Below are positions 1 to 64,000 of a stretch of 64,000 nt of DNA, in pieces. The first letter of the stretch is position 1, and each line of letters starts with the position of its first letter. The stretch lies in the NCBI RefSeq assembly GCF_018394335.1, contig NZ_CP074572.1, positions 682,001 to 746,000 of the forward strand, read 5' to 3'. The translations under genes were made by a program, and so were the position numbers. The notes below the pieces were generated by a model. That model was not told where the DNA came from, made no database searches, and saw nothing but the letters and a program-made list of their open reading frames with translations. The stretch comes from Shewanella dokdonensis. GTDB lineage: Bacteria; Pseudomonadota; Gammaproteobacteria; Enterobacterales; Shewanellaceae.

Positions 1-1
1 T

Positions 2-2035
2 CGACTTCAACTACAAGAATCAATCCTTTATTATGGCTTTCCTGTATTCAAAGATTATGACAATATTTCTATAAAGTCTAAGTTTTGCATCCTATCAAAA
101 AAACACGGAATTATATTATTAGAAACTGCAACCAACAATAATATCAACGAAAAAGACCAGAATCTCAGCCAGCTATTTAATATTTTAGATTCCACTCTTA
201 AAAAGAGCAAAAAGCTCAGGGTTAAAAAAAGAGATATCGCGATTGGACTAGAAAGCTATATTTATACAAATGATAATAAATTCGATACTATCGACTTAGA
301 AAATGATTGTATAAATTCTCATGCTGAGTTATTAGAAACCATTTCTGACTTGGCGACTGATGCAATAAATGATGATTTATTTGATGAATGCCGCTCAATT
401 ATTGAGGGGGCAAAAGCACTTACGAAATATTCAAAAAGAACAAAACAATCTGATGACCCGACAACCAAATTAAATATTTTAATCGCCCTAGAAGAAGAAA
501 TTCAAAATTTTGATGAAGACCAGAGAAAGATAGCAATAAGTTTAATTAATGGCCCGCAGAGAATTAGAGGTTTAGCGGGCTCAGGAAAAACGGTTGTCCT
601 TGCTATGAAGGCTGCCCATATACACCTGCAGCATCCAGAAAAGAAAATATTATTTACTTTCTATACAAAAAGTCTTTACGGGTTAATAAGAGATTCCATT
701 TCAAACTTCTATAGACATTTTAGTGGCCACGAACCAAATTGGGATTATATAGACGTGTTACATTCATGGGGCGGAAGAACTATCGATGGAGTGTACTACA
801 ATGCATGCTCTGATAATTCAATATTACCCATGAGCTTTTCAGAGGCGAAAATTTCAAAGCCTAGCGATCCATTTAGTGCTGTATGCAAAAAAATAGAAAA
901 TAAAGAAATTAACCAAAAATACGATTATATTTTGATAGATGAAGCACAAGACTTACCTAATGAGTTTTTCCATATATGCTATAAATTAGCAATAGGCGAG
1001 TCTGGCGAGAGTAAAAATATAGTTTGGGCTTATGACGATCTTCAATCTATATTCAATGTTTATCAAAGAACCCCTACAGAGCTTTTTGGTAAAGATGAAA
1101 AAAATGAGCCAAAAGTCGATCTAGAAAAATTCAAATTGAATTTAAGGTTCAACCAAAGTAATGACCTTGTTTTATATAAATGTTACAGAAACCCTCTAGA
1201 GGTATTAGTAACAGCACATGCCCTTGGATTTGGAATATATTCTGACAAACCTGTTCAAATGTTAGAGAACAGAGAACATTGGGAAGATGTAGGTTACAGT
1301 GTTGAAGAGAACTTAGAATTAGAGGTTGGTAGTCAAACCATCATAAAAAGGGATGTTTCCAATAGTCCGCTATCAATTTACCAATATCAATCAAAAACAG
1401 ACATTATACAGTATGAAAAATTTGGAAACATAGATGATGAATGTAGATGGATTACAAATAATATTGAAAAACTAATTAACGAAGGAATAAAGCAACATGA
1501 TATTTTAGTTATTTGTTTAGATGATAGATATGCAAAAAGATATTTTTCAAGAATATCAACTAATTTAGCCTATAAATCTATAAGATCTAATAATTTATTA
1601 ATTTCAAGCTCTGCTGCACCTCCATTTTTATTAGATGAAATGGTAACACTTTCAACTGTTCATAGAGCTAAAGGTAACGAAGCTGCGGTGGTGTTTTGTG
1701 CAGGTATAGATGCTTTATATTTTCAAAGAAATATTCGTAGTGGAAGAAATAAAATATTTACAGCATTTACAAGAACTAAAGCTTGGCTCAAAGTGTCTGG
1801 AGTAGGTAACGCCGCCCAATTTTTCTTCGATGAAATTGAAACGAGTTTACACAATTCACCTAGTCTAATATTCAATGTACCGGATAAAAAAGAAATAGAA
1901 ACGATTCAGAGAGATCTGAATAGTAAACCACAAGAATTGAGAAAGTTGCAAAAGCTATATAACGACCTACTTGAGAAAGGTTTTACCGAAGAAGAAATTC
2001 AAATGGAGTTAGATTTAACAAAGGGAGAGTTTTGA
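2..2035 (+). CDS. Superfamily I (UvrD-like) helicase, 5' end outside window
   Basis: The frame is open from the first bases of the window, so the gene starts upstream; about 677 residues are visible. A Walker A motif (GLAGSGKT, about residue 195) and a Walker B/DEAQD motif (ILIDEAQDLP) mark a superfamily I helicase. Near the C-terminus come STVHRAKGNEA and a FTAFTRTK stretch, typical of the UvrD_C_2 region (motifs V and VI). The first 60 or so residues (YYGFPVF, then ILSKKHGIILLE) resemble the hydrophobic core of a nuclease-related (NERD-like) domain, but this is weak. The gene is very AT-rich compared with the chromosome to the right. It ends 1 bp before the TTG start of the next gene, so the two are probably co-transcribed. 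Helicases of this kind are common in anti-phage islands; the exact role is not known. Confidence 0.85.
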   Translation, partial: RLQLQESILYYGFPVFKDYDNISIKSKFCILSKKHGIILLETATNNNINEKDQNLSQLFNILDSTLKKSKKLRVKKRDIAIGLESYIYTNDNKFDTIDLENDCINSHAELLETISDLATDAINDDLFDECRSIIEGAKALTKYSKRTKQSDDPTTKLNILIALEEEIQNFDEDQRKIAISLINGPQRIRGLAGSGKTVVLAMKAAHIHLQHPEKKILFTFYTKSLYGLIRDSISNFYRHFSGHEPNWDYIDVLHSWGGRTIDGVYYNACSDNSILPMSFSEAKISKPSDPFSAVCKKIENKEINQKYDYILIDEAQDLPNEFFHICYKLAIGESGESKNIVWAYDDLQSIFNVYQRTPTELFGKDEKNEPKVDLEKFKLNLRFNQSNDLVLYKCYRNPLEVLVTAHALGFGIYSDKPVQMLENREHWEDVGYSVEENLELEVGSQTIIKRDVSNSPLSIYQYQSKTDIIQYEKFGNIDDECRWITNNIEKLINEGIKQHDILVICLDDRYAKRYFSRISTNLAYKSIRSNNLLISSSAAPPFLLDEMVTLSTVHRAKGNEAAVVFCAGIDALYFQRNIRSGRNKIFTAFTRTKAWLKVSGVGNAAQFFFDEIETSLHNSPSLIFNVPDKKEIETIQRDLNSKPQELRKLQKLYNDLLEKGFTEEEIQMELDLTKGEF

Positions 2036-2036
2036 T

Positions 2037-2730
2037 TTGTTAGCTAAATTTAATCAAAATATCATGAAATGTATAACACTGGCTAATGAGCGTAATATAC
2101 TTGCCCAAGCAGGTTCAACTACATCTCTAAAATCATCTCCAAGATTTTTAGCAACATCTAGAGAAGCTACGTCATACAGGCAGTTATATGATGCAGGATT
2201 AGAAACTCAGAATTTTAATTTAATGTTATACGATCAATCTTTTTTTCAATTTGCAATTGTGAGTTCCGAAGAAAACTTATCAGTAAGGTTAGCCTATTAC
2301 CCAAATCCTTACATATTCATAGAGCACATAAATGAAAAAAATGATGCTCTTTCATTATTAGATATTGGAGAGCTTACTCATGAAGAATATGAACAGTTAA
2401 TATCAGAAAGTACATGTTATTCCGAAATACCTATTATTAGATATGATCTATCAACAGAACAATATTGTGAAAATTACCATCCTACAGCCCACTTTCACAT
2501 TGGCTTTAATTCAGAAAGTCGCTGGCCAGTCAGAAGAGTACTTTCTCCTTTAGCATTTTTTCTAAACATAATTAAGAACTATTACATAGATATCTGGATT
2601 AAAGCTGAAGTTAGTAAAACCCCTTTGAAAACGAATTAGAAACCATTTACAAAAAGAAGTTTTAGATTGTTTAATTTTAGATGAAGAATATTTCAAACCA
2701 ACTGATGAGCAGAGACTTTACTTCACCTAA
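2037..2730 (+). CDS. DUF2290-like protein, frame shifted twice near its 3' end
   Basis: The TTG at 2037 is chosen because a strong ribosome site (GGGAGAG) lies 8 bases upstream; the first ATG is at 2064. The uninterrupted part is 200 aa. A run YHPTAHFHIGF followed by WPVRRVLSPLAFF, and an earlier RLAYYPNPY, fit my recollection of the DUF2290 family (HP.sHltlG, then RIPv..plTP), which often occurs beside helicases or nucleases in defence islands. The function is unknown. The reading frame stops at 2639, but one extra C in the C4 run at 2620-2623 and one extra A in the A5 run at 2651-2655 give a natural tail (PFENELETIYK, KEVLDCLILDEEYF) ending at 2730. This points to sequencing indels, although real decay is possible. 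The family call is moderate. Confidence 0.55.
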
Positions 2731-2836
2731 AATTAAAAATAAACATCAAAATATATTGCCACCTTTTAATAAAGCCAAAGAGTTGAAGGCAAAATATTAA
2801 AAAACCACACAACCACAATGATAGATAGAATAAAAT

Positions 2837-3471
2837 ATGAATTTAGGAACACAAAAAATATCAAATATATTAAAATCTTTTATATCAGGAATGATATTAA
2901 CATTTTTCACAAGAAGAACATTAAAAGAACATTTAAAAACTCTTTTATTTATTTTAACTGCTTCATTTATATTTGTATTTTGCATTTCACTTACGTACCA
3001 CTACAAACTAGAGAATAGTGATGGCATAATTTTAAAGATAGAAAACTACCTTTTTGATAAATTACTAGGATATTTATCAATAGAAAAATTTTTATTTATA
3101 ATATCAACAATAGCGATATCATTTTTTGCTTTTTTTGTCGTGACTGGCTAGTTAAAAACCAAAAAGCTAGGACAAAAATATCAAGCGAAATTTTGACAGA
3201 AGAACTTGAAAGAAACTCAAAAGCCGTCATAACAACTTTGACAAACTTTTTAAGCACCATTTTAAAAATATTTATGTGCCTGACATTATCTTTTTATATT
3301 TTTTCAAAAATAGGAAGTAGCAGACTAATAGAAGAAACTCACATTTCTAATTTCCAACACACTCTTTTATATACTTTCTCATTTTTCTTGCTTGATGTTA
3401 TTTTATTTTTACTTCAAAAATACCTTTTAACAAAAATAGATAGTGATTTAAACAGGGTAAATGTTAGTTAA
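2837..3471 (+). CDS. Small four-helix membrane protein of unknown function (one frameshift)
   Basis: Two consecutive frames encode hydrophobic segments: two in the first part (LLFILTASFIFVFCISL and FLFIISTIAISFFAFF) and two in the second (ILKIFMCLTLSFYIF and FSFFLLDVILFLL). Adding one T to the T7 run at 3130-3136 joins them through CRDWLVKNQKART into one protein of about 211 aa with four predicted membrane helices and a polar central loop. I do not recognise the family. There is no obvious ribosome site before ATG 2837, so the start is uncertain. It shares the AT-rich composition and strand of the helicase and the DUF2290-like gene and may be a third member of that module. Its end overlaps the integrase on the opposite strand. 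Confidence 0.5.
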
Positions 3472-4766
3472 TTTTTCAAAAAGCTCAACCCTTTCACATT
3501 TAGAGAGCAGATTAACTTCTCTAACTAACCTATCGACCTTCGACTCATGCTGCGCAGCACCCAACAGTTGCGCAGTAGTGATACCTAACTCATGCCTCAC
3601 CTGCTCAATATCCAAGTGGGCATATGTACTGGCAGTAATGCTGATATCGCTGTGGCCTAACAGCTTACTGGTGGTTTGAATGTTGCCGCCGCGCATCACG
3701 CTCCAACTGGCGATAGTGCGGCGAAGATCATGGATGGTGACACTCTCACCTCTCCCCTCGCCGCGTAAGCCCGCCTTTTCGGTAATGCGATGCCAGAAGC
3801 TCCGTTCGCCTGAGCGTTCGGTGACATGGCCGACTTTGGTAAGTAAAGAGGGGAAGACATATTTCTGCCCTGCTTCAGCATTGGCACTGCGGCGCTGGAG
3901 AATTTCCATTGCTTCTTTAGTGAGTGGCACAGCATGCGCTTTTTGGCTTTCATCTTCGATGTGGGGATCAACCAGATGCCACGCTGATGATCGATCTCGC
4001 GCCATTCCATGCTAAGCACACAGCTTTTACGTTGCCCGGTGAGCAACAGCATCATCACGATATCGCGGTGAATTTCGGGTTCATCTTCCAAGGCGGCAAG
4101 TAAGCGCCGCACTTCATCTTGATTGAGTATGCGCTCGCGTTTGGTTTCGGTGAGCTTTTTGATATGGGTAAACGGATTGTGGCTTTGCCCTGCATACATC
4201 GACTTGAGCAAGGTAAGACATTTATTGCGCACCGCTGCCGAGCTTTTTACCAACACCTTTTTGAGTAGGTTTTCTGCCGAGCTAACATCTATGGCCGTAA
4301 CCTGTAAGCGGCCTATTGGCGCTTTTAGATGGTTTGCCCATGTTGAGCGGGCATCTTGCAGCGACTTAATGCGGCGTTCGCCAATCTTAATCTTGATTTG
4401 AAATTCGGCTTCCCATGCATCAAACAGTTGTTGCACAGTCATGGCAAGCGCGGCTTGCCGCTCTAGTTCCTCTTTTGCAAGGCGCTTAGCTTCATTGGGG
4501 TTTTCACCTTGCGAAAACTGGTAAGCAATCTGCTTCGCCATACGCCGCGCGTTCTCAATAGTCACATTAGGAAACTCGCCAATCGTGACGGATGTGTCTC
4601 CCTAAGTGTTTACGGCGAAAACGAAAAACCTTTTTCCTGACGGCATAACCTCTAAAATCAGACCGTTAACTGATTCTCTATGGCCTAAATCAGCAATTCG
4701 ATAACGTTTTTGGTCGATTTTTAGCTGTTCGAAACAACGTTTTGTGAAGCTATTTTCAGTTATCAT
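3448..4766 (-). CDS. Tyrosine-family phage/island integrase, interrupted
   Basis: A P4/prophage-type tyrosine recombinase. From its start at 4766 the reverse strand encodes a DUF4102-like N-terminal arm (KRYRIADLG...GLILEVMPSGKRFFVF), then TSVTIGEFPNVTIENARRMA, a core-binding domain, and the catalytic domain with TGQRKSC (first Arg), HDLRRTIAS (His-x-x-Arg) and LGHSDISITASTYAH (His and nucleophile Tyr). Two defects are visible. An in-frame TAG lies between the arm and the core-binding domain near 4600. A shift at the T5 run 3940-3944 (A5 on the coding strand) is cured by one base (SKMKAKKAHAVPLTKE). The gene marks the right edge of the AT-rich island and points toward it. Whether the enzyme is active depends on whether these defects are real. 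Confidence 0.85.
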
Positions 4767-4786
4767 AATAACTTAACCCCAAATTC

Positions 4787-4881
4787 TGTGCCGCCTATGT
4801 GCCGCCTTAGGGGTTAATTTAGCATAAATTTGGTTAAAATACAGACAAGTCAATTTTGACTATCTATATGAAAAATATAGA
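4787..4881. other. Direct repeats and a palindrome beside the integrase start
   Basis: The 10-mer TGTGCCGCCT occurs at 4787-4796 and 4798-4807. About 60 bases further on, TCTATAT (4863-4869) and ATATAGA (4875-4881) form a short palindrome flanked by two copies of an AGT..AATTTTG-like segment. Integrase arm- and core-binding sites normally lie just upstream of the integrase start, so this is a reasonable place for the island attachment site. The opposite attachment site is not in the window, so the exact att core cannot be defined. Confidence 0.3.
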
Positions 4882-4984
4882 TTAGTTAATTTTGGTTAAG
4901 GCGGGTTAAACTTCAGGTTATCTCCTGTGGGGAGACCAGTCAGCAATGCCACAATGTAATAGACGTACCAATAAAGGCTAATAA

Positions 4985-6313
4985 ATGACTGAACTATTCC
5001 AAGCTAACTTCAATATCATAAAGCAGCGTTGGCCAGAGGCTGCGGAAATTCTTCAACACCAACAGATTGAGAATATTGACGCAGCCTTGGTTAGTGGTGC
5101 CAACCAAACTATCAGCGTAAATGGCATTCAATTAAGTAGCCGCCATAATCGATTAGCAGAAACACAGCTGTTTCTCAGCACTTTACCGGCATCAGCAACC
5201 CAGGCCACTATGTACGGTTTTGGTATGGGAGACGTACCGTATATTGCGTTAGATGAAGCCAGATTGAGCAAGCTTACGATCTGTATTCTTAATCCGGCGA
5301 TTTTTGCCCTGGTCTTAAGCTACACCGACCATACCCCATGGCTGCAACATCCAGGCGTAGAACTGGACTTACAGCCTTCGCAGATGCAGCTAAAGACACC
5401 TTATATTGCCATAACACCGGATTTGGAATTGGTGTCAGATGACAATGCTAGGCTGCGGGATTTGTTACAGTACGAACTCAACCGAGAACATGCTAATCGC
5501 AGACATAGAGCAGATGACCCCGCCATCATCGAGCGTTTTGAGGCCAATAAAGAAGCTTTCGAGCAAGATCCAGATGTCATGGCGTTAACGTCACGCTTTA
5601 CTCAAGACAAAGCTATTGTCATCGCTTCTGGACCATCTTTAGAAGAACATTATGAAAAACTGGCTGAGATCAGCATTCGCTCACAACATCCCATTATTGT
5701 AGCGGTAGACACCGCGCTACACGGACTGCTACACCACGGGATAAAACCTGATATTGTAGTCGCTATCGACGGTCTTATATCGGAATACCATCTGCCGTTA
5801 CAACAGACGGCAGGTATTAGCCTCGTCTACCAACCGAGGTTAAGGCCAGAAATTATCCAGCAATGGCAAGGCCCCCGATATAACGCATTGGGTCATAGTC
5901 ATCTCTATGATAAACAAGCAGAAAAATACCCTGAAAAAACCAGGCTTTACACCAATGGCAGTGTACTGCACCCAGCAGTAGATCTTGCAATTAAACTGGG
6001 ATGTAAGGAAATAACCTTATGTGGTGCAGATTTTTGTTTTTGCAATAATAAATCACATGCTTTCTGGCAAGATTTTGCGGCTACATCCAGCGATGAACAG
6101 ACTAAAGCCTGGGCAACTAATCTACAAAAATCAGTTAATGAAAGCGGTCACTGGGTCGTCAATGGTGTTGGTGAAAAAGTGGCAACATCACTCAACCTAT
6201 GCGCCTATCTGCGAAACCTTGAAAACTATATTTCAAAAGTGAGCCACGTTAAATTTTACCGTTCCAGCCTCGCTGGTGCCGATATTCTTGGCACTCAATT
6301 CAAGGAGCTCTGA
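4985..6313 (+). CDS. Motility-associated factor (Maf) glycosyltransferase, first copy
   Basis: A 442-aa protein of the Maf/DUF115 (MAF_flag10, MptE-like) family. It carries the diagnostic AIVIASGPSLEEHYEKL segment, the VAVDTALHGLLHHGIKPDIVVAIDG stretch that follows it in the family, and a C-terminal CGADFCF motif. Maf proteins are thought to transfer CMP-activated nonulosonic acids (pseudaminic or legionaminic type) to Ser/Thr of flagellin in the cytoplasm. It opens the modification cluster, and its stop codon overlaps the start of the next small gene by one base (TGATG), indicating translational coupling. It is shorter than the second Maf at 19.9 kb and lacks that protein's long C-terminal repeats. 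No strong promoter match was found in the 218 bases upstream. Confidence 0.88.
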   Translation: MTELFQANFNIIKQRWPEAAEILQHQQIENIDAALVSGANQTISVNGIQLSSRHNRLAETQLFLSTLPASATQATMYGFGMGDVPYIALDEARLSKLTICILNPAIFALVLSYTDHTPWLQHPGVELDLQPSQMQLKTPYIAITPDLELVSDDNARLRDLLQYELNREHANRRHRADDPAIIERFEANKEAFEQDPDVMALTSRFTQDKAIVIASGPSLEEHYEKLAEISIRSQHPIIVAVDTALHGLLHHGIKPDIVVAIDGLISEYHLPLQQTAGISLVYQPRLRPEIIQQWQGPRYNALGHSHLYDKQAEKYPEKTRLYTNGSVLHPAVDLAIKLGCKEITLCGADFCFCNNKSHAFWQDFAATSSDEQTKAWATNLQKSVNESGHWVVNGVGEKVATSLNLCAYLRNLENYISKVSHVKFYRSSLAGADILGTQFKEL

Positions 6314-6558
6314 TGTCAGATATTTGCCAATTATTTATTGAAACGGCCAACACTTTCCGTATTGGTCAGGAAGTAAAAGCATCTGAAATGTTTGGTAAAT
6401 GCATTGACCAATTACAGCTCGCGCTACAGAAACCGTCGTTAGCCAAGCAGCTAATGCCATTGATGCCGATGCTATTAAATGCTCAGGAAAACAGAGACTG
6501 GTTGGGGTTAGCAGACACCATTGAATATGAGGTTCTGCCAATATTTTCAAAGGTGTAA
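6313..6558 (+). CDS. Small helical protein coupled to Maf
   Basis: An 81-aa, probably all-helical protein with no signal peptide or membrane segment. Its ATG shares one base with the stop of the Maf gene, and a ribosome site (CAAGGAGCTC) lies within the end of that gene. Residues such as IETANTFRIGQEVKASEMFGKC and a later NAQENRDWLGLADTIEYEVLP resemble small accessory proteins seen next to flagellin modification genes in Shewanella and Vibrio relatives, but I cannot name a family. Tight coupling suggests a stoichiometric partner of Maf. The function is unknown. Confidence 0.75.
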   Translation: MSDICQLFIETANTFRIGQEVKASEMFGKCIDQLQLALQKPSLAKQLMPLMPMLLNAQENRDWLGLADTIEYEVLPIFSKV

Positions 6559-6630
6559 ACTAACAAACTATCAGGAATTGTATCGCCGTGCCGATAACAA
6601 GGCTGTAGCAATTTTAAGGATACCAGCGTC

Positions 6631-7497
6631 ATGAGTCAGCCCCATTTTATCGCCGAAGTTTCCAGCAATCACCACCGTGATTTGGCGCGTTGTATTGAAT
6701 TTATCAAAGCGGCGGCCGATATCGGGTGCGATTCGGTGAAATTTCAATTGTTTAAAATCGATGAACTTTTTGCTCCGGAAATTCTCAGTAGAAGTGAAAT
6801 GCACCGCAAACGCAAAGAGTGGGAACTACCGGTTTCCTTTCTACCTGAGCTGAAACAAGCCTGTGATCAGTACCAAATCCAATTTTCTTGCACACCATTT
6901 TATCTGCAAGCAGTTGCCGAGCTAAAACCTTACGTAGACTTTTATAAAATCGCTTCATACGAACTGTTATGGGATGAACTGCTAATTACCTGTGCAGCAA
7001 CCGGATTACCGGTAGTTATTTCTACAGGCATGGCCACGATTGATGAGATAGACCACGCTGTTATGGTACTGAAAAATGCAGGATGTAACGACATTACGCT
7101 ACTACATTGCGTGTCAGCTTATCCAACACCAGAGAACGAGTGCAACTTGGCAGTACTGGGAACGTTCCGCGAACGTTACAAGGTCAAGGTTGGTTGGTCG
7201 GATCATTCGGTATCGAGCGCTGTCATTAACCGGGCCGTACATCACTGGCAAGCAGATTGCATTGAATTCCATATAGATTTAGATAAAACCGGAGCAGAAT
7301 ACGCAGCCGGACACTGTTGGTTACCACAACAGATGGCACCCGTTATTGCCGCAGCCAAACGTAGCACCATCATCGACGGCTCGGGTAATAAACAATTTGT
7401 ACCCAGCGAAGCCGATGATCGTGACTGGCGCGCCGATCCTAGCGATGGTTTAAGACCTATGAGAACCATCAGAAATGACTTTAATCCAAACAAGTAA
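6631..7497 (+). CDS. NeuB/PseI-family nonulosonic acid synthase without SAF domain
   Basis: A 288-aa TIM-barrel enzyme of the NeuB/SpsE family. It carries FIAEVSSNHHRDL at the N-terminus, DSVKFQLFK, FSCTPFYLQ, YKIASYEL, VVISTGMATIDEI, LLHCVSAYPTPENECNL and GWSDHSVSS. These enzymes condense phosphoenolpyruvate with a hexosamine-type sugar to make a nine-carbon acid, so this is probably the PseI-type step of the pathway begun by PseB and PseC. Family members are usually about 340-350 aa, with a C-terminal antifreeze-like SAF domain that closes the active site of the partner subunit. Here the protein ends at RTIRNDFNPNK and the SAF domain is absent. The frame is intact. The start ATG 6631 follows AAGGAT at 6615-6620, at a suitable distance. 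Confidence 0.85.
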   Translation: MSQPHFIAEVSSNHHRDLARCIEFIKAAADIGCDSVKFQLFKIDELFAPEILSRSEMHRKRKEWELPVSFLPELKQACDQYQIQFSCTPFYLQAVAELKPYVDFYKIASYELLWDELLITCAATGLPVVISTGMATIDEIDHAVMVLKNAGCNDITLLHCVSAYPTPENECNLAVLGTFRERYKVKVGWSDHSVSSAVINRAVHHWQADCIEFHIDLDKTGAEYAAGHCWLPQQMAPVIAAAKRSTIIDGSGNKQFVPSEADDRDWRADPSDGLRPMRTIRNDFNPNK

Positions 7498-7530
7498 ACG
7501 AAATTTTATCGTTAATTAAGAGCTAGTATT

Positions 7531-8372
7531 ATGGTAATAAACACTCAGAGCATCGCATCCAAGATACGCAAAGATATTATTTGGTCCATCTATCATGCTC
7601 GCTCAGGTCATCCTGGTGGCTCTTTATCGTGTGTAGACATTGTCACAGTGCTCTTCCACCAGCAAATGTCTGGGCCATCACTATCAGAATCTGTAGAAAA
7701 AGATGATGTTTTTATTATGTCAAAAGGTCACGCGGCACCTACGCTCTATGCTGCGGCAGCAAGTAAAAATATACTGTCACATGAATCACTTAAGACACTA
7801 CGTAAAATTAATTCTCCTCTGCAAGGGCACCCTGATGTAGCACAAACACCATGGGTACACGTGAGTACTGGCTCGTTAGGTCAAGGTGTATCCGTTGCCA
7901 CAGGAATAGCCAAAGGGTTCAAACTTAAAAGAGTCAACAACAAGTATATGCGCTGCTTGGAGATGGTGAATTGCAGGAAGGACAAGTTTGGGAAGCCGCA
8001 ATGTTTGCCGCACAGCATAAGCTCGATAACCTCACCATTATTATTGATTACAACAAACTCCAAAGTGATGCGCGCAATAGTGAGATATGTGGACTTGAAC
8101 CTTTACTTGATAGGTGGATTGCGTTTGGGTGCGACGTATTAGAAGTCGATGGGCATGATCATTCAGCGCTTAAACAAGCCTTTGAAGTTAAACATACCAA
8201 TAAACCTAAGGTCATTATTGCTCACACGATTAAGGGAAAAGGGGTCGATTTTATGGAGGATAAGCCTCTATGGCATGGCAGTGTAACACTCTCAACAGAA
8301 CAATATAACGATGCAATGCGTGCTCTTGGCTGCACAGATGCGGAATTGGAGGCCTACCATAATGTCAAATAA
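7531..8372 (+). CDS. Transketolase-like protein, N-terminal (TPP-binding) subunit; one frameshift
   Basis: This encodes the pyrophosphate-binding half of a transketolase: HARSGHPGGSLS, MSKGHAAPTLYA and TGSLGQGVSVATG, then the TPP motif GDGELQEGQVWEAAM and DYNKLQSDA. Frame continuity is lost near 7943. One additional base after AACAACAAG gives NNKVYALLGDGELQEG and rejoins the frame that ends at 8372. About 280 aa is normal for split transketolases. The last 11 bases overlap the C-terminal subunit gene. Pairs like this inside sugar clusters probably rearrange a keto-sugar or make an unusual acyl or sugar precursor; here the product is most likely a decoration of the flagellin glycan. This is inferred from context. 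Confidence 0.85.
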
Positions 8373-9328
8373 TCCTAGTTTAGTCGGACAGCAAGTAAAC
8401 TCATTACGGGAAGCATTCGGCATTGCATTAACAGAACTTGCTAACACAGATGACAAAATTTTAGTTATGGATGCTGATGTTGCTGGCGGCACCGGTACAC
8501 ACCATTTTAGAAGCGCTTATCCAGAACGTTTTATTCAATGCGGTATAGCCGAACAAAATATGATTAGCGCCGCGGCAGGATTGGCTATTACGGGATTCAA
8601 ACCCTTCGTTACAACTTTTGCGACATTTATGCTTAGAGGGATTGAACAAATACGGTTATCAGTAGCATATTCAAAAAAATGTGAAATTCGTTGCTAGCCA
8701 TCCAGGGTTAGATGTTGGCCCAGATGGCGCATCAGCACAGTGTATTGAAGATATGGCCTGTATGAGAGCCATTCCTTCGATGGTTGTACTCTCTCCAGCA
8801 GATGCTTATGAAATCACGGCAGCTACCAAAGTACTAGCAAACTACAACGGCCCAGCTTACATGAGAAGTGGTCGCAGCCCTTGTCCAAACGTATTTGCTG
8901 AAGAACCCCACTTTGAAATAGGTAAAGGTTACGTACTACATGAGGGTTGTGATATCACCATTATCAGTTGTGGAGTGATGACACACAGGGCACTATCGGC
9001 AGCAAAGGCATTAGAGAGGAAAGTAAGTGTGAGAGTATTACACATGCCTTCAATCAAACCGATAGATCGCGAAAAAATTATTGATGCTTGTCAGGAAACC
9101 AAAGCCATTATCACATGCGAGGATCACTCCATTATTGGAGGGTTGGGCTCAGCCGTTGCTGAAGTCATCGCAGAGAGTGCAACTGCTACTCCGTTGTACC
9201 GCATGGGCCTACAAGACGTTATTGGTCGTTCTGGCGAACCGGATGAATTAGCAACCTTTTATGGACTGAATACTGAAAGTATTGTCCAAAAGGTCATTGC
9301 CATTAATAAGGAAACAAACCATGACTAG
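8362..9328 (+). CDS. Transketolase-like protein, C-terminal subunit; one frameshift
   Basis: The start ATG 8362 lies inside the end of the N-terminal subunit gene. The protein has the pyrimidine-binding domain (ILVMDADVAGGTGTHHF, RFIQCGIAEQNMISAAAGLA, FVTTFATFMLRGIEQIR) and the C-terminal transketolase domain (GCDITIISCGVMTHRAL, ITCEDHSIIGGLGSAVAEV). The Glu in GIAEQNM is the family's catalytic acid. The frame breaks at the A7 run 8673-8679. Removing one A restores YSKNVKFVASHPGLDVGPDGAS, which makes this the one shift in the window best explained by an inserted base. Its stop overlaps the start of the SDR gene by 8 bases. Together with its partner it should form one TPP-dependent enzyme. Confidence 0.85.
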
Positions 9329-10067
9329 CCATGTTGTCCTAATTACTGGAGCGACAGGTGGTGTCGGAAAGGCCTTGAGCTATTGCTTTGCAACCAAAGG
9401 GTATCTGGTGGCAATTGGTTACCATAGCAATAAACAGCAGGCTGAAAATCTAGCTGCTGAATTAAATGCTAAAGGTTATCAAACGTTGGCCATTAATATC
9501 GATTATCGTTCAAGAAACACCATCCAACAGTCGCTACTAGCAATTGAAAATTACTTTGGTAGTAAGGTATCAATCTTGATTAATAATGGTGCGATTGCGC
9601 AAGAGAAGCCGTTTGCCACTATCACAGACAGTGACTGGCAAACAATGCTTGATATCAATCTCCAAGGACCTTTCCGAGCGACACAAGAAGTGTTGCCCTT
9701 TATGCAACAGCAGCATTGGGGAAGAATTATCAACATCACAAGTATTGGCGGACAATGGGGAGGATTTAATCAGGTGCATTATGCGGCATCAAAAGCAGCT
9801 TTAATTAACTTCACTCAATCTATCGCCAAAATATATTCTGCGGACGGCATTGCGAGCATGGCGGTGGCGATTGGATTAGTTGCAACAGATATGTCAGCAA
9901 ATGAGCTAGCAACAGAGGCAGGAAAAGAAAAAGTACGAAATATACCTGCTCGCAGATTAGCGGCTGCTGAAGAGATTGCGATTCAAGTCGAAAATTTATG
10001 CCAAGATAATGCGTTTTATTTGACTGGACAGACCCTTAACATGAACGGCGGGATGTATTTTGGATAA
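9321..10067 (+). CDS. Short-chain dehydrogenase/reductase (FabG-like)
   Basis: A 248-aa classical SDR. The cofactor motif is TGATGGVGKAL near the N-terminus, NNGA follows at the NNAG position, and the catalytic Ser-Tyr-Lys set is visible as INITSIGGQ and YAASKAAL. The C-terminus TGQTLNMNGGMYFG is typical of 3-oxoacyl-ACP-reductase-like SDRs. The ATG at 9321 is preferred over upstream in-frame starts because it overlaps the transketolase stop (ATGACTAG), fitting a coupled operon. It probably reduces a keto group on the sugar or on an acyl precursor produced by the transketolase-like pair; the substrate cannot be read from sequence. Confidence 0.85.
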   Translation: MTSHVVLITGATGGVGKALSYCFATKGYLVAIGYHSNKQQAENLAAELNAKGYQTLAINIDYRSRNTIQQSLLAIENYFGSKVSILINNGAIAQEKPFATITDSDWQTMLDINLQGPFRATQEVLPFMQQQHWGRIINITSIGGQWGGFNQVHYAASKAALINFTQSIAKIYSADGIASMAVAIGLVATDMSANELATEAGKEKVRNIPARRLAAAEEIAIQVENLCQDNAFYLTGQTLNMNGGMYFG

Positions 10068-10074
10068 TATAGCA

Positions 10075-11226
10075 ATGATCGATAGAACCAGTTTTGTAGG
10101 ATGTGAAGCCCAGTCACTGATCACATATAAGTGGGATATAACTGGAATTGGTGAATTAGACATATCCTTTGGAATTTGCCCAGAAACTGGTTTAGTATTG
10201 CAGACTCATACAGTAGCTCCTAGTGTGATGGAGCATTATTATAAATTTATAGCCACATATGTTGCGCCAGGAAGGAACGGCGCACCTAGTCTAGCAAAAA
10301 TTAAAGACTTAAATAGGCTAGTTTCCATAATAAAGGCTACCTGTGAGAAATTCCCTAAACATGTGCTCCAATTTGGTAGTTCCGATGGGTATACACTGTC
10401 ACAATTCAAAAAAATGGAAGTACCAACGTTTTAGGAATAGAACCTAGTGATACTAGTAGAACATATGCCATAAACCATTATAAGGTACCAACAATTGACA
10501 GTACTATAGAAAAATATAAATCAGATGAAAAATTTGAGTTAATTATTGCAACTCATGTTTTAGAACATTTATATAACCCTAAAATAGTTCTCGAGAAAAT
10601 ATCAAAAAACTTAACTGAAGATGGATATTTATTAATTGAAGTTCCATTGTGGGAAAAAGAATATTTGCAACCCATAGGGGTTTTAAGTTTCGAACATTTA
10701 AACTACTTTTGTGAAAAATCATTGACATCAATAGTTGAAACAAGTGGATACCAAATATTACACTTATCGAAAAATTATAATATAAACCAGTATCCAGTTA
10801 TAACAATAGTTGCAAAAAAAATAGAAGTGCAAAAAAAACAATTAGTTCTAATTATAAAAAGAATAAGGAAATACTTATTTCTTATATTGAGAGAGAGAAG
10901 ATTTTCTGGAAAAATATAGAAGAAAAAATATTAGGAAAAATAAAAAGACAAAATAAATCATATATATACTGTGGCGGAGTGCATACATCACAGCTTTTAT
11001 CAATGACAAATATTAAAAATATTATCGATATATTGATGATTTTCGATGGAAGTCCCACCAAGCAAGGAAAAAAATTGATGGAATTGAAATAATCCCACCT
11101 CAATCTATATTAGGACTAGAAGAAAATTCTAATATCATTATTTCGTCTAGAGCATCTGAAACAGAGATCATGGAATATATTTTGGACATAAGGAATGATC
11201 TAAACATAATTCAAATCTATAATTGA
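10075..11226 (+). CDS. SAM-dependent C-methyltransferase-like protein (three frameshifts)
   Basis: The N-terminal segment (GICPETGLVLQTHTVAPSVMEHYY), a motif-I-like stretch VLQFGSSDGYTL, then FELIIATHVLEHLYNP and GYLLIEVP, identify a class I methyltransferase of the type with a C-terminal methyltransferase_14-like domain (IYCGGVHTSQLLS and PTKQGKKIDGIEIIPP). The frame is broken at the A7 run 10408-10414, the A5 run 10910-10914 and the A7 run at about 11068-11074. One extra A at each site gives a continuous protein of about 384 aa ending at 11226. The coding sequence is much more AT-rich than the flanking cluster genes, as is the next gene, suggesting that both were acquired together. It probably methylates the nonulosonic acid or its side chain. 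An alternative start is TTG 10060. Confidence 0.7.
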
Positions 11227-11240
11227 AATGAGGATGTATA

Positions 11241-12519
11241 ATGAATTTTCTTATAATCGGTGGTTATGACACTAAAAATTTAGGTGATTATGCATCATTC
11301 TTGGCCTTAAAAAAGATTTTTAGTGAAGAAAACCCAAATTTTATTGTACTTAGTCGCCATCCAAATGATAATTTTTCAAAGGAATTTGATGTAACTTGTA
11401 TAAGAAATCTAGATCACCAAACAAAAGAACAATCCCATGGTAGAATTTTTAATGGCTTTAACAGCAATGACAATAACGATCACTTAAAAAAATTTATGAT
11501 GAAATATCAAAATGTGATGTTGTAATTATAGGGAATGGGAGACTATTTGTCGATATATCACTCGACTTTATGAAGGGTCCACTATCTTACTTCTCTATCA
11601 TTGTTATTTTAGCAAAATTCATGGGAAAACCAATAGTATTAAGTTCCATTTCATTAGTTCACCCAGAAACCGATTTAGGCAAAAAACACTTAAAATTCAT
11701 ATTGAATAATTCCAATGCTGTTTTAGTCAGAGAGAATTATTCTTCTAGTGTTGCAAAATCATATATTGACAATCCTAAAAAAATAATAACATTACCAGAT
11801 ATTGCCTTTGCATTAACTAAAAATGAAAGTAACGAATCATCTATATATATAGAAAAAAATAAAAAGTATGTGGGTGTGAATTTCAGGGGGTTGATTTCAC
11901 AAAAAATACGAACGAAGATGAAATAATTGTGAATGCAAAAAAAATAGAATCACTAATAGATAATTATGACATGGATGTTTTATTTATTAGCCAATGTAAC
12001 TATGACGTAGATAGTAAAATAACTGACGACAGAGTGATAAATAAAAGAGTATTCGAACAATTAGGAAGAAATTATAAAAAGCGATGTGTATTAATAGAAG
12101 ATGAATTAACTCTAAAAGAGACATTATCTATATATAGAAATATTGAACACTTATTTACATATAGACGACACGGTTTCATATTAGCTTTAACCCAAGGAAC
12201 TACAGCTTCATTAATATGCCAAGAAATTAATACTACAATAGTTAAAGAAACTGTAAATTTAGATTCATTATATTTAGGAAAACATAGTGATTTTAACATT
12301 CCAAAAATAGACATAACTAAAGTCCATGCACTGCTAGAAGAAAAAATGCACAGTGCATTCAATATAAAAATATCATTAAAGATATTGTATGTGACTACTC
12401 AATGTAAAATAATTAATGAAATAGTATTTCTAATTTTTAAAAGTAACTTATTTCACCAAATCATGGAATTGTTAGATGCGATATTTGTTAATTATCGGAG
12501 CAGGGTACGAAGCCTGTGA
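11241..12519 (+). CDS. Polysaccharide pyruvyltransferase-family protein (two frameshifts)
   Basis: The start ATG 11241 follows GAGG at 11229-11232. The protein opens with IIGGYDTKNLGDYASFLAL, continues with VVIIGNGRLF, GKPIVLSSISLVHP and ITLPDIAFAL, and ends with a YRRHGFILALTQG motif, the pattern of the PS_pyruv_trans family. Members add ketal pyruvate to sugars; some homologues act in other sugar modifications. Frames are joined by one A in the A7 run at 11486-11492 (HLKKIYDEISKCDVV) and one G in the G5 run 11886-11890 (FRGVDFTKNTNEDEI). The annotated end overlaps the next gene by 44 bases. A third indel close to 12470 might instead give a stop at the TAG just before that gene. Strongly AT-rich, like its methyltransferase neighbour. 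Confidence 0.65.
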
Positions 12520-13691
12520 AGGCATCAAAATCGCCAAAAGTATGGGCTTAGGGCTGATTATTGCTGATGGCAATCCATCTGCGCCAGGATTTGCTTGGGC
12601 AAACCATGTCATTGTTGCCAGCACCTATGATGGCGAGGCTATCGCCAATCAAGCAATGACGTTGAAAGCTACAGGCATAACTATTGATGGTGTAATAGCC
12701 ATGTGCGCCGATGTCCCGATGAGTGTTGCCATTGTTGCTAAGGCGCTACAACTGCCAGGTTTAAGCTTAGAATCTGCACATTGGGTGGCGGATAAATTGG
12801 CGATGAAAGATCGTCTGAAAGCGATGAATATCCCTATTCCGGCCTATTGTGCCGTACCCGAAAAATCTGACATTGAAAAATGTGCCAGCCTTATTGGGTT
12901 ACCACTGGTTATCAAGCCAGTAGACAGCCGAGGTGCCCGCGGTGTGCAGTATATTGATAGTATTGAACAATTACCACAGGCATGGGAACTAGCTGCCAGA
13001 GAATCGCCCACTGGGCGGGTGATGATGGAGGAATATTTACCGGGTCCACAATTTAGCACTGAAACATTAGCAGATTGTGGCAACTACTTTACGCTGGGTT
13101 TTTCCGACCGAAACTATGAGTGGCTAGAAAAACCAAACCGTTCATGATTGAAAATGGCGGCGATAGCCCTACTTCGCAGACCATAGAAGTGAAACAACAA
13201 GTTATCACAACGGTCGAGCGCGCAGCAAAAGCGTTAGGCATTGCAACCGGCGTAGCAAAAGGTGACATGGTATTTTCTAATGGGCAGGCCAAAGTCATTG
13301 AAATTGCGGGGCGTTTATCAGGGGGTACTTTTCAACTACGCAAATTCCATTGGCAACGGGTGTTAACTTCATTGAAAAAGCAATTAAACTAGCACTAGGA
13401 GAACATTTATCCAAACAAGAGGTCAGTGCCCAATATGAAAAAGGGGTGGCAATTCGCTATCTGGATCTTCCTCCTGGGAAAATCAGCGCAATTGAACATC
13501 TGGATAAAGCAAAGGCTTTAGTCGGCGTTGAACTGTTATCACTGTTTATTCAACCTGGCGATATCATAAAACCGCTAGTAAACCATACTCAACGTGCTGG
13601 TTTTGTCATCAGCTGTGCCGCGACAAAAGAGGATGCGATAGCCGTCGCCAACACATCACTAGCACAATTAAAAATCTGCTACGAGTCATAA
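12476..13691 (+). CDS. ATP-grasp ligase (carbamoyl-phosphate-synthase-like); two frameshifts
   Basis: An ATP-grasp protein of about 405 aa. It has an N-terminal pre-ATP-grasp domain (LLIIGAGYEACEGIKIAKSMG), the ATP-binding region (GLPLVIKPVDSRGARGV, RVMMEEYLPGPQFSTETL) and the metal/ATP site near FSNGQAKVIEIAGRLSGG. Frames are restored by one A in the A5 run 13128-13132 (LEKTKPFMIEN) and one T in the T4 run 13329-13332 (GGTFSTTQIPLATGVNF). Enzymes of this fold join a carboxylate to an amine, thiol or phosphate. In a Pse-type pathway without a recognisable acetyltransferase, this is the best candidate for attaching an acyl or aminoacyl group to the sugar. That is inference. GC content returns to the chromosomal level here. 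Confidence 0.75.
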
Positions 13692-13698
13692 CTAACTC

Positions 13699-15605
13699 AT
13701 GCGACTTTATACTGTTTTTCATCTGAATCTGGCATTTTCATCAATCGATGAGCAAAATCATGCCGATGTGGTGAACTGTTGTTATGAGCCAATTCTGCAA
13801 CTAGCAAAATCTGGCTACCCCATCGGTATTGAAGCAACCGTTTATACCTTAGAAGCCATAGCGAAAGTCGCACCACAATGGCTAGAAGATCTCTCAACGC
13901 TTATTAAACAAGGCTGCTGCGAACTTATTGCCAGTGGTGATAGCCAAATTATCGGACCGTTGGTTCCCGCAGATGTCAATCGACATAACCTGAGATTAGG
14001 TCAGCAGGGTTATCAAGCGCTAATCGGTACCACACCCACTATTGCCTATATTAATGAACAAGCAGTGTCAGAGAGCTTACTGGATATCTACCTTGATGCC
14101 GGATTTGATGCTGTAATCGTCGAGTGGGATAACCCTTTTTCTCATAATGAGCATTGGGATCACCAGGCACTTAATCGCCCTGCAACGCTGGCAACGGCGT
14201 CGGGCCGCTGCATAAAAGTGATCTGGAATCATGCGATTGGCTTTCAAAAATTTCAGCGTTATGTGCATGGGGAGCTAGTGCTACAAGACTATCTACAGTA
14301 CCTGCAAAAAATTACCAATGCCGGTATTGAAGTTTTCCCAGTTTATGGCAGTGATGCCGAAGTGTTTGATTATCGCCCGGGACGTTATGGCACTGAAGCA
14401 GAAAAAATTAACGGCGAATGGCAACGAATCGCGATGCTGTTTAAGCAGGCGCTAAGCCAAGGACACAAATGGTTGCTACCTAGTGAAACCTTAACGCTAT
14501 GGCAAGACGGCGAGAAACTGAAACTCGCAACAGCAGCTCATCCTGTCGCTGTAAAAAAGCAGGCAAAATACAACATCACGCGTTGGGGGCTGAGTGGCCG
14601 TAATGATGTACTGCTCAATAGTCTTTGTTACCGAGATTACCAGCAACTAATAGTCAATAACACAACAACTGATGAAGACTGGCGTAGCTTATGTCGCCTA
14701 TGGGCCAGTGATTTACGTACCCATCTGACGCCTACCCGCTATCAAAAACTAGCACTTGTGGCGCCGAATAAACCGTGCCCCCAATGGCAAATTTATAACC
14801 ACCAACGCCATGACTGGCATATCAGCTATGATGAAGAACGGCGGCGATTATTGGTAAAAACAGCAGAGGTGCATCTGAAACTCAATGCTAACCGCGGATT
14901 GGCCGTCGAATTACTCGCGTTTGACTCACAACAATTTGTACCGATTGTTGGTACGCTTTCCCATGGTTTTTTTGACCACATCAGTTATGGTGCAGATTTC
15001 TATACCAACCACATGGTAATAGAGCGCTTTACTCATCGAGACAGGGTGACTGATCTAGAGCGGGTATCCTACCAGCTATGGCAGGAGGGAGACGCACTTA
15101 TTATCAGCACAGAACTATCCTTAAAAATTGGTAAAGTCATTAAGTATTTCCGACTCAATGGCGAATCGGTCACCTGCGGATTTCTGTTTGAGCAACACCT
15201 ACGGCCTGAAGCATCAATAAGATTAGGATTTATCACCCTACTTAACTGCCATGGCCGCTGTTGGTATGAAACCCATCTTGGGGGGATACTGCCGAACATT
15301 TTCATGCCGACAGTGATTTTGACCATGGGACACCGGTTTCATCCATCGTCTCTGCCAATTGTGCGCTTGGGGCAACTACTGGGGAAGTACGCTTTGGAGT
15401 TAATAGTAATGGGATTAAATTAACTTGGGATCCCGCCAATGGTGCGGCACTGCCGATGCTTTCCTGTAAAAAAATTAATGATACTTATCTCAACCGCTTA
15501 TGGTTTTCGCTAGCTGAAGCTGACGAGACATTGAAAGCAGGTGGCTATCTGCCTGATTTCAGTTTCCAGATCGAGCCTTGCTCATTGCCCGAGGAATCTT
15601 TATGA
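13699..15605 (+). CDS. Glycoside hydrolase family 57-like protein; one frameshift
   Basis: About 635 aa. The N-terminal half matches the GH57 fold: FHLNLAFSSI, GIEATVYTLEAI, CCELIASGDSQIIGPLVP, YINEQAVSE and DAGFDAVIVEWDNP. Cytoplasmic GH57-like proteins without a signal peptide occur in some nonulosonic-acid loci; their substrate is not established. The frame breaks at the G6 run 15280-15285. One more G gives HLGGDTAEHFHADSDFDHGTPVSS and a C-terminus through FSFQIEPCSLPEESL to a stop at 15605. That stop overlaps the next ATG as ATGA, which strongly supports the corrected end. Seven bases separate it from the ATP-grasp gene, so both lie in one operon. Confidence 0.7.
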
Positions 15606-17314
15606 ACATTCTTGCAGTAGTAGGCGCTCGATTAAATTCCAGTCGGCTACCGGGGAAGCATCTGCTATCGCTGGCAGGCCAGCCGATGATCCACCATATT
15701 TTTCAGCGACTACAACAATGTCAGCAGATAAATACTAGGGTACTGGCAACCACCGCTGATGCATTCAACCAGCCGTTAGTGGATTGGGCCCATAGCCACG
15801 CCGTAGAGGTGATGGCATATAGCGGCAATGTGGATGATCTGGTAGGCCGTATCGACACTGTGGTGCAACAATATAACGCTGATTATATTGTCTACATCTG
15901 CGGAGACTGCCCACTTATTGAACCAGCCTTTATCGATCATGCACTAACGCAACTTATCGCCCATCCGCAAAAGGACAGCATCAAGCTTACCCCAGGAACG
16001 GAGACCATCCATGAAGGTATTGCAGTATACAGCCATCATGGTTGGCAAAAATTAGTGGCGATCAGCACATCGGATTTGGCTCGTGAACATGTGGGCTATG
16101 GCAATAAACTCACGCCAGTGCTGGATGCCTTAGAAATTGGGGATTGCGCCGATTTCAGCAAAATAAAACATAGAATTTCTGTAGATACTGATGCCGATTA
16201 CCGCTTTATGAGTGAAATATACCGCCGCTGGTATCAACATCATGGCGAGTCAACTATCGTCAGTCTCAGTTGGGTTCAGCAGCAATTACTCATGGATCCG
16301 CAGTTACGGCAAATAAATGCGCATGTACACCAGAAATTGCCGAATGTAAAGTACCGTAAAGCCGTAATACTTTGTCAGGTTGGTGCTGATGTGGGTATGG
16401 GGCATTTACGTCGAAGTGTACTATTGGCAAATGCCTTGATGGAGCAGCTTTCTATCGGAGTGCAACTGCATATCATTGGTGAATCCAGAGCACTACCGTG
16501 GCTACAAGCGAACCTGGCAAAATGGCATACCGATATAACCGAAGCACTCACTGTACTTAAAGAACTCAACGCTGATCTATGGATCGTCGATTTACATCCA
16601 GCGTTTGTGCCACAGCAACAGCTGATCGATTTTTGTTGCACAGCAAAGGCAAACCAGCAAAGAATCATTGCGATAGACAAATGTGACTTTTTACTGCCAC
16701 ACATAGATCTACTATTTGTACCTTCATTTTTTTGCGAACTTGAACACCCCAATTTGAGTTTTGGCTGGGAGAACTATCTTTTCACACCACAAACCGCAAC
16801 CAAGAAAAATCAACTATTGGTACTTACAGGCGGTAGTGATGCGCTCAAATATGGTGCATGGTTAGCCGAGACCATCGATGCCTGCGTACCGGCAGATATC
16901 GAGCGCATTTGGATCCAAGGACCTTATGCGGAAGCGCCACAATTACCTGAAAGTTCCCATTGGAAAAAACTTCAAAATCCTGCAAACCTACCGACATTAG
17001 TTGCAGAGTCTGCAACCATTATCAGTTGCTATGGGTTATCTTTATTTGAGGCTATCGCATCTAAAGCGCTCACCATATTACTGCCAGCGAAACAATTGAC
17101 CAGCAGTAATGAATTACGGTTTTTAAAACAGCTTCAATGCTGTTTTATTTGTGAGCATGAGCAAGATATAGCACCAATCTTACGGCAAGTGTTTAATGCC
17201 AAAGATACAGATACTAAACAACAAATACTCGATAATGCAGCGGCACTAACTGCAAACATTGATGGGGTAAATATTTTCTGCAAGAAGATCCAAGCTATGT
17301 TTAATGGTTCATAA
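15602..17314 (+). CDS. PseF-PseG fusion: CMP-sugar cytidylyltransferase plus nucleotide-sugar hydrolase
   Basis: 570 aa with two domains. Residues about 1-235 are a SpsF/PseF-type cytidylyltransferase (ILAVVGARLNSSRLPGKHLL, VYICGDCPLIEP, ISVDTDADYRFM). Residues about 255-570 are PseG-like, beginning AVILCQVGADVGMGHLRRS with the Gly-rich loop and catalytic-type His, and ending with a UDP-binding GT-B-like region (LTGGSDALKYGAWLAET, SCYGLSLFEAIASK). PseG removes UDP from the 2,4-diacetamido sugar, and PseF later activates the nonulosonic acid with CTP, so the fusion supplies steps on both sides of the NeuB-type synthase. ATG 15602 is chosen because it overlaps the corrected stop of the GH57-like gene. 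The frame is intact. Confidence 0.85.
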   Translation: MNILAVVGARLNSSRLPGKHLLSLAGQPMIHHIFQRLQQCQQINTRVLATTADAFNQPLVDWAHSHAVEVMAYSGNVDDLVGRIDTVVQQYNADYIVYICGDCPLIEPAFIDHALTQLIAHPQKDSIKLTPGTETIHEGIAVYSHHGWQKLVAISTSDLAREHVGYGNKLTPVLDALEIGDCADFSKIKHRISVDTDADYRFMSEIYRRWYQHHGESTIVSLSWVQQQLLMDPQLRQINAHVHQKLPNVKYRKAVILCQVGADVGMGHLRRSVLLANALMEQLSIGVQLHIIGESRALPWLQANLAKWHTDITEALTVLKELNADLWIVDLHPAFVPQQQLIDFCCTAKANQQRIIAIDKCDFLLPHIDLLFVPSFFCELEHPNLSFGWENYLFTPQTATKKNQLLVLTGGSDALKYGAWLAETIDACVPADIERIWIQGPYAEAPQLPESSHWKKLQNPANLPTLVAESATIISCYGLSLFEAIASKALTILLPAKQLTSSNELRFLKQLQCCFICEHEQDIAPILRQVFNAKDTDTKQQILDNAAALTANIDGVNIFCKKIQAMFNGS

Positions 17315-17414
17315 CAAGTATTAAATTGTGGCATAGATAAAGTTCTTATCGCCTTTATTTACTGACAGGCTATGAATATTTATACGTTAGCAAATATCAT
17401 TAAGGTGGTAATAA

Positions 17415-19556
<2,142 letters not shown>

Positions 19557-19856
19557 TTTTTATCCTTATCCCAAATGAGTTTTCACCAATGGACACACGA
19601 TACACAGTCGCCATTAACACATTGTTGATATGTATATGATACAAGTTTTACGCCAAACTACAGCTCACAACTAACTTAAAGGTATTCTAAGCTAGAAAAT
19701 ACATGATAACATCATGATTATAAATAAAAATACAAACTTCATATCAACTATTAGCAAAAGACATAATTGGCACGTATATTGACTACAGGTTTTGCCTATA
19801 AAACAGCTCTTTTTCTGTCAAATTTTTGACCATTGCGACGATATTCAGGAAAGTTC
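19557..19856. promoter_or_regulatory. Divergent promoter region between pseB and the second maf, with a sigma-54-like site
   Basis: AT-rich 300 bp without a gene. At 19768-19783 the plus strand reads TGGCACG, four bases, then TTGAC. This matches the sigma-54 pattern TGGCAC-N5-TTGCW with correct spacing, except for A in place of C in the -12 GC pair. In Vibrionales and Shewanella many middle flagellar genes use sigma-54, so the site would fit control of the maf gene starting 74 bases downstream. The mismatch falls in a highly conserved position, so this is only a candidate. A T-rich stretch (CTCTTTTTCTGTCAAATTTTTGACC) including a short TCAAATTTTTGA palindrome lies just before the gene. Confidence 0.35.
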
Positions 19857-22304
19857 ATGGAATCTATCACTTCTGCAGTATTAGCAACGTTTAGTATCAG
19901 TCCTTTCGGCGAAACCTACTTACCAGCAATCAACGGCAGGCAATTTGAAAAGGCGGATTCACAGACCATTTATAATGAAAAATATTCTGATCTATTTAAA
20001 TATGAAGAGATGCTGCATATCTTCATTGGCATGGACTCAGGGTTGTTAACCAACTATATCCTTGAACATGAACATACTCCTGGCAGCTATTTTATTTTTG
20101 TAGAGCTTCCAGAGATTCTACAACTACTGAATATTGAATTAGACAAACAAACACAACAAAAAATTAAGATTTGTGATGAATCTCAGTTAGAAGATATTTT
20201 AGAAGATGAAGGATGTACTGTCTGTATCGCTAAAAAACGCTACATGTTCCACCTCTCATTAGCTGCTGCTAATCAATCTATTATTGAATACAGCTTACTC
20301 TATAAAAACATCCAAGCACTATTAACAAAAACACAATTTGAACTAAATCAGGCTAATGAGCAAAAAATTTTTGTCAATAAGCAACTGCAAAATATTACTG
20401 AAAATCGTTTTCCTATTTCATTGCTAAAAAATCAGCTAAAACATCATATGGCAGTAGTGCTAGGTGGTGGTCCATCACTCGATGAACACTTAAATTGGAT
20501 CAAAAAAATCAAGACTTTTTACTGATCATCGCAGTATCACGAGTGGCGGGAAAGCTAATAGCAGCAGGCATTAATCCAGACTTTGTGATAACCGTAGATC
20601 CTAAAGATGTGAGTTTCGATGTCAGTCGTCAGGTAATACAATATTCTGACAAGCTATTATTAGTAAATGCCTATCATGCTACTAATACTATTATTGGCCA
20701 ATGGCAAGGCCCTAAGCTTTATATGGGGGTAGATTTCCTTGGCAAGATAATATGCCTAATTTGCCTGTTGCAGCGCCTACTGTAACTAACAGCGCCATAG
20801 CCCTTGCCGCATATATTGGTTGTAAGCAAATTTTATTGAGCGGGGTGGATTTATGTCATAGCCGCTCAGGTTTAAGTCATACAAAGGGCACAGACGAAGC
20901 AACCTTAGGCCCAAGCCTTGGGCAACCCTTAGAATGGACTGAGACCTATAAAGGTGAACTAGTTGAATCACCATCACAATTATTACAAGCTGCACAACAA
21001 ATAGCGGAGCAAGCGTCAATACTCAGTAAAAAACAGATAGAAGTCTTTAATCTATCAGAGAATGCAGCAAAAATTGCGTCAGTAACCCATCGAGCTCCAG
21101 AGGATATGCGACTACCTCAATCCCGAAAAATGGCAGTCATGTCGATGGTTATGTCTTTAACCGAAAACCAAGAGAGTCAATGCAGTTATTTACAAGATCT
21201 ACAATACTGTTTTAACGAAGTGAAAACCACTCAACAAGCACTGTCAGCTATTGAAAAATTAACATATAAAGCAAAAATCCAATGTGAACAAGCAGTAAAG
21301 CATGAAGCATTAGATGCAAAGTTATCATCTCTGTTAGAAAAAACAGAATCAAAATTAAATAAAAAATACCTTTCACTAACAAACCTAATTAAAGGGTATG
21401 GATTTTATGAGTTTTCTTTTTCTTAACAAGTCGCCAAGAGGATGAGTGGGATGAGAAACAAATTTTATTAATGAATAGCAGTTACTACCAGGCTTATTAC
21501 GCTATTGCTCACAACTTACGGCTATTACTCGATGAAACGCTATCCCGCATTAGTAGCAGGCTATCTGAGTTGAATAAAGCAACATCATTTGCCGAATTGG
21601 CAAAACAATGGCGTAAGGATATGACCCCAGGAAGAGTTATCATCAGAGAACAACTGATCAATGATAACTGTCCTATTACATTACGTAATGAATTACTAGC
21701 AGAATATCAACAACAACAGCATCATACATATCTTGCACCAGAAGCTCCCGACGCTCTTTATTACAAAATTTTTAGTAAAATAATATTTCTTCAACAAAAA
21801 CATCATTACGAGGGACTAGACTATTTAGCGCGCAACCTAGCTTTATTAGTGGATAAAAATGAGCAATATAAACAACTATATTCTTTAGCTCTAGCCTATA
21901 AATTAGAAATCGAAAACAAGCCAGAAGAAGCTTTGCAGTCATTGCTCACTACGCCTGAAGAGCAACGTTCACAAATTGAACTAAAATATATTTCTCAACT
22001 TGCACTTAAGACTAATAATTTACCGCTTACAGAGAACACTTTATGCCTTTTACAGTCAAAAAATGATCAATTTAAACCCGCTTACGCACAGGTTTTAAAA
22101 ATTCAGGGGAAGAACCAACAAGCGCTCAATACTTATCTGGATTATGTTGAGAAATATCCAAAAGATATACTGACATTATTAAAACTGGCCGAATTTCTGG
22201 TGCACATAGCACAACACCAAGCAGCTATTTCGGTATACACACAAGTATTGGAGCTAGCACCAGATAACATACCAGCCCGGGTCGCATTGCAATCACTGAT
22301 ATAA
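19857..22304 (+). CDS. Long Maf (motility-associated factor) glycosyltransferase with C-terminal repeats; three frameshifts
   Basis: ATG 19857 follows the ribosome site AGGAAAG. The N-terminal region (SISPFGETYLPAINGRQ, IFIGMDSGLLTNYILEH) precedes the DUF115 core: MAVVLGGGPSLDEHLNWI, GINPDFVITVDPKDVS, APTVTNSAIALAAYIGCKQILLSGVDLCH. A coiled segment follows, then a TPR-like C-terminus (SVYTQVLELAPDNIPARVALQSL). Frames join with one base each at A7 20502-20508, the CC at 20737-20738 (VDFPWQDNMPNLP) and T5 21417-21421 (FSFFLTSRQEDEWDEK), giving about 817 aa. It should transfer the activated nonulosonic acid to flagellin. Two Maf proteins flanking one locus is known in Shewanella; the long form with TPR may be the one that contacts flagellin or its chaperone. 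Confidence 0.85.
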
Positions 22305-22317
22305 GGAACTAACGATC

Positions 22318-22962
22318 AAGTCAGGGCGTTGAGACGACTTTATTTGCCCAAAGTGAACTAGGAAACCAAAGCGTGGGCTGGTTCTTCTTGACCTGAACCA
22401 CAACATGCGCCTTTTTCTCACTGATTTTTTCCAGCGTTTCACGCTGACAATGCAAGGCAACTAGGGTAATCACTTCACCATTGAGATTCAGTACATCAAG
22501 CATCTGACGAACGGAACTGATTTCACCGTTCTTGTTTTCTGTTGGCTGCTGGCTAAGGACCAGTCCGTTTTCAGTATTGTAGGCAGTGACTAGTTGCAAC
22601 GCGGTCTTTGAATCATGGCGGTAAGCGCCTCTGAGCACCTTGCCATCAAAGGCAATGATGGACTTGCCTGTATTTGTCCGCTGCTCATTTACCCAGTTCA
22701 GCAGCGCTTCAAGCAGTGACTCTACAACCACAGTGCGCAAGATGCGAGCAATGGTGTGCCGTTGAGGAATACCATGATTAAATGGGCGGAATTTTTGTAG
22801 CCAGAGAAGTTTACTACCACCATAGGTTTCAATGTCTTACCAACCTTCAGCACCCGACATAATAGCGATTAAGACAAGGAACATGACGTCCACAAGATTA
22901 TGCTTTTGGTTGATGTCAGAGCGGGTTTCTCCAACAACCGTCAAGTGTTCGAGTAAGTTCAT
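22318..22962 (-). pseudogene. ISAs1-family transposase remnant
   Basis: From ATG 22962 the reverse strand encodes MNLLEHLTVVGETRSDINQ, the membrane-like DVMFLVLIAIMSGAEGW, then an in-frame TAA at 22837-22839 where the family usually has a Glu codon (EGWEDIE), and then DIETYGGSKLLWLQKFRPF, HGIPQRHTIARIL, IAFDGKVLRGAY and VVVQVKKNQPTLW. This is the N-terminal half of an ISAs1-type transposase. The C-terminal part is missing; the coding sequence ends abruptly near 22321 (family length about 370 aa, here about 213). A genuine nonsense codon plus truncation makes it inactive. Confidence 0.85.
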
Positions 22963-23546
22963 CAGAGCTGCTACTTGATTAAATGGGCTGCTATTAGATC
23001 ACAGCAAAGTGCTACACCCAACACTGGCTAAGAAGTACGATCCCGCCCTGAGGTTTTGACACGGTTGATGGGTGAGTTGATGGACTATGCTGATCAGATC
23101 AGCTGCTATAGCTTGAGTTCAACCGATTTAGGAAACAAAGCCGTTTTCATAAAGAATCTCCTGCACATATGGTACGAGAAAATTCTACTTTGAAGACAGT
23201 TAATTTAAGGGGGATTACCGTGGCGATTCAATTAACTTTGTCTCATTAGTTTTTATAGCGGCACTTGTTGCTAAAATGATAATAATATGTAACAATTTGT
23301 GAAATGGCATTTTTTGTAAACCAATGAATTTGCATTAGTATTTTTCGTGGTAGAAATTTGGCGTTCATGAATATTAAATTTTTCTCTTTATTGATTTCGA
23401 AAATGAAGTTTTTTGTTGACACGTGTTGCTGGCCCGTGTTTTATTTGCAGATACAGATGTTGAAGCACATCAAAAAATTATTTTTAGTAGTGTGATATCC
23501 CATATATCAAATTGAATTGATATGATGTTGAGTACAAGGATGTGGT
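22963..23546. other. Gene-free stretch between IS debris and the bacteriocin operon
   Basis: The left part (22990-23140) has a decayed coding-like segment (KVLHPTLAKKYDPAL, then after a shift TRLMGELMDYADQ) that I cannot assign. It is followed by an IS3 end at 23144-23219, listed separately. From 23220 to 23546 the DNA is AT-rich and non-coding and must hold the promoter of the export operon. No clear -35/-10 pair or known operator stands out. AGTACAAGGATGTGGT just before ATG 23547 provides the ribosome site. Confidence 0.5.
23144..23219. mobile_element. Terminal fragment of an IS3-family element
   Basis: This segment closely matches the orfA-side end of the IS3-family element at 29933-31030, in the same orientation. 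Both have an ATG-complement TTTTCAT, AGAATCTCCTGC, a TACGAGAAAATTCTACTTT block, a TTAATTTA block and a terminal GGGATTACC-type sequence. Only about 76 bases survive, joined on the left to unrelated decayed sequence. It is therefore a remnant with no coding capacity. Confidence 0.75.
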
Positions 23547-24794
23547 ATGTCTAGTTTATTCAGAAAACAGACCATTGAGGCACAAAAGCAAAAGCTACAT
23601 GGTGATGTGTCGCTGGCACAGCCCCTGTCTATTTACAATTCTGCGTTTATTATTTTTATCGTCGTTACGGCTATAGCTGTATTTCTCTCTTGTTCTCATT
23701 ACGCCAGAAAGGAAACCGTTCGAGGGTATTTAGTTCCCAATAAAGGGCTTATTGAAACATTCGCCAATCGTAGCGGTAACGTTGAGAAACTACACGTGTC
23801 AGAGGGCACACTAGTTCAAAAAGGTGATCCTTTAGTGACTATCATTCTCAGACGAAGTATGACTTCCGGCGAAGAACTCAGTGAATCTTTAATTGGCGAA
23901 CTGAAACAACAGTTAGACTTGCTCGAAGTTGAACGAGTAGTAAACCAAAGAATGTTGGGAGATGAGTCTGCTAGGTTAAGAACAGCGATATCAGATAATC
24001 AAAGTTCACTCTCTGTCATTAATAATCTGGAAAAATTGCTTTTTGAAAAATTGTCGATTCAACAATCTCAGCAAAATCAGCATAAGAAGTTATATCAGGA
24101 CGGTTTTCTTTCTAAACTCGACTATCAGTCTCAGCAAGAGAAGATTATCAATATTCGACAAGAAATTGAAAACACTAAATCTAACAGAGTAATCGTTTCT
24201 AGTCAATTAAATGCGTCACAAGCTGAGCTTAAGCTTTTACCCCATCAGTATGCATTAAAAGAGAGTGAGCTTAAAAGACGTCGCTCAGACCTTCAACGTC
24301 AAATCGATGAAACTGAGAATAATTATCGCTATGTTATCCGCGCTGTAGAAGCGGGAACGGTTGCCGCAATACAAATTGTTGAAGGAGAGTTTATTGCGAC
24401 AAATCGCCCGTTAATGAGCCTTATCCCTCAAGGTGCAGAACTGGTCGCAGAGTTACTATTACCTACTCGTAGTGCAGGCTTTATTAGAGAAGGGGATGAG
24501 GCAAGATTACGCTTTGATGCTTTTCCCTATCAGCGGTTTGGGTTCCTTGAAAGTCATATCTCCCGCATTGATAAGGCATTATTGCTTGATGGTGAAGCCA
24601 GAGTGCCGGTTAACTTGTCAGAACCAGTTTACCGTATTCGCACTCAGTTATCTAAGCAGGATATGCTGGCTTATGGAGAAGCTTTTCCTCTAAGAAGTGG
24701 CATGTTGCTTGAAGCTGACATTGTGCTCGATAGGCGGAGCTTACTTGATTGGCTACTCGACCCTATATACAGTCTGAAAGGGAGGGTCGGCTAA
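23547..24794 (+). CDS. HlyD-family membrane fusion (adaptor) protein of a peptide exporter
   Basis: 415 aa. A short cytoplasmic N-terminus, one membrane segment at about residues 28-50 (YNSAFIIFIVVTAIAVFLSC), then a periplasmic lipoyl half (GYLVPNKGLIETFANRSGNVEKL, HVSEGTLVQKGDPLVTI), a long coiled-coil hairpin (about residues 110-240), the second lipoyl half (IRAVEAGTVAAIQIVEGEF) and a beta-barrel part (LLPTRSAGFIREGDEARLRFDAFPYQRFG). This is the type of adaptor that links a peptidase-containing ABC exporter to TolC in colicin V/microcin secretion. Its stop shares a base with the exporter start (TAATG). The frame is intact. Confidence 0.9.
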   Translation: MSSLFRKQTIEAQKQKLHGDVSLAQPLSIYNSAFIIFIVVTAIAVFLSCSHYARKETVRGYLVPNKGLIETFANRSGNVEKLHVSEGTLVQKGDPLVTIILRRSMTSGEELSESLIGELKQQLDLLEVERVVNQRMLGDESARLRTAISDNQSSLSVINNLEKLLFEKLSIQQSQQNQHKKLYQDGFLSKLDYQSQQEKIINIRQEIENTKSNRVIVSSQLNASQAELKLLPHQYALKESELKRRRSDLQRQIDETENNYRYVIRAVEAGTVAAIQIVEGEFIATNRPLMSLIPQGAELVAELLLPTRSAGFIREGDEARLRFDAFPYQRFGFLESHISRIDKALLLDGEARVPVNLSEPVYRIRTQLSKQDMLAYGEAFPLRSGMLLEADIVLDRRSLLDWLLDPIYSLKGRVG

Positions 24795-26965
24795 TGAATG
24801 CCTCTACAGATATGACTAGTGAGTTTCCCCCAATTGAACTGTTGGAATTTTCAGGCAAGAAACGCGTACCGCTTATATTGCAGGCGGAAATGGCTGAATG
24901 TGGTTTAGCTTGTATCGCCATGGTTGCTAGCTTTTATGGGCACAAGCTTGATATGTCCGGATTAAGGAAGCGTTTTAGTGCAAATTTAAAGGGGATGAAT
25001 CTGCAGCAGATGATTGGCCTCAGTGACAGCATAGGACTTGCGAGCCGTGCGCTGAAGTGCCCGATAGAAGAAGTTGGTAAGCTCACATTCCCTTGTGTGC
25101 TGCATTGGGATATGAATCACTTTGTGGTGTTGACCGGAGTGACTAAGTCCGGGGTGAGCATTAATGACCCGGCGTTGGGGAAGAAGACGTTTACTTTTAA
25201 AGAGTTTGCCGAGCATTTCACTGGTATCGCACTAGAGTTGACCCCCACCAAAGGATTTGAGCAGGTTGATGAACGCCAGCAGATGCGCTTATCGCAGCTC
25301 TGGAGCAAGATGACAGGGTTAGGTCAAGCTTTAACTACACTTTTCGTGTTGTCATTATTGCTGCAAGTCTTTGCGCTAGTCACTCCTTACTACATGCAGT
25401 GGGTAGTCGATGAGGTCCTCATTAGCCAAGATAGACCACTACTCATAGTGCTGGCAGCAGGCTTTGGATTGCTTGTGGCTATCAACGTAATAACCTCTAG
25501 CGTACGTAGTTGGTTGGTTTTGCGTGTATCGAGCCTGCTCAATATGCAGATGGGTGTCAATTTATTGCGTCACCTGCTTAGGTTACCCATGAGTTATTTT
25601 GAAAAGCGCCATGTTGGTGACTTGGTTTCGCGGTTTAGCTCACTTGCCCAGGTGCGAGAGCGTTTAACTACTGGGTTAGTCGAAACGGTTGTTGATGGCG
25701 TCATGTCAATAGCCGTACTAGTGATGATGTTGATTTATAGCGTCAAGTTGACATTAGTTGTTGTTGCAGCAATTACACTTTACACTCTATTGAGGTTTGC
25801 GCTTTATCGGCCGCTGCACCGAGCAACTGAAGAGTCCATTCAGTCGAGCGCCAAAGAGCAAACAAATTTCTTAGAGAACATTCGCTGCATACAAACCATT
25901 AAACTGTTTACCTGCGAACCTCAGCGTCAAAGTTTATGGCAAAACCGTTACAGCGAAGTGATTAATGCAGATATCCGTCTAGGCAAGCTCAAAATCAGCT
26001 TTGACGCCATGAACAAGTTGCTGTTTGGTGTAGAGAACATCATTGTGGTTTACCTTGCGGCGACAATTGTGATGAGCGGTGGTTTAACAATCGGTATGGT
26101 GCTGGCATTTATCGCATACAAGAATCAGCTAACGGAGCGTTTTGCTAGCCTGATTGAGCAGCTTATTTTGTTTCGTATGTTGCGTTTACACCTCGACCGT
26201 ATCTCTGATATTGCGCTGCACGAACAGGAAGCAAATAGGGAGAGTATCACTTCCATCAACATGGTTACTGGACAGTTAACGCTTGAGCGCGTGAGTTTCC
26301 GATATGCACCAAATGAGCCATGTGTCATCAATGATGTGTCTATCACTATCAATGCGAATGAATCCGTTGCCATCGTGGGTGAATCTGGATGTGGCAAGAC
26401 AACATTAGTAAAGTTAATGTTGGGGCTGTTAATCCCAACGCAGGGGCGAATTTTGCTGGATGGGCAAGATATTACTCAAATTGGTTTAATCGCCTATCGC
26501 AAACAGGTTGCTGCGGTCATGCAAGATGATACTCTGCTATCAGGCTCTATCGCCGACAATCTAACCTTCTTCGACCCCGAGCCTAACTATTTGCGTATGC
26601 AGCAGTGCGCGCAAATGGCCGCCATTGATACCGACATCAGTAAAATGACAATGGGGTATAACACCTTGGTAGGGGATATGGGCAACCAGTTCTCTGGCGG
26701 GCAAGTACAGCGCCTGTTGCTTGCCAGAGCCCTTTATCAAAAACCAAGTTTACTGTTCATGGATGAGGCGACCAGCCATCTTGATGTTAATAACGAAGCA
26801 AGGATCAGCGAGCAGATAAAACACCTCGACATGACGCGCATCATCATCGCGCACCGACCGGAAACCATCAAGCAGGCTCAGCGAGTATTGGTAATGCATC
26901 GAGGTAAAGTCTACACACAGGATGAGATGGAAAGTTTTATGGGTAACACTCAGAAAGCGCAGTAA
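24794..26965 (+). CDS. Peptidase-containing ABC exporter (C39 peptidase, bacteriocin/microcin type)
   Basis: 723 aa; the start at 24794 overlaps the adaptor stop. Residues about 20-145 are a C39 peptidase with the catalytic Cys in LQAEMAECGLACIAM, the His in HWDMNHFVVLTGV and the Asp in NDPALGKKTF. These enzymes cut after Gly-Gly leaders. Residues about 165-445 form the membrane domain (GLGQALTTLFVLSLLLQVFAL, LLMVLAF-type helices). The ATPase follows: Walker A GESGCGKTTLVK, signature FSGGQVQRLLLARAL, Walker B SLLFMDEATSHLD and an H-loop His in IIIAHRPETI. It would both mature and export the double-glycine peptides encoded just downstream. The 3' end of this gene is duplicated at 28.13 kb. Confidence 0.95.
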   Translation: MNASTDMTSEFPPIELLEFSGKKRVPLILQAEMAECGLACIAMVASFYGHKLDMSGLRKRFSANLKGMNLQQMIGLSDSIGLASRALKCPIEEVGKLTFPCVLHWDMNHFVVLTGVTKSGVSINDPALGKKTFTFKEFAEHFTGIALELTPTKGFEQVDERQQMRLSQLWSKMTGLGQALTTLFVLSLLLQVFALVTPYYMQWVVDEVLISQDRPLLIVLAAGFGLLVAINVITSSVRSWLVLRVSSLLNMQMGVNLLRHLLRLPMSYFEKRHVGDLVSRFSSLAQVRERLTTGLVETVVDGVMSIAVLVMMLIYSVKLTLVVVAAITLYTLLRFALYRPLHRATEESIQSSAKEQTNFLENIRCIQTIKLFTCEPQRQSLWQNRYSEVINADIRLGKLKISFDAMNKLLFGVENIIVVYLAATIVMSGGLTIGMVLAFIAYKNQLTERFASLIEQLILFRMLRLHLDRISDIALHEQEANRESITSINMVTGQLTLERVSFRYAPNEPCVINDVSITINANESVAIVGESGCGKTTLVKLMLGLLIPTQGRILLDGQDITQIGLIAYRKQVAAVMQDDTLLSGSIADNLTFFDPEPNYLRMQQCAQMAAIDTDISKMTMGYNTLVGDMGNQFSGGQVQRLLLARALYQKPSLLFMDEATSHLDVNNEARISEQIKHLDMTRIIIAHRPETIKQAQRVLVMHRGKVYTQDEMESFMGNTQKAQ

Positions 26966-27005
26966 AGAAGTGAAAAAAAGAATAGGTAAAAAGGAATTTT
27001 AATCA

Positions 27006-27071
27006 ATGAAGTGTGACGCTCAAAACAGCAAAGTATCGCATTGGTTAAAAACAAGGGCGCGGCAACTTTAG
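27006..27071 (+). CDS. Conserved 21-codon ORF in the precursor leader region (copy 1)
   Basis: ATG 27006 follows a good ribosome site (AAGGAATTTT) and encodes 21 residues, MKCDAQNSKVSHWLKTRARQ plus Leu. The duplicated copy at 28418 keeps the ribosome site, start, stop and length, with both silent and replacement changes (V/A, H/N, T/A, A/T). The end of the ORF overlaps the hairpin at 27053-27088, an arrangement seen in leader peptides that couple translation to transcription. There is no Gly-Gly motif. It may be a regulatory leader, a tiny peptide, or only the fossil of a longer gene; the evidence is conservation between two copies only. Confidence 0.3.
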   Translation: MKCDAQNSKVSHWLKTRARQL

Positions 27072-27088
27072 CCGGAAACTGCGCCCTT
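27053..27088 (+). terminator. Hairpin between exporter gene and first precursor
   Basis: AAGGGCGC (27053-27060) pairs perfectly with GCGCCCTT (27081-27088) around a 20-base loop. No long T run follows, so it is more likely an attenuator, processing or mRNA-stability hairpin than a simple terminator. The copy in the duplicated segment (near 28465-28500) keeps the same layout with mismatches in the stem. Confidence 0.4.
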
Positions 27089-27178
27089 GGTTAGTCGCTT
27101 AAGGCCAAATAAACCTAAAAAATTCGTTTGAGCACTTAGGTAAACATAACATTAGAAGTTTAAATTAAGGAAGATATT

Positions 27179-27361
27179 ATGAATACTAAATTCGATAGTA
27201 AAAAAATAGAAGAGTTGACAGTTTCTGAGTTACAAAGTGTTACTGGTGGGAGCGGTTGGCTTGGGCATCTAGATAGTTTTTATGACCATCAGGCAGGACT
27301 TGAATATGGCTATCAAACTGGTGGAAGTGAATTATTTCCTACTTGTGATCGTATTCAATAA
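27179..27361 (+). CDS. Double-glycine leader peptide precursor (bacteriocin/microcin-like)
   Basis: 60 aa. The ribosome site AAGGAAG lies 5 bases before ATG. The first 24 residues form a classic leader (KKIEELTVSELQSVTGG) matching the ELxxxELxxVxGG pattern recognised by C39 exporters. Cleavage after GG would release a 36-residue peptide starting SGWLGHLDSFYDH, rich in aromatic and charged residues, with a single Cys near the end (FPTCDRIQ). The mature part is more hydrophilic than that of usual pore-forming class II bacteriocins and resembles no family I know. It sits 213 bases after the exporter gene whose product should process it. Function as a toxin is inferred; a signalling peptide is an alternative. 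Confidence 0.75.
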   Translation: MNTKFDSKKIEELTVSELQSVTGGSGWLGHLDSFYDHQAGLEYGYQTGGSELFPTCDRIQ

Positions 27362-27445
27362 ATTTTATTAGTAACAGCCAAAATTCAAAGACCTTTGAAC
27401 TTTGGCTTAACTGATATGTTTGAATTGCTAAATAAGGAAGTTTTA

Positions 27446-28131
27446 GTGGCAAAAGTAATAAGTATCAATCTGTTTTTACTTCTTTTTTTGCGTTTAACGT
27501 TTTAGTTATAAGGTTTTTTCACCTTCCCGAGTCGTTTTATTCGATAAATTTATATGTTCATCTAGCTCCTGCTTTTTGTTTGTTTTTTTTGGTATTGATT
27601 AAGGTTTTTAGAGGGACGGAGTTTGTGGTTTTATTTTTTTCCTTAATTAACTTCTTTTCTTGGCTGGCATTATTTAAATACCAGTCTCCTTTGCTTTTAG
27701 GTTATGCGGTTGGACAAGTAACGAGCTCCTCAATGGAGCCGACTTTGAAATTAAAAGATAGTGTGGTTTATAAAACAAGTTGGTTGAACCTGCATCGAAA
27801 TGACATAATCATAGCTTTGAAGGTGCCTAAGCAAAATGGAGGTGGGTTTATTAATGTTAGTAAAAGAATTGCGGCGATCCCTGGCGATAAGGTGTTTATT
27901 TGTGACTATAATGTTTATGTAAATGGTGTCCCTTTTTATAAAGACAGTGACAGGAATGTTGATTGTGTCCATGTGGAAAATATAGCGCTTGAGAGTGATG
28001 AGTATTATCTCCTGGGTGAAAATAAATTTGCTAGCTATGACTCTAGGTTTTTTGGCGTTATAAATAGAGAGAGTATCTCGGCTATTGCAATTTATAAAGT
28101 CTCAGAGGATTTGACTGTAACTTATTTCTGA
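27446..28131 (+). CDS. Signal peptidase I-like (S26) membrane protease in the bacteriocin locus; one frameshift
   Basis: GTG 27446 with ribosome site AAGGAAG opens MAKVISINLFLLLF. Adding one T to the T7 run 27483-27489 joins this to the frame ending at 28131 (about 228 aa). The N-terminal half is hydrophobic (several membrane segments, including ALFKYQSPLLLGYAV). The catalytic part has the Ser box TSSSMEPTLKLKD, the Lys box SKRIAAIPGDKV and the late box GENKFASYDSRFFG, which matches signal peptidase GDNRxxSxDSRxxG. A dedicated S26 protease between two sets of precursors is unusual. It could trim the exported peptides or another local protein. It is shorter and more hydrophobic than housekeeping LepB. 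Confidence 0.75.
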
Positions 28132-28139
28132 TATTGATA

Positions 28140-28295
28140 GCCCTATACCAGCAACCGAATCTGCTATTCGTGGATGAGGCGATCAGTCATCTTGATGTTA
28201 ATAACGAAGCAAGAATTAGCGAGCAGATAAAACACCTCGACATAATGCACATCATCATTGCGCACCGGCAGGAAACCATCAAGCAGGCTGAGTGA
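28140..28295 (+). pseudogene. Fragment of ABC exporter ATPase C-terminus
   Basis: About 51 codons in the duplicated segment encode ALYQQPNLLFVDEAISHLD, the D-loop region and the H-loop (IIIAHRQETIKQAE) of the exporter, then stop at TGA 28293-28295, earlier than in the intact gene. It has no start region and no other ATPase motif, so it is a non-functional relic of the duplication. Confidence 0.85.
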
Positions 28296-28417
28296 GTATT
28301 GCTGACGTACCAAGCAAAGTATACGCACAGGATGAGATGCAATGCATGATGAGCAATGTGTAGTATTGTGCAATAAAGACGTGAAAACAAAGAATAGATA
28401 AAAAGGAATTTTAATCG

Positions 28418-28483
28418 ATGAAGTGTGATGCTCAAAACAGCAAAGCATCGAATTGGTTAAAAGCAAGGACGCGTCAACTTTAG
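28418..28483 (+). CDS. Conserved 21-codon ORF in the precursor leader region (copy 2)
   Basis: Second copy of the short ORF at 27006. It has the same AAGGAATTTT ribosome site, the same 21-residue length and the same stop, encoding MKCDAQNSKASNWLKARTRQ plus Leu. Retention of the open frame through the duplication, while the neighbouring exporter fragment has decayed, is the reason for listing it. No function can be assigned. Confidence 0.3.
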   Translation: MKCDAQNSKASNWLKARTRQL

Positions 28484-28590
28484 CCGGAAACCGCGCCCTT
28501 ATTCAGTCGCTTAAGGCCCAGTAAACCTAAAAATTCGTTTGAGTACTTAGGCAAATATAATGTTAAACAGTTTAAATTAAGGAAGATTTT

Positions 28591-28728
28591 ATGCAAGAAC
28601 TTACAATGAGTGAAATTGAGCAAGTTAATGGTGGTATTGCACCATTAGTGATCCTAGGTGCAAAAGCATTTATGGGTGGATTAACTGCAGGCTGTATGAT
28701 TTTTGGTCTGTATGAAGCTACTAAATAA
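28591..28728 (+). CDS. Double-glycine precursor of a hydrophobic bacteriocin-like peptide (45 aa)
   Basis: ATG 28591 follows AAGGAAG. The leader MQELTMSEIEQVNGG matches the LxxxEIxxVxGG pattern and is only 15 residues. Cleavage after GG gives a 30-residue hydrophobic, Gly/Ala-rich peptide beginning IAPLVILGAKAFMGG, with a GxxxG motif (GLTAG) and one Cys. This is typical of two-peptide (class IIb) pore formers. A second peptide of similar design follows 9 bases later. Too short for routine gene callers. Confidence 0.8.
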   Translation: MQELTMSEIEQVNGGIAPLVILGAKAFMGGLTAGCMIFGLYEATK

Positions 28729-28737
28729 GGGGATATT

Positions 28738-28869
28738 ATGAAAGAGTTGAATAGCAAGGAGCTTGCTGCTGTAAATGGTGGAGTGGTTCCATTAATCGTA
28801 GCGGTAGTCTGTGCCGATTTGGGATTAAATGCAGCATTCGCAGCATGGTATTACGCCAAGACAAAGTAA
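28738..28869 (+). CDS. Double-glycine precursor of a hydrophobic bacteriocin-like peptide (43 aa)
   Basis: ATG 28738 with ribosome site AAGGGGAT inside the gap after the previous gene. The leader MKELNSKELAAVNGG is followed by a 28-residue hydrophobic peptide starting VVPLIVAVVCADLG and ending AAWYYAKTK, with one Cys and small-residue spacing (GLNAAFAA). Same design as its upstream neighbour: short leader, GG site, hydrophobic core, C-terminal Lys. The two are probably expressed together and may act as a pair. A hairpin follows at 28893-28923. Confidence 0.8.
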   Translation: MKELNSKELAAVNGGVVPLIVAVVCADLGLNAAFAAWYYAKTK

Positions 28870-28892
28870 TAAATTTGTTATAATCGTTATAT

Positions 28893-28923
28893 GGTCGAAG
28901 TGGAGCAATATTCTACTTCGACC
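28893..28923 (+). terminator. Hairpin after the paired precursors
   Basis: GGTCGAAGT (28893-28901) pairs perfectly with ACTTCGACC (28915-28923) around a 13-base loop. No T run follows; the next gene's ribosome site starts 4 bases later. It may reduce rather than end transcription, giving more precursor than immunity mRNA, or it may stabilise the precursor transcript. Confidence 0.55.
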
Positions 28924-28937
28924 ATTGAGGAGTTAAT

Positions 28938-29081
28938 GTGAATAGAGTTTTATTGTTTACAGTGATGGCTGTTAATATGCTCACTTTGTTATATAAGGTG
29001 ACTGTTGAAATGGATTTTTGGCTTTTGTCCTTACTTTTCATAAATTCTCTGTTTGTGCTGTTTATGGTTAATAATAAGTAA
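28938..29081 (+). CDS. Small two-helix membrane protein, probable bacteriocin immunity protein
   Basis: 47 aa from GTG 28938, which follows GAGGAG at 28927-28932. The whole protein is two hydrophobic helices (VLLFTVMAVNMLTLLY and FWLLSLLFINSLFVLFMV) joined by a short charged loop, ending NNK. Size, topology and position directly after two bacteriocin-like precursors are those of class II immunity proteins, which protect the producer at the inner membrane. The sequence itself matches nothing I recognise, so the role rests on context. Confidence 0.6.
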   Translation: MNRVLLFTVMAVNMLTLLYKVTVEMDFWLLSLLFINSLFVLFMVNNK

Positions 29082-29198
29082 ATTTTAATTTGGTGTTATG
29101 TTTTATGTTTTTTCTTATATGTAGTGGCTGACAATTTAAACGCTGCGCCATCCTACCATGTTAAGTATGAAAATTCTCAGAGTTTCGGGTGCTTCTAT

Positions 29199-29853
29199 GG
29201 CATTGTTGATCAAATAATTTCACGAGTAGCAACAGCCCCAAAACATTGCACGGTTTAGCGACTTGCTCCCAGAGAAGGCATACCCAAGATCAGCATTTTG
29301 TTCATTGCCTTTACGCCAACCAAGGCTTCGCCAACTTGGGCATTGTAATAGACTCAGTGTCGGGCTTATCAGTTGCTTGTATCGGTACATCGCGGTTTCT
29401 GCCAGTGACCTTTTCCCGAACTCATGTTGCTGCTTCCACTCCGATAGGCAACCTGCATTCAGTGCATTAACGACTTCATTGCGGATATGCCCTTCGGACC
29501 AGTACCCTGCATCGAACTCGGGGGATCACTGCCTTTATGCCTCTGTTTTTGAGTAGCGTATGACAAGCTTTGGTGTCATACGCGCCATCGGCAGACACTT
29601 GCTTGATATGACGGCGCGACTTCAATCGCTTGGTCAGTAAACAGAAAGCCGCGTCCCCGGCCACCATGATGCTGATGGCATAGCCAACCTTTGATGGCCG
29701 CTTCATCAACCCAAAAGGTTAATGAGCCGCGATTACGCAATGTATGAGTGATGCTGTGCTTAGCTTTACCCATAATGCCGCTCTGTCAGTCTGTACTGAA
29801 AGAGCGGATCACTGTCCGCTGAAATGGTTCAAAAGGATTTAGTCAACAATGCC
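29199..29853 (-). mobile_element. Internally deleted IS5-family element
   Basis: Inverted ends GGCATTGTTGA (29199-29209) and TCAACAATGCC (29843-29853) bound a 655-bp element on whose reverse strand lie two pieces of an IS5-type transposase. Intact relatives are roughly 0.9-1.0 kb, so a central part is missing. No clear target duplication is seen at the ends. Confidence 0.8.
29220..29773 (-). pseudogene. IS5-family transposase, decayed
   Basis: The start at 29773 reads MGKAKHSITHTLRNRGSLTF, then WVDEAAIKGWLCHQ and HHGGRGRGFLFTDQAIE, the IS5 N-terminus. The sequence then jumps, with a frame change, to the catalytic end (KQVSADGAYDTKACH, AVIPPRVGAGYWSEGHIRNE after repair, FGKRSLAETAMYRYK), ending at 29220. 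The segment between, containing the first catalytic Asp region, is deleted, so the product cannot be active. Confidence 0.85.
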
Positions 29854-29928
29854 GTCCAAAAGGATTGGATTAGATCATAAGCATTTTGTCCACTCTTTCG
29901 GTACACGCTCAGAGTAGCATAAGCGCTG

Positions 29929-31034
29929 GCTCGGTAATCATCCCATTCTTAATGGGCGTTAGAAGTAGAAGGTTGCGTTATTAAAGCCTGTTTGTATTTC
30001 GGTGGTATGCCACCAATTGCCTTGTTTGGTCGTTCATTGTTGTAAAACCAGCGCCATTCTGTCGCATGTTCTTGTACCTCGGGCAATACTGCTGAATGAA
30101 TATTGATTTAGCCACTTGTAGCAAACTGTACGGTTATACCGCTCCACATACGCATTCTGCTGTGGGTTTCCAGGCTGAATAAACTTCAATTCAACATCGT
30201 GTTTTGCTGCCCACTCTGCCAGTAAAGCGCTGATGTATTCTGGGCCATTGTCACTACGAATTTGTCTGGGCTTGCAGCGCCATTCAATAACTTGATTGAG
30301 CGTGTGGACAACACGCTCAGCTGACAGCGAAAAGTCGACCTCAATCGCCAATCCTTCTCGGTTAAAAACATCAATGATATTAAGCAGTCTGAAGCTGCGG
30401 TCATCTTCGAGCTGGCATGCATAAAGTCCGTAGACCAGCACTGATTTATCGATTCCGGCACTACTAATAATGCATCAGGCGTATCACGTTTTAAGCGCTT
30501 CTTCGGCTTTATCCGCAGATTAAGTTCCAACTCACGGTAAAATCCTAAGCACCCGCTTATGGTTCCAACCAAAGCGTTTCACATTGTGTAAAAAGTAGAA
30601 GCACATTCCAAAACCCCAGTTGCGATGAGTCACAGTTAACCGCAGCAGCCAGTCGGCGATTTGCGCATTGTCATCACTGAGTTTAGCCTGATAGCGGTAA
30701 CAGGTTTCACTCAGCCCAAATAGACGACATGCGAACTTGATGGTAATGGAATGGTGTTGCACCGCCTTTTTTCGATCGCCTCTTTGAGAATTTCGGCTTT
30801 GAGCCGTTCCTCGGCATATTATTATCCCCTTGGGGACATCTTTTTGAGCCGGGCATTTTCCGTTTCTAGCTCTTTAAGCCGAGCCATCATAGGAGCACCG
30901 GCTTCGGCTTGTTTTAAGATCGCCAGGATTTGGCTATCGCTAAATTTTGATGTTTTCATGCAGAATCTCCTGCGCTTATGTTACGAGAAAATTCTACTTT
31001 TGACGCCGGTTAATTTACGGGATGATTACCGCTC
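29929..31034 (-). mobile_element. IS3-family element with target duplication, internally deleted
   Basis: Ends GGTAATCATCCC (29933-29944) and GGGATGATTACC (31019-31030) are inverted repeats, extended by partly matching AGTAGAA/TTCTACT blocks. The four bases GCTC occur on both sides (29929-29932 and 31031-31034), a target duplication of the expected size for this family. The element is about 1.1 kb, against 1.2-1.3 kb for intact relatives. Its transposase genes are disrupted. A fragment of the same kind of element lies at 23.14 kb in the same orientation. Confidence 0.85.
29949..30959 (-). pseudogene. IS3-family transposase genes orfA/orfB, disrupted
   Basis: orfA starts at 30959 (MKTSKFSDSQILAILKQAEAG) but lacks the middle of the helix-turn-helix region, joining directly to MMARLKELETENARLKK; a stop follows. 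orfB continues with MQHHSITIKFACRLFGLSETCYRY, then YRELELNLRIKPKKRLKR, the integrase core [38 protein letters not shown] and [13 protein letters not shown] with the catalytic Asp and Glu, ending PSTSNAH at 29949. At least three frame changes separate these pieces, so the element is not autonomous unless several are sequence errors. Confidence 0.85.
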
Positions 31035-31096
31035 GTTTTGTTTAAACAGGCTAGCAAGGTTATAATCCGGCGTCCGCCTATAGCAGGAGAAATTGC

Positions 31097-31576
31097 TTGT
31101 CTTACAGTTACATTCCACTTGCTGAATACCGCCGCCAGTGGATTTTCAATCACCACGAAATGCCTGTTTCAGAAAAGGAAAAGACGGATATTTTGCCATT
31201 AACCAGCAAAAGTGCCATGGCCTTGTGGAATCGCTGGATCAGCAGCAAAAGCAGCTGTGCAGAAGACTTTGCCAAAGGCGATTGGGCGCTACGCAGTTCC
31301 ACCTGGCATCATACAGACACATGGCAATCTCAATGGGAGAGTGATGATCCGGCACTGCCACTCCCCATCACCGAGTTTATGACTTGGGATGACACCACTC
31401 GAGTCTATTTTTGCATAGAGAAATATGAAATTCTTGAGACCAACTGGGCTCTCTTCAAACGTTACTGGAAGTGTTTTTTATTCTGCGACGATGGTCCACT
31501 GTTAATCAGTACCCAACATCGGCAAGCTATTTGGTTTGCGCAGGACGGAAGCTATCGTCTGGGTCTTCGTGGTTAA
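31097..31576 (+). CDS. DUF2947 family protein
   Basis: 159 aa, no signal peptide. YSYIPLAEYRRQWIFNHHEMPVSE, FMTWDDTTRVYFCIEKYEILETNWALFKRYWKCFLFCDDGPLLI and a C-terminal G-rich RLGLRG fit DUF2947, a family seen in Shewanella, Vibrio and relatives. It is tryptophan-rich and probably cytoplasmic; the function is not known. It marks the return to ordinary chromosome after the IS elements and is followed 17 bases later by a secreted protein gene, perhaps co-transcribed. Confidence 0.75.
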   Translation: MSYSYIPLAEYRRQWIFNHHEMPVSEKEKTDILPLTSKSAMALWNRWISSKSSCAEDFAKGDWALRSSTWHHTDTWQSQWESDDPALPLPITEFMTWDDTTRVYFCIEKYEILETNWALFKRYWKCFLFCDDGPLLISTQHRQAIWFAQDGSYRLGLRG

Positions 31577-31593
31577 TTGTTACAGGAAATTCT

Positions 31594-32148
31594 ATGAAAT
31601 TTATATCGTTGAGCTGCTTGCTACTGTTGTTATCCCTCTCCGTTTCAGCCAGAGAAGTGTCTGGTGTAGATGTGCCCGAAACCCTGTCACTAACGCAGTC
31701 ACCTTTACAGCTCAACGGTGCGGGCGTTCGCAGTAAGTTTTTTATGGATCTATATGTGGGAAGTTTGTATCTACCTACGCCAGCCAGTACCACAGCTGAG
31801 GTTCTTAACGAAGCAACCGCGGTTGTCAGCCTGAAGATCCTCTCTGGTCTTATCACCTCAGAGAAAATGCGCAATGCTATTAAAGAGGGATTTGACGATG
31901 CCACCGATGGTCAAACGCAACCAATAGCGGCAGACATCCAGCATTTTACGGAACTGTTTGCAGACGAAATCAAGGTTGGCGATGAATTTTTGCTCGTGGC
32001 CGATAAACAACACGGCGTGACGGCTTACAAGAATGGAGTTGCCAAAGATACTATTACTGGCGAAGCATTCCGCGAGGCCCTGCTGAACATCTGGCTCGGA
32101 GATGAACCCGCGCAGAAAAGCCTGAAACGAGAAATGCTTGGCCAATAA
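31594..32148 (+). CDS. Secreted chalcone isomerase-like protein
   Basis: 184 aa from ATG 31594 (ribosome site CAGGAAAT; longer in-frame starts would destroy the signal peptide). MKFISLSCLLLLLSLSVSAREV is a signal peptide. The mature part has LNGAGVRSKFFMDLYVGSLYLP and later FREALLNIWLGDEPAQKSLKREML, the pattern of the bacterial chalcone-isomerase-like family (fatty-acid-binding or unknown role rather than flavonoid chemistry). Convergent with the outer membrane protein gene downstream. Confidence 0.75.
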   Translation: MKFISLSCLLLLLSLSVSAREVSGVDVPETLSLTQSPLQLNGAGVRSKFFMDLYVGSLYLPTPASTTAEVLNEATAVVSLKILSGLITSEKMRNAIKEGFDDATDGQTQPIAADIQHFTELFADEIKVGDEFLLVADKQHGVTAYKNGVAKDTITGEAFREALLNIWLGDEPAQKSLKREMLGQ

Positions 32149-32172
32149 ACCCGCTGAGCCCTGTGACTTCAA

Positions 32173-33052
32173 CTAAAAACGATAGCGCAGTTGCAGGGCG
32201 CCGCTGACATAATCATCCAAAGCCACAGTGCCATGTTCACCATCTTTCAAATCCGGCGACACGCTGTACCCCAGATAAAAGTTCAGCGCAGTGTCTGATG
32301 TGATATGCCACCCCACGCGGCTGAACAGTCGCCATTCAGACAGTTCTACCACCTGCTGCTCATGCGCCAAAATTCGTTCAGTATGCTTGCTACTGCCAAT
32401 GCCCCATTGCAGTGCCGGAGTGAGGTCGTAAGCCAGTTCGATACCCGCGCCCCCGAAAAATCCGGCATTAATGGATTACCTAAACGCCATTTATCGGAAA
32501 TCTGCCAGTTAAACAGCACTAACGGTAAAAACCTGACCTTACCGATATCGTTGAAATAAGCACCTCCGACCCCCAATAATTACCGCTGGCATAGTGCCGC
32601 ATGGCGCCGGCCATAATGCCGTAGCTTTTACTATCCGCCAATGAAGCATCATTAGCATAAGCAAATTGCAGCGTAGGCGCGGCCATCAATGACCAGCCAT
32701 TGCCGAGCTGATGGCTTAACATCAGATTACCATGGTAACGTCTAGCTGATTCAAAAGGGGCTTGCTGAGCATACTGCGCTGGCACTTTCCAGTCCCAATC
32801 CAGCCAGTCGATGCCAAGATTAGCACTTAAACGCCAGGTTGGTGCCAATGTCCAGTTGCTACGCGCGCCTAATTGCCATGATTGCCGACCTAACTGCCCG
32901 CCATTATCAATGTCGGCATCAGCACTCATACTCTTGGTCAAACTCACACTGTAAGTAGTTGCAGCCTGGGGTTCCGCAATTGCGGTCGTAGTTGTCACCA
33001 AGGACACCAGCGTCACTATCAGCTTTCCGACTCGTTCCATCATATACCTCAT
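32173..33052 (-). CDS. Outer membrane beta-barrel protein; two frameshifts
   Basis: Begins with a signal peptide (GKLIVTLVSLVTTTTAIA) and continues with alternating aromatic/polar strands. The corrected protein ends LDDYVSGALQLRYRF, with the C-terminal Phe required for barrel assembly. The two shifts are cured by one base each at the C5 run 32570-32574 (GNYWGVGGAYFNDIGK) and the A5 run 32456-32460 (DFFGGAGIELAYDLTP), giving about 293 aa. It is probably a conserved Shewanella outer membrane protein of unknown transport role (DUF6268-like). It lies divergent to a chemoreceptor gene. Confidence 0.7.
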
Positions 33053-33411
33053 GTTGCGCTATCCAAGATAATCGCGGCTGTAGTACATTTATGCTTATTC
33101 CGCTACCGGCTATTTCGTAGCATACTAACAGTCATCCACCTAAAAACCATAATGTTATTCACAACCGTTTGTTATTTAATAAATATTTAATTTTACACTG
33201 AAAGATTTTTAGTGATTGCCTGTAAAATCATCAATTATCAATAATTAAGCTTTAATTGATCCAAGAAAACAAAGTTGTGGCCGATAAAGGCTATAATGAC
33301 GGTGTTTATCCGTTCCTGAGCAACCTCCTGCTGCAATTCAATATGTTCCAAATAGAACAATTGGGGGATTTAAAGCAGGTGTAATACCGACTAATAACTA
33401 GAGATAGACAG
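33053..33411. other. 359-bp divergent intergenic region
   Basis: No gene seen. It is AT-rich, includes the FliA-type promoter listed next, and has a run CAATATGTTCCAAATAGAACAATTG with a TGTTC/GAACA inverted pair at about 33340-33365. The ribosome site for the chemoreceptor is weak (AGAGATAGACAG). Confidence 0.4.
33261..33287 (+). promoter_or_regulatory. FliA (sigma-28) promoter for the chemoreceptor gene
   Basis: CCAAG (33261-33265), 14 bases, then GCCGATAA (33280-33287). The -10 element is a perfect match to the sigma-28 consensus and the -35 matches TCAAG/TAAAG in four of five positions, with correct spacing. The next gene, 124 bases downstream on the same strand, is a methyl-accepting chemotaxis protein, a usual FliA target. 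Confidence 0.75.
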
Positions 33412-35418
33412 ATGAATTATCGCAACTGGCCTATAGCCAAACAGATTGGGACACTGGCATTTGTACTGACAGTACTCGTTTTTGGTGTTGTTGGCACAAT
33501 TTCCTATCAGACAGCATCTACCGCATTGAAAGATAAAGCCCTTTCAGCGATGACTAAAGAGATGCACAGCGTTAATGATTTACTAGAGCTGCAATACCAG
33601 TCACTACTGGTGATAGCACACCGTAATGCTGATGTCTTTCGTGCCATGTATCCCGGTCATTTTTCCAAACCTGCCGGACAAACCACTGAAGTTTTAGGCA
33701 AAACCACCCCAACGCTGATGCACGATTCGGAGTTAGTCAACTCCTCCATCAGTAAAGTCGACCGTTTTGCCAAACTTTCCGGTGGTACGGCTACCGTATT
33801 TGTTAAAGATGGCGATGATTTTTTACGTATCTCCACCTCATTGAAGAAAAGTGATGGTAGCCGGGCACTTGGAACTTATCTGGGCAAGAATCACCCCGGT
33901 TACAGCAAACTGATCAGTGGTAAAGATTATGAAGGTTATGCCAGGCTGTTTGGCAAAGATTACATGACCGTTTACAAGCCGATTAAGGACATGCAGGGCG
34001 CTGTTGTGGGTATTCTTTACATTGGCTTTGATATCAGCGAGTCGATGACTGAAATTCAAGATGCCGTCAAAAAGTTAACCATTGAAGAAAGTGGCAGTTA
34101 TATCCTGCTCAAACAATCAGACCTGTCGGTCATTGCTGACCGGACGCTGACGACTGGTGAGGTTCCCACAACCGCCCAACTCAACGGCTTGCCACTGCAA
34201 TCAATCGTTAATAACCGTACCTTGGTGCAGTACCAGAGTAACGATGGCAACAATATGGTCGCGATGAGCGATGATATTCCCGGCTGGCAGTGGTTACTGG
34301 TGGGTAAAGTCAAAACCAAAGAGCTGAATGAAGAAAGCAGAACCTTGTTACTGATCAACGTCGCCGTGTCATTCGTCGGCATTATTGCGATCACCGCCTT
34401 ACTGTCGATGGTGCTACTCAACACCATCAAACCGCTGCGCCGTCTACAGCAACATATGGAACACTTGGGCCAAGGTGACCTCAGCATTGATCTGCCGATG
34501 ACAGATGATCATAGTCAGAATGAAGTCAGTCGCATCACGGCCAGCGCCCGGCAGATGACACTCAATCTGCGCAAACTGATCACCGAGCTGCTCAACTCAG
34601 TTCAAACGTTGGATTACCAAGCTGAGCAAGCACAGAAGACCGCCAAACTGAACGGCGAAGAATCAAAAGCCTTGATGAGCCAGACCGATCAGATAGCGAC
34701 CGCCATAGAAGAGATGTCGACATCTATTCGCGATGTGGCTAATCATGCCGGAGAAAGTGCAGAACAAAGCGCAGAAGTAGACAACGCTTCTCGAGAAGGC
34801 CACCAACAGTTGATCCAGGTAGTGGAAAGCCTGAATATGCTGGCACAGCAACTGAGCCAGAGTCAGCAGGCGGTTGAAGGCGTAGCCAAAGAAAGCGAAG
34901 CCATCAATACCATTACCGATGTGATTAATGGCATTGCCGAACAAACCAATCTGTTGGCACTGAATGCCGCCATTGAGGCCGCGAGAGCGGGTGAGCAAGG
35001 GCGCGGTTTTGCCGTAGTTGCAGATGAGGTACGTACGCTTGCTAGCCGTACCCAAGCTTCCATCTCAGAGATCAGCCAAACTATCGTCCAACTGCAAGCC
35101 AAAGTGAAAGATACCGCCACCCGCATGACGCAGAGCCACCAGTTGGGCAGCACATCCGCTGAACAAGGTGAAGCCGCTAACCAGCAACTCAGCGCCATTA
35201 CTGAGCGTATTGCGTCGCTGGCAATATCGGTAAGCAGTATTGCCAGCGCCACAGAGCAACAAAGCGCAGTAGCTGACGAAGTCACCCGCAATCTGCATGA
35301 AATTACCGAACTGGCGAAAGAAGGTGATTCCCGAGCCCATGACACAGTGACATCCGCTAAAGAGCTAGCTGATGTGGCTGCCGCCTTGAAACAGCAGATT
35401 GGTGTATTCAGAGTTTAA
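33412..35418 (+). CDS. Methyl-accepting chemotaxis protein with periplasmic Cache domain
   Basis: 668 aa. One membrane helix at about residues 13-33 ([21 protein letters not shown]); a periplasmic Cache_3/Cache_2-type sensor ([52 protein letters not shown]); a second helix near 310-335 ([21 protein letters not shown]); a HAMP segment ([20 protein letters not shown]); and a cytoplasmic signalling domain with the conserved tip ([20 protein letters not shown]) and [15 protein letters not shown]. It sends ligand signals to CheA/CheW. No C-terminal CheR-docking pentapeptide is seen (it ends QQIGVFRV). The frame is intact; a FliA promoter lies upstream and a strong terminator follows. Confidence 0.95.
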
Positions 35419-35426
35419 TACCGACA

Positions 35427-35452
35427 AAGAAGGCGCTGAAAAGCGCCTTCTT
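35427..35452. terminator. Bidirectional rho-independent terminator
   Basis: AAGAAGGCGCT and AGCGCCTTCTT form a perfect 11-bp stem with a GAAA loop between two convergent genes. Flanking A and T bases make it usable in both directions, though the T run is short. Confidence 0.85.
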
Positions 35453-35469
35453 AATGTGAGATAGACGAA

Positions 35470-35876
35470 CTACTGCTGTAAGTTTTCCAGTGGTACAGCT
35501 TTCATAATAACTTCAGTGGTGTTCTTACCGTTATTGATCACCGGATAACGGTCATAGGTCTGAAAGATCACCCTTCCCTGATACATGATCATCGCTACCA
35601 CCCCATAGTTGGTTTTACTGTCTACTGAGTCGGCTGGCAAAATGAATTTGAATGGCACCGGCACCCGCGCAATATTAAACGACTTCTGCGCCACAATTGC
35701 GCCGGGGGTATCCAGATCGATAATGGCAATAGTAATACTGCAACCATCTGGCAGCATGATCCGCTCATGGTAAGAAGCCGCCCCATTAACCACCACCGGT
35801 GCAGGTGGTGCAACAGTCACACATCCCCCAGCCATAACATTCCGGTAGCTATCAGCAGCGTTTTTAATACCTGCAT
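35470..35876 (-). CDS. YbaY/pilotin-like lipoprotein; one frameshift
   Basis: From ATG 35876 the reverse strand reads MQVLKTLLIATGML. One extra base near 35832-35838 joins it to MAGGCVTVAPPAPVVV, giving a lipobox (LMAGGC) with Cys at about residue 19. The body (ITIAIIDLDTPGAIVAQKSF, VPVPFKFILPADSVD, YGVVAMIMYQGRVIFQTYDRYPV) is the YbaY/type III pilotin-like beta-sandwich. In E. coli the corresponding lipoprotein gene is adjacent to tesB, as here, which supports the call. About 135 aa. The role is unknown; it is probably an outer membrane lipoprotein. Confidence 0.7.
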
Positions 35877-35881
35877 GCTTA

Positions 35882-36754
35882 TTATTCCTTCTTAATATTG
35901 GTCATTCTTATCAGTCCTTCCTGTGATGCCGAAGCAATCAACTGTCCCTGCTGATTAAAGAATTGCCCACGGACGTAACCGCGACTCCCATAGGCATTGG
36001 GGCTATCCACTGCATACAGCAACCATTCACCGATGTTTACTGGTCGATGAAACCACATCGCATGATCAATAGTTGCCATTCTAATCCCCGGCGTTAGAAA
36101 CGATACGCCATGAGGCTGTACGGCGGTTACCAGAAAATTAAAATCCGAGGCATAAGCCAGCAGATAATCGTGCATACAATGTTCAGCAGGCAAACGACCA
36201 TTCGCCCGCATCCACACATAACGAGTAGGCTCGGTTGCCGCAGGTGCAACAGGGTTTAAGGGGTTCACCATCCGCATTTCTATGGGGGCATCGGCCAGAA
36301 ATTTCTCTAGGATCTTTGGTGGCACTCTATCGCGCATAGTCATCGCGAGTTCTTGCTGGTTCATCAGGCCGTCGGGGCCGGGAACATCGGGCATCGGCGC
36401 CTGATGTTCAAACCCGTCTTCGGGTTCCTGAAACGAACAAGTCATATAAAATATCGGGCGACCTTTCTGGATGGCTTTCACCCGTCTGGCACTGAAACTA
36501 CCGCCATCACGCATATTTTCCACATCATAGATAATTGGCAGGGTTTCATCTCCGGCGCGGAGAAAATAGGAGTGTAGTGAGTGCGCCTGACGCTCTGGCG
36601 GTACCGTCTGTCTGGCAGCGCTCAACGCCTGTCCCATCACCTGACCACCGAAAACATGTCCAAATCCCAAATCCTGACTCTGACCGCGAAATAATCCCAT
36701 TTCTATCGGTTCAAGTGTCAGCAGCGAAAGCAGTTCATCCAATACCTGGCTCAT
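35882..36754 (-). CDS. tesB: Acyl-CoA thioesterase II
   Basis: 290 aa, the usual length. A double hot-dog enzyme that hydrolyses a broad range of acyl-CoAs in the cytoplasm. Conserved segments include [55 protein letters not shown], and the C-terminal active-site region [14 protein letters not shown], which carries the catalytic Asp. Downstream on the same strand, 5 bases away, is the YbaY-like lipoprotein. The frame is intact. Confidence 0.93.
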
Positions 36755-36878
36755 ATCATCCCATTGACTGTGAATAGGTAACGATAAAGAGTACCGCAGG
36801 CGCAGGGTTAAATGCCAGTTTTCGCGGATTATTCCAGTAATACGCCGTGCTCACGGCACGCATTGCGAGCCCATTTGA

Positions 36879-37706
36879 CTATCTGTTCTTCACCACTTTT
36901 CTGGAAACTGAAAGGATGTGCTTTGCTAAGTTTCGGCCAGATTTTTCCCACCAGTTCGGGGTACAGTCATCAGCACTAAAATAAGCCGGATTGGTTTCCG
37001 CCAGCCGCAATCGGCTGATACTTCCAGCCGCCGCCAACACATGTTGGCCAGTGGGGGCGGATGCGCCTAACAGGTACATGGCCGCAGCCACAGGCGCTTC
37101 TATCGAGAACATCGCGCCCACATCATCTGCCATATGGTGCCCGGTCATGCCGTTCAGCACTTGGGTACAAAGGCTGTTAACGCAGATATTGTAGCTCTGC
37201 CCTTCTAGGCTCAAACTGTTTACCAAGCCTATCAGCGCCATTTTGGCACTGGCATATGCCGCCTCAAACTGATCGCCAAACAGACCACTCGCCCCGGTTA
37301 ACATCAAAATCCGACCAAACGCCTGCTGTCGCATCAGCGGCCAGAATGCCTGACAGAACAAAAAGCTGCCGGTAAGATCAACATCTATCTGGCGGCGCCA
37401 ATCACTCAGAGAAATTTTTTCAAACGGACAAGAACGGTGAACGCCGGCACAGAGCAGCAGAAAGTCCACTTGAGAGCATGTAAGTATCTGCTGACAAACA
37501 TCCGTCACCTGCGCAGCATTAGCCACATCGCAATAGAAATACTTTACGTCGGCACCTAACGCGGCTATCGCTGCCGCAGTTTCCCGACAATCCTGATTGT
37601 CGACCAGTACAACGCTTGCTCCTCGTTGCGCCAGAGCAATGGCAAATGCCCGCCCCAATCCTGAAGCTGCGCCCGTAACCACTGCAGTCCTGTGCTGGAA
37701 ACGCAT
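36879..37706 (-). CDS. Short-chain dehydrogenase/reductase of unknown substrate
   Basis: The start at 37706 (MRFQHRTAVVTG) is preferred because AGGAG lies 9 bases upstream; in-frame starts exist up to 37787. The cofactor motif TGAASGLGRAFA, a modified NNAG (LLCAGVH), the Ser region MLTGASGLFG and YASAKMAL with Tyr-x-x-x-Lys are present. The C-terminal 60 residues (AETNPAYFSADDCTPNWWEKSG) extend beyond a standard SDR. It could act in fatty acid or aromatic compound metabolism near tesB and menA, but nothing in the sequence settles the substrate. Confidence 0.8.
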   Translation of the reverse strand: MRFQHRTAVVTGAASGLGRAFAIALAQRGASVVLVDNQDCRETAAAIAALGADVKYFYCDVANAAQVTDVCQQILTCSQVDFLLLCAGVHRSCPFEKISLSDWRRQIDVDLTGSFLFCQAFWPLMRQQAFGRILMLTGASGLFGDQFEAAYASAKMALIGLVNSLSLEGQSYNICVNSLCTQVLNGMTGHHMADDVGAMFSIEAPVAAAMYLLGASAPTGQHVLAAAGSISRLRLAETNPAYFSADDCTPNWWEKSGRNLAKHILSVSRKVVKNR

Positions 37707-37927
37707 AATGTCCATCTCCTCAGCATATTGATGCCTGGATAGATTTACGACCGATTCACACTTCTTTCGCTTCAATCCACAATCCATTATGGCTATATTT
37801 TTCTTGGAAGGTTGCCCAACAAATGTGCGCTAATTCAAACTCTTTTACATGCATTTATCCGATTGTGCTAACTTTCGCTTGGCTTCTTGGTATCCTATAC
37901 CTCGTAGAAAGTCTGTTGATGTGAATC

Positions 37928-38800
37928 GTGAATATGAATCCTTGGTTTCTGGCAATACGCCCCGGACACTGCCTGCCGCTGCAGGCCTTATTGATTGGCA
38001 ATATGCTGGCACTGCCTCTGGAAAAATTCAGTTGGACGGTGGCGATTATCTCCATGACATGTGCCTTGTTGTTGCAAATTGCAGTGAATCTGGCAAACGA
38101 CTATTTTGATTTCAAAAATGGGATCGATACCGCAGAACGGGTCGGCCCGACGCGAGTGACCCAAAGTGGCATGCTGGCGCCCTATAAAGTGCGCAATGCC
38201 ATGACGCTATGTCTGATATTGTCATTGGCGGTCGGTGGTTATCTCATCTGGCACGGTGGTTGGCCAATCGCATTTTTAGCCGCAGCCTCTATGTTGGCAG
38301 CATTAGGCTATAGCGGTGGTCCGTACCCGCTGGCTTCCCACGGTTTAGGTGAACTGGCGGCATTTGTCTTTTTCGGGCTAGTTGCCGTTGTGGGCAGCTA
38401 CTACCTGCAAGCAGGCGACACCACAATGGCATCATGGTTGCTGGGCTGTGCGGTTGGTTTGCTCAATGCCGCAATTATGCTGGTTAACAACACTCGCGAC
38501 ATTATGACCGACACCAAAGCCGGCAAGAAAACGCTCGCCGTGCGCATTGGCGAAGCCCAAGCACGGGTACTGTATCAGGCGTTGTTGTATCTGCCATTTG
38601 GTCTGATTATCGCAGGTTTTCTGTTGGGACAATTACCGGGATTTCCGGTGCTATTGGCGGGCCTGTCACTGATTATGGCGCGGAAGTTATCTTCTGATTT
38701 CTATCAGGGTTCCGGCGAAGCGCTTAACCCGCTATTAGGGAAAACTGCCAAACTGACCATGATGTTCAGTGCACTATTCAGTGTAGGTTTAATGTTCTGA
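37928..38800 (+). CDS. menA: MenA: 1,4-dihydroxy-2-naphthoate polyprenyltransferase
   Basis: 290 aa as read. A UbiA-type membrane prenyltransferase with both Asp-rich motifs: NLANDYFDFKNGID and NNTRDIMTDTKAGKKTLA, followed by further helices. It attaches the isoprenoid tail to make demethylmenaquinone, needed for anaerobic respiration. The start is GTG 37928 or ATG 37934. The N-terminus AIRPGHCLPLQALLIGN is odd: the family has AIRPRTLPAA here, and exactly that (RTLPAAAG) appears in the +1 frame at about 37973-37995. Three missing bases (C at 37970-37973, and C and T near 37986-37989) would explain it while keeping the frame overall. A strong terminator follows. Confidence 0.93.
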   Translation: MNMNPWFLAIRPGHCLPLQALLIGNMLALPLEKFSWTVAIISMTCALLLQIAVNLANDYFDFKNGIDTAERVGPTRVTQSGMLAPYKVRNAMTLCLILSLAVGGYLIWHGGWPIAFLAAASMLAALGYSGGPYPLASHGLGELAAFVFFGLVAVVGSYYLQAGDTTMASWLLGCAVGLLNAAIMLVNNTRDIMTDTKAGKKTLAVRIGEAQARVLYQALLYLPFGLIIAGFLLGQLPGFPVLLAGLSLIMARKLSSDFYQGSGEALNPLLGKTAKLTMMFSALFSVGLMF

Positions 38801-38827
38801 CCTATGTTCTAACAGCTAAACGGCATT

Positions 38828-38861
38828 GATAAAAAAGCTTCCCAATGGAAGCTTTTTTATC
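38828..38861. terminator. Bidirectional rho-independent terminator between menA and gnd
   Basis: GATAAAAAAGCTTCC pairs with GGAAGCTTTTTTATC (15-bp stem) around a CAAT loop. A and T runs on both sides serve the two convergent genes. Confidence 0.9.
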
Positions 38862-38880
38862 ATCTGATACCAGATAGTTA

Positions 38881-40400
38881 TCAGCCGATTTTAACTAATG
38901 TACGTTCAGCCTGGCTCCAGTTCAGGTGATACTTTTCCCCGCGGGTTTATCTGTACGCTCAAAAGTGTGAGAACCAAAGAAATCACGTTGTCCCTGCAGC
39001 AGATTGGCCGGCAAAGTAGCACAACGGAAGCTGTCATAATAAGCCAGTGCTGAGCTGATACAAGGCACAGGAACGCCGTTCAAAGCCGCGGTAGCCACTA
39101 CTTGTCGCCATTGAGGCTGTAACTGTGACAGTACGCTGGCAAAACTCTGCGCTTGCAGCAGATTATCCAGTTGTGGTGCCGCCTGATAAGCATCCGTAAT
39201 CGTCTGCAAGAAATCGGCACGAATAATACAGCCAGCACGCCAGATACTAGCGATGGCCGCAAAATCCAACTGCCAGCCCTGCTCTTTGGCATTCATTGCC
39301 ATCAGTTGAAAACCTTGGGCATAGGCACTGACTTTAGCGCAGTAAAGGGCCGCTTCTAGCGCCTCAATAAGCGCTTGGCGCTGTGCCGCATCAATATTGG
39401 TCTGTGGCCCTTGCAGTTGTTGACTGAGTTGTAACCGCAGCGCTTTTTGAGTGCTCATCGCCCTGGCATATACCGCCTCGGCAATGGTCGGTGCAGGACA
39501 CCCTATCTGCAAACTGCTGACCGCCGTCCATAGGCCAGTGCCTTTCTGTCCGGCTTTATCGAGGATCATCTCCACCAACGGCTTACTTGTTAGCGGATCC
39601 TGCTGTTTCAGCACTTCGGCGCTGATACCGATAAGATAGCTATTGAGTTTGCCCTGATTCCACTGTTCAAAAACACTGGCAATTTCAGCAGCATTCATCC
39701 CCAGACCTTGATGCAGGATCTGATATGCTTCGCAAATCAACTGCATATCGGCATACTCAATACCGTTATGCACCATTTTGACATAATGGCCGGAACCCGA
39801 AGGACCAATATAAGTGGTGCACGGTTCACCGTCTTTAATTGCCTGACCTGGCTGCGTCCGTTCTATTGGCTGCCCAGTAGCCTTGTCAACTTTAGCGGCA
39901 ATTGCACGCCAGATTGGGGCAATATGTTCCCAGGCGGTTTTATCGCCACTCGGCATTAAGGAAGGCCCAAAGCGGGCGCCAACTTCACCACCAGAAACAG
40001 CTGAACTGAAAAATATAAACTTGCCTTTATAGCTTTGTTCACGGGCGATGGTGTCAGTCCACAAACTGTTACCGGTATCGATGACAATATCATCACTGTC
40101 GATGCCAGCCGCAATCAATGCCTGACAAACACCATCGACAGGTTTACCGGCTGGCACCGATAACAGCAGCACGCGAGGTTTGCTCAGAGATTGCAACAGC
40201 GCTGACATGGAATCGAAGCCCTTGAGCACTAAACCGCGCGCAGGCACTTCTGCCAACGCTTGCTGTTCAGCCGCAGAGACCTTGGCAGCATCTAGGTCAA
40301 AAGCGGCCACGCGGTAACCATTATCCACAATGTTGAGGGCCAGATTCTTACCCATCACCCCTAGGCCGATAACCCCAATGTCAGCAGATTGGAATTTCAT
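38881..40400 (-). CDS. gnd: 6-phosphogluconate dehydrogenase (decarboxylating); one frameshift at 3' end
   Basis: Oxidative pentose phosphate enzyme making ribulose 5-phosphate, CO2 and NADPH. It has IGVIGLGVMGKNLALNI (cofactor loop), SGGEVGARFGPSLMPSG, GHYVKMVHNGIEYADMQLI with the catalytic Lys, and ILDKAGQKGTGLWT. The frame ends early at GKSIT, but one extra base in the C4 run 38937-38940 gives KPAGEKYHLNWSQAERTLVKIG and a stop at 38881, the normal C-terminus and a length of about 506 aa. Confidence 0.93.
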
Positions 40401-40607
40401 AATTTTTCACCAGTTGTCGTCGCCATAACCACAGAGCAATCACGACTAAGTCGTATAAAAGCGCACATTATACTGAGCTTCTGTGGTTTTTTTCCAACAA
40501 AGTCTGTCGATAACTGTGGAGGATTTAGTCGATTGATCGGAAATGATGAAATTAGCCAACAAAATAGCCCACCAGCGTGGGCTGTAACTTGATGATTACT
40601 CAAGGGT

Positions 40608-42524
40608 TCAAACGTGCTGTTGCAGCAACGCGTCGGCATATCCCATGCGTGTTAGCGCGTCACGCACCAAATCCAATGTTAATGGATCCTCGATAGTGGC
40701 GGGCGGCGTATAAGACTGATTATCAGCAATTTTACGCATAGTGCCGCGCAGGATTTTACCTGAACGAGTCTTAGGTAATTTTTGCACTGCACTTACCAGC
40801 TTGAACGCCGCAACTGGGCCAATCTCCTGTCGCACTTTGGCTACCAGCTCATCATGCAGCTGTTTTTCACTGATATCGATACCGTTTTTCAAAACCACCA
40901 ACCCCAACGGCACTTGCCCTTTGAGTTTGTCATCAACCCCAATTACCGCCGCTTCCGCAACCGCAGGATGTTGACACAAGACTTCTTCAAAGCGCCCGGT
41001 TGATAAGCGATGTCCGGCAACATTAATGATGTCGTCAATACGACTCATAATGTACAGATAACCGTCTTCATCCATATAACCCGCATCGCCAGTCAGGTAA
41101 TAACCTGGGTACATGCTGAGGTAGCTTTCCTGATAGCGTTTATCGTTTTGCCACAAAGTCACTAAAGTGCCTGGCGGCAATGGCAATTTAATTACCACGT
41201 TACCAGACTGGCCCGCTGGCACTTGTGAGCCAAACTCATCCACAACTTCCACCTGGTATCCAGGCACGGCGCGCGCGGGTGAACCGGGTTTTACCGGAAT
41301 AGCCTGTACGCCCATCAGATTGGCAGCCACGGCCCATCCGGTTTCAGTCTGCCACCAATGATCGATCACCGGTTTCCCCAGTTTCTCGCCAGCCCAAAGC
41401 AAGGTATCGGGGTCACAACGTTCTCCCGCGAGGAAAAGCGTTTCCAGACAGCTCAGATCGGTTCCAGCCACATAATTGCCGTTTGGATCTTCCCGCTTAA
41501 TCGCACGGATTGCCGTGGGTGCGGTGAAGAAACTTTTGACACGGTATTTCTGAATAGTGCGCCAGAAAATACCCGGATCAGGTGTGCCCACAGGCTTACC
41601 CTCATACAACACGGTTGTCGCCCCCACCAGCAGTGGCGCATAAACAATGTATGAATGCCCGACGACCCAACCAACATCCGATGCCGCCCAGAACGTATCC
41701 CCAGGATTGATGTTGTAAATGTGCTTCATCGACCAAGCCAAAGCCACTGCATGACCGCCGTTGTCACGCACCACACCTTTAGGTTGGCCTGTGGTGCCAG
41801 AGGTGTACAGGATATACAAAGGATCAGTGGCGGCAACGGCGACACATGCTGCGGGTGCGGCATCTTTGATGGCCTGCTGCCAGTCGTAATCCCGCCCTTC
41901 CTGTAATGCAGCTGCATACTGACTGCGCCCAAGGATCAAACAGCGTTCAACTTTGTGATGAGACTGCTCCAGCGCTTTATCCAGTAATGGCTTGTAAGGC
42001 ACCACCCCGGAAGGTTCGACCCCACAAGAAGCACTCAGCACCAACTTAGGTTTGGCATCGTTGATACGCGTTGCCAGTTCATTCGCGGCAAAACCACCAA
42101 AAACTACCGAATGGATAGCGCCAATACGCGCACAGGCCAGCATGGCATATACGGTTTCAGGCACCATTGGCATGTAGATCACCACCCTGTCGCCCTTGCT
42201 CACCCCAACAGATGCCATATAACCAGCCAAGCGGCTTACTTGCGCCTGTAGTTCAGCATATGTCACAGCATATTCGGTATCAGTGACTGGACTGAAATAA
42301 CGAATGGCAAACTGCTCGCCCCTACCCGCCAGCACATGGCGGTCTACGGCGTTATAGCAAGTATTTAACTGACCATTACTGAACCAGCGATAAAATGGCG
42401 CTTGGCTGTCATCCAACACTTGTTCCCATGGTTGATACCAGTCAATAGCTTTGGCGCACTCGCCCCAGAACGTCACCTTATCGTCTATGGATTTCTGGTA
42501 CAGAGCTAAACCCGGATCTGTCAT
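40608..42524 (-). CDS. Acyl-CoA synthetase, propionyl-CoA synthetase (PrpE) type
   Basis: 638 aa AMP-forming enzyme. It has ILYTSGTTGQPKGVVRDNGG (P-loop-like motif), WWQTETGW, YLTGDAGYMDEDGYLYIMSRIDDIINVAGHRLSTG and KTRSGKILRGTMRKIA with the catalytic, acetylation-regulated Lys. The N-terminus (FWGECAKAIDWYQPWEQVLDDS) and GDTFWAASDVGWVVGHSYIVYAPL fit the propionate/short-chain branch better than housekeeping Acs. It activates a short-chain acid with CoA. In Shewanella this gene sits beside the liu operon, from which it is divergent here, suggesting shared control by LiuR. The frame is intact. Confidence 0.85.
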   Translation of the reverse strand: MTDPGLALYQKSIDDKVTFWGECAKAIDWYQPWEQVLDDSQAPFYRWFSNGQLNTCYNAVDRHVLAGRGEQFAIRYFSPVTDTEYAVTYAELQAQVSRLAGYMASVGVSKGDRVVIYMPMVPETVYAMLACARIGAIHSVVFGGFAANELATRINDAKPKLVLSASCGVEPSGVVPYKPLLDKALEQSHHKVERCLILGRSQYAAALQEGRDYDWQQAIKDAAPAACVAVAATDPLYILYTSGTTGQPKGVVRDNGGHAVALAWSMKHIYNINPGDTFWAASDVGWVVGHSYIVYAPLLVGATTVLYEGKPVGTPDPGIFWRTIQKYRVKSFFTAPTAIRAIKREDPNGNYVAGTDLSCLETLFLAGERCDPDTLLWAGEKLGKPVIDHWWQTETGWAVAANLMGVQAIPVKPGSPARAVPGYQVEVVDEFGSQVPAGQSGNVVIKLPLPPGTLVTLWQNDKRYQESYLSMYPGYYLTGDAGYMDEDGYLYIMSRIDDIINVAGHRLSTGRFEEVLCQHPAVAEAAVIGVDDKLKGQVPLGLVVLKNGIDISEKQLHDELVAKVRQEIGPVAAFKLVSAVQKLPKTRSGKILRGTMRKIADNQSYTPPATIEDPLTLDLVRDALTRMGYADALLQQHV

Positions 42525-42790
42525 CTAACTGTCCTCCCCAAGGACCGCCTCTCGGCTAACACACCCCTTCCTTCCGCTTTCATTAATAGACGTTTTTATA
42601 ATCAACCCCTATTAGACGTTAGCCTAAACTCGGCTTTTTTAAGACTTTTTGCTAAGTCATCGACTGGACTGACCAGGTTAAAAACGCTGGAGAAAAAATC
42701 AGGATCATGCACTAAAATAGCAACAGTAACTTTACCTTTACGTAAACTTTATATATCTTGCGTTTACTGCTGCTAACTGAGTGTTATTTA
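42525..42790. promoter_or_regulatory. Divergent regulatory region with palindrome, probable LiuR operator
   Basis: The perfect palindrome TTTACGTAAA at 42737-42746 lies 45 bases before the liuR ATG, within ACTTTACC and ACTTTATA flanks and close to a GCGTTTACTG stretch. MerR-family LiuR regulators of Shewanella and relatives bind palindromes with this ACGT-centred pattern. A repeated TAGACGTT at about 42588 and 42614, on the acyl-CoA synthetase side, could be a second site. Assignment rests on position and general motif knowledge. Confidence 0.55.
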
Positions 42791-43201
42791 ATGAGTATCC
42801 GACCAACGCCCCAAACCACTTATTCCATTAGTGAGCTGTCACGGGAATTTGATATTACCACCCGTAGTATTCGTTTTTACGAAGACCAGGGGCTGTTAAA
42901 ACCCAAACGCCGTGGGCAAACCCGTATCTATAGTTTGAAAGATCGGGTGCGGCTGAAACTCATCCTGCGCGGTAAACGCCTTGGCTTTTCGCTTGGGGAA
43001 ACCCGACGCCTATTTGAATTGTATGACGCCGACAAAAGCAGCCTGTCACAACTCAGTACCATGTTGCAGTTGATAGAAGATAAAAAAATGTCACTGCAAC
43101 AGCAGATGGACGACATCAAAATCGTATTGATGGAATTGATGGCTGCAGAAACCCAATGTCGTCAGGCGCTAGCGGAAATCTCTACCGAAAAAACCGGTTA
43201 A
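42791..43201 (+). CDS. liuR: LiuR: MerR-family regulator of branched-chain amino acid degradation
   Basis: 136 aa from ATG 42791; an upstream in-frame TTG-type start at 42758 has no ribosome site. The N-terminal winged helix-turn-helix ([38 protein letters not shown]) is clear Mer[21 protein letters not shown] follows, then a dimerisation coiled coil ([22 protein letters not shown]). It lacks the Cys residues of metal sensors, fitting an acyl-CoA-type effector. It is the first gene before liuA and probably controls its own operon. Confidence 0.9.
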
Positions 43202-43262
43202 TCACGCCGCTGTCATCATCTGCACGTCGTCACAGATGTCAGCGCCGACACAGGAGCCAACC

Positions 43263-44432
43263 ATGATACCCAGCTATTCAGGACTTGACTTCGGACTCGG
43301 GGAAGATATCGACATGTTGCGGCAAGCCGTTGCGACATTCGCCACCGAGCAGATTGCCCCACTCGCGACACAAATCGACCAAGAGAATCAATTCCCCACG
43401 GCATTATGGCCACAATTAGGCCAGATGGGGCTGTTGGGAATTACCGTTAGTGAAGAGTTTGGCGGTAGCGGTATGGGCTATCTGGCCCATGTGGTCGCCA
43501 TGGAAGAGATTTCCCGCACCTCAGCCTCGGTGGGGTTGTCGTATGGCGCCCACGCAAATCTCTGTGTTAACCAAATTTTCCGTAACGGCACTGCCGCACA
43601 AAAAGATCGTTATCTGCCAAAGCTGGTCAGTGGTGAACACATAGGTGCGCTGGCCATGAGTGAACCCAATGCGGGCTCCGATGTGGTGTCCATGAAACTG
43701 CACGCTCGTAAACAAGGCGACCATTATCTGCTGAATGGCAACAAGATGTGGATCACCAACGGCCCCGATGCAGATGTATTTGTAGTTTATGCCAAAACTG
43801 AACCACAACTGGGAGCCAAAGGTATTACCGCGTTTATTGTTGAACGTGGCTTTCCAGGATTCGCCACCGCACAAAAATTAGACAAACTAGGCATGCGAGG
43901 CTCCAGTACCTGCGAGTTAGTATTCACTGATTGTGAAGTGCCAGCAGCAAACATTCTCGGTCAACTGAATCACGGCACCAAGGTGCTGATGAGTGGCCTT
44001 GACTATGAACGCGTAGTCTTGGCTGGCGGCCCATTAGGCATCATGAGCGCCTGTCTTGATCTGGTACTGCCCTACACCGCAGAACGCCAGCAGTTTGGCA
44101 AAGCCATTGGCGAATTCCAATTGGTGCAGGCCAAACTGGCCGACATGTACACCGAAATGCATGCGGCCAAAGCCTATGTTTATGCCGTTGCCAGCGCCTG
44201 CGATCAAGGCAAAGCGAGTCGCAAAGATGCCGCTGGCGCCATTCTTTACAGCGCCGAAAGAGCCACCCGTGCGGCACTGGATGCCATTCAGTTGCTGGGT
44301 GGCAATGGCTATATCAATGACTATCCGGCCGGACGTTTATTGCGTGATGCCAAGCTGTATGAAATCGGCGCAGGCACCTCGGAAATTCGCCGCATGCTCA
44401 TTGGCCGTGAACTGTTCAGTGAAAGTCACTGA
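43263..44432 (+). CDS. liuA: Isovaleryl-CoA dehydrogenase
   Basis: 389 aa from ATG 43263, with AGGAG 8 bases upstream. An acyl-CoA dehydrogenase that converts isovaleryl-CoA to 3-methylcrotonyl-CoA, passing electrons to ETF. It carries the FAD-binding segments [17 protein letters not shown] and [18 protein letters not shown], the catalytic-base region [17 protein letters not shown], as in isovaleryl-CoA dehydrogenases, and the C-terminal [21 protein letters not shown] and [18 protein letters not shown]. The frame is intact. Confidence 0.93.
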
Positions 44433-44465
44433 ATCGCCCTCTCATCAATAGCGGAGCCAAACGCC

Positions 44466-46072
44466 ATGACCCGCATCATCAGCCAGATCAATCCCAGTGC
44501 TGACACTTTTATCAGCCGTCAGCAAGCGATGCAAAGCTTAGTGGATGATCTCAAACAGAAACTGGCAGAAATTGCTGAAGGTGGCGGCGCGCGCGCCATG
44601 CAGCGGCATTGCAGCAAAGGTAAGCTGGCCCCCAGGCAACGACTAACACAGTTGCTGGATACCGATGCGCCATTTCTTGAAATTGGCCAGTTTGCGGCCT
44701 TTGAGGTTTATGAGGAGACCGTTGCGGCGGCGGGGGTTATTGCCGGTATCGGCCGTGTCAGTGGCCGCGAATGCATGCTTGTTATCAACGATGCCACCGT
44801 TAAAGGCGGCACTTATTATCCGCTGACGGTCAAGAAACACCTGCGTGCGCAAGCCATCGCGGAACGGTGTCATCTGCCCTGTATTTACCTAGTGGACTCC
44901 GGTGGTGCTAATCTTCCGTTGCAGGATGAAGTGTTTCCAGATCGGGAACATTTTGGCCGTATTTTTTATAACCAGGCGCGCATGTCAGCCAAGGGCATCC
45001 CACAAATTGCCGTGGTAATGGGTCTTTGTACCGCTGGCGGGGCTTATGTTCCGGCCATGGCGGATGAATCCATTATTGTCGCCAATCAGGGCACTATCTT
45101 CTTGGCTGGGCCACCGCTAGTAAAGGCCGCCACCGGCGAAGAGGTATCCGCCGAAGCATTGGGGGCGGCGAGGTGCATACCCGTTTATCCGGCGTGGCCG
45201 ATCATCTGGCACAAAATGACGCACATGCGCTGCAATTAGCACGGCAAGCCGTGTCACGGCTCAATCCTCCTACATCAAGCATCACACCACAAGCGGCCGT
45301 GATACCGCCGCGCTACGATAGTCAGGAGCTGTACGGCATTGTCGGTACCGATCTGAAAAAGCCCTACGATGTCCGAGAAGTGATTGCCAGATTAGTCGAT
45401 GACTCAGATTTTGACGAATTCAAAACCAATTACGGCCCCACCTTAGTGTGCGGTTTTGCCCGTTTGCATGGCTATGCCATTGGTATTGTTGCTAATAACG
45501 GCATTCTGTTTTCGGAGTCAGCGCAAAAAGGGGCACATTTCATCGAACTATGTTGCCAACGGCAGATCCCGTTGCTGTTTTTACAGAACATCACTGGCTT
45601 TATGGTTGGGAAAAAATATGAGCAGGAAGGTATCGCCAAACACGGCGCCAAAATGGTGATGGCCGTTGCCTGCGCCAATGTGCCCAAATTTACCGTCATC
45701 ATTGGTGGCAGTTATGGTGCGGGCAATTATGGCATGTGTGGCCGCGCTTATGAGCCCACCATGATGTGGATCTGGCCCAATGCCCGTATTTCGGTGATGG
45801 GTGGCGAACAGGCGGCCAACGTGTTGGCCACGGTCAAACGCGACAGTCTAGAACGCCAGGGGCAAACATGGTCAGCAGCGGATGAAGCCGCCTTTAAAGC
45901 CCCGATCGTCGATAAATATGAGCGAGAAGGTAATCCCTATCATGCCAGTGCCCGTTTATGGGATGACGGTATTATCGACCCAGCGCAAACCCGCGATGTG
46001 GTCGGTCTAGCATTAGCGGCTGCCGCCAATGCTGCTATTGAGCCCAGCCACTTTGGCGTCTTTCGCATGTAG
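44466..46072 (+). CDS. liuB: 3-Methylcrotonyl-CoA carboxylase beta (carboxyltransferase) subunit; one frameshift
   Basis: About 535 aa after repair. Carboxyltransferase domains include [72 protein letters not shown] and [18 protein letters not shown] with [15 protein letters not shown]. It transfers carboxyl from biotin to 3-methylcrotonyl-CoA with the LiuD subunit. The frame is lost at the G5 run 45161-45165. One G restores [20 protein letters not shown], the family's conserved sequence, so this is almost certainly a read error. Confidence 0.93.
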
Positions 46073-46081
46073 GAGGCCAGC

Positions 46082-46894
46082 ATGCAGCACACTCTACTCA
46101 AGCGGGATGCAGAAGGCGTATGTCAACTCATCCTCAATCGCCCGGATGCCGCTAATGCCTTTGATGAACGGCTGATAGCTGAACTCATCACCGTCTTAAA
46201 TCAGCTTGCTGACGATTCAAGTTGCCGATTACTGCTACTGCGCGGCCAAGGCAAACATTTCAGCGCTGGTGCTGATCTGCACTGGATGCAGCGTCAGGCA
46301 AAAATGAACGCGCAGGCCAATATCGCTGATGCCAGCGAACTGGCAACGCTGATGCGAACACTGGACAGGTTTCCAAAACCAACGGTGGCCTTAGTGCAAG
46401 GTGCAGCCTTTGGTGGCGCACTGGGACTGATTTGCTGTTGTGATGTCGCGATTGCCACCAGCAACGCCCGCTTTTGTCTGAGCGAAGTCCGGCTCGGGCT
46501 TCTTCCAGCCGTGATCTCGCCCTATGTTCATCGCAGTATCGGGATGCGGCAATTGCGGCGGTATGCCCTGACAGCCGAGCTCATCGATGCCAGCACCGCG
46601 TTGCAATTAGGGCTTGTGCATCAAGTAGATGATGATCTGGATAATGCCGCACAGCGCATAGTCACCGCCTTACTACAAGGTGGCCCTGCCGCGCAGCAAC
46701 AATGTAAAGGGCTGCTAGCACAGCTTGAAACAGCACAGAGCGATGAAGCACTCACTCACCTGACAGTGCACACCATTGCTAACGTCCGCGCCAGTGAAGA
46801 AGCAGCTGAAGGCATTAGTGCCTTTTTTGCTAAACGTCCGCCGAAGTGGTTGCCGGGCAATACCGCGGTAACGCAGGAGTCTGAGCATGACTGA
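46082..46894 (+). CDS. liuC: Methylglutaconyl-CoA hydratase (enoyl-CoA hydratase family)
   Basis: 270 aa crotonase-fold protein. Oxyanion-hole segments LRGQGKHFSAGADLHWM and VQGAAFGGALGLICCCDVAI are present, with RFCLSEVRLGLLPAVISPYV carrying the catalytic-Glu region. It hydrates 3-methylglutaconyl-CoA to HMG-CoA, the step after the carboxylase. Its last 8 bases overlap the start of liuD. The position inside the operon sets the specific assignment; the crotonase fold alone would not. Confidence 0.9.
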   Translation: MQHTLLKRDAEGVCQLILNRPDAANAFDERLIAELITVLNQLADDSSCRLLLLRGQGKHFSAGADLHWMQRQAKMNAQANIADASELATLMRTLDRFPKPTVALVQGAAFGGALGLICCCDVAIATSNARFCLSEVRLGLLPAVISPYVHRSIGMRQLRRYALTAELIDASTALQLGLVHQVDDDLDNAAQRIVTALLQGGPAAQQQCKGLLAQLETAQSDEALTHLTVHTIANVRASEEAAEGISAFFAKRPPKWLPGNTAVTQESEHD

Positions 46895-48926
46895 CGCCAG
46901 TATTCGCAAGTTATTGATTGCCAATCGCGGTGAAATTGCCTGCCGCATTATACGAACCTGCCAACGATTGGGGATCCGTACCCTGGCCATCCATTCTGCG
47001 GTTGACCGTCAGGCATTACATGTCAGCCTTGCCGACGAAGCAATAGCACTGAGCGGTGATTCTCCCCTTGCGCCTTATCTGAATATTGATGCGATTATCG
47101 ATGCGGCAAAGCGCTACGGTGCCGATGCCATCCATCCTGGATACGGCTTTCTCTCAGAAAATGCCGCATTCGCCAGCGCCTGTAGCGCGCATGGGCTGAT
47201 TTTTGTGGGGCCGCCCGCCAGCGCCATTGACGCCATGGGCAGTAAAAGTGCCGCCAAAGCGATTATGGCTGCTGCTGGCGTCCCCCTAGTGCCGGGTTAT
47301 CACGGTGCGGAACAAGCGAGTGGTTTTCTGCAACAGCAGGCGTTAACCATTGGCTTTCCACTGTTGATCAAAGCCACTTATGGTGGAGGCGGTAAGGGAA
47401 TGCGGGTGGTGACGAATGCGTCAGAATTTACCACAGCGCTGGCCGCAGCTAAGCGGGAAGCCAAGGCCGCCTTTGCCGATGACACCGTATTGCTAGAGCG
47501 CTATCTGACACAACCGCGGCACATCGAAGTACAAATATTTGCCGATCAGCAAGGCCACTGCATTTACTTAGGCGATCGTGATTGTTCGCTGCAACGTCGG
47601 CACCAGAAAGTCATTGAAGAAGCGCCGGCCCCGGGTCTTAGCGATGAACTCAGGCAACAGATGGGGCAAGCGGCAATCGCAGCGGCTAAAGCCATCGGCT
47701 ACTGCGGTGCCGGCACCATTGAGTTTCTGCTGGATAGCGACCAGCAGTTTTACTTCATGGAGATGAATACCCGTTTGCAGGTGGAACATCCGGTGACCGA
47801 ACTGATCACCGGTCAGGATCTGGTGGCCTGGCAGCTAAGCGTGGCCGCTGGTCAGCCGCTGCCATTAACACAGCAGCAAGTCACACTTAACGGCCATGCC
47901 GTTGAAGCCCGAATTTATGCTGAAGATCCCAGCCATAACTTTCTCCCCGCTTCCGGCCCGCTGTCTTATTTACAGGAGCCAACTGCGGCGCCCCATTTAC
48001 GGTTAGATACCGGGGTACGCCAAGGCGATGTGATCACCCCTTTTTACGATCCGTTGATCGCTAAATTGATCATCTGGCACTCCGACCGTAGCGAGGCGCT
48101 GCGACAATTGACGCTGGCATTACAGCAGTATCAGATAGCCGGAGTGTGGCATAATATTGCGTTTCTGGCCGCACTAACATCACATCCGGCCTTTATCCGC
48201 GAAGATTTCAGCACCCATTTTATTGCGCAGCACCTTGATGAATTGTTGTCACAAGCGGCCACACCCGCGCCAACCACTGAGGTACTTGCAGCCGCTGCCA
48301 TGGTGAGTCTGCTGGCATCTAACACCCAAGGTCACACTTATAACTCCCCTTGGCAGCAGTTGTCAGGATTTCGACTGAACGCGGCGCCAGAGTGGCATTT
48401 ACAGTTGCGTTATGGTGCGATGGCAACTGCCTCAAGTTTCCTCTTACTGCTACAGCAGCAAACTATTGGTGAGTATTCACTGACCATCAACGCCGCAGAA
48501 GCCGAGGGAAATGCCAACACTAAAGTAATCGTCAGTGGCGAATTAACCGCAGCACAACAGCTCAAATTGACGCTCAACGGCCATAGCCAACATTGGTATT
48601 TCTACCAGCAACAGACAACACTGTGGCTATTGCGTCACGGTCATGTCTGGCAGTTTGATAGCGGCCCTCAGAGTTACCAGCTTGCCGATAATCATGGCGA
48701 TACGTCGTTACTGGCACCGATGAATGGCACGATCGTGACCTTGCTGGTGCAGCCGGGCGATTTTGTCCGTAAAGGCTGCGGCTTATTGGTACTGGAGGCG
48801 ATGAAAATGGAATACCAGATCAACGCGCCTACTGATGGCATTGTCGATAATTTTTTATGTCGTGCTGGTGAGTTAGTGCAAGACGGAACGCTGTTAGTCC
48901 AGTTCAGTGCTAAGGAGTCTGACTAA
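46887..48926 (+). CDS. liuD: 3-Methylcrotonyl-CoA carboxylase alpha (biotin carboxylase/carrier) subunit
   Basis: 679 aa. The N-terminal biotin carboxylase has [33 protein letters not shown], an ATP-grasp region ([41 protein letters not shown]) and [19 protein letters not shown]. The C-terminal carrier domain ends with [15 protein letters not shown], whose Lys is biotinylated. It carboxylates biotin for the LiuB reaction. It starts inside the end of liuC, and its stop shares a base with the liuE start (TAATG). The frame is intact. Confidence 0.95.
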
Positions 48927-49846
48927 TGTATCCTGCTTCCATCCGTATCTATGAAGTTGGCCCGCGTGACGGCCTGCAAAATGAACGGCCGGTGGCTATC
49001 CGCGATAAGGTGCAACTGCTTAATGCCTTGGCCAACGCAGGGCTATGTCATATCGAAGCGGGTAGTTTTGTCTCAGCGAAATGGGTACCGCAAATGGCGG
49101 ACTCTGCCGCAGTATTCGGGCAGATAACTCGCCGTGCTGGAGTTAGCTACTCGGCGCTGACACCCAATCTTGCCGGATTTGAGGCCGCACTCGCTGCCGG
49201 AGTAGATGAAGTGGCCATTTTTACCGCCGCCTCAGAGCGCTTTTGCCAGCGTAATATCAATTGCAGTATCAGTGAATCGCTTGCGCGCTTTGTGCCAATA
49301 GTGGACAAGGCCAAACACTATGGCATCCCAGTACGTGGCTACGTTTCCTGCGTGCTCGGTTGTCCCTATGAGGGCGAGGTTGCGCCGCAGCAGGTGGCTG
49401 CCGTGGCAGAGGAATTACAGCAACTGGGTGTGTATGAAATCTCCCTCGGTGACACCATTGGCGTTGGCACGCCCCAAAAAGCCAGAAACATGTTAGACAC
49501 CGTTGCCAACAAAGTGCCGATAGCCCAATTAGCGCTGCATTTTCACGACACTTATGGTCAGGCACTAGCGAATATTCTGGCCTGTCTCGATAGCGGAATT
49601 AGCACACTCGATGCCTCAGTTGCGGGCCTTGGCGGTTGCCCTTATGCCCAAGGGGCTTCCGGCAATCTAGCGACCGAAGATCTGGTGTATATGCTGCACG
49701 GTTTAGGCATTCATACAGGCGTGGACTTACCCAAGTTGGCTCGTGCTGGTGCGCAGATCAGTCGGGTACTCAAACGTCATAATGGCAGCAAGGTCGGCCA
49801 GGTGTTAACCGCCGAACTGGCCCCACCAGCACAGGAGTACAGCTAA
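48926..49846 (+). CDS. liuE: Hydroxymethylglutaryl-CoA lyase
   Basis: 306 aa DRE-TIM metallolyase: [20 protein letters not shown] (the DG-motif Asp/metal region), [48 protein letters not shown] (metal His pair) and [24 protein letters not shown] with the G-loop Cys. It splits HMG-CoA into acetoacetate and acetyl-CoA. It overlaps liuD upstream by one base and the CoA transferase A gene downstream by one base. The frame is intact. Confidence 0.95.
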
Positions 49847-50552
49847 TGGCAGGTTTGCATAAAGTTGTTCACAGCTATTCCGAGGCGTTGTCAGGCCTAG
49901 AAAACCATATGACAGTAATGGTTGGTGGCTTTGGTTTATGTGGCATCCCAGAAGGTCTGATCAACGAAATGGTTAGGCGAAAAGTGACCGGATTAACCGC
50001 CATCTCCAATAATGCCGGCGTTGATGACTTTGGCTTGGGACTGCTACTGCGAGGGCACCAGATAAGCACCATGATCGCCTCTTATGTCGGTGAAAATGCC
50101 CTATTTGAGCAGCAGATGTTAACGGGTGAGCTTGAGGTGATTCTTACGCCGCAAGGTTCACTGGCAGAAAAATCCGCGCAGGTGGTGCTGGCATTCCGGC
50201 CTTTTTTACGGCGACAGGTTATGGCACGCCGGTGGCAGATGGTAAAGAAACCCGCGAAATCAACGGTCGTCATTATGTGCTTGAACCAGCTCTCACGGCA
50301 GATTTTGCATTAATACGCGCTTGGAAAGCTGACACCATGGGCAATCTCATCTACCGCCATACCGCAGCCAACTTTAATCCGGTGATGGCCACTGCGGGCA
50401 AAATCACCGTGGCAGAAGTCGAAGAGATTGTTGAAGCTGGCGAGTTAGACCCAGATCATATCCACACGCCAGGGATTTATGTCGATCGTGTCATTCAAGG
50501 CCGTTTCGAAAAACGCATCGAAAAGCGTACCGTCAAGCGCACTAAGGCCTAA
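49846..50552 (+). CDS. 3-Oxoacid CoA-transferase subunit A; one frameshift
   Basis: Activates acetoacetate using another acyl-CoA. It has [47 protein letters not shown] and [17 protein letters not shown]. The frame is lost after EK at the A5 run 50168-50172. One A restores [20 protein letters not shown], followed by [18 protein letters not shown] and [19 protein letters not shown], ending at 50552. About 235 aa, the normal size for the alpha subunit (ScoA/AtoD type). It belongs with the adjacent beta subunit and finishes leucine degradation. Confidence 0.92.
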
Positions 50553-50562
50553 GGAGCACAAC

Positions 50563-51218
50563 ATGGCACTTTCCAGAGAACAAATGGCGATGCGAGTAGC
50601 CCGCGAACTGCACGATGGCGACTATGTCAACCTTGGCATTGGCATTCCAACCTTAGTCGCCAACTATATTCCGGCAGGCATAGCAGTGATGTTGCAGTCA
50701 GAAAATGGCCTGCTAGGCATGGGCGAATTTCCCGATGAAGCCGCCGTTGATGCCGACCTTATCAATGCCGGAAAACAGACAGTCACCGCGGTAAAAGGAG
50801 CTTCTTTTTCTCCAGCGCCGATAGTTTTGCCATGATCCGTGGCGGCCATGTGGATCTCACAGTGCTGGGAGCATTTGAAGTGGATGTCAGTGGCGCTATC
50901 GCTTCTTGGATGATCCCCGGAAAATTGATCAAAGGGATGGGCGGCGCAATGGATTTGGTTGCCGGAGCCCGCAACATTATTGTGACTATGATGCATGCAG
51001 ATAAAGCCGGTAACTCCAAGTTGCTACCGCAATGTACCCTGCCGTTAACCGGGGTTGCTTGCATCAACACGGTACTGACAGACCTGGCACTGTTGCATAT
51101 TCACGAGGGTGCGTTTCATCTTAAAGAACTGGCACCTGGCGTCACCATTGATGAAATCAAAGCCAAAACCGCGGGCAAACTGGTGATCCCGCCCCAAGTG
51201 CCCACTATGGTGTTTTAA
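50563..51218 (+). CDS. 3-Oxoacid CoA-transferase subunit B; one frameshift
   Basis: ATG 50563 follows AAGGAGC. Residues include [40 protein letters not shown] (the active-site Glu is in the SENG motif), then [20 protein letters not shown]. The T5 run 50805-50809 needs one more T to give [26 protein letters not shown], continuing through [21 protein letters not shown] to 51218. About 218 aa, normal for ScoB/AtoA. Last gene of the operon; no strong hairpin was seen directly downstream. Confidence 0.92.
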
Positions 51219-51318
51219 GTAAGCTATGGCATACGCATGTTCCAATGTCGGCGCCAACCATGCTTAATAATGATAACCACGCATTATTTATGCAGCATCT
51301 TAGGGCTTAATGCCGTCA

Positions 51319-52038
51319 TTAATCAGGGAAAAAGTGCCGCCATAAATGGGATAAAGGCAATACCAGAAACAGCGCTGGCAGAAAATTGACCACCGCAAAA
51401 TTCATAATTTTGGCAATGCGTAAACCAATCGCCAGCATAATAATGCCGCCGACCGCCGAAAAATTTGCATAGGTCACGGCATCCATATAGGGCAAAATAG
51501 GTTTAGCAAGCAAGAATAAAGACGCCTGCACCGTAAACTGCACCACAGCGATCATGATGATCCCCGGGCCAAGACCAATAGCAAAAATCATGGCAGTTAC
51601 CAGATCCATCATGGATTTCACCAGTAACAGTTTATAATCACCGTTCAACCCTTCGGTCATCGCCCCAATGACCCCAAGGCCACTGGCACCAAATAAGACG
51701 ATTAGTGCCGTAAATTGTTGTGAAAATTCGGACTTTCCCAAACCTCTGGGCATCGGCAAAAACCGATTCATTTTCTGTTGTATAAACGCCGCACCTTTAC
51801 TGACGCCAGCCTCAAAATACAGTAATTCACCCAGCGCGGTGCCAAAAATCAGCGATAACACCACCACGGGCAGATTATGCTCCTTGATAATCATAGTGAC
51901 GCCGATTGCGACCGACGCCAATGCAAAGGTTGCTGGTAGACCTTGCTGTAATCGCTTCGGAATAAATTTTGCCAGTCCGGCGCCAAGCAAACCGCCCACA
52001 ATAATGGCGCAACTATTGATGATAGGACCTAGCATCAT
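51319..52038 (-). CDS. DUF554 membrane protein (YdfK/YqgA-like)
   Basis: 239 aa with about seven hydrophobic segments. It starts MMLGPIINSCAIIVGGLLGAG and contains FGTALGELLYFEAGV, LIVLFGASGLGVIGAMTEGL, KSMMDLVTAMIFAIGLG and AVGGIIMLAIGLRI, all typical of the DUF554 family. A predicted inner-membrane protein, possibly a transporter; function unknown. It is convergent with the liu operon. Confidence 0.88.
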   Translation of the reverse strand: MMLGPIINSCAIIVGGLLGAGLAKFIPKRLQQGLPATFALASVAIGVTMIIKEHNLPVVVLSLIFGTALGELLYFEAGVSKGAAFIQQKMNRFLPMPRGLGKSEFSQQFTALIVLFGASGLGVIGAMTEGLNGDYKLLLVKSMMDLVTAMIFAIGLGPGIIMIAVVQFTVQASLFLLAKPILPYMDAVTYANFSAVGGIIMLAIGLRIAKIMNFAVVNFLPALFLVLPLSHLWRHFFPD

Positions 52039-52447
52039 TACATCTATTCTCCTGAATTAAACATCTTCCAATATCAGCAGCAAGCCAGTGGCTAGTACAA
52101 GTGCTAGTTCTAATAGAGAAGAATTACGTGTTAAAGGTGTGGTATTAGCAACGCTCGATATCATATCTTGCTTACCAAGCGATAGCCACGGCCAGCGTGC
52201 CAACATAAACCGATAAGCGCCAATATTGGCCCCACAACACACTGACATGCTAGCGCTTACGTATGCGCGTTAAGCCTCGCAACCGTACAGTATCTTGCTA
52301 AGAAGATCACGCTGTTACTAATATTGCGGGTTACTTCAGCGATCTGTTAACTAGTGCTGGCATACCTTCCCTCTTATGGCTATTTTTTGCTCATATTGCT
52401 AATAGCGATCATCCATCCTTGGCTTTAAATATACCAGAGGAGGGACT
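52039..52447. other. Gene-free stretch of about 400 bp
   Basis: Only weak, overlapping short frames are found, none with a convincing ribosome site. GAGGAGG-type sequence at about 52437-52444 is the ribosome site of the next gene. No hairpin or repeat of note was seen. Confidence 0.4.
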
Positions 52448-53171
52448 ATGTTTCGGTCCGTATTTTCCCTGAGTCTGCTGCTGATAAGCGGCTGCACCTG
52501 TACCAGTCATCTGCCACCACAGGCAGAGATCAGTATGCCAGATGCCCATACCTTGATGTTCAAAGGCGATACGCGTATCGACAGCGTCAAGCAACTGCTC
52601 GCCATAGCCGATAAAGCGCCGGCTCCTATCTCACGTCTAGTGATAACCAGCCGAGGTGGAAATCCCTCGGGGGAATGATGCTGGGCGAATGGTTGCACCA
52701 GCAACAAATTGAACTCGAAGTCAGAGAGATCTGCGCTGGCAGCTGTGCCAATTATGTCTTTACTGCTGCCAAAAGTGTCAAAGTAGAGGCTAACAGCGTG
52801 ATTGGATTCAATGGCGGGGCTTGGCAGCAACATTGGGATAAACCTTGGTATACCTTTCTGGTACCAGACTTTGACCAGCATAAATGCCTCTCTGTCGCGG
52901 AATGGCGGCAGCGTGAAAATGCATTTTTAAACGCATTGGGGTGCGCGAAGAGATCACGATTATGGGGCAAGTTCCCCCGTTCCAGCAGCAGATATCCAGC
53001 AAAAAATTGTGGGGATATCGGGCGGATGACTTAAGCAAATTTGGCCTACATCAAGTGTACTTTTCCATGAATACTGCACCGCAGACGCAAGTAGCGATTC
53101 TGCAATTTGCACCTGGCGAGTTAGAAAATTATCTATCAAGCAGCCAATTACAACAGGGCGCCGCCCCATAA
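52448..53171 (+). CDS. Periplasmic ClpP/crotonase-like lipoprotein (COG3904-like); two frameshifts
   Basis: The N-terminus MFRSVFSLSLLLISGCTCT is a lipoprotein signal with Cys at residue 16. After repair at the G5 run 52669-52673 the sequence reads VITSRGGNPSGGMMLGEWLHQQQIELEVREICAGSCANYVFTAA. The SRGG...GxxxG and GxCxSxC-like (AGSCANY) pattern matches the family of predicted periplasmic proteins with a ClpP-like fold. A second repair at the G4 run 52937-52940 gives NALGVREEITIMGQVPPFQQQ and an end at 53171, about 241 aa. The Ser in GSCAN sits at the nucleophile position of ClpP-like proteases; peptidase activity is unproven. Confidence 0.65.
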
Positions 53172-53301
53172 AAGCAGTATTTATCGCGCAAACTGTCACT
53201 GAAAAACATGCGCCAACAATTTGCTGGACAATAGGATTTAGTCAATTAAAGATAGTGACTATTATGTTATATCCACAAATGGCCAATAGCGGGAGTTTGT
53301 C

Positions 53302-53673
53302 ATGATACTGCAGATAGTTATCGCGTTACTGTTCATTAGCAGTTGTTTTATTGATGCTCGCGCTCGCGAACGTCTAAGTAGTCAACAAGCGCTTGAACAG
53401 GTTGGTAACCATGTTGAGATTGCGATGGTCATCGGCCACAGTCAAGATCGCCGCACAGAGGAAGGCGTTATCTATCTGAATGATGAGCATACCCGCGAGT
53501 TGTTACTCACACTCACGGCCAGTGCTATTGCTGAACTTAAAGAACAAGGGATTATCGATCCGGCAGCTTATTTCCTGAGTAAAAAGCTCACCGTTACCGG
53601 TTCTATCATGCGGGTGGGCGAGCGTTATCTATTGCCCATTCAGACGGCTGAACAGTTACAATTACAAAAATAA
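53302..53673 (+). CDS. Secreted protein of unknown function
   Basis: 123 aa. The N-terminal hydrophobic stretch (LQIVIALLFISSCFIDARA) is a signal peptide; ribosome-site-like GGGAGTTTG precedes ATG 53302. The mature part is polar (QQALEQVGNHVEIAMVIGHSQ, KKLTVTGSIMRVGERYLLPIQTAEQLQ) with a beta-strand-rich end resembling an OB-type fold seen in small periplasmic proteins. I cannot assign a family. It ends just before the yaaA terminator. Confidence 0.6.
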   Translation: MILQIVIALLFISSCFIDARARERLSSQQALEQVGNHVEIAMVIGHSQDRRTEEGVIYLNDEHTRELLLTLTASAIAELKEQGIIDPAAYFLSKKLTVTGSIMRVGERYLLPIQTAEQLQLQK

Positions 53674-53690
53674 CAATACGTTCCCCAGAA

Positions 53691-53712
53691 AAAAGGCCGG
53701 AGTTTTCCGGCC
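53691..53712 (-). terminator. Rho-independent terminator of yaaA
   Basis: GGCCGGA and TCCGGCC form a 7-bp GC stem with a GTTT loop. On the minus strand the stem is followed by six T, so it terminates yaaA; it may also stop the plus-strand gene less well. Confidence 0.85.
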
Positions 53713-53718
53713 GCTGAC

Positions 53719-54492
53719 TTAAGACTCTTCGCGCAAAAATACTGGACTATCCGCCGTCGATTGGGCTTCACTGTAGTAATAACCCGCCACATTGAACTGC
53801 TGCAATTCCGCCAAGGTAGTAACCTTTTTCTCAAGCAGATACCGCGCCATCATGCCTCGCGCTTTCTTGGCATAGAAGCTGATAATTTTAAACTGACCAT
53901 TTTTAGCATCTTTAAATACTGGAGAGATTAAACGCCCCGTTAACCTTGTTGGTCGCACCGCTTTAAAATATTCATTGGAGGCCAGATTGATGACCAAATC
54001 ATCGCCCTGCTGCGCGAGTGCCTGGTTGATACCATCAGTAATCACATCGCCCCAGAACTGGTAAAGATTTGTACCTTTAGCTGTTACTAATGGGATCCCC
54101 ATTTCCAAACGGTAAGGCTGCATCAGATCAAGCGGCTTTAATAACCCATATAACCCTGACAAAATGCGCAGATGTTGCTGAGCTGCCTGCACGACACTTG
54201 CGGGCATCGAATCAGCATCCAGCCCGGTATAAACATCACCACGAAAAGCATACAGTGCCTGTTTGGCATTGGCGGTAGAAAACGGTGGCCGCCATTGGGC
54301 AAAGCGGGCGGCATTTAGCCCAGCAATTTTATCACTGACCTTCATGAGGGAGGCGATCTGAGACGGAGACAACTCACGACACACCGACATGAGTTGCTCG
54401 CTGTATGCCAGATATTCCGGTTGAGTGTAATCAGAGACCATGGCTGGCTGTTCAAAATCCAGGGTCTTAGCAGGAGAAATCAGAATAAGCAT
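53719..54492 (-). CDS. yaaA: YaaA family peroxide stress protein (UPF0246)
   Basis: 257 aa from ATG 54492 ([15 protein letters not shown], the typical YaaA start; GGAG lies 7 bases upstream). Conserved segments are [63 protein letters not shown] and [17 protein letters not shown]. YaaA limits intracellular free iron and DNA damage during peroxide stress in E. coli. The frame is intact, with its own terminator downstream. Confidence 0.93.
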
Positions 54493-54542
54493 CAGGCACT
54501 CCATATTGGCAATCAATGCTAATATCATACTGATCTACAATA

Positions 54543-54573
54543 AAAAAACCACGCAGTAATCACGTGGTTTTTT
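54543..54573 (-). terminator. Rho-independent terminator after the sodium/alanine symporter gene
   Basis: AAAAAACCACG and CGTGGTTTTTT pair around a 9-base loop, with T and A runs on each side. It lies just beyond the stop of the minus-strand symporter gene. Confidence 0.8.
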
Positions 54574-54591
54574 CGATGGCTACAAACGGTT

Positions 54592-56061
54592 TCAGGTATT
54601 GGCCGGAGCAACCTTCGCGTTATCAGTTACTTCCACAGATTCTCCATTCCAAATATCACTCGCTATCTGCGCCTGTAAATCCGGGAACTTACGTTTATCA
54701 AATACCGGGCTGATGCCAGCACTTAACTGCTCCCGATAATCACTGATCACTCGCATGGCAACGCCGGATAACAGCACCAATGCCAAAATATTGACCAGCG
54801 CCATCAACCCCATTGACAAGTCAGCCATGTTCCATACCAGCGAAATTTTTGCCACAGAGCCAAACATCACCATCGCCAGCACTATCAGTTTAAATAACAT
54901 GACAGCTTTCCTGCTGTTGCCAGTAAGAAACAGCACATTGGTTTCTGCATAAGAATAATTGGCAATAATGGAGGTAAAGCAGAACAACAAAATAGACCCA
55001 GCCACGAACCAGCCGCCCCAAGAGCCAACGTGGTGTGTTAACGCATTAATGGTCAGTTGAATACCATCGTCAGACGAAGCATTACCCCATTCTCCAGAAA
55101 GCAGAATAATCGCCGCGGTAGCGCTACAGATAACTATGGTATCCATAAACACCCCCACCATCTGTACAAATCCCTGCGATGCCGGATGGTTTGGTGTGGG
55201 AGAAGCACTCGCAGCAACATTAGCAGCACTGCCCATGCCCGCTTCATTAGAGAATAATCCTCGAGCGATCCCGGCTTGTAACGCCTGTGATGCCGTGTAG
55301 GCCACGCCTCCGGCGGCCACTTCCTGCCAACCAAACGCGCTTTTAACAACCATCAGCAAAATTGCAGGTAGCTGACTGATATTCATGGCCACCACCACCA
55401 AGGCGATAGCGATATAAGCCAGCGCCATCACCGGAACAATAATTTCCGAAACGCGCGCGACTTTACGCAGCCCGCCCATGATCACCAGCGCACTGCCCAC
55501 AACCAGCAATACGCCTATCCATGCCGGCTGCCAACCAAACACTTCCGTTAATGCGCCAGTGATGGTATTGGCCTGTACCGCATTAAATACCAGGCCGAAT
55601 GAAATGATAAGAAACACGGCAAACAGGATTCCCATCCAGCGCTGCCCCAATCCTCGCTCCATATAATAGGAGGGCCCGCCGCGGAACTGCCCGTCTTTAT
55701 CTCTAACCTTATAGACTTGGGCTAAGGTGGACTCCACCATCGCGGTGGCCATTCCAAGCAAAGCAATGATCCACATCCAGAAGACGGCACCGGGGCCGGC
55801 AGTGCTGATTGCAACAGCAACCCCCGCCATATTGCCAGCACCAACTCTTGCCGCCATGCTGGTACAAAACACCTGGAATGAAGATAACCCACTGTCACAG
55901 CCTTGCCGGCTGGTCACCATGATTTTGGCGGAATGCCCCAGATGCGTAATTTGAATGAATAATAGCCTGACAGAAAAATACAGACCGGTACCCACCAACG
56001 CGTAAACTAATAGCTTGCCCCATAACAGGGAATTCAAGAAATCGACAATTGTTTCAACCAT
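54592..56061 (-). CDS. Sodium:alanine symporter (AGCS family)
   Basis: 489 aa inner-membrane protein with about 10-11 helices. The family signature is clear: SFQVFCTSMAARVGAGNMAGVAVAI, GGPSYYMERGLG, QALQAGIARGLFSNEAGMGSAANVAA and FCFTSIIANYSYAETNVLFL. It imports alanine or glycine with sodium. The C-terminus (SVEVTDNAKVAPANT) is a short polar tail. The frame is intact; no operon partner. Confidence 0.93.
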   Translation of the reverse strand: MVETIVDFLNSLLWGKLLVYALVGTGLYFSVRLLFIQITHLGHSAKIMVTSRQGCDSGLSSFQVFCTSMAARVGAGNMAGVAVAISTAGPGAVFWMWIIALLGMATAMVESTLAQVYKVRDKDGQFRGGPSYYMERGLGQRWMGILFAVFLIISFGLVFNAVQANTITGALTEVFGWQPAWIGVLLVVGSALVIMGGLRKVARVSEIIVPVMALAYIAIALVVVAMNISQLPAILLMVVKSAFGWQEVAAGGVAYTASQALQAGIARGLFSNEAGMGSAANVAASASPTPNHPASQGFVQMVGVFMDTIVICSATAAIILLSGEWGNASSDDGIQLTINALTHHVGSWGGWFVAGSILLFCFTSIIANYSYAETNVLFLTGNSRKAVMLFKLIVLAMVMFGSVAKISLVWNMADLSMGLMALVNILALVLLSGVAMRVISDYREQLSAGISPVFDKRKFPDLQAQIASDIWNGESVEVTDNAKVAPANT

Positions 56062-56869
56062 GAGCTTAATTCAATGACGACAACGGCAAGTGTTAACGCA
56101 ACACTACCGGCGCAGCCAAAGACATCCTCCCAATGCAAACAAAATAGACAACTGGAGCAATAACAGAAAGCGTGCGGCTGTTGCCGAGCATGTGCTCAGT
56201 ATAGCCATAAGGGATCACCGTTAAATTGCAACCACCATATTGTTTTAATTATATTTTTATACTCTTCGCAAATTCCCGGTTTGCATAAGAATCCGATAAT
56301 AAACTGCGCTATGAAATCCATAAAACCCAGTATTTATCAGCCACTGCTCTATTTGGCAGTCAGTTCAATCTACCTTAAAAAAAGCCATAGTACAAATCTG
56401 TTATTATCAAATCGCAAATAGCCGCCAATAATGCGCATTATTAGCAATAAATGCTCAGTTCATTGAGAAAAACTCACAATTTTTCGGCCTATCGGTAAGA
56501 ATTATTATAAAACAGCAAAGAACCAAGCAGTTTCATCACATTGACAACTTATGAGTATCAATTCAATAACACCACAACCACTTACGCCATTCATCGCACA
56601 CCATGACAACAGCCTAGGGGTTAATTAATAGCGCCACCTAATTAAAGAAATCTGCATAGATAACGACCTAAAATTAACTAAACCTTGTCAATAAATAACC
56701 TTTATATTACTAAAATAGATCTTATTATTAACAAATAGCGGAAATTTTGTGGCACAGGTGGAAAGTTTACTTCCAACGCTAGATAATTCTTCCGGTTAAT
56801 ACTTAACAACGGGAATTATCCCATTAAAGGCTGAATATACAGCCAACAACTTCAAAGGACGTGGAGAAT
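56062..56869. other. 808-bp AT-rich region upstream of ompA
   Basis: No coding frame is supported. The region becomes very AT-rich from about 56230 to 56730 and is expected to hold the promoter(s) of ompA and of the divergent symporter. A TTGACA at 56541-56546 is a possible -35 box, but no well-spaced -10 was found. Such a long leader before an abundant outer membrane protein suggests regulation, or a small RNA that I cannot identify by eye. Confidence 0.4.
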
Positions 56870-57988
56870 ATGATGAACGCAAAATTAACTGCTTTGTTAC
56901 TGGTATCAGCATTACCATTTGCTGCTGCCGCAACAGAACAGGAACTGACCCCTTGGTACGTAGGTGCCGGAGTCGGTGTCAATAACTACGAACCCAACTG
57001 CGACCAAAAAACCATGAAAACCTGTGGTGAAGATGACCCATACGCTTGGGATATCTTCGGTGGCTACATGTTTAACGATTATTTTGGTGTAGAACTGGGT
57101 TATCGTAATCTGGGGCGCGCTGAATGGACTGACTATGCTAACGTCAAAAATGATGCGGGTGCCCGTGGTGCAACCTTAGGTCTGGTAGGTTTCTGGCCAT
57201 TCGCCAAAGATTGGGCGCTGTCTGCTGAAGCTGGTGCCATGAACTATCTGATTTCCAACAAACAACAGGATGGTGCTCATTACTACAGCGACAGCGGTGT
57301 TGCACCTTACTTCGGTTTGGGGATTGGCTACAACCTGACAGAAAACCTCAAACTGCAGGCAAAATATCGTCGTTATGAAAATCTCGACGAAGACAAATGG
57401 AACACCCTCGATATGGAAAGCAACTACTGGGGGTTAGAACTGAGCTATCGTTTTGGTTACAGCAAACCAGCACCAGCAGCACAACCAGCACCAGAACCTG
57501 TAGTGGCAGCTGCGCCTGTGGATAGTGATCATGATGGTGTTACTGATGATCAGGATCAGTGTCCAAACACTCCAGCCGACCATAAAGTAGACGCCAAGGG
57601 CTGTTCTATCTACGTGGAAAAACTGGAAACATTGAAGATTGCCGCACAGTTTGATAACAACTCTTCCGTGGTTAAACCAGCGTCCATGGCTGACATCGAG
57701 AAAGTCGCCAGCTTTATGAATAAGTACCCGAAAGCCGATTTGGAAATCTCTGGTCACGCCTCACTGCCAGGTAAAGCCAGTTACAACCTGTGGTTGTCTC
57801 AGAAACGCGCTGACGCGGTAGCGAAGATCCTGGTAGACAAATATGGTATTGCCGCTACTCGTATTACCGCCAAGGGTTATGGCGAAACTCAGCCACTGAT
57901 GCAAGGCTCTTCAGCAGAAGCCAATGAAGTTAACCGTCGCATTGAAGCTCACATGAGCTTTAAAGACAAACAGCCATTGCTGAAATAA
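56870..57988 (+). CDS. ompA: OmpA-family outer membrane protein
   Basis: About 372 aa. The start is ATG 56870 or ATG 56873, after GGAG at 56863. The signal peptide (MNAKLTALLLVSALPFAAAA) is followed by an eight-strand barrel (WYVGAGVGVNNYEP, FGGYMFNDYFGVELGYRNLG, NYWGLELSYRFGY), a Pro/Ala linker, a calcium-type TSP3 motif (DSDHDGVTDDQDQCPNTP) and a peptidoglycan-binding OmpA domain (AQFDNNSSVVKP, LEISGHASLPGKASYNLWLSQKRADAV, ITAKGYGETQP, NRRIEAHM). It has a Cys pair in the first loop (NCDQK, KTCGE). It anchors the outer membrane to peptidoglycan. Confidence 0.93.
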   Translation: MMNAKLTALLLVSALPFAAAATEQELTPWYVGAGVGVNNYEPNCDQKTMKTCGEDDPYAWDIFGGYMFNDYFGVELGYRNLGRAEWTDYANVKNDAGARGATLGLVGFWPFAKDWALSAEAGAMNYLISNKQQDGAHYYSDSGVAPYFGLGIGYNLTENLKLQAKYRRYENLDEDKWNTLDMESNYWGLELSYRFGYSKPAPAAQPAPEPVVAAAPVDSDHDGVTDDQDQCPNTPADHKVDAKGCSIYVEKLETLKIAAQFDNNSSVVKPASMADIEKVASFMNKYPKADLEISGHASLPGKASYNLWLSQKRADAVAKILVDKYGIAATRITAKGYGETQPLMQGSSAEANEVNRRIEAHMSFKDKQPLLK

Positions 57989-58003
57989 GTTTTCTTTACT
58001 GCT

Positions 58004-58028
58004 AAAGCCGCTGCCCAAGCGGCTTTTT
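58004..58028 (+). terminator. Rho-independent terminator of ompA
   Basis: AAGCCGCT pairs with AGCGGCTT (8 bp) around GCCCA, followed by a T run. Confidence 0.9.
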
Positions 58029-58197
58029 TATTTTAAAGGTAACGAATTTCGCAGCAATAGGCGGGATTACGCCCCAGCAATTGCTGTTTTTTTACGCTTA
58101 CTGTAATTTTTTCATCGGGAATTGGCAACGCGAGCCGAAATCACTTCTAATAGCAATTAAGTGATATTGAAAGAACACCAAGTAAAGGATATTACCT

Positions 58198-59150
58198 ATG
58201 GCAAATACACTTACACAGCTAAAATCCATGACCACCATAGTGGCAGATACTGGTGATATTGAGGCTATCAAACGTTATCAGCCGGAAGATGCCACCACGA
58301 ACCCGTCATTAATCCTTAAAGCCGCGCAGATCCCAGAATATGCGGGACTCATCGATAATGCCATCGCTTGGGCGAAAGCGCAGAGCCAAGATCCTGTCAC
58401 CCAGCTAGAAGATGCTGCGGATAAACTAGCCGTGAACATTGGTATTGAGATCCTGAAACTGGTTCCCGGTCGTATTTCTACAGAAGTAAACGCGCGCTTA
58501 TCATTTGATAAAAACGCGTCTGTTGCTAAAGCACAGCGGCTGATCCAACTTTATCAAGAGGCCGGAATAGACAAGTCGCGCATCCTGATCAAGCTGGCGT
58601 CTACCTGGGAAGGTATCTGTGCGGCCAAAGAGTTAGAGCAACAGGGCATTAACTGTAACCTGACACTACTATTCAGCTTTGCGCAGGCTCGTGCTTGTGC
58701 CGAAGCGGGGGTATTTCTGATATCGCCATTCGTTGGTCGCATCCTTGACTGGTATAAAAAGAACACCGGTCATGACTACAGTGCCAGCGAAGATCCGGGA
58801 GTGCTTTCTGTCAGCAAGATTTATGACTACTACAAACAGCACGGTTACCACACAGTCGTGATGGGCGCGAGTTTCCGTAATACCGGAGAGATTATTGAAC
58901 TAGCGGGATGTGACCGCTTAACCATAGGGCCATCATTGCTGGAAGAACTGGCTACCAGTGATGTGACTATCACCCGCAAGCTTTCACCAACAACAAAACC
59001 GTAACCGCCCCGACACCGATGACGGAAGCGGAATTCCGTTGGGAACTGAATGAAGACCCAATGGCGGTTGAAAAACTCGCTGAAGGTATCCGCAACTTTG
59101 CCATTGATCAGGGCAAATTAGAGCAGATGCTAACAGCCAAACTCATCTGA
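58198..59150 (+). CDS. talB: Transaldolase; one frameshift
   Basis: About 318 aa after repair. [69 protein letters not shown] (Schiff-base Lys in IKLASTW), [18 protein letters not shown] and [10 protein letters not shown] are all present. The frame stops early at 59004, but one more T in the T3 run 58982-58984 gives [21 protein letters not shown] and a normal end ([21 protein letters not shown]) at 59150. It exchanges three-carbon units in the pentose phosphate pathway and is followed closely by pgi, a common Shewanella pairing. Confidence 0.94.
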
Positions 59151-59179
59151 CATCCCATAACGGACGACAAGGTTATCGC

Positions 59180-60816
59180 ATGAGCAAACTGACACAATCA
59201 TCGACTTGGCAAACACTGTTGGAGTTGAGCCGCCAATTGCCCCATATGCGGCAATTGTTTGCTGAAGATCCACAACGGTTTAGCCAGTTTTCCGCCAGAG
59301 ACTGCGGTTTGTTACTGGACTATTCAAAAAACCGTATTGATGCCCAAGTCATGCAATTACTGTTGCAACTGGCAGAGAATAGCGGATTGCCACAAAAAAT
59401 TGCGGCCATGTTTGCCGGCGAGCTTATCAATACCACGGAGCACCGCGCAGTACTGCATACTGCGTTGCGGGCGCCGGCCGATGCAGATATTCGAGTAGAT
59501 GACGTCAATGTTGTGCCGGAAGTACAAGCCACCTTAGCCAAAATGGCGGCCTTTATTGATGCGCTGTACTGTGGCAAATGGCGTGGTTGTACCGGAGAAA
59601 AAATCACTGACGTGGTTGCCATAGGCATTGGCGGTTCATTCCTTGGTCCGAAAATCATTTCCGAAGCACTCAAACCCTACTGGAATGGCAAACTCAACTG
59701 CCATTTTGTGGCCAATGTAGACGGCAGTTGTCTCAGTGACAAACTTAAAACATTGGCACCCGAAACCACCTTATTTCTGATGTCATCCAAATCCTTTGGG
59801 ACGCAGGAAACACTCACCAATACCCTGTCAGCAAAATCCTGGTTTCTGGGACACGGCTACACCCAAGCAGATGTTGCCAAACATTTTGCGGCGATTACCT
59901 CCAACGTGGCCAAGGCTACCGAGTTTGGCATTGACGCCGACAATATCTTCCCTATGTGGGATTGGGTTGGTGGCCGCTATTCTTTGTGGTCAGCCATCGG
60001 TTTGCCGATTGCCCTGCTGGTAGGCATGGATAATTTTCTCGCACTACTCAAAGGTGCCAGAGCAATGGATGTGCATTTTGCCGCCACACCATTAGCACAG
60101 AACCTGCCGGTGATCATGGGATTGCTATCCGTCTGGTATAACAACTTCCAAGGCGCACAATCACATGTCGTACTGACATATGATCACTATCTCAGGGGAT
60201 TACCGGCATATTTCCAGCAACTGGATATGGAAAGCAATGGCAAATCAGTGACCCTTGATGGTGAAACGGTTGATTACAGCACTGGCCCAGTAATTTGGGG
60301 GGCGAAGGCACCAATGGGCAACATGCTTATCATCAGCTATTACATCAAGGAACCGCACTGATACCCGCCGATTTTATATTGCCACTGCAAAGCCATCATC
60401 CATTAGGTGTTCACCATGAACAGTTGGCCTCCAACTGTTTTGGCCAGACCCAAGCCTTAATGCAGGGCAGAACATACGAAGAGGCATTATCAGAATTACA
60501 GAATAGTGCGCTGCCAGACGCAGAGAAACAACTGGTGGCGCGGCATAAGGTGATGACGGGCAATAAGCCCAGCAATACCATCTTGATGAATAAACTGACG
60601 CCTGAGACTTTAGGGGCGCTTATCGTACTATATGAACACCGTACGTTTGTGCAAGGTGCCATCTGGGATATCAACTCCTTCGATCAGTGGGGCGTAGAAC
60701 TTGGCAAAACCCTTGGTAATGACGTGCTGTCGCGGCTAACAGCAGCCGAGGAATGTTCTGCCTTAGACAGCTCAAGTAACGCGCTGATCAACCTGTTCCG
60801 ACAACAGCAGATTTAA
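59180..60816 (+). CDS. pgi: Glucose-6-phosphate isomerase; one frameshift
   Basis: About 545 aa after repair. It has [82 protein letters not shown], then after adding one G to the G6 run 60297-60302 the signature [23 protein letters not shown], and [21 protein letters not shown] sequence to the end at 60816. It interconverts glucose 6-phosphate and fructose 6-phosphate. It follows talB by 29 bases, likely one operon with a weak hairpin after it. Confidence 0.95.
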
Positions 60817-60831
60817 TTCGAGTTCCAGTCA

Positions 60832-60858
60832 GGTCGGTCATCAGTACCGGCCTTTTTT
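60832..60858 (+). terminator. Terminator of talB-pgi
   Basis: GGTCGGT and ACCGGCC pair (one G-T wobble) around CATCAGT-type loop bases, followed by TTTTTT. Confidence 0.75.
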
Positions 60859-60993
60859 CTGCTTTCGCCCATCAAAGTTAACTGTCATCCAAATGTCTTA
60901 CAGTTTTAACACTGAGGAAACATTTAACTTGCACCCTGTTCAGCAAATATGCTATTTAAGTGCTGACAAAACATACAACAACAGGAGGTTGCC

Positions 60994-61176
60994 ATGGATC
61001 AATTAGATTATGGTAGTGCGCTTGACCAAGTGGAAGAAAGACCCGGCCGTTCTCGCAACTCCAAGAAACGTAAGTGGCGAGAAATCGAAGCGTTAAAGGA
61101 AAAACATCGCTTGATGCGAGAGCTTAAGGAAATTGACAGCAGCTTTGATGCAGATTTGGACACGCTCCTGATTTAG
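60994..61176 (+). CDS. DUF3545 family small protein
   Basis: 60 aa, highly charged and helical: RSRNSKKRKWREIEALKEKH, LMRELKEIDSSFDADLD. ATG 60994 follows AGGAGG at an ideal distance. It matches DUF3545, small proteins found in Shewanella, Vibrio and Pseudoalteromonas; function unknown. It has its own terminator at 61191-61219, so it is probably a separate transcription unit. Confidence 0.85.
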   Translation: MDQLDYGSALDQVEERPGRSRNSKKRKWREIEALKEKHRLMRELKEIDSSFDADLDTLLI

Positions 61177-61190
61177 TATGCTGAATGACT

Positions 61191-61219
61191 AAGGCCATGG
61201 TACAAACCATGGCCTTTTT
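61191..61219. terminator. Rho-independent terminator after the DUF3545 gene
   Basis: AAGGCCATGGT and ACCATGGCCTT form a perfect 11-bp stem with an ACAA loop, followed by TTT. It lies between convergent genes. Confidence 0.9.
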
Positions 61220-61269
61220 GTTACTGCCAAACCGCAAGCCTAGATAGGCACGGCAGCACACAACATCTG

Positions 61270-62229
61270 TCAACGTAGTTCCGCAGGCACGGCAAATACG
61301 GTATCTTCCTGACGCCCTTCTACTTCGGTCACCACACTTGGTGCTAACGTGGCAATGGCTTCTACCACTTGCTGCACCAACACTTCAGGCGCAGAAGCAC
61401 CAGCGGTCACCGCCACTTTATGCACGCCATTAAACCAAGCGGCATCGATATCTTCGGCATTGTCCAGCAAGTAAGCGCGCGTACCGGATTTCTCGGCCAG
61501 CTCTCGCAAGCGGTTTGAATTAGAGCTGTTACGCGAACCCACAACTATCAGTAATTCCACGTCCGAGGCCATCTTTCGCACCGCATCCTGACGGTTTTGC
61601 GTGGCATAACAGATATCGTCCTTACGTGGGCCTTCAATACAAGGAAAACGCTGCTGTAACGCGGCGATAATATCCATGGTGTCATCCACCGACAGCGTGG
61701 TTTGGGTGACGAAACACAGATTTTCTGGGTTTTTAACCTGTAGCTGTGCCACGTCGTCCAGTGACTCAACCAGATATACACCGCCTTCAGGATTATCGTA
61801 CTGGCCCATGGTGCCTTCCACTTCGGGATGCCCGGCGTGCCCCACCAGAATACATTCCACCCCTTTACGGCTGGCACGAGTGACCTGCAAATGCACCTTG
61901 GTCACCAGCGGACAGGTAGCATCAAAAACTTTCAGACCACGCTGTTTGGCTTCACCACGTACCGCTTGTGACACACCATGAGCACTGAAAATCACTATGC
62001 TGTTATCTGGCACCTGTTCCAGTTCATCGACAAACACCGCGCCACGGCGTTTTAGATCCTCAACCACATAGCGGTTATGTACCACTTCGTGGCGCACATA
62101 AATAGGTGGCGAAAACAGCTCCAGTGCCCGTTCTACGATGCTGATAGCACGGTCAACCCCCGCACAAAAACCTCGAGGGTTAGCTAATAGAATATTCAGT
62201 CCCGGCTGAGACGGCTGGTTATCATTCAT
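61270..62229 (-). CDS. ispH: 4-Hydroxy-3-methylbut-2-enyl diphosphate reductase
   Basis: 319 aa from ATG 62229, which overlaps the fkpB stop by 8 bases; a TTG at 62235 is also possible. Last enzyme of the MEP isoprenoid pathway, with a [4Fe-4S] cluster held by three Cys: [28 protein letters not shown] and a third in [16 protein letters not shown]. Also [15 protein letters not shown] and [12 protein letters not shown]. The C-terminus ([17 protein letters not shown]) is normal. Final gene of the ileS-lspA-fkpB-ispH operon. Confidence 0.95.
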
Positions 62230-62653
62230 CGTCAAGCTCCTGCAACACTTCCAACTGGAATGTCAGCGTCTGTCCCGCCAACGGATGGTTCATATCCACA
62301 GTCACAGAATCACCGGCTACTTCACGGACTATCCCCGGGATTTCAGCGCCATTGGCGGCGGCAAACCCAACAATGACGCCAGGTTCCAACACCATATCGG
62401 CCGGGAAACGGGTACGATCCAGATAATAGATGTTATCTGGGTTTACCTCGCCAAAAGCATCTACCGCCGACAGCGTAAAACTGTGTTTGTCACCGGCGTG
62501 AAGCCCGCTTAATGCCGCCTCAAACGCTGGGCTTAGGCTGTCATCACCTATATTCAGTCGCACCGGTTTATTGTTGGCTCGGGTATTTTCAGCGGTGGAG
62601 CCATCATCCAGTAAGATCACCATATGACACAACAGAGAATGGATCTCAGACAT
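62222..62653 (-). CDS. fkpB: FKBP-type peptidyl-prolyl isomerase (SlpA/FkpB)
   Basis: 143 aa from ATG 62653, chosen because AAGGA lies 6 bases upstream; an ATG at 62659 overlaps the lspA stop. It has [19 protein letters not shown], a [24 protein letters not shown] segment and [20 protein letters not shown] with [18 protein letters not shown], the SlyD/SlpA-type FKBP pattern. It is a cytoplasmic prolyl isomerase/chaperone. The genes overlap on both sides, as in other gammaproteobacteria. Confidence 0.93.
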
Positions 62654-62655
62654 CG

Positions 62656-63165
62656 TCATTCCTTACGCTTGGCTGGTTGTTCGGCCTTATCACCAAAAAA
62701 GGCTTCCCACACAATCAGGAAAGCTCCGACACAAATAGCGGAATCGGCGATATTGAATGCTGGATAGTGGCTGCTGTTCCAGTAAAAATCCAGAAAATCC
62801 ACCACAAAGCCATGCACCAGACGATCCACCAGATTGCCTAGTGCGCCACCAATCACCAAGGTATAAGCCACCGACAACAGCCGTTTCTCTGCCGGTAAGC
62901 GCCGCAACCAGAGGGTTAACACCACGCTGAAGCCAACGGCTACCACGGTAAACATCCAGCGCTGCCAGCCTCCGGCATCATGTAAAAAGCTGAACGCAGC
63001 GCCATAGTTACGCACATAGGTCAAATTGAAAATCGGCAACAGTTTTACCGATTCATACAAATCAAAATTGGCCAGGATCCACTGTTTGGATAGCTGGTCG
63101 GCCAAAAACGCCAACACCACTATCCAATACCAGCGCAGGCCGCTCTGTTTCCAGTTAGCAGGCAT
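62656..63165 (-). CDS. lspA: Lipoprotein signal peptidase (signal peptidase II)
   Basis: 169 aa with four membrane helices. Conserved parts include AFLADQLSKQWI, NYGAAFSFLHDAGGWQR, and the two catalytic Asp motifs VIGGALGNLVDRL and HYPAFNIADSAI. It cleaves prolipoprotein signal peptides at the inner membrane and would serve the lipoproteins noted elsewhere in this window. It starts 9 bases after ileS. Confidence 0.95.
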   Translation of the reverse strand: MPANWKQSGLRWYWIVVLAFLADQLSKQWILANFDLYESVKLLPIFNLTYVRNYGAAFSFLHDAGGWQRWMFTVVAVGFSVVLTLWLRRLPAEKRLLSVAYTLVIGGALGNLVDRLVHGFVVDFLDFYWNSSHYPAFNIADSAICVGAFLIVWEAFFGDKAEQPAKRKE

Positions 63166-63174
63166 AGGCGCACC

Positions 63175-63999
63175 TTAAGCGAACAGACGCTGCTCGCCAT
63201 CCCCTTCGATGTTAGTAACACAACGACCACACAGATGCGGGTGTGCTGGATTAACGCCAACATCATCACGGTGATGCCAGCAACGTTCACATTTTTCAGC
63301 AGTTGCCTTGCTGATTTGCAGTTTCAGTGCGGGCAACTCGGTTTCTGTCGCGTTGCTAGGTGCTTGCGCCAGTGGTTGCACTGTGGCTTTCGACGTTAAC
63401 AGTACAAAACGCAACTCATCGCCAATTTTTGCCAGTGCATCGGCCAGCGCAGCATCAGCATAAAGAGTGACTTCGGCTTCTAAAGCCCCGCCAATCAGTT
63501 GATCGCGGCGCCCCTGCTCCAAGGCTTTGTTGACTTCATCACGGACTTGCAGCAATTGTTGCCAGTAGCTGTCGCTGAGATCATGTTCCACAGTGACAGA
63601 CTGTAGCCCGTCATACCATTCTTGGGTAAACACATAAGTGTCACGTTTACCCGGCATTAACTGCCAGATTTCATCAGCAGTAAAGCTCAGAATTGGCGCA
63701 ATCCAGCGCACCATGGCTTCAGCAATCAGGAACAGTGCTGACTGGCAGCTACGGCGGGCATGACCATCACTTTTCGCGGTGTACTGACGGTCCTTGATGA
63801 TATCCAGATAGAAACTACCCAATTCCACGGAACAGAACTGCATCAGCTTCTGCACTACGATATGGAAGCTATAACTGTTGTAGGCTTCCAGTAACTCCTG
63901 CTGCAACGCGGCGGCACGGCGCACCACCCAGCGATCCAATGCCACCATCTGTTCAATGGCGATGGTATCCGTTTCTGGGTTGAAACCATTCAAATTCGC
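63175..63999 (-). CDS. ileS: Isoleucyl-tRNA synthetase, C-terminal part; gene runs out of the window
   Basis: About 274 residues of the C-terminal end are visible. The tRNA-anticodon-binding helical domain ([51 protein letters not shown]) is followed by a zinc-binding end with CERCWHH and later [14 protein letters not shown], four Cys in total. The catalytic domain and start lie beyond position 64000. First gene of the operon with lspA, fkpB and ispH. Confidence 0.95.
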
Positions 64000-64000
64000 C

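Follow-up and report, generated by a model that had tools for sequence, protein, structure and literature searches.

A locus with one peptide exporter and three short double-glycine (GG) precursors raises the question of whether its precursors form a single bacteriocin system or separate payloads that share an export route. The locus lies in a 64,000-nucleotide stretch of the Shewanella dokdonensis genome (the window), with all features described here on the forward strand. It opens with an HlyD-family periplasmic adaptor of type I export (23547..24794; PF13437, 3.3e-14), whose stop overlaps by one base the start of a C39-peptidase ABC exporter in the same operon (24794..26965; N-terminal C39 domain PF03412, 7.9e-32). 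HMM searches also placed ABC_membrane (PF00664) and ABC_tran (PF00005) domains in the exporter. Both frames are open over their full length, which bears out the original prediction of an HlyD adaptor and a C39 exporter. An HlyD homologue precedes the exporter in relatives too, and their close exporters are 66-96% identical to that of the window. Export through this C39 ABC/HlyD system is well supported, as judged from homology and leader conservation. Scanning both strands for ATG-started ORFs of 30-130 aa with a GG leader returned exactly three in the window (27179-27361, 28591-28728 and 28738-28869), whereas 100 shuffled versions of it (two-letter steps) gave no such ORF; the pattern was devised with these three in view, so that chance is bounded only roughly, and with that proviso short GG precursors near the exporter exceed chance. 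They are the 60-, 45- and 43-aa proteins for which GG-ending leaders had been proposed, and have cores of 36, 30 and 28 residues. Promoter and terminator scans gave chance level only.

The first precursor, p60 (27179..27361), has a 24-residue leader. Substitution patterns indicate that it is a real coding gene, since third codon positions differ most in all three pairwise comparisons of p60 and its homologues from two genomes (33/60, 29/69 and 38/77 differences). Its core is hydrophilic (GRAVY -0.61, charge -4), in agreement with the unusual hydrophilic mature part remarked on earlier, and is conserved most strongly in a C-terminal block: T47-G48-G49 is invariant in 6/6 family members and is followed by S or T, and the core has a single Cys near the C-terminus, with TC[DE]R in 6/6 members. 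Matches to p60 occur in seven genomes of the genus; those in G090 and G107 (leader end only) and G068 (positions 1-39, with an internal stop) were left out as members. Among Pfam and NCBIfam models, the only one to score above cut-off on p60 is TIGR01847, the model of the leader motif (16.0 versus 15.7 bits), and ComC (PF03047) just misses (20.2 versus 20.4 bits). Membership in TIGR03949 was rejected (13.2 versus 21.5 bits, leader residues only), and an assignment to lactococcin G-beta (NF038034) was set aside (20.4 bits over the leader and part of the core, versus a cut-off of 37). A p60 profile run against 5.8 billion proteins returned five family members and one insignificant match (P0006, E 1.3). 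The 394 genomes sampled across the order yielded only the genome of origin and one leader-only match, viral contigs yielded 21 pattern matches and no relatives, and no p60 was found on the plasmids searched.

Behind p60 lies a gene for an S26 signal-peptidase-like membrane protein, open from 27436 to 28131. This gene is absent from the original account of the locus. Its product exceeds the cut-offs of TIGR02227 (72.2 versus 47 bits) and PF10502 (70.6 versus 22.9 bits; 1.9e-19), and its AlphaFold model (pLDDT 76, pTM 0.67) matches the folds of SipA (6.7e-7), LepB and SpsB, so that it is predicted to belong to the signal peptidase I family and to adopt a signal-peptidase fold. Ser51 and Lys95, which we take to be the catalytic pair of the family, are invariant in 4/4 sequences. 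The start is ambiguous, since the frame contains no ATG, GTG or TTG upstream of 27580 and the GTG at 27446 belongs to the neighbouring frame, and this counts against our preferred explanation; a plain frameshift is a weakened candidate, as the frame is open for 231 codons and merely a standard start is missing. p60 is followed by the S26 gene in 4/4 loci with readable context, the pair recurs in G079, G027 and G086, and this S26 subfamily occurs only in those 4 of 129 Shewanella genomes. When genome contigs were searched with the S26 profile, the pattern matched 63 times and two relatives emerged, both Shewanella. Cassette 1 is new: a hydrophilic, Cys-containing precursor paired with an S26-like gene.

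The other two precursors differ in kind. The 45-aa precursor (28591..28728) and the 43-aa precursor (28738..28869) have hydrophobic cores and pass TIGR03949, the lactobin A/cerein 7B model of class IIb bacteriocins (31.0 and 33.5 versus 21.5 bits), so this second cassette is class-IIb-like by profile match. The class II bacteriocin reading given originally to all three precursors fits these two and suits p60 poorly, which is hydrophilic, negatively charged and has an S26 partner. A 10-bp perfect inverted repeat, read directly, lies at 28892..28924, between the 43-aa precursor and a gene for a 47-aa membrane-type protein (28938..29081). The 43-aa precursor has a 66% identical homologue in G038 (L142:1308-1442), with a homologue of the 47-aa protein directly behind it (36%, E 2.3e-4). 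Recurrence of this pair in a second genome supports the proposal of the 47-aa protein as immunity, which it probably confers against the product of the 43-aa precursor. No second GG precursor was seen beside the G038 homologue in the stretch L142:900-1800, which argues mildly against a strict two-peptide pair.

The poor fit of p60 to a bacteriocin and its own S26 partner divide the three precursors into two cassettes rather than one system, and a single operon with three sister precursors, as first proposed, was rejected. Two cassettes lie behind a single HlyD/C39-ABC exporter. Each consists of the same kind of structured element, one or more GG precursors and a partner gene of its own, and the two are separated by a duplication of about 455 bp that is 84% identical overall (blocks of 78-96%). 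Its first copy (26728..27181) comprises the exporter 3' end, the intergenic region, the element and the ATG, and the second (28139..28593) a disrupted piece of the exporter 3' end (roughly residues 646-718) with an in-frame stop, the element and the ATG. An ordinary class II cluster, in which three precursors work together and the repeats are plain tandem duplication of no functional meaning, would account for the exporter, the GG leaders and the two TIGR03949 matches. It is at odds with the occurrence of p60 and S26 in G079, G027 and G086, whose searched or read stretches hold no match to the 45- or 43-aa precursor, with the 43-aa/47-aa pair in G038, where p60 has no match, and with similar elements leading different payloads in many genomes; such a cluster is already disfavoured, and we hold it to be very improbable. 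Neither the arm duplication nor the structured elements upstream of the precursors figured in the original account.

Each cassette opens with a two-hairpin element of about 150 nt that ends at the precursor ATG: copy 1 at 27032..27181 (P1 27052-27089, P2 27097-27141; 151.4 bits to R1) and copy 2 at 28444..28593 (P1 28464-28501, P2 28509-28552; 153.5 bits). Covariation was assessed in alignment A4, whose 24 rows are the 30 nhmmer matches minus four under 125 nt, one identical G052 copy and a divergent G060 copy; the hairpins hold 51 double-changed cells, versus 19.4 in shuffles. All 24 aligned copies of the element end at ATG, which AAGGAA immediately precedes in 23 of them, and Rfam gave no match in positions 23000-31000 of the window at E up to 5. 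Sense and antisense were not separated by a strand test (G-U 51 versus A-C 45 cells, pairing on the opposite strand being about equal), with P1 pairing better antisense (95.4% versus 91.2% sense) and lower P2 better sense (98.2% versus 83.9% antisense), so we restrict the claim to a conserved two-hairpin element. The near-equal pairing of the two strands, the better antisense P1 and the presence of the element at most such cassettes read would fit a DNA recombination site, acting as a folded single strand or as protein-bound inverted repeats in site-specific cassette movement. The constant ATG end, the AAGGAA and the lower P2 speak against such a site, as does the left boundary of the repeat, which varies among loci from exporter residue 629 to 678, as homologous recombination gives, and no recombinase gene was noticed in passing; we judge it unlikely, and an RNA leader is the likelier reading.

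Across the genus, R1 matches place 30 copies of the element in 19 of 129 Shewanella genomes; 24 of the 30 copies run directly into a GG precursor, and these precursors are varied. Among 29 elements surveyed for position (all R1 matches except the partial match in G123), 16 immediately follow an exporter gene, one comes about 0.6 kb behind it, seven follow exporter fragments and five show no exporter trace nearby. Identity between elements correlates with that between the bodies of the neighbouring exporters (r 0.62 over 15 loci, with 0/5000 permutations as high; the comparison excluded G060, which has no A4 row, and G021:C24, whose exporter lies 0.6 kb off). Among themselves the three p60 elements share only 71-79% identity, and for each of them the closest element is one outside the p60 group. 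Element similarity thus tracks the adjacent exporter and not the payload in p60, the sole payload family tested, which suggests that payloads are exchanged. The nine within-genome element pairs are 81-99% identical, the median over every pair being 77%. Same-genome copies are mutually nearest in four of the seven genomes with at least two aligned copies (G027, G052, G068 and G107), are not so in G021 and G079 and not clearly so in G000, which counts against exchange; a simple rule that the arms follow the host was set aside on this 4/7 result, and the exporter comparison used instead. The same signature appears at another gene: a fourth p60/S26 unit follows moaA and is flanked, on the side away from that gene, by an 88% duplication of the moaA 3' end. 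We count this in favour of cassette exchange.

We consider it fairly probable that this is a reloadable peptide-export locus, with exchangeable cassettes behind one exporter and peptides released by the steps that follow. New cassettes would enter by homologous recombination through the exporter 3' end, the element and the leader. After a single crossover of a circular piece, the exporter would remain intact and be followed in turn by the incoming cassette, a fragment of the exporter and the earlier cassette, now displaced, which is the order observed. The exporter-like arms could also stem from tandem duplication and later gene conversion. The exporter would cleave all leaders at GG. Cassette 2 would supply either one or two membrane-active bacteriocins of a class-IIb-like kind, and its 47-aa protein would confer immunity. 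GG peptides of a Neisseria island caused no detectable killing of competitors and instead promote self-lysis (PMC11798529), so an antibacterial function of the peptides here is one that we infer.

For cassette 1, a TGG before S or T suits the site rule of signal peptidases, and the best reading is that the S26 protein cleaves the exported p60 peptide at TGG/S, with or without ligation. The dedicated S26 would either free a short Cys-containing tail from the hydrophilic core or join the new end to the N-terminus, as proposed for TraF-type S26 proteins. Maturation of a GG peptide by a dedicated signal peptidase did not appear among the papers listed by literature searches aimed at it. In a fuller version, a two-protease peptide pathway of a new kind, C39 would remove the leader and S26 would cut at TGG/S and ligate the new Gly end to the N-terminus, giving a 25-residue circle and a free 11-residue Cys tail, in a cassette moving between Shewanella strains through exporter 3'-end homology behind a non-Rfam element; taken as a whole, this version is doubtful.

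Behind non-p60 precursors, the partner slot holds small hydrophobic proteins that by eye resemble immunity proteins, or CPBP/Rce1-like (PF02517, 1.6e-9) and rhomboid (PF01694, 7.1e-16) proteins, and S26 could therefore be immunity rather than maturation, destroying or sequestering the exported peptide at the producer's membrane, with the peptide itself as final toxin. CPBP/Abi proteins are reportedly, going by the title of a paper cited in PMC8692603, tied to bacteriocin self-immunity. The p60 core is hydrophilic and conserved most at its C-terminal TGG block, as in a maturation substrate, and we regard an immunity role as possible though rather unlikely. Cassette 1 might instead encode a cell-to-cell signal, a short Cys-containing C-terminal peptide freed by S26 and sensed by related cells. 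Type I signal peptidase acts in the maturation of staphylococcal autoinducing peptides, which have a similarly placed Cys, and the hydrophilic core and the conserved C-terminal end with its TC[DE]R would suit such a signal; cassette 1 adjoins a bacteriocin-type cassette in the window, which does not, no receptor or regulator gene was noticed in passing next to the pair in the stretches read, and a signal seems improbable to us.

Several known systems share features with this locus. Class II microcins and class IIb bacteriocins share the C39 ABC exporter with HlyD, the GG leader and, with cassette 2, short hydrophobic cores and a small membrane-type immunity candidate; here, in contrast, one core is hydrophilic with a dedicated S26 and each cassette has a structured element and an exporter-derived arm. 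The pneumococcal blp BIR is likewise a syntenic GG bacteriocin locus, with extensive strain-to-strain variation in its bacteriocin and immunity genes, but it is Gram-positive, and the available part of the source mentions neither exporter 3'-end arms nor such an element (PMC7595303). Orphan cdiA-CT/cdiI modules also share this layout: a new module lies beside the delivery gene, and older ones are displaced downstream, often in tandem arrays, many keeping homology to that gene (PMC4927057). There the repeated part belongs to the toxin protein itself, whereas here it comes from the exporter, and a small peptide distinct from it serves as cargo. S26-type TraF/TrhF proteins have been proposed to process and cyclise conjugative pilins, which are short exported proteins (PMC12037004). 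No pilin or conjugation genes were noticed in passing at this locus. The locus S26 matches TraF_Ti (TIGR02771; 5.2e-11) at 42.4 bits, far under the cut-off of 100.25, and passes the signal peptidase I model instead. If exchange is correct, a Gram-negative peptide exporter is reloaded in the manner of contact-dependent toxin systems, with the exporter gene as docking arm, and Shewanella bacteriocins not yet known could be found by following the element rather than the hypervariable cores.

Part of this repertoire is decaying, which counts against our preferred explanation. Cassettes stand without a close full exporter in G079, G027 and G080, exporters carry stops or breaks in G090, G004, G022 and G053, and some payloads are broken.

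The original prediction of an HlyD adaptor and a C39-peptidase ABC exporter followed by three double-glycine precursors is borne out by open frames, family matches and a scan of the window. Both transport genes are full-length open frames with strong family matches (HlyD, 23547-24794; exporter, 24794-26965), and the three short open reading frames (ORFs) 3' of the exporter were the only ones recovered when ATG-started ORFs of 30-130 aa were scanned for the leader pattern on both strands of the whole window; 100 shuffles of the window gave no match to the pattern, which was composed with these three precursors in view. The predicted class II bacteriocin type fits the 45-aa and 43-aa precursors, both scoring above the cut-off of the curated TIGR03949 model for class IIb bacteriocins of the lactobin A/cerein 7B family, but fits poorly the 60-aa precursor (p60, 27179-27361), which does not reach that cut-off. 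Available passages of one paper remark, in general terms, that automated annotation often misses small C39-processed bacteriocins (PMC3223724).

Two features between the 60-aa and 45-aa genes had been overlooked: an S26 signal-peptidase-like gene (PF10502, 1.9e-19; TIGR02227 over cut-off) and, at 28139-28593, a second copy of 26728-27181, consisting of a broken exporter 3' end, the intergenic region and a start codon (84% identity overall, blocks 78-96%). The locus therefore holds two cassettes. The exporter is followed by a two-hairpin element of ~150 nt ending at the precursor ATG, p60 and the S26 gene (cassette 1), and then come an exporter fragment, a second element, the 45-aa and 43-aa precursors and a 47-aa protein (cassette 2). 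Presumed transposase-like remnants, so labelled from ORF appearance, lie on either side of the locus (22321-22962 and 29476-30959), and a 49-bp direct repeat (90%) occurs at 23143 and 30952.

The p60 family has six members, five with E values of at most 1e-17 in a profile search (P0001-P0005) and a divergent one in genome G086. All six carry T47-G48-G49 followed by S or T, plus a Cys near the C-terminus, and we take the TGG/S position to fit the small-residue rule of signal peptidases. An S26 gene lies directly 3' of p60 in all four members with readable context (the window, G079, G027 and G086), a count that leaves out P0004 and P0005, and the S26 subfamily profile matches exactly those four of 129 genomes of the genus (E limit 1e-12). 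Ser51 and Lys95 are invariant in the four proteins, and the predicted structure resembles SipA, LepB and SpsB in fold. In G086, the p60/S26 pair sits behind a gene that we take to be moaA, with a 300-nt, 88% identical duplicate of its 3' end on the far side (L140:7247-7546 and 9136-9435); this is a second case in which duplicate copies of the 3' end of a neighbouring gene bracket the unit. A 54-aa protein named as bacteriocin-like in its source (P0006) has YQTGGS in common with p60, although the match is not significant (E 1.3).

The TraF/TrhF proteins, likewise S26, have a proposed role in pilin cyclisation, according to available passages of one paper (PMC12037004). Because the S26 protein of cassette 1 misses the TraF curated cut-off, we hypothesize only that it might, by analogy, work like TraF; that it is a TraF is unsupported. 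The whole p60 core has a computed monoisotopic mass of 4046.82; cleavage at TGG/S would yield an N-terminal part of 2757.21 (2739.20 if cyclic) and a C-terminal tail of 1307.62 (1289.61 less water). Within the titles, abstract openings and passages searched, which cover few subscription papers, no double-glycine peptide is described as having a dedicated S26 peptidase.

The S26 frame in the window has 231 open codons, with no standard start before 27580. The other S26 matches of the genome (2678091-2678638 and 3142366-3143008) are each divided between frames, and a presumed nucleotide-sugar dehydratase-like gene (18563-19556, minus strand) lies in pieces in different frames. Completeness is 96.6%, though the genome is a single 4.13-Mb contig (the window being its positions 682001-746000), and together with the frame-split genes this makes uncorrected assembly indels likely.

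In cassette 2, the 47-aa protein had been proposed as probable immunity, an assignment supported by one further case: G038 has homologues of both the 43-aa precursor (66% identical) and the 47-aa protein (36%), again paired, which would make the 47-aa protein the immunity partner of that precursor. The covariance model of the element has no match in G038. A 10-bp perfect inverted repeat (28892-28924) lies between the two genes in the window, and by eye a hairpin-like stretch occupies the corresponding place in G038. Among the partner genes of other precursors, some encode small hydrophobic proteins, one a CPBP/Rce1-like protein (PF02517, 1.6e-9) and one a rhomboid (PF01694, 7.1e-16). Membrane proteases are thus repeatedly found as partners, which makes immunity a serious rival to peptide processing as the role of S26 in cassette 1.

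The covariance model gave 30 element matches in 19 of the 129 genomes; in a sample of 394 genomes of the order, five had matches, all belonging to the genus. Most elements (24/30) run directly, at their terminal ATG, into a GG-leader ORF, including one with just four residues past the GG (G068:C7). Of the six exceptions, four have a leader that is disrupted or lost (two in G021:C5, one each in G079 and G027), one has a leader ending in GS (G060) and one is a partial element (G123). Of 29 elements examined, 16 directly follow an exporter gene, some of these genes having stops or breaks (G090, G004, G022 and G053), 1 lies ~0.6 kb after one, 7 follow exporter fragments and 5 have no exporter trace. 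Six of the seven fragments start between exporter residues 629 and 678 and reach near the C-terminus; the seventh (G021:C24) spans residues 654-684.

Two hairpins are common to 24 aligned upstream regions from relatives. Standard pairs fill 88.3% of 642 cells of this structure, and 51 cells are changed on both sides. The corresponding number is 19.4 (sd 3.6) for 500 shuffles and 4 to 24 for slid versions, over which the structure has the advantage of being drawn from the same alignment; further pair types are not above shuffles (29 versus 27.9). No Rfam match was found in 23000-31000. Since pairing quality is about equal on both strands overall (helices were also compared singly) and scans for sigma-70 promoters and terminators gave nothing conspicuous, action as RNA and action as DNA both stand as readings.

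Element sequences vary in step with the neighbouring exporter. Across the 15 loci with both an aligned element and an adjacent exporter, element identity correlates with exporter-body identity (r 0.62; 0 of 5,000 permutations as high). Within-genome element pairs (n = 9) share 81-99% identity, the median of all pairs being 77%, and copies are mutually nearest within a genome in only four of seven genomes (G027, G052, G068 and G107). The three p60 elements share 71-79% identity, not above pairs generally, and their nearest relatives are in G107 (90%), G068 (91%) and among the other copies of G027 (97%). In G052, three cassettes have closely similar elements (97% between compared copies) and identical leader residues, with visibly different cores. 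Homologous recombination through the arms, that is, the duplicated exporter 3' end and intergenic region, would give such a pattern. In the portions of the literature searched (titles, abstract openings and some passages, most subscription papers lying outside), no such exporter-armed arrays are described in Shewanella; parallels in available passages are CDI systems, with their displaced orphan modules, for cassette arrangement (PMC4927057) and the variable pneumococcal bacteriocin-immunity region for cassette variation (PMC7595303).

At G021:C24 (L043:6927-7340), two extra GG-leader ORFs separate the exporter from the element; the core of one is rich in proline and glycine, that of the other hydrophilic-looking. 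The G080 cassette comes after an HlyD fragment, without an exporter, and includes a HELEH-motif protein (L094:8326-9045, minus strand) weakly similar to peptidase BSP (0.0051, below cut-off).
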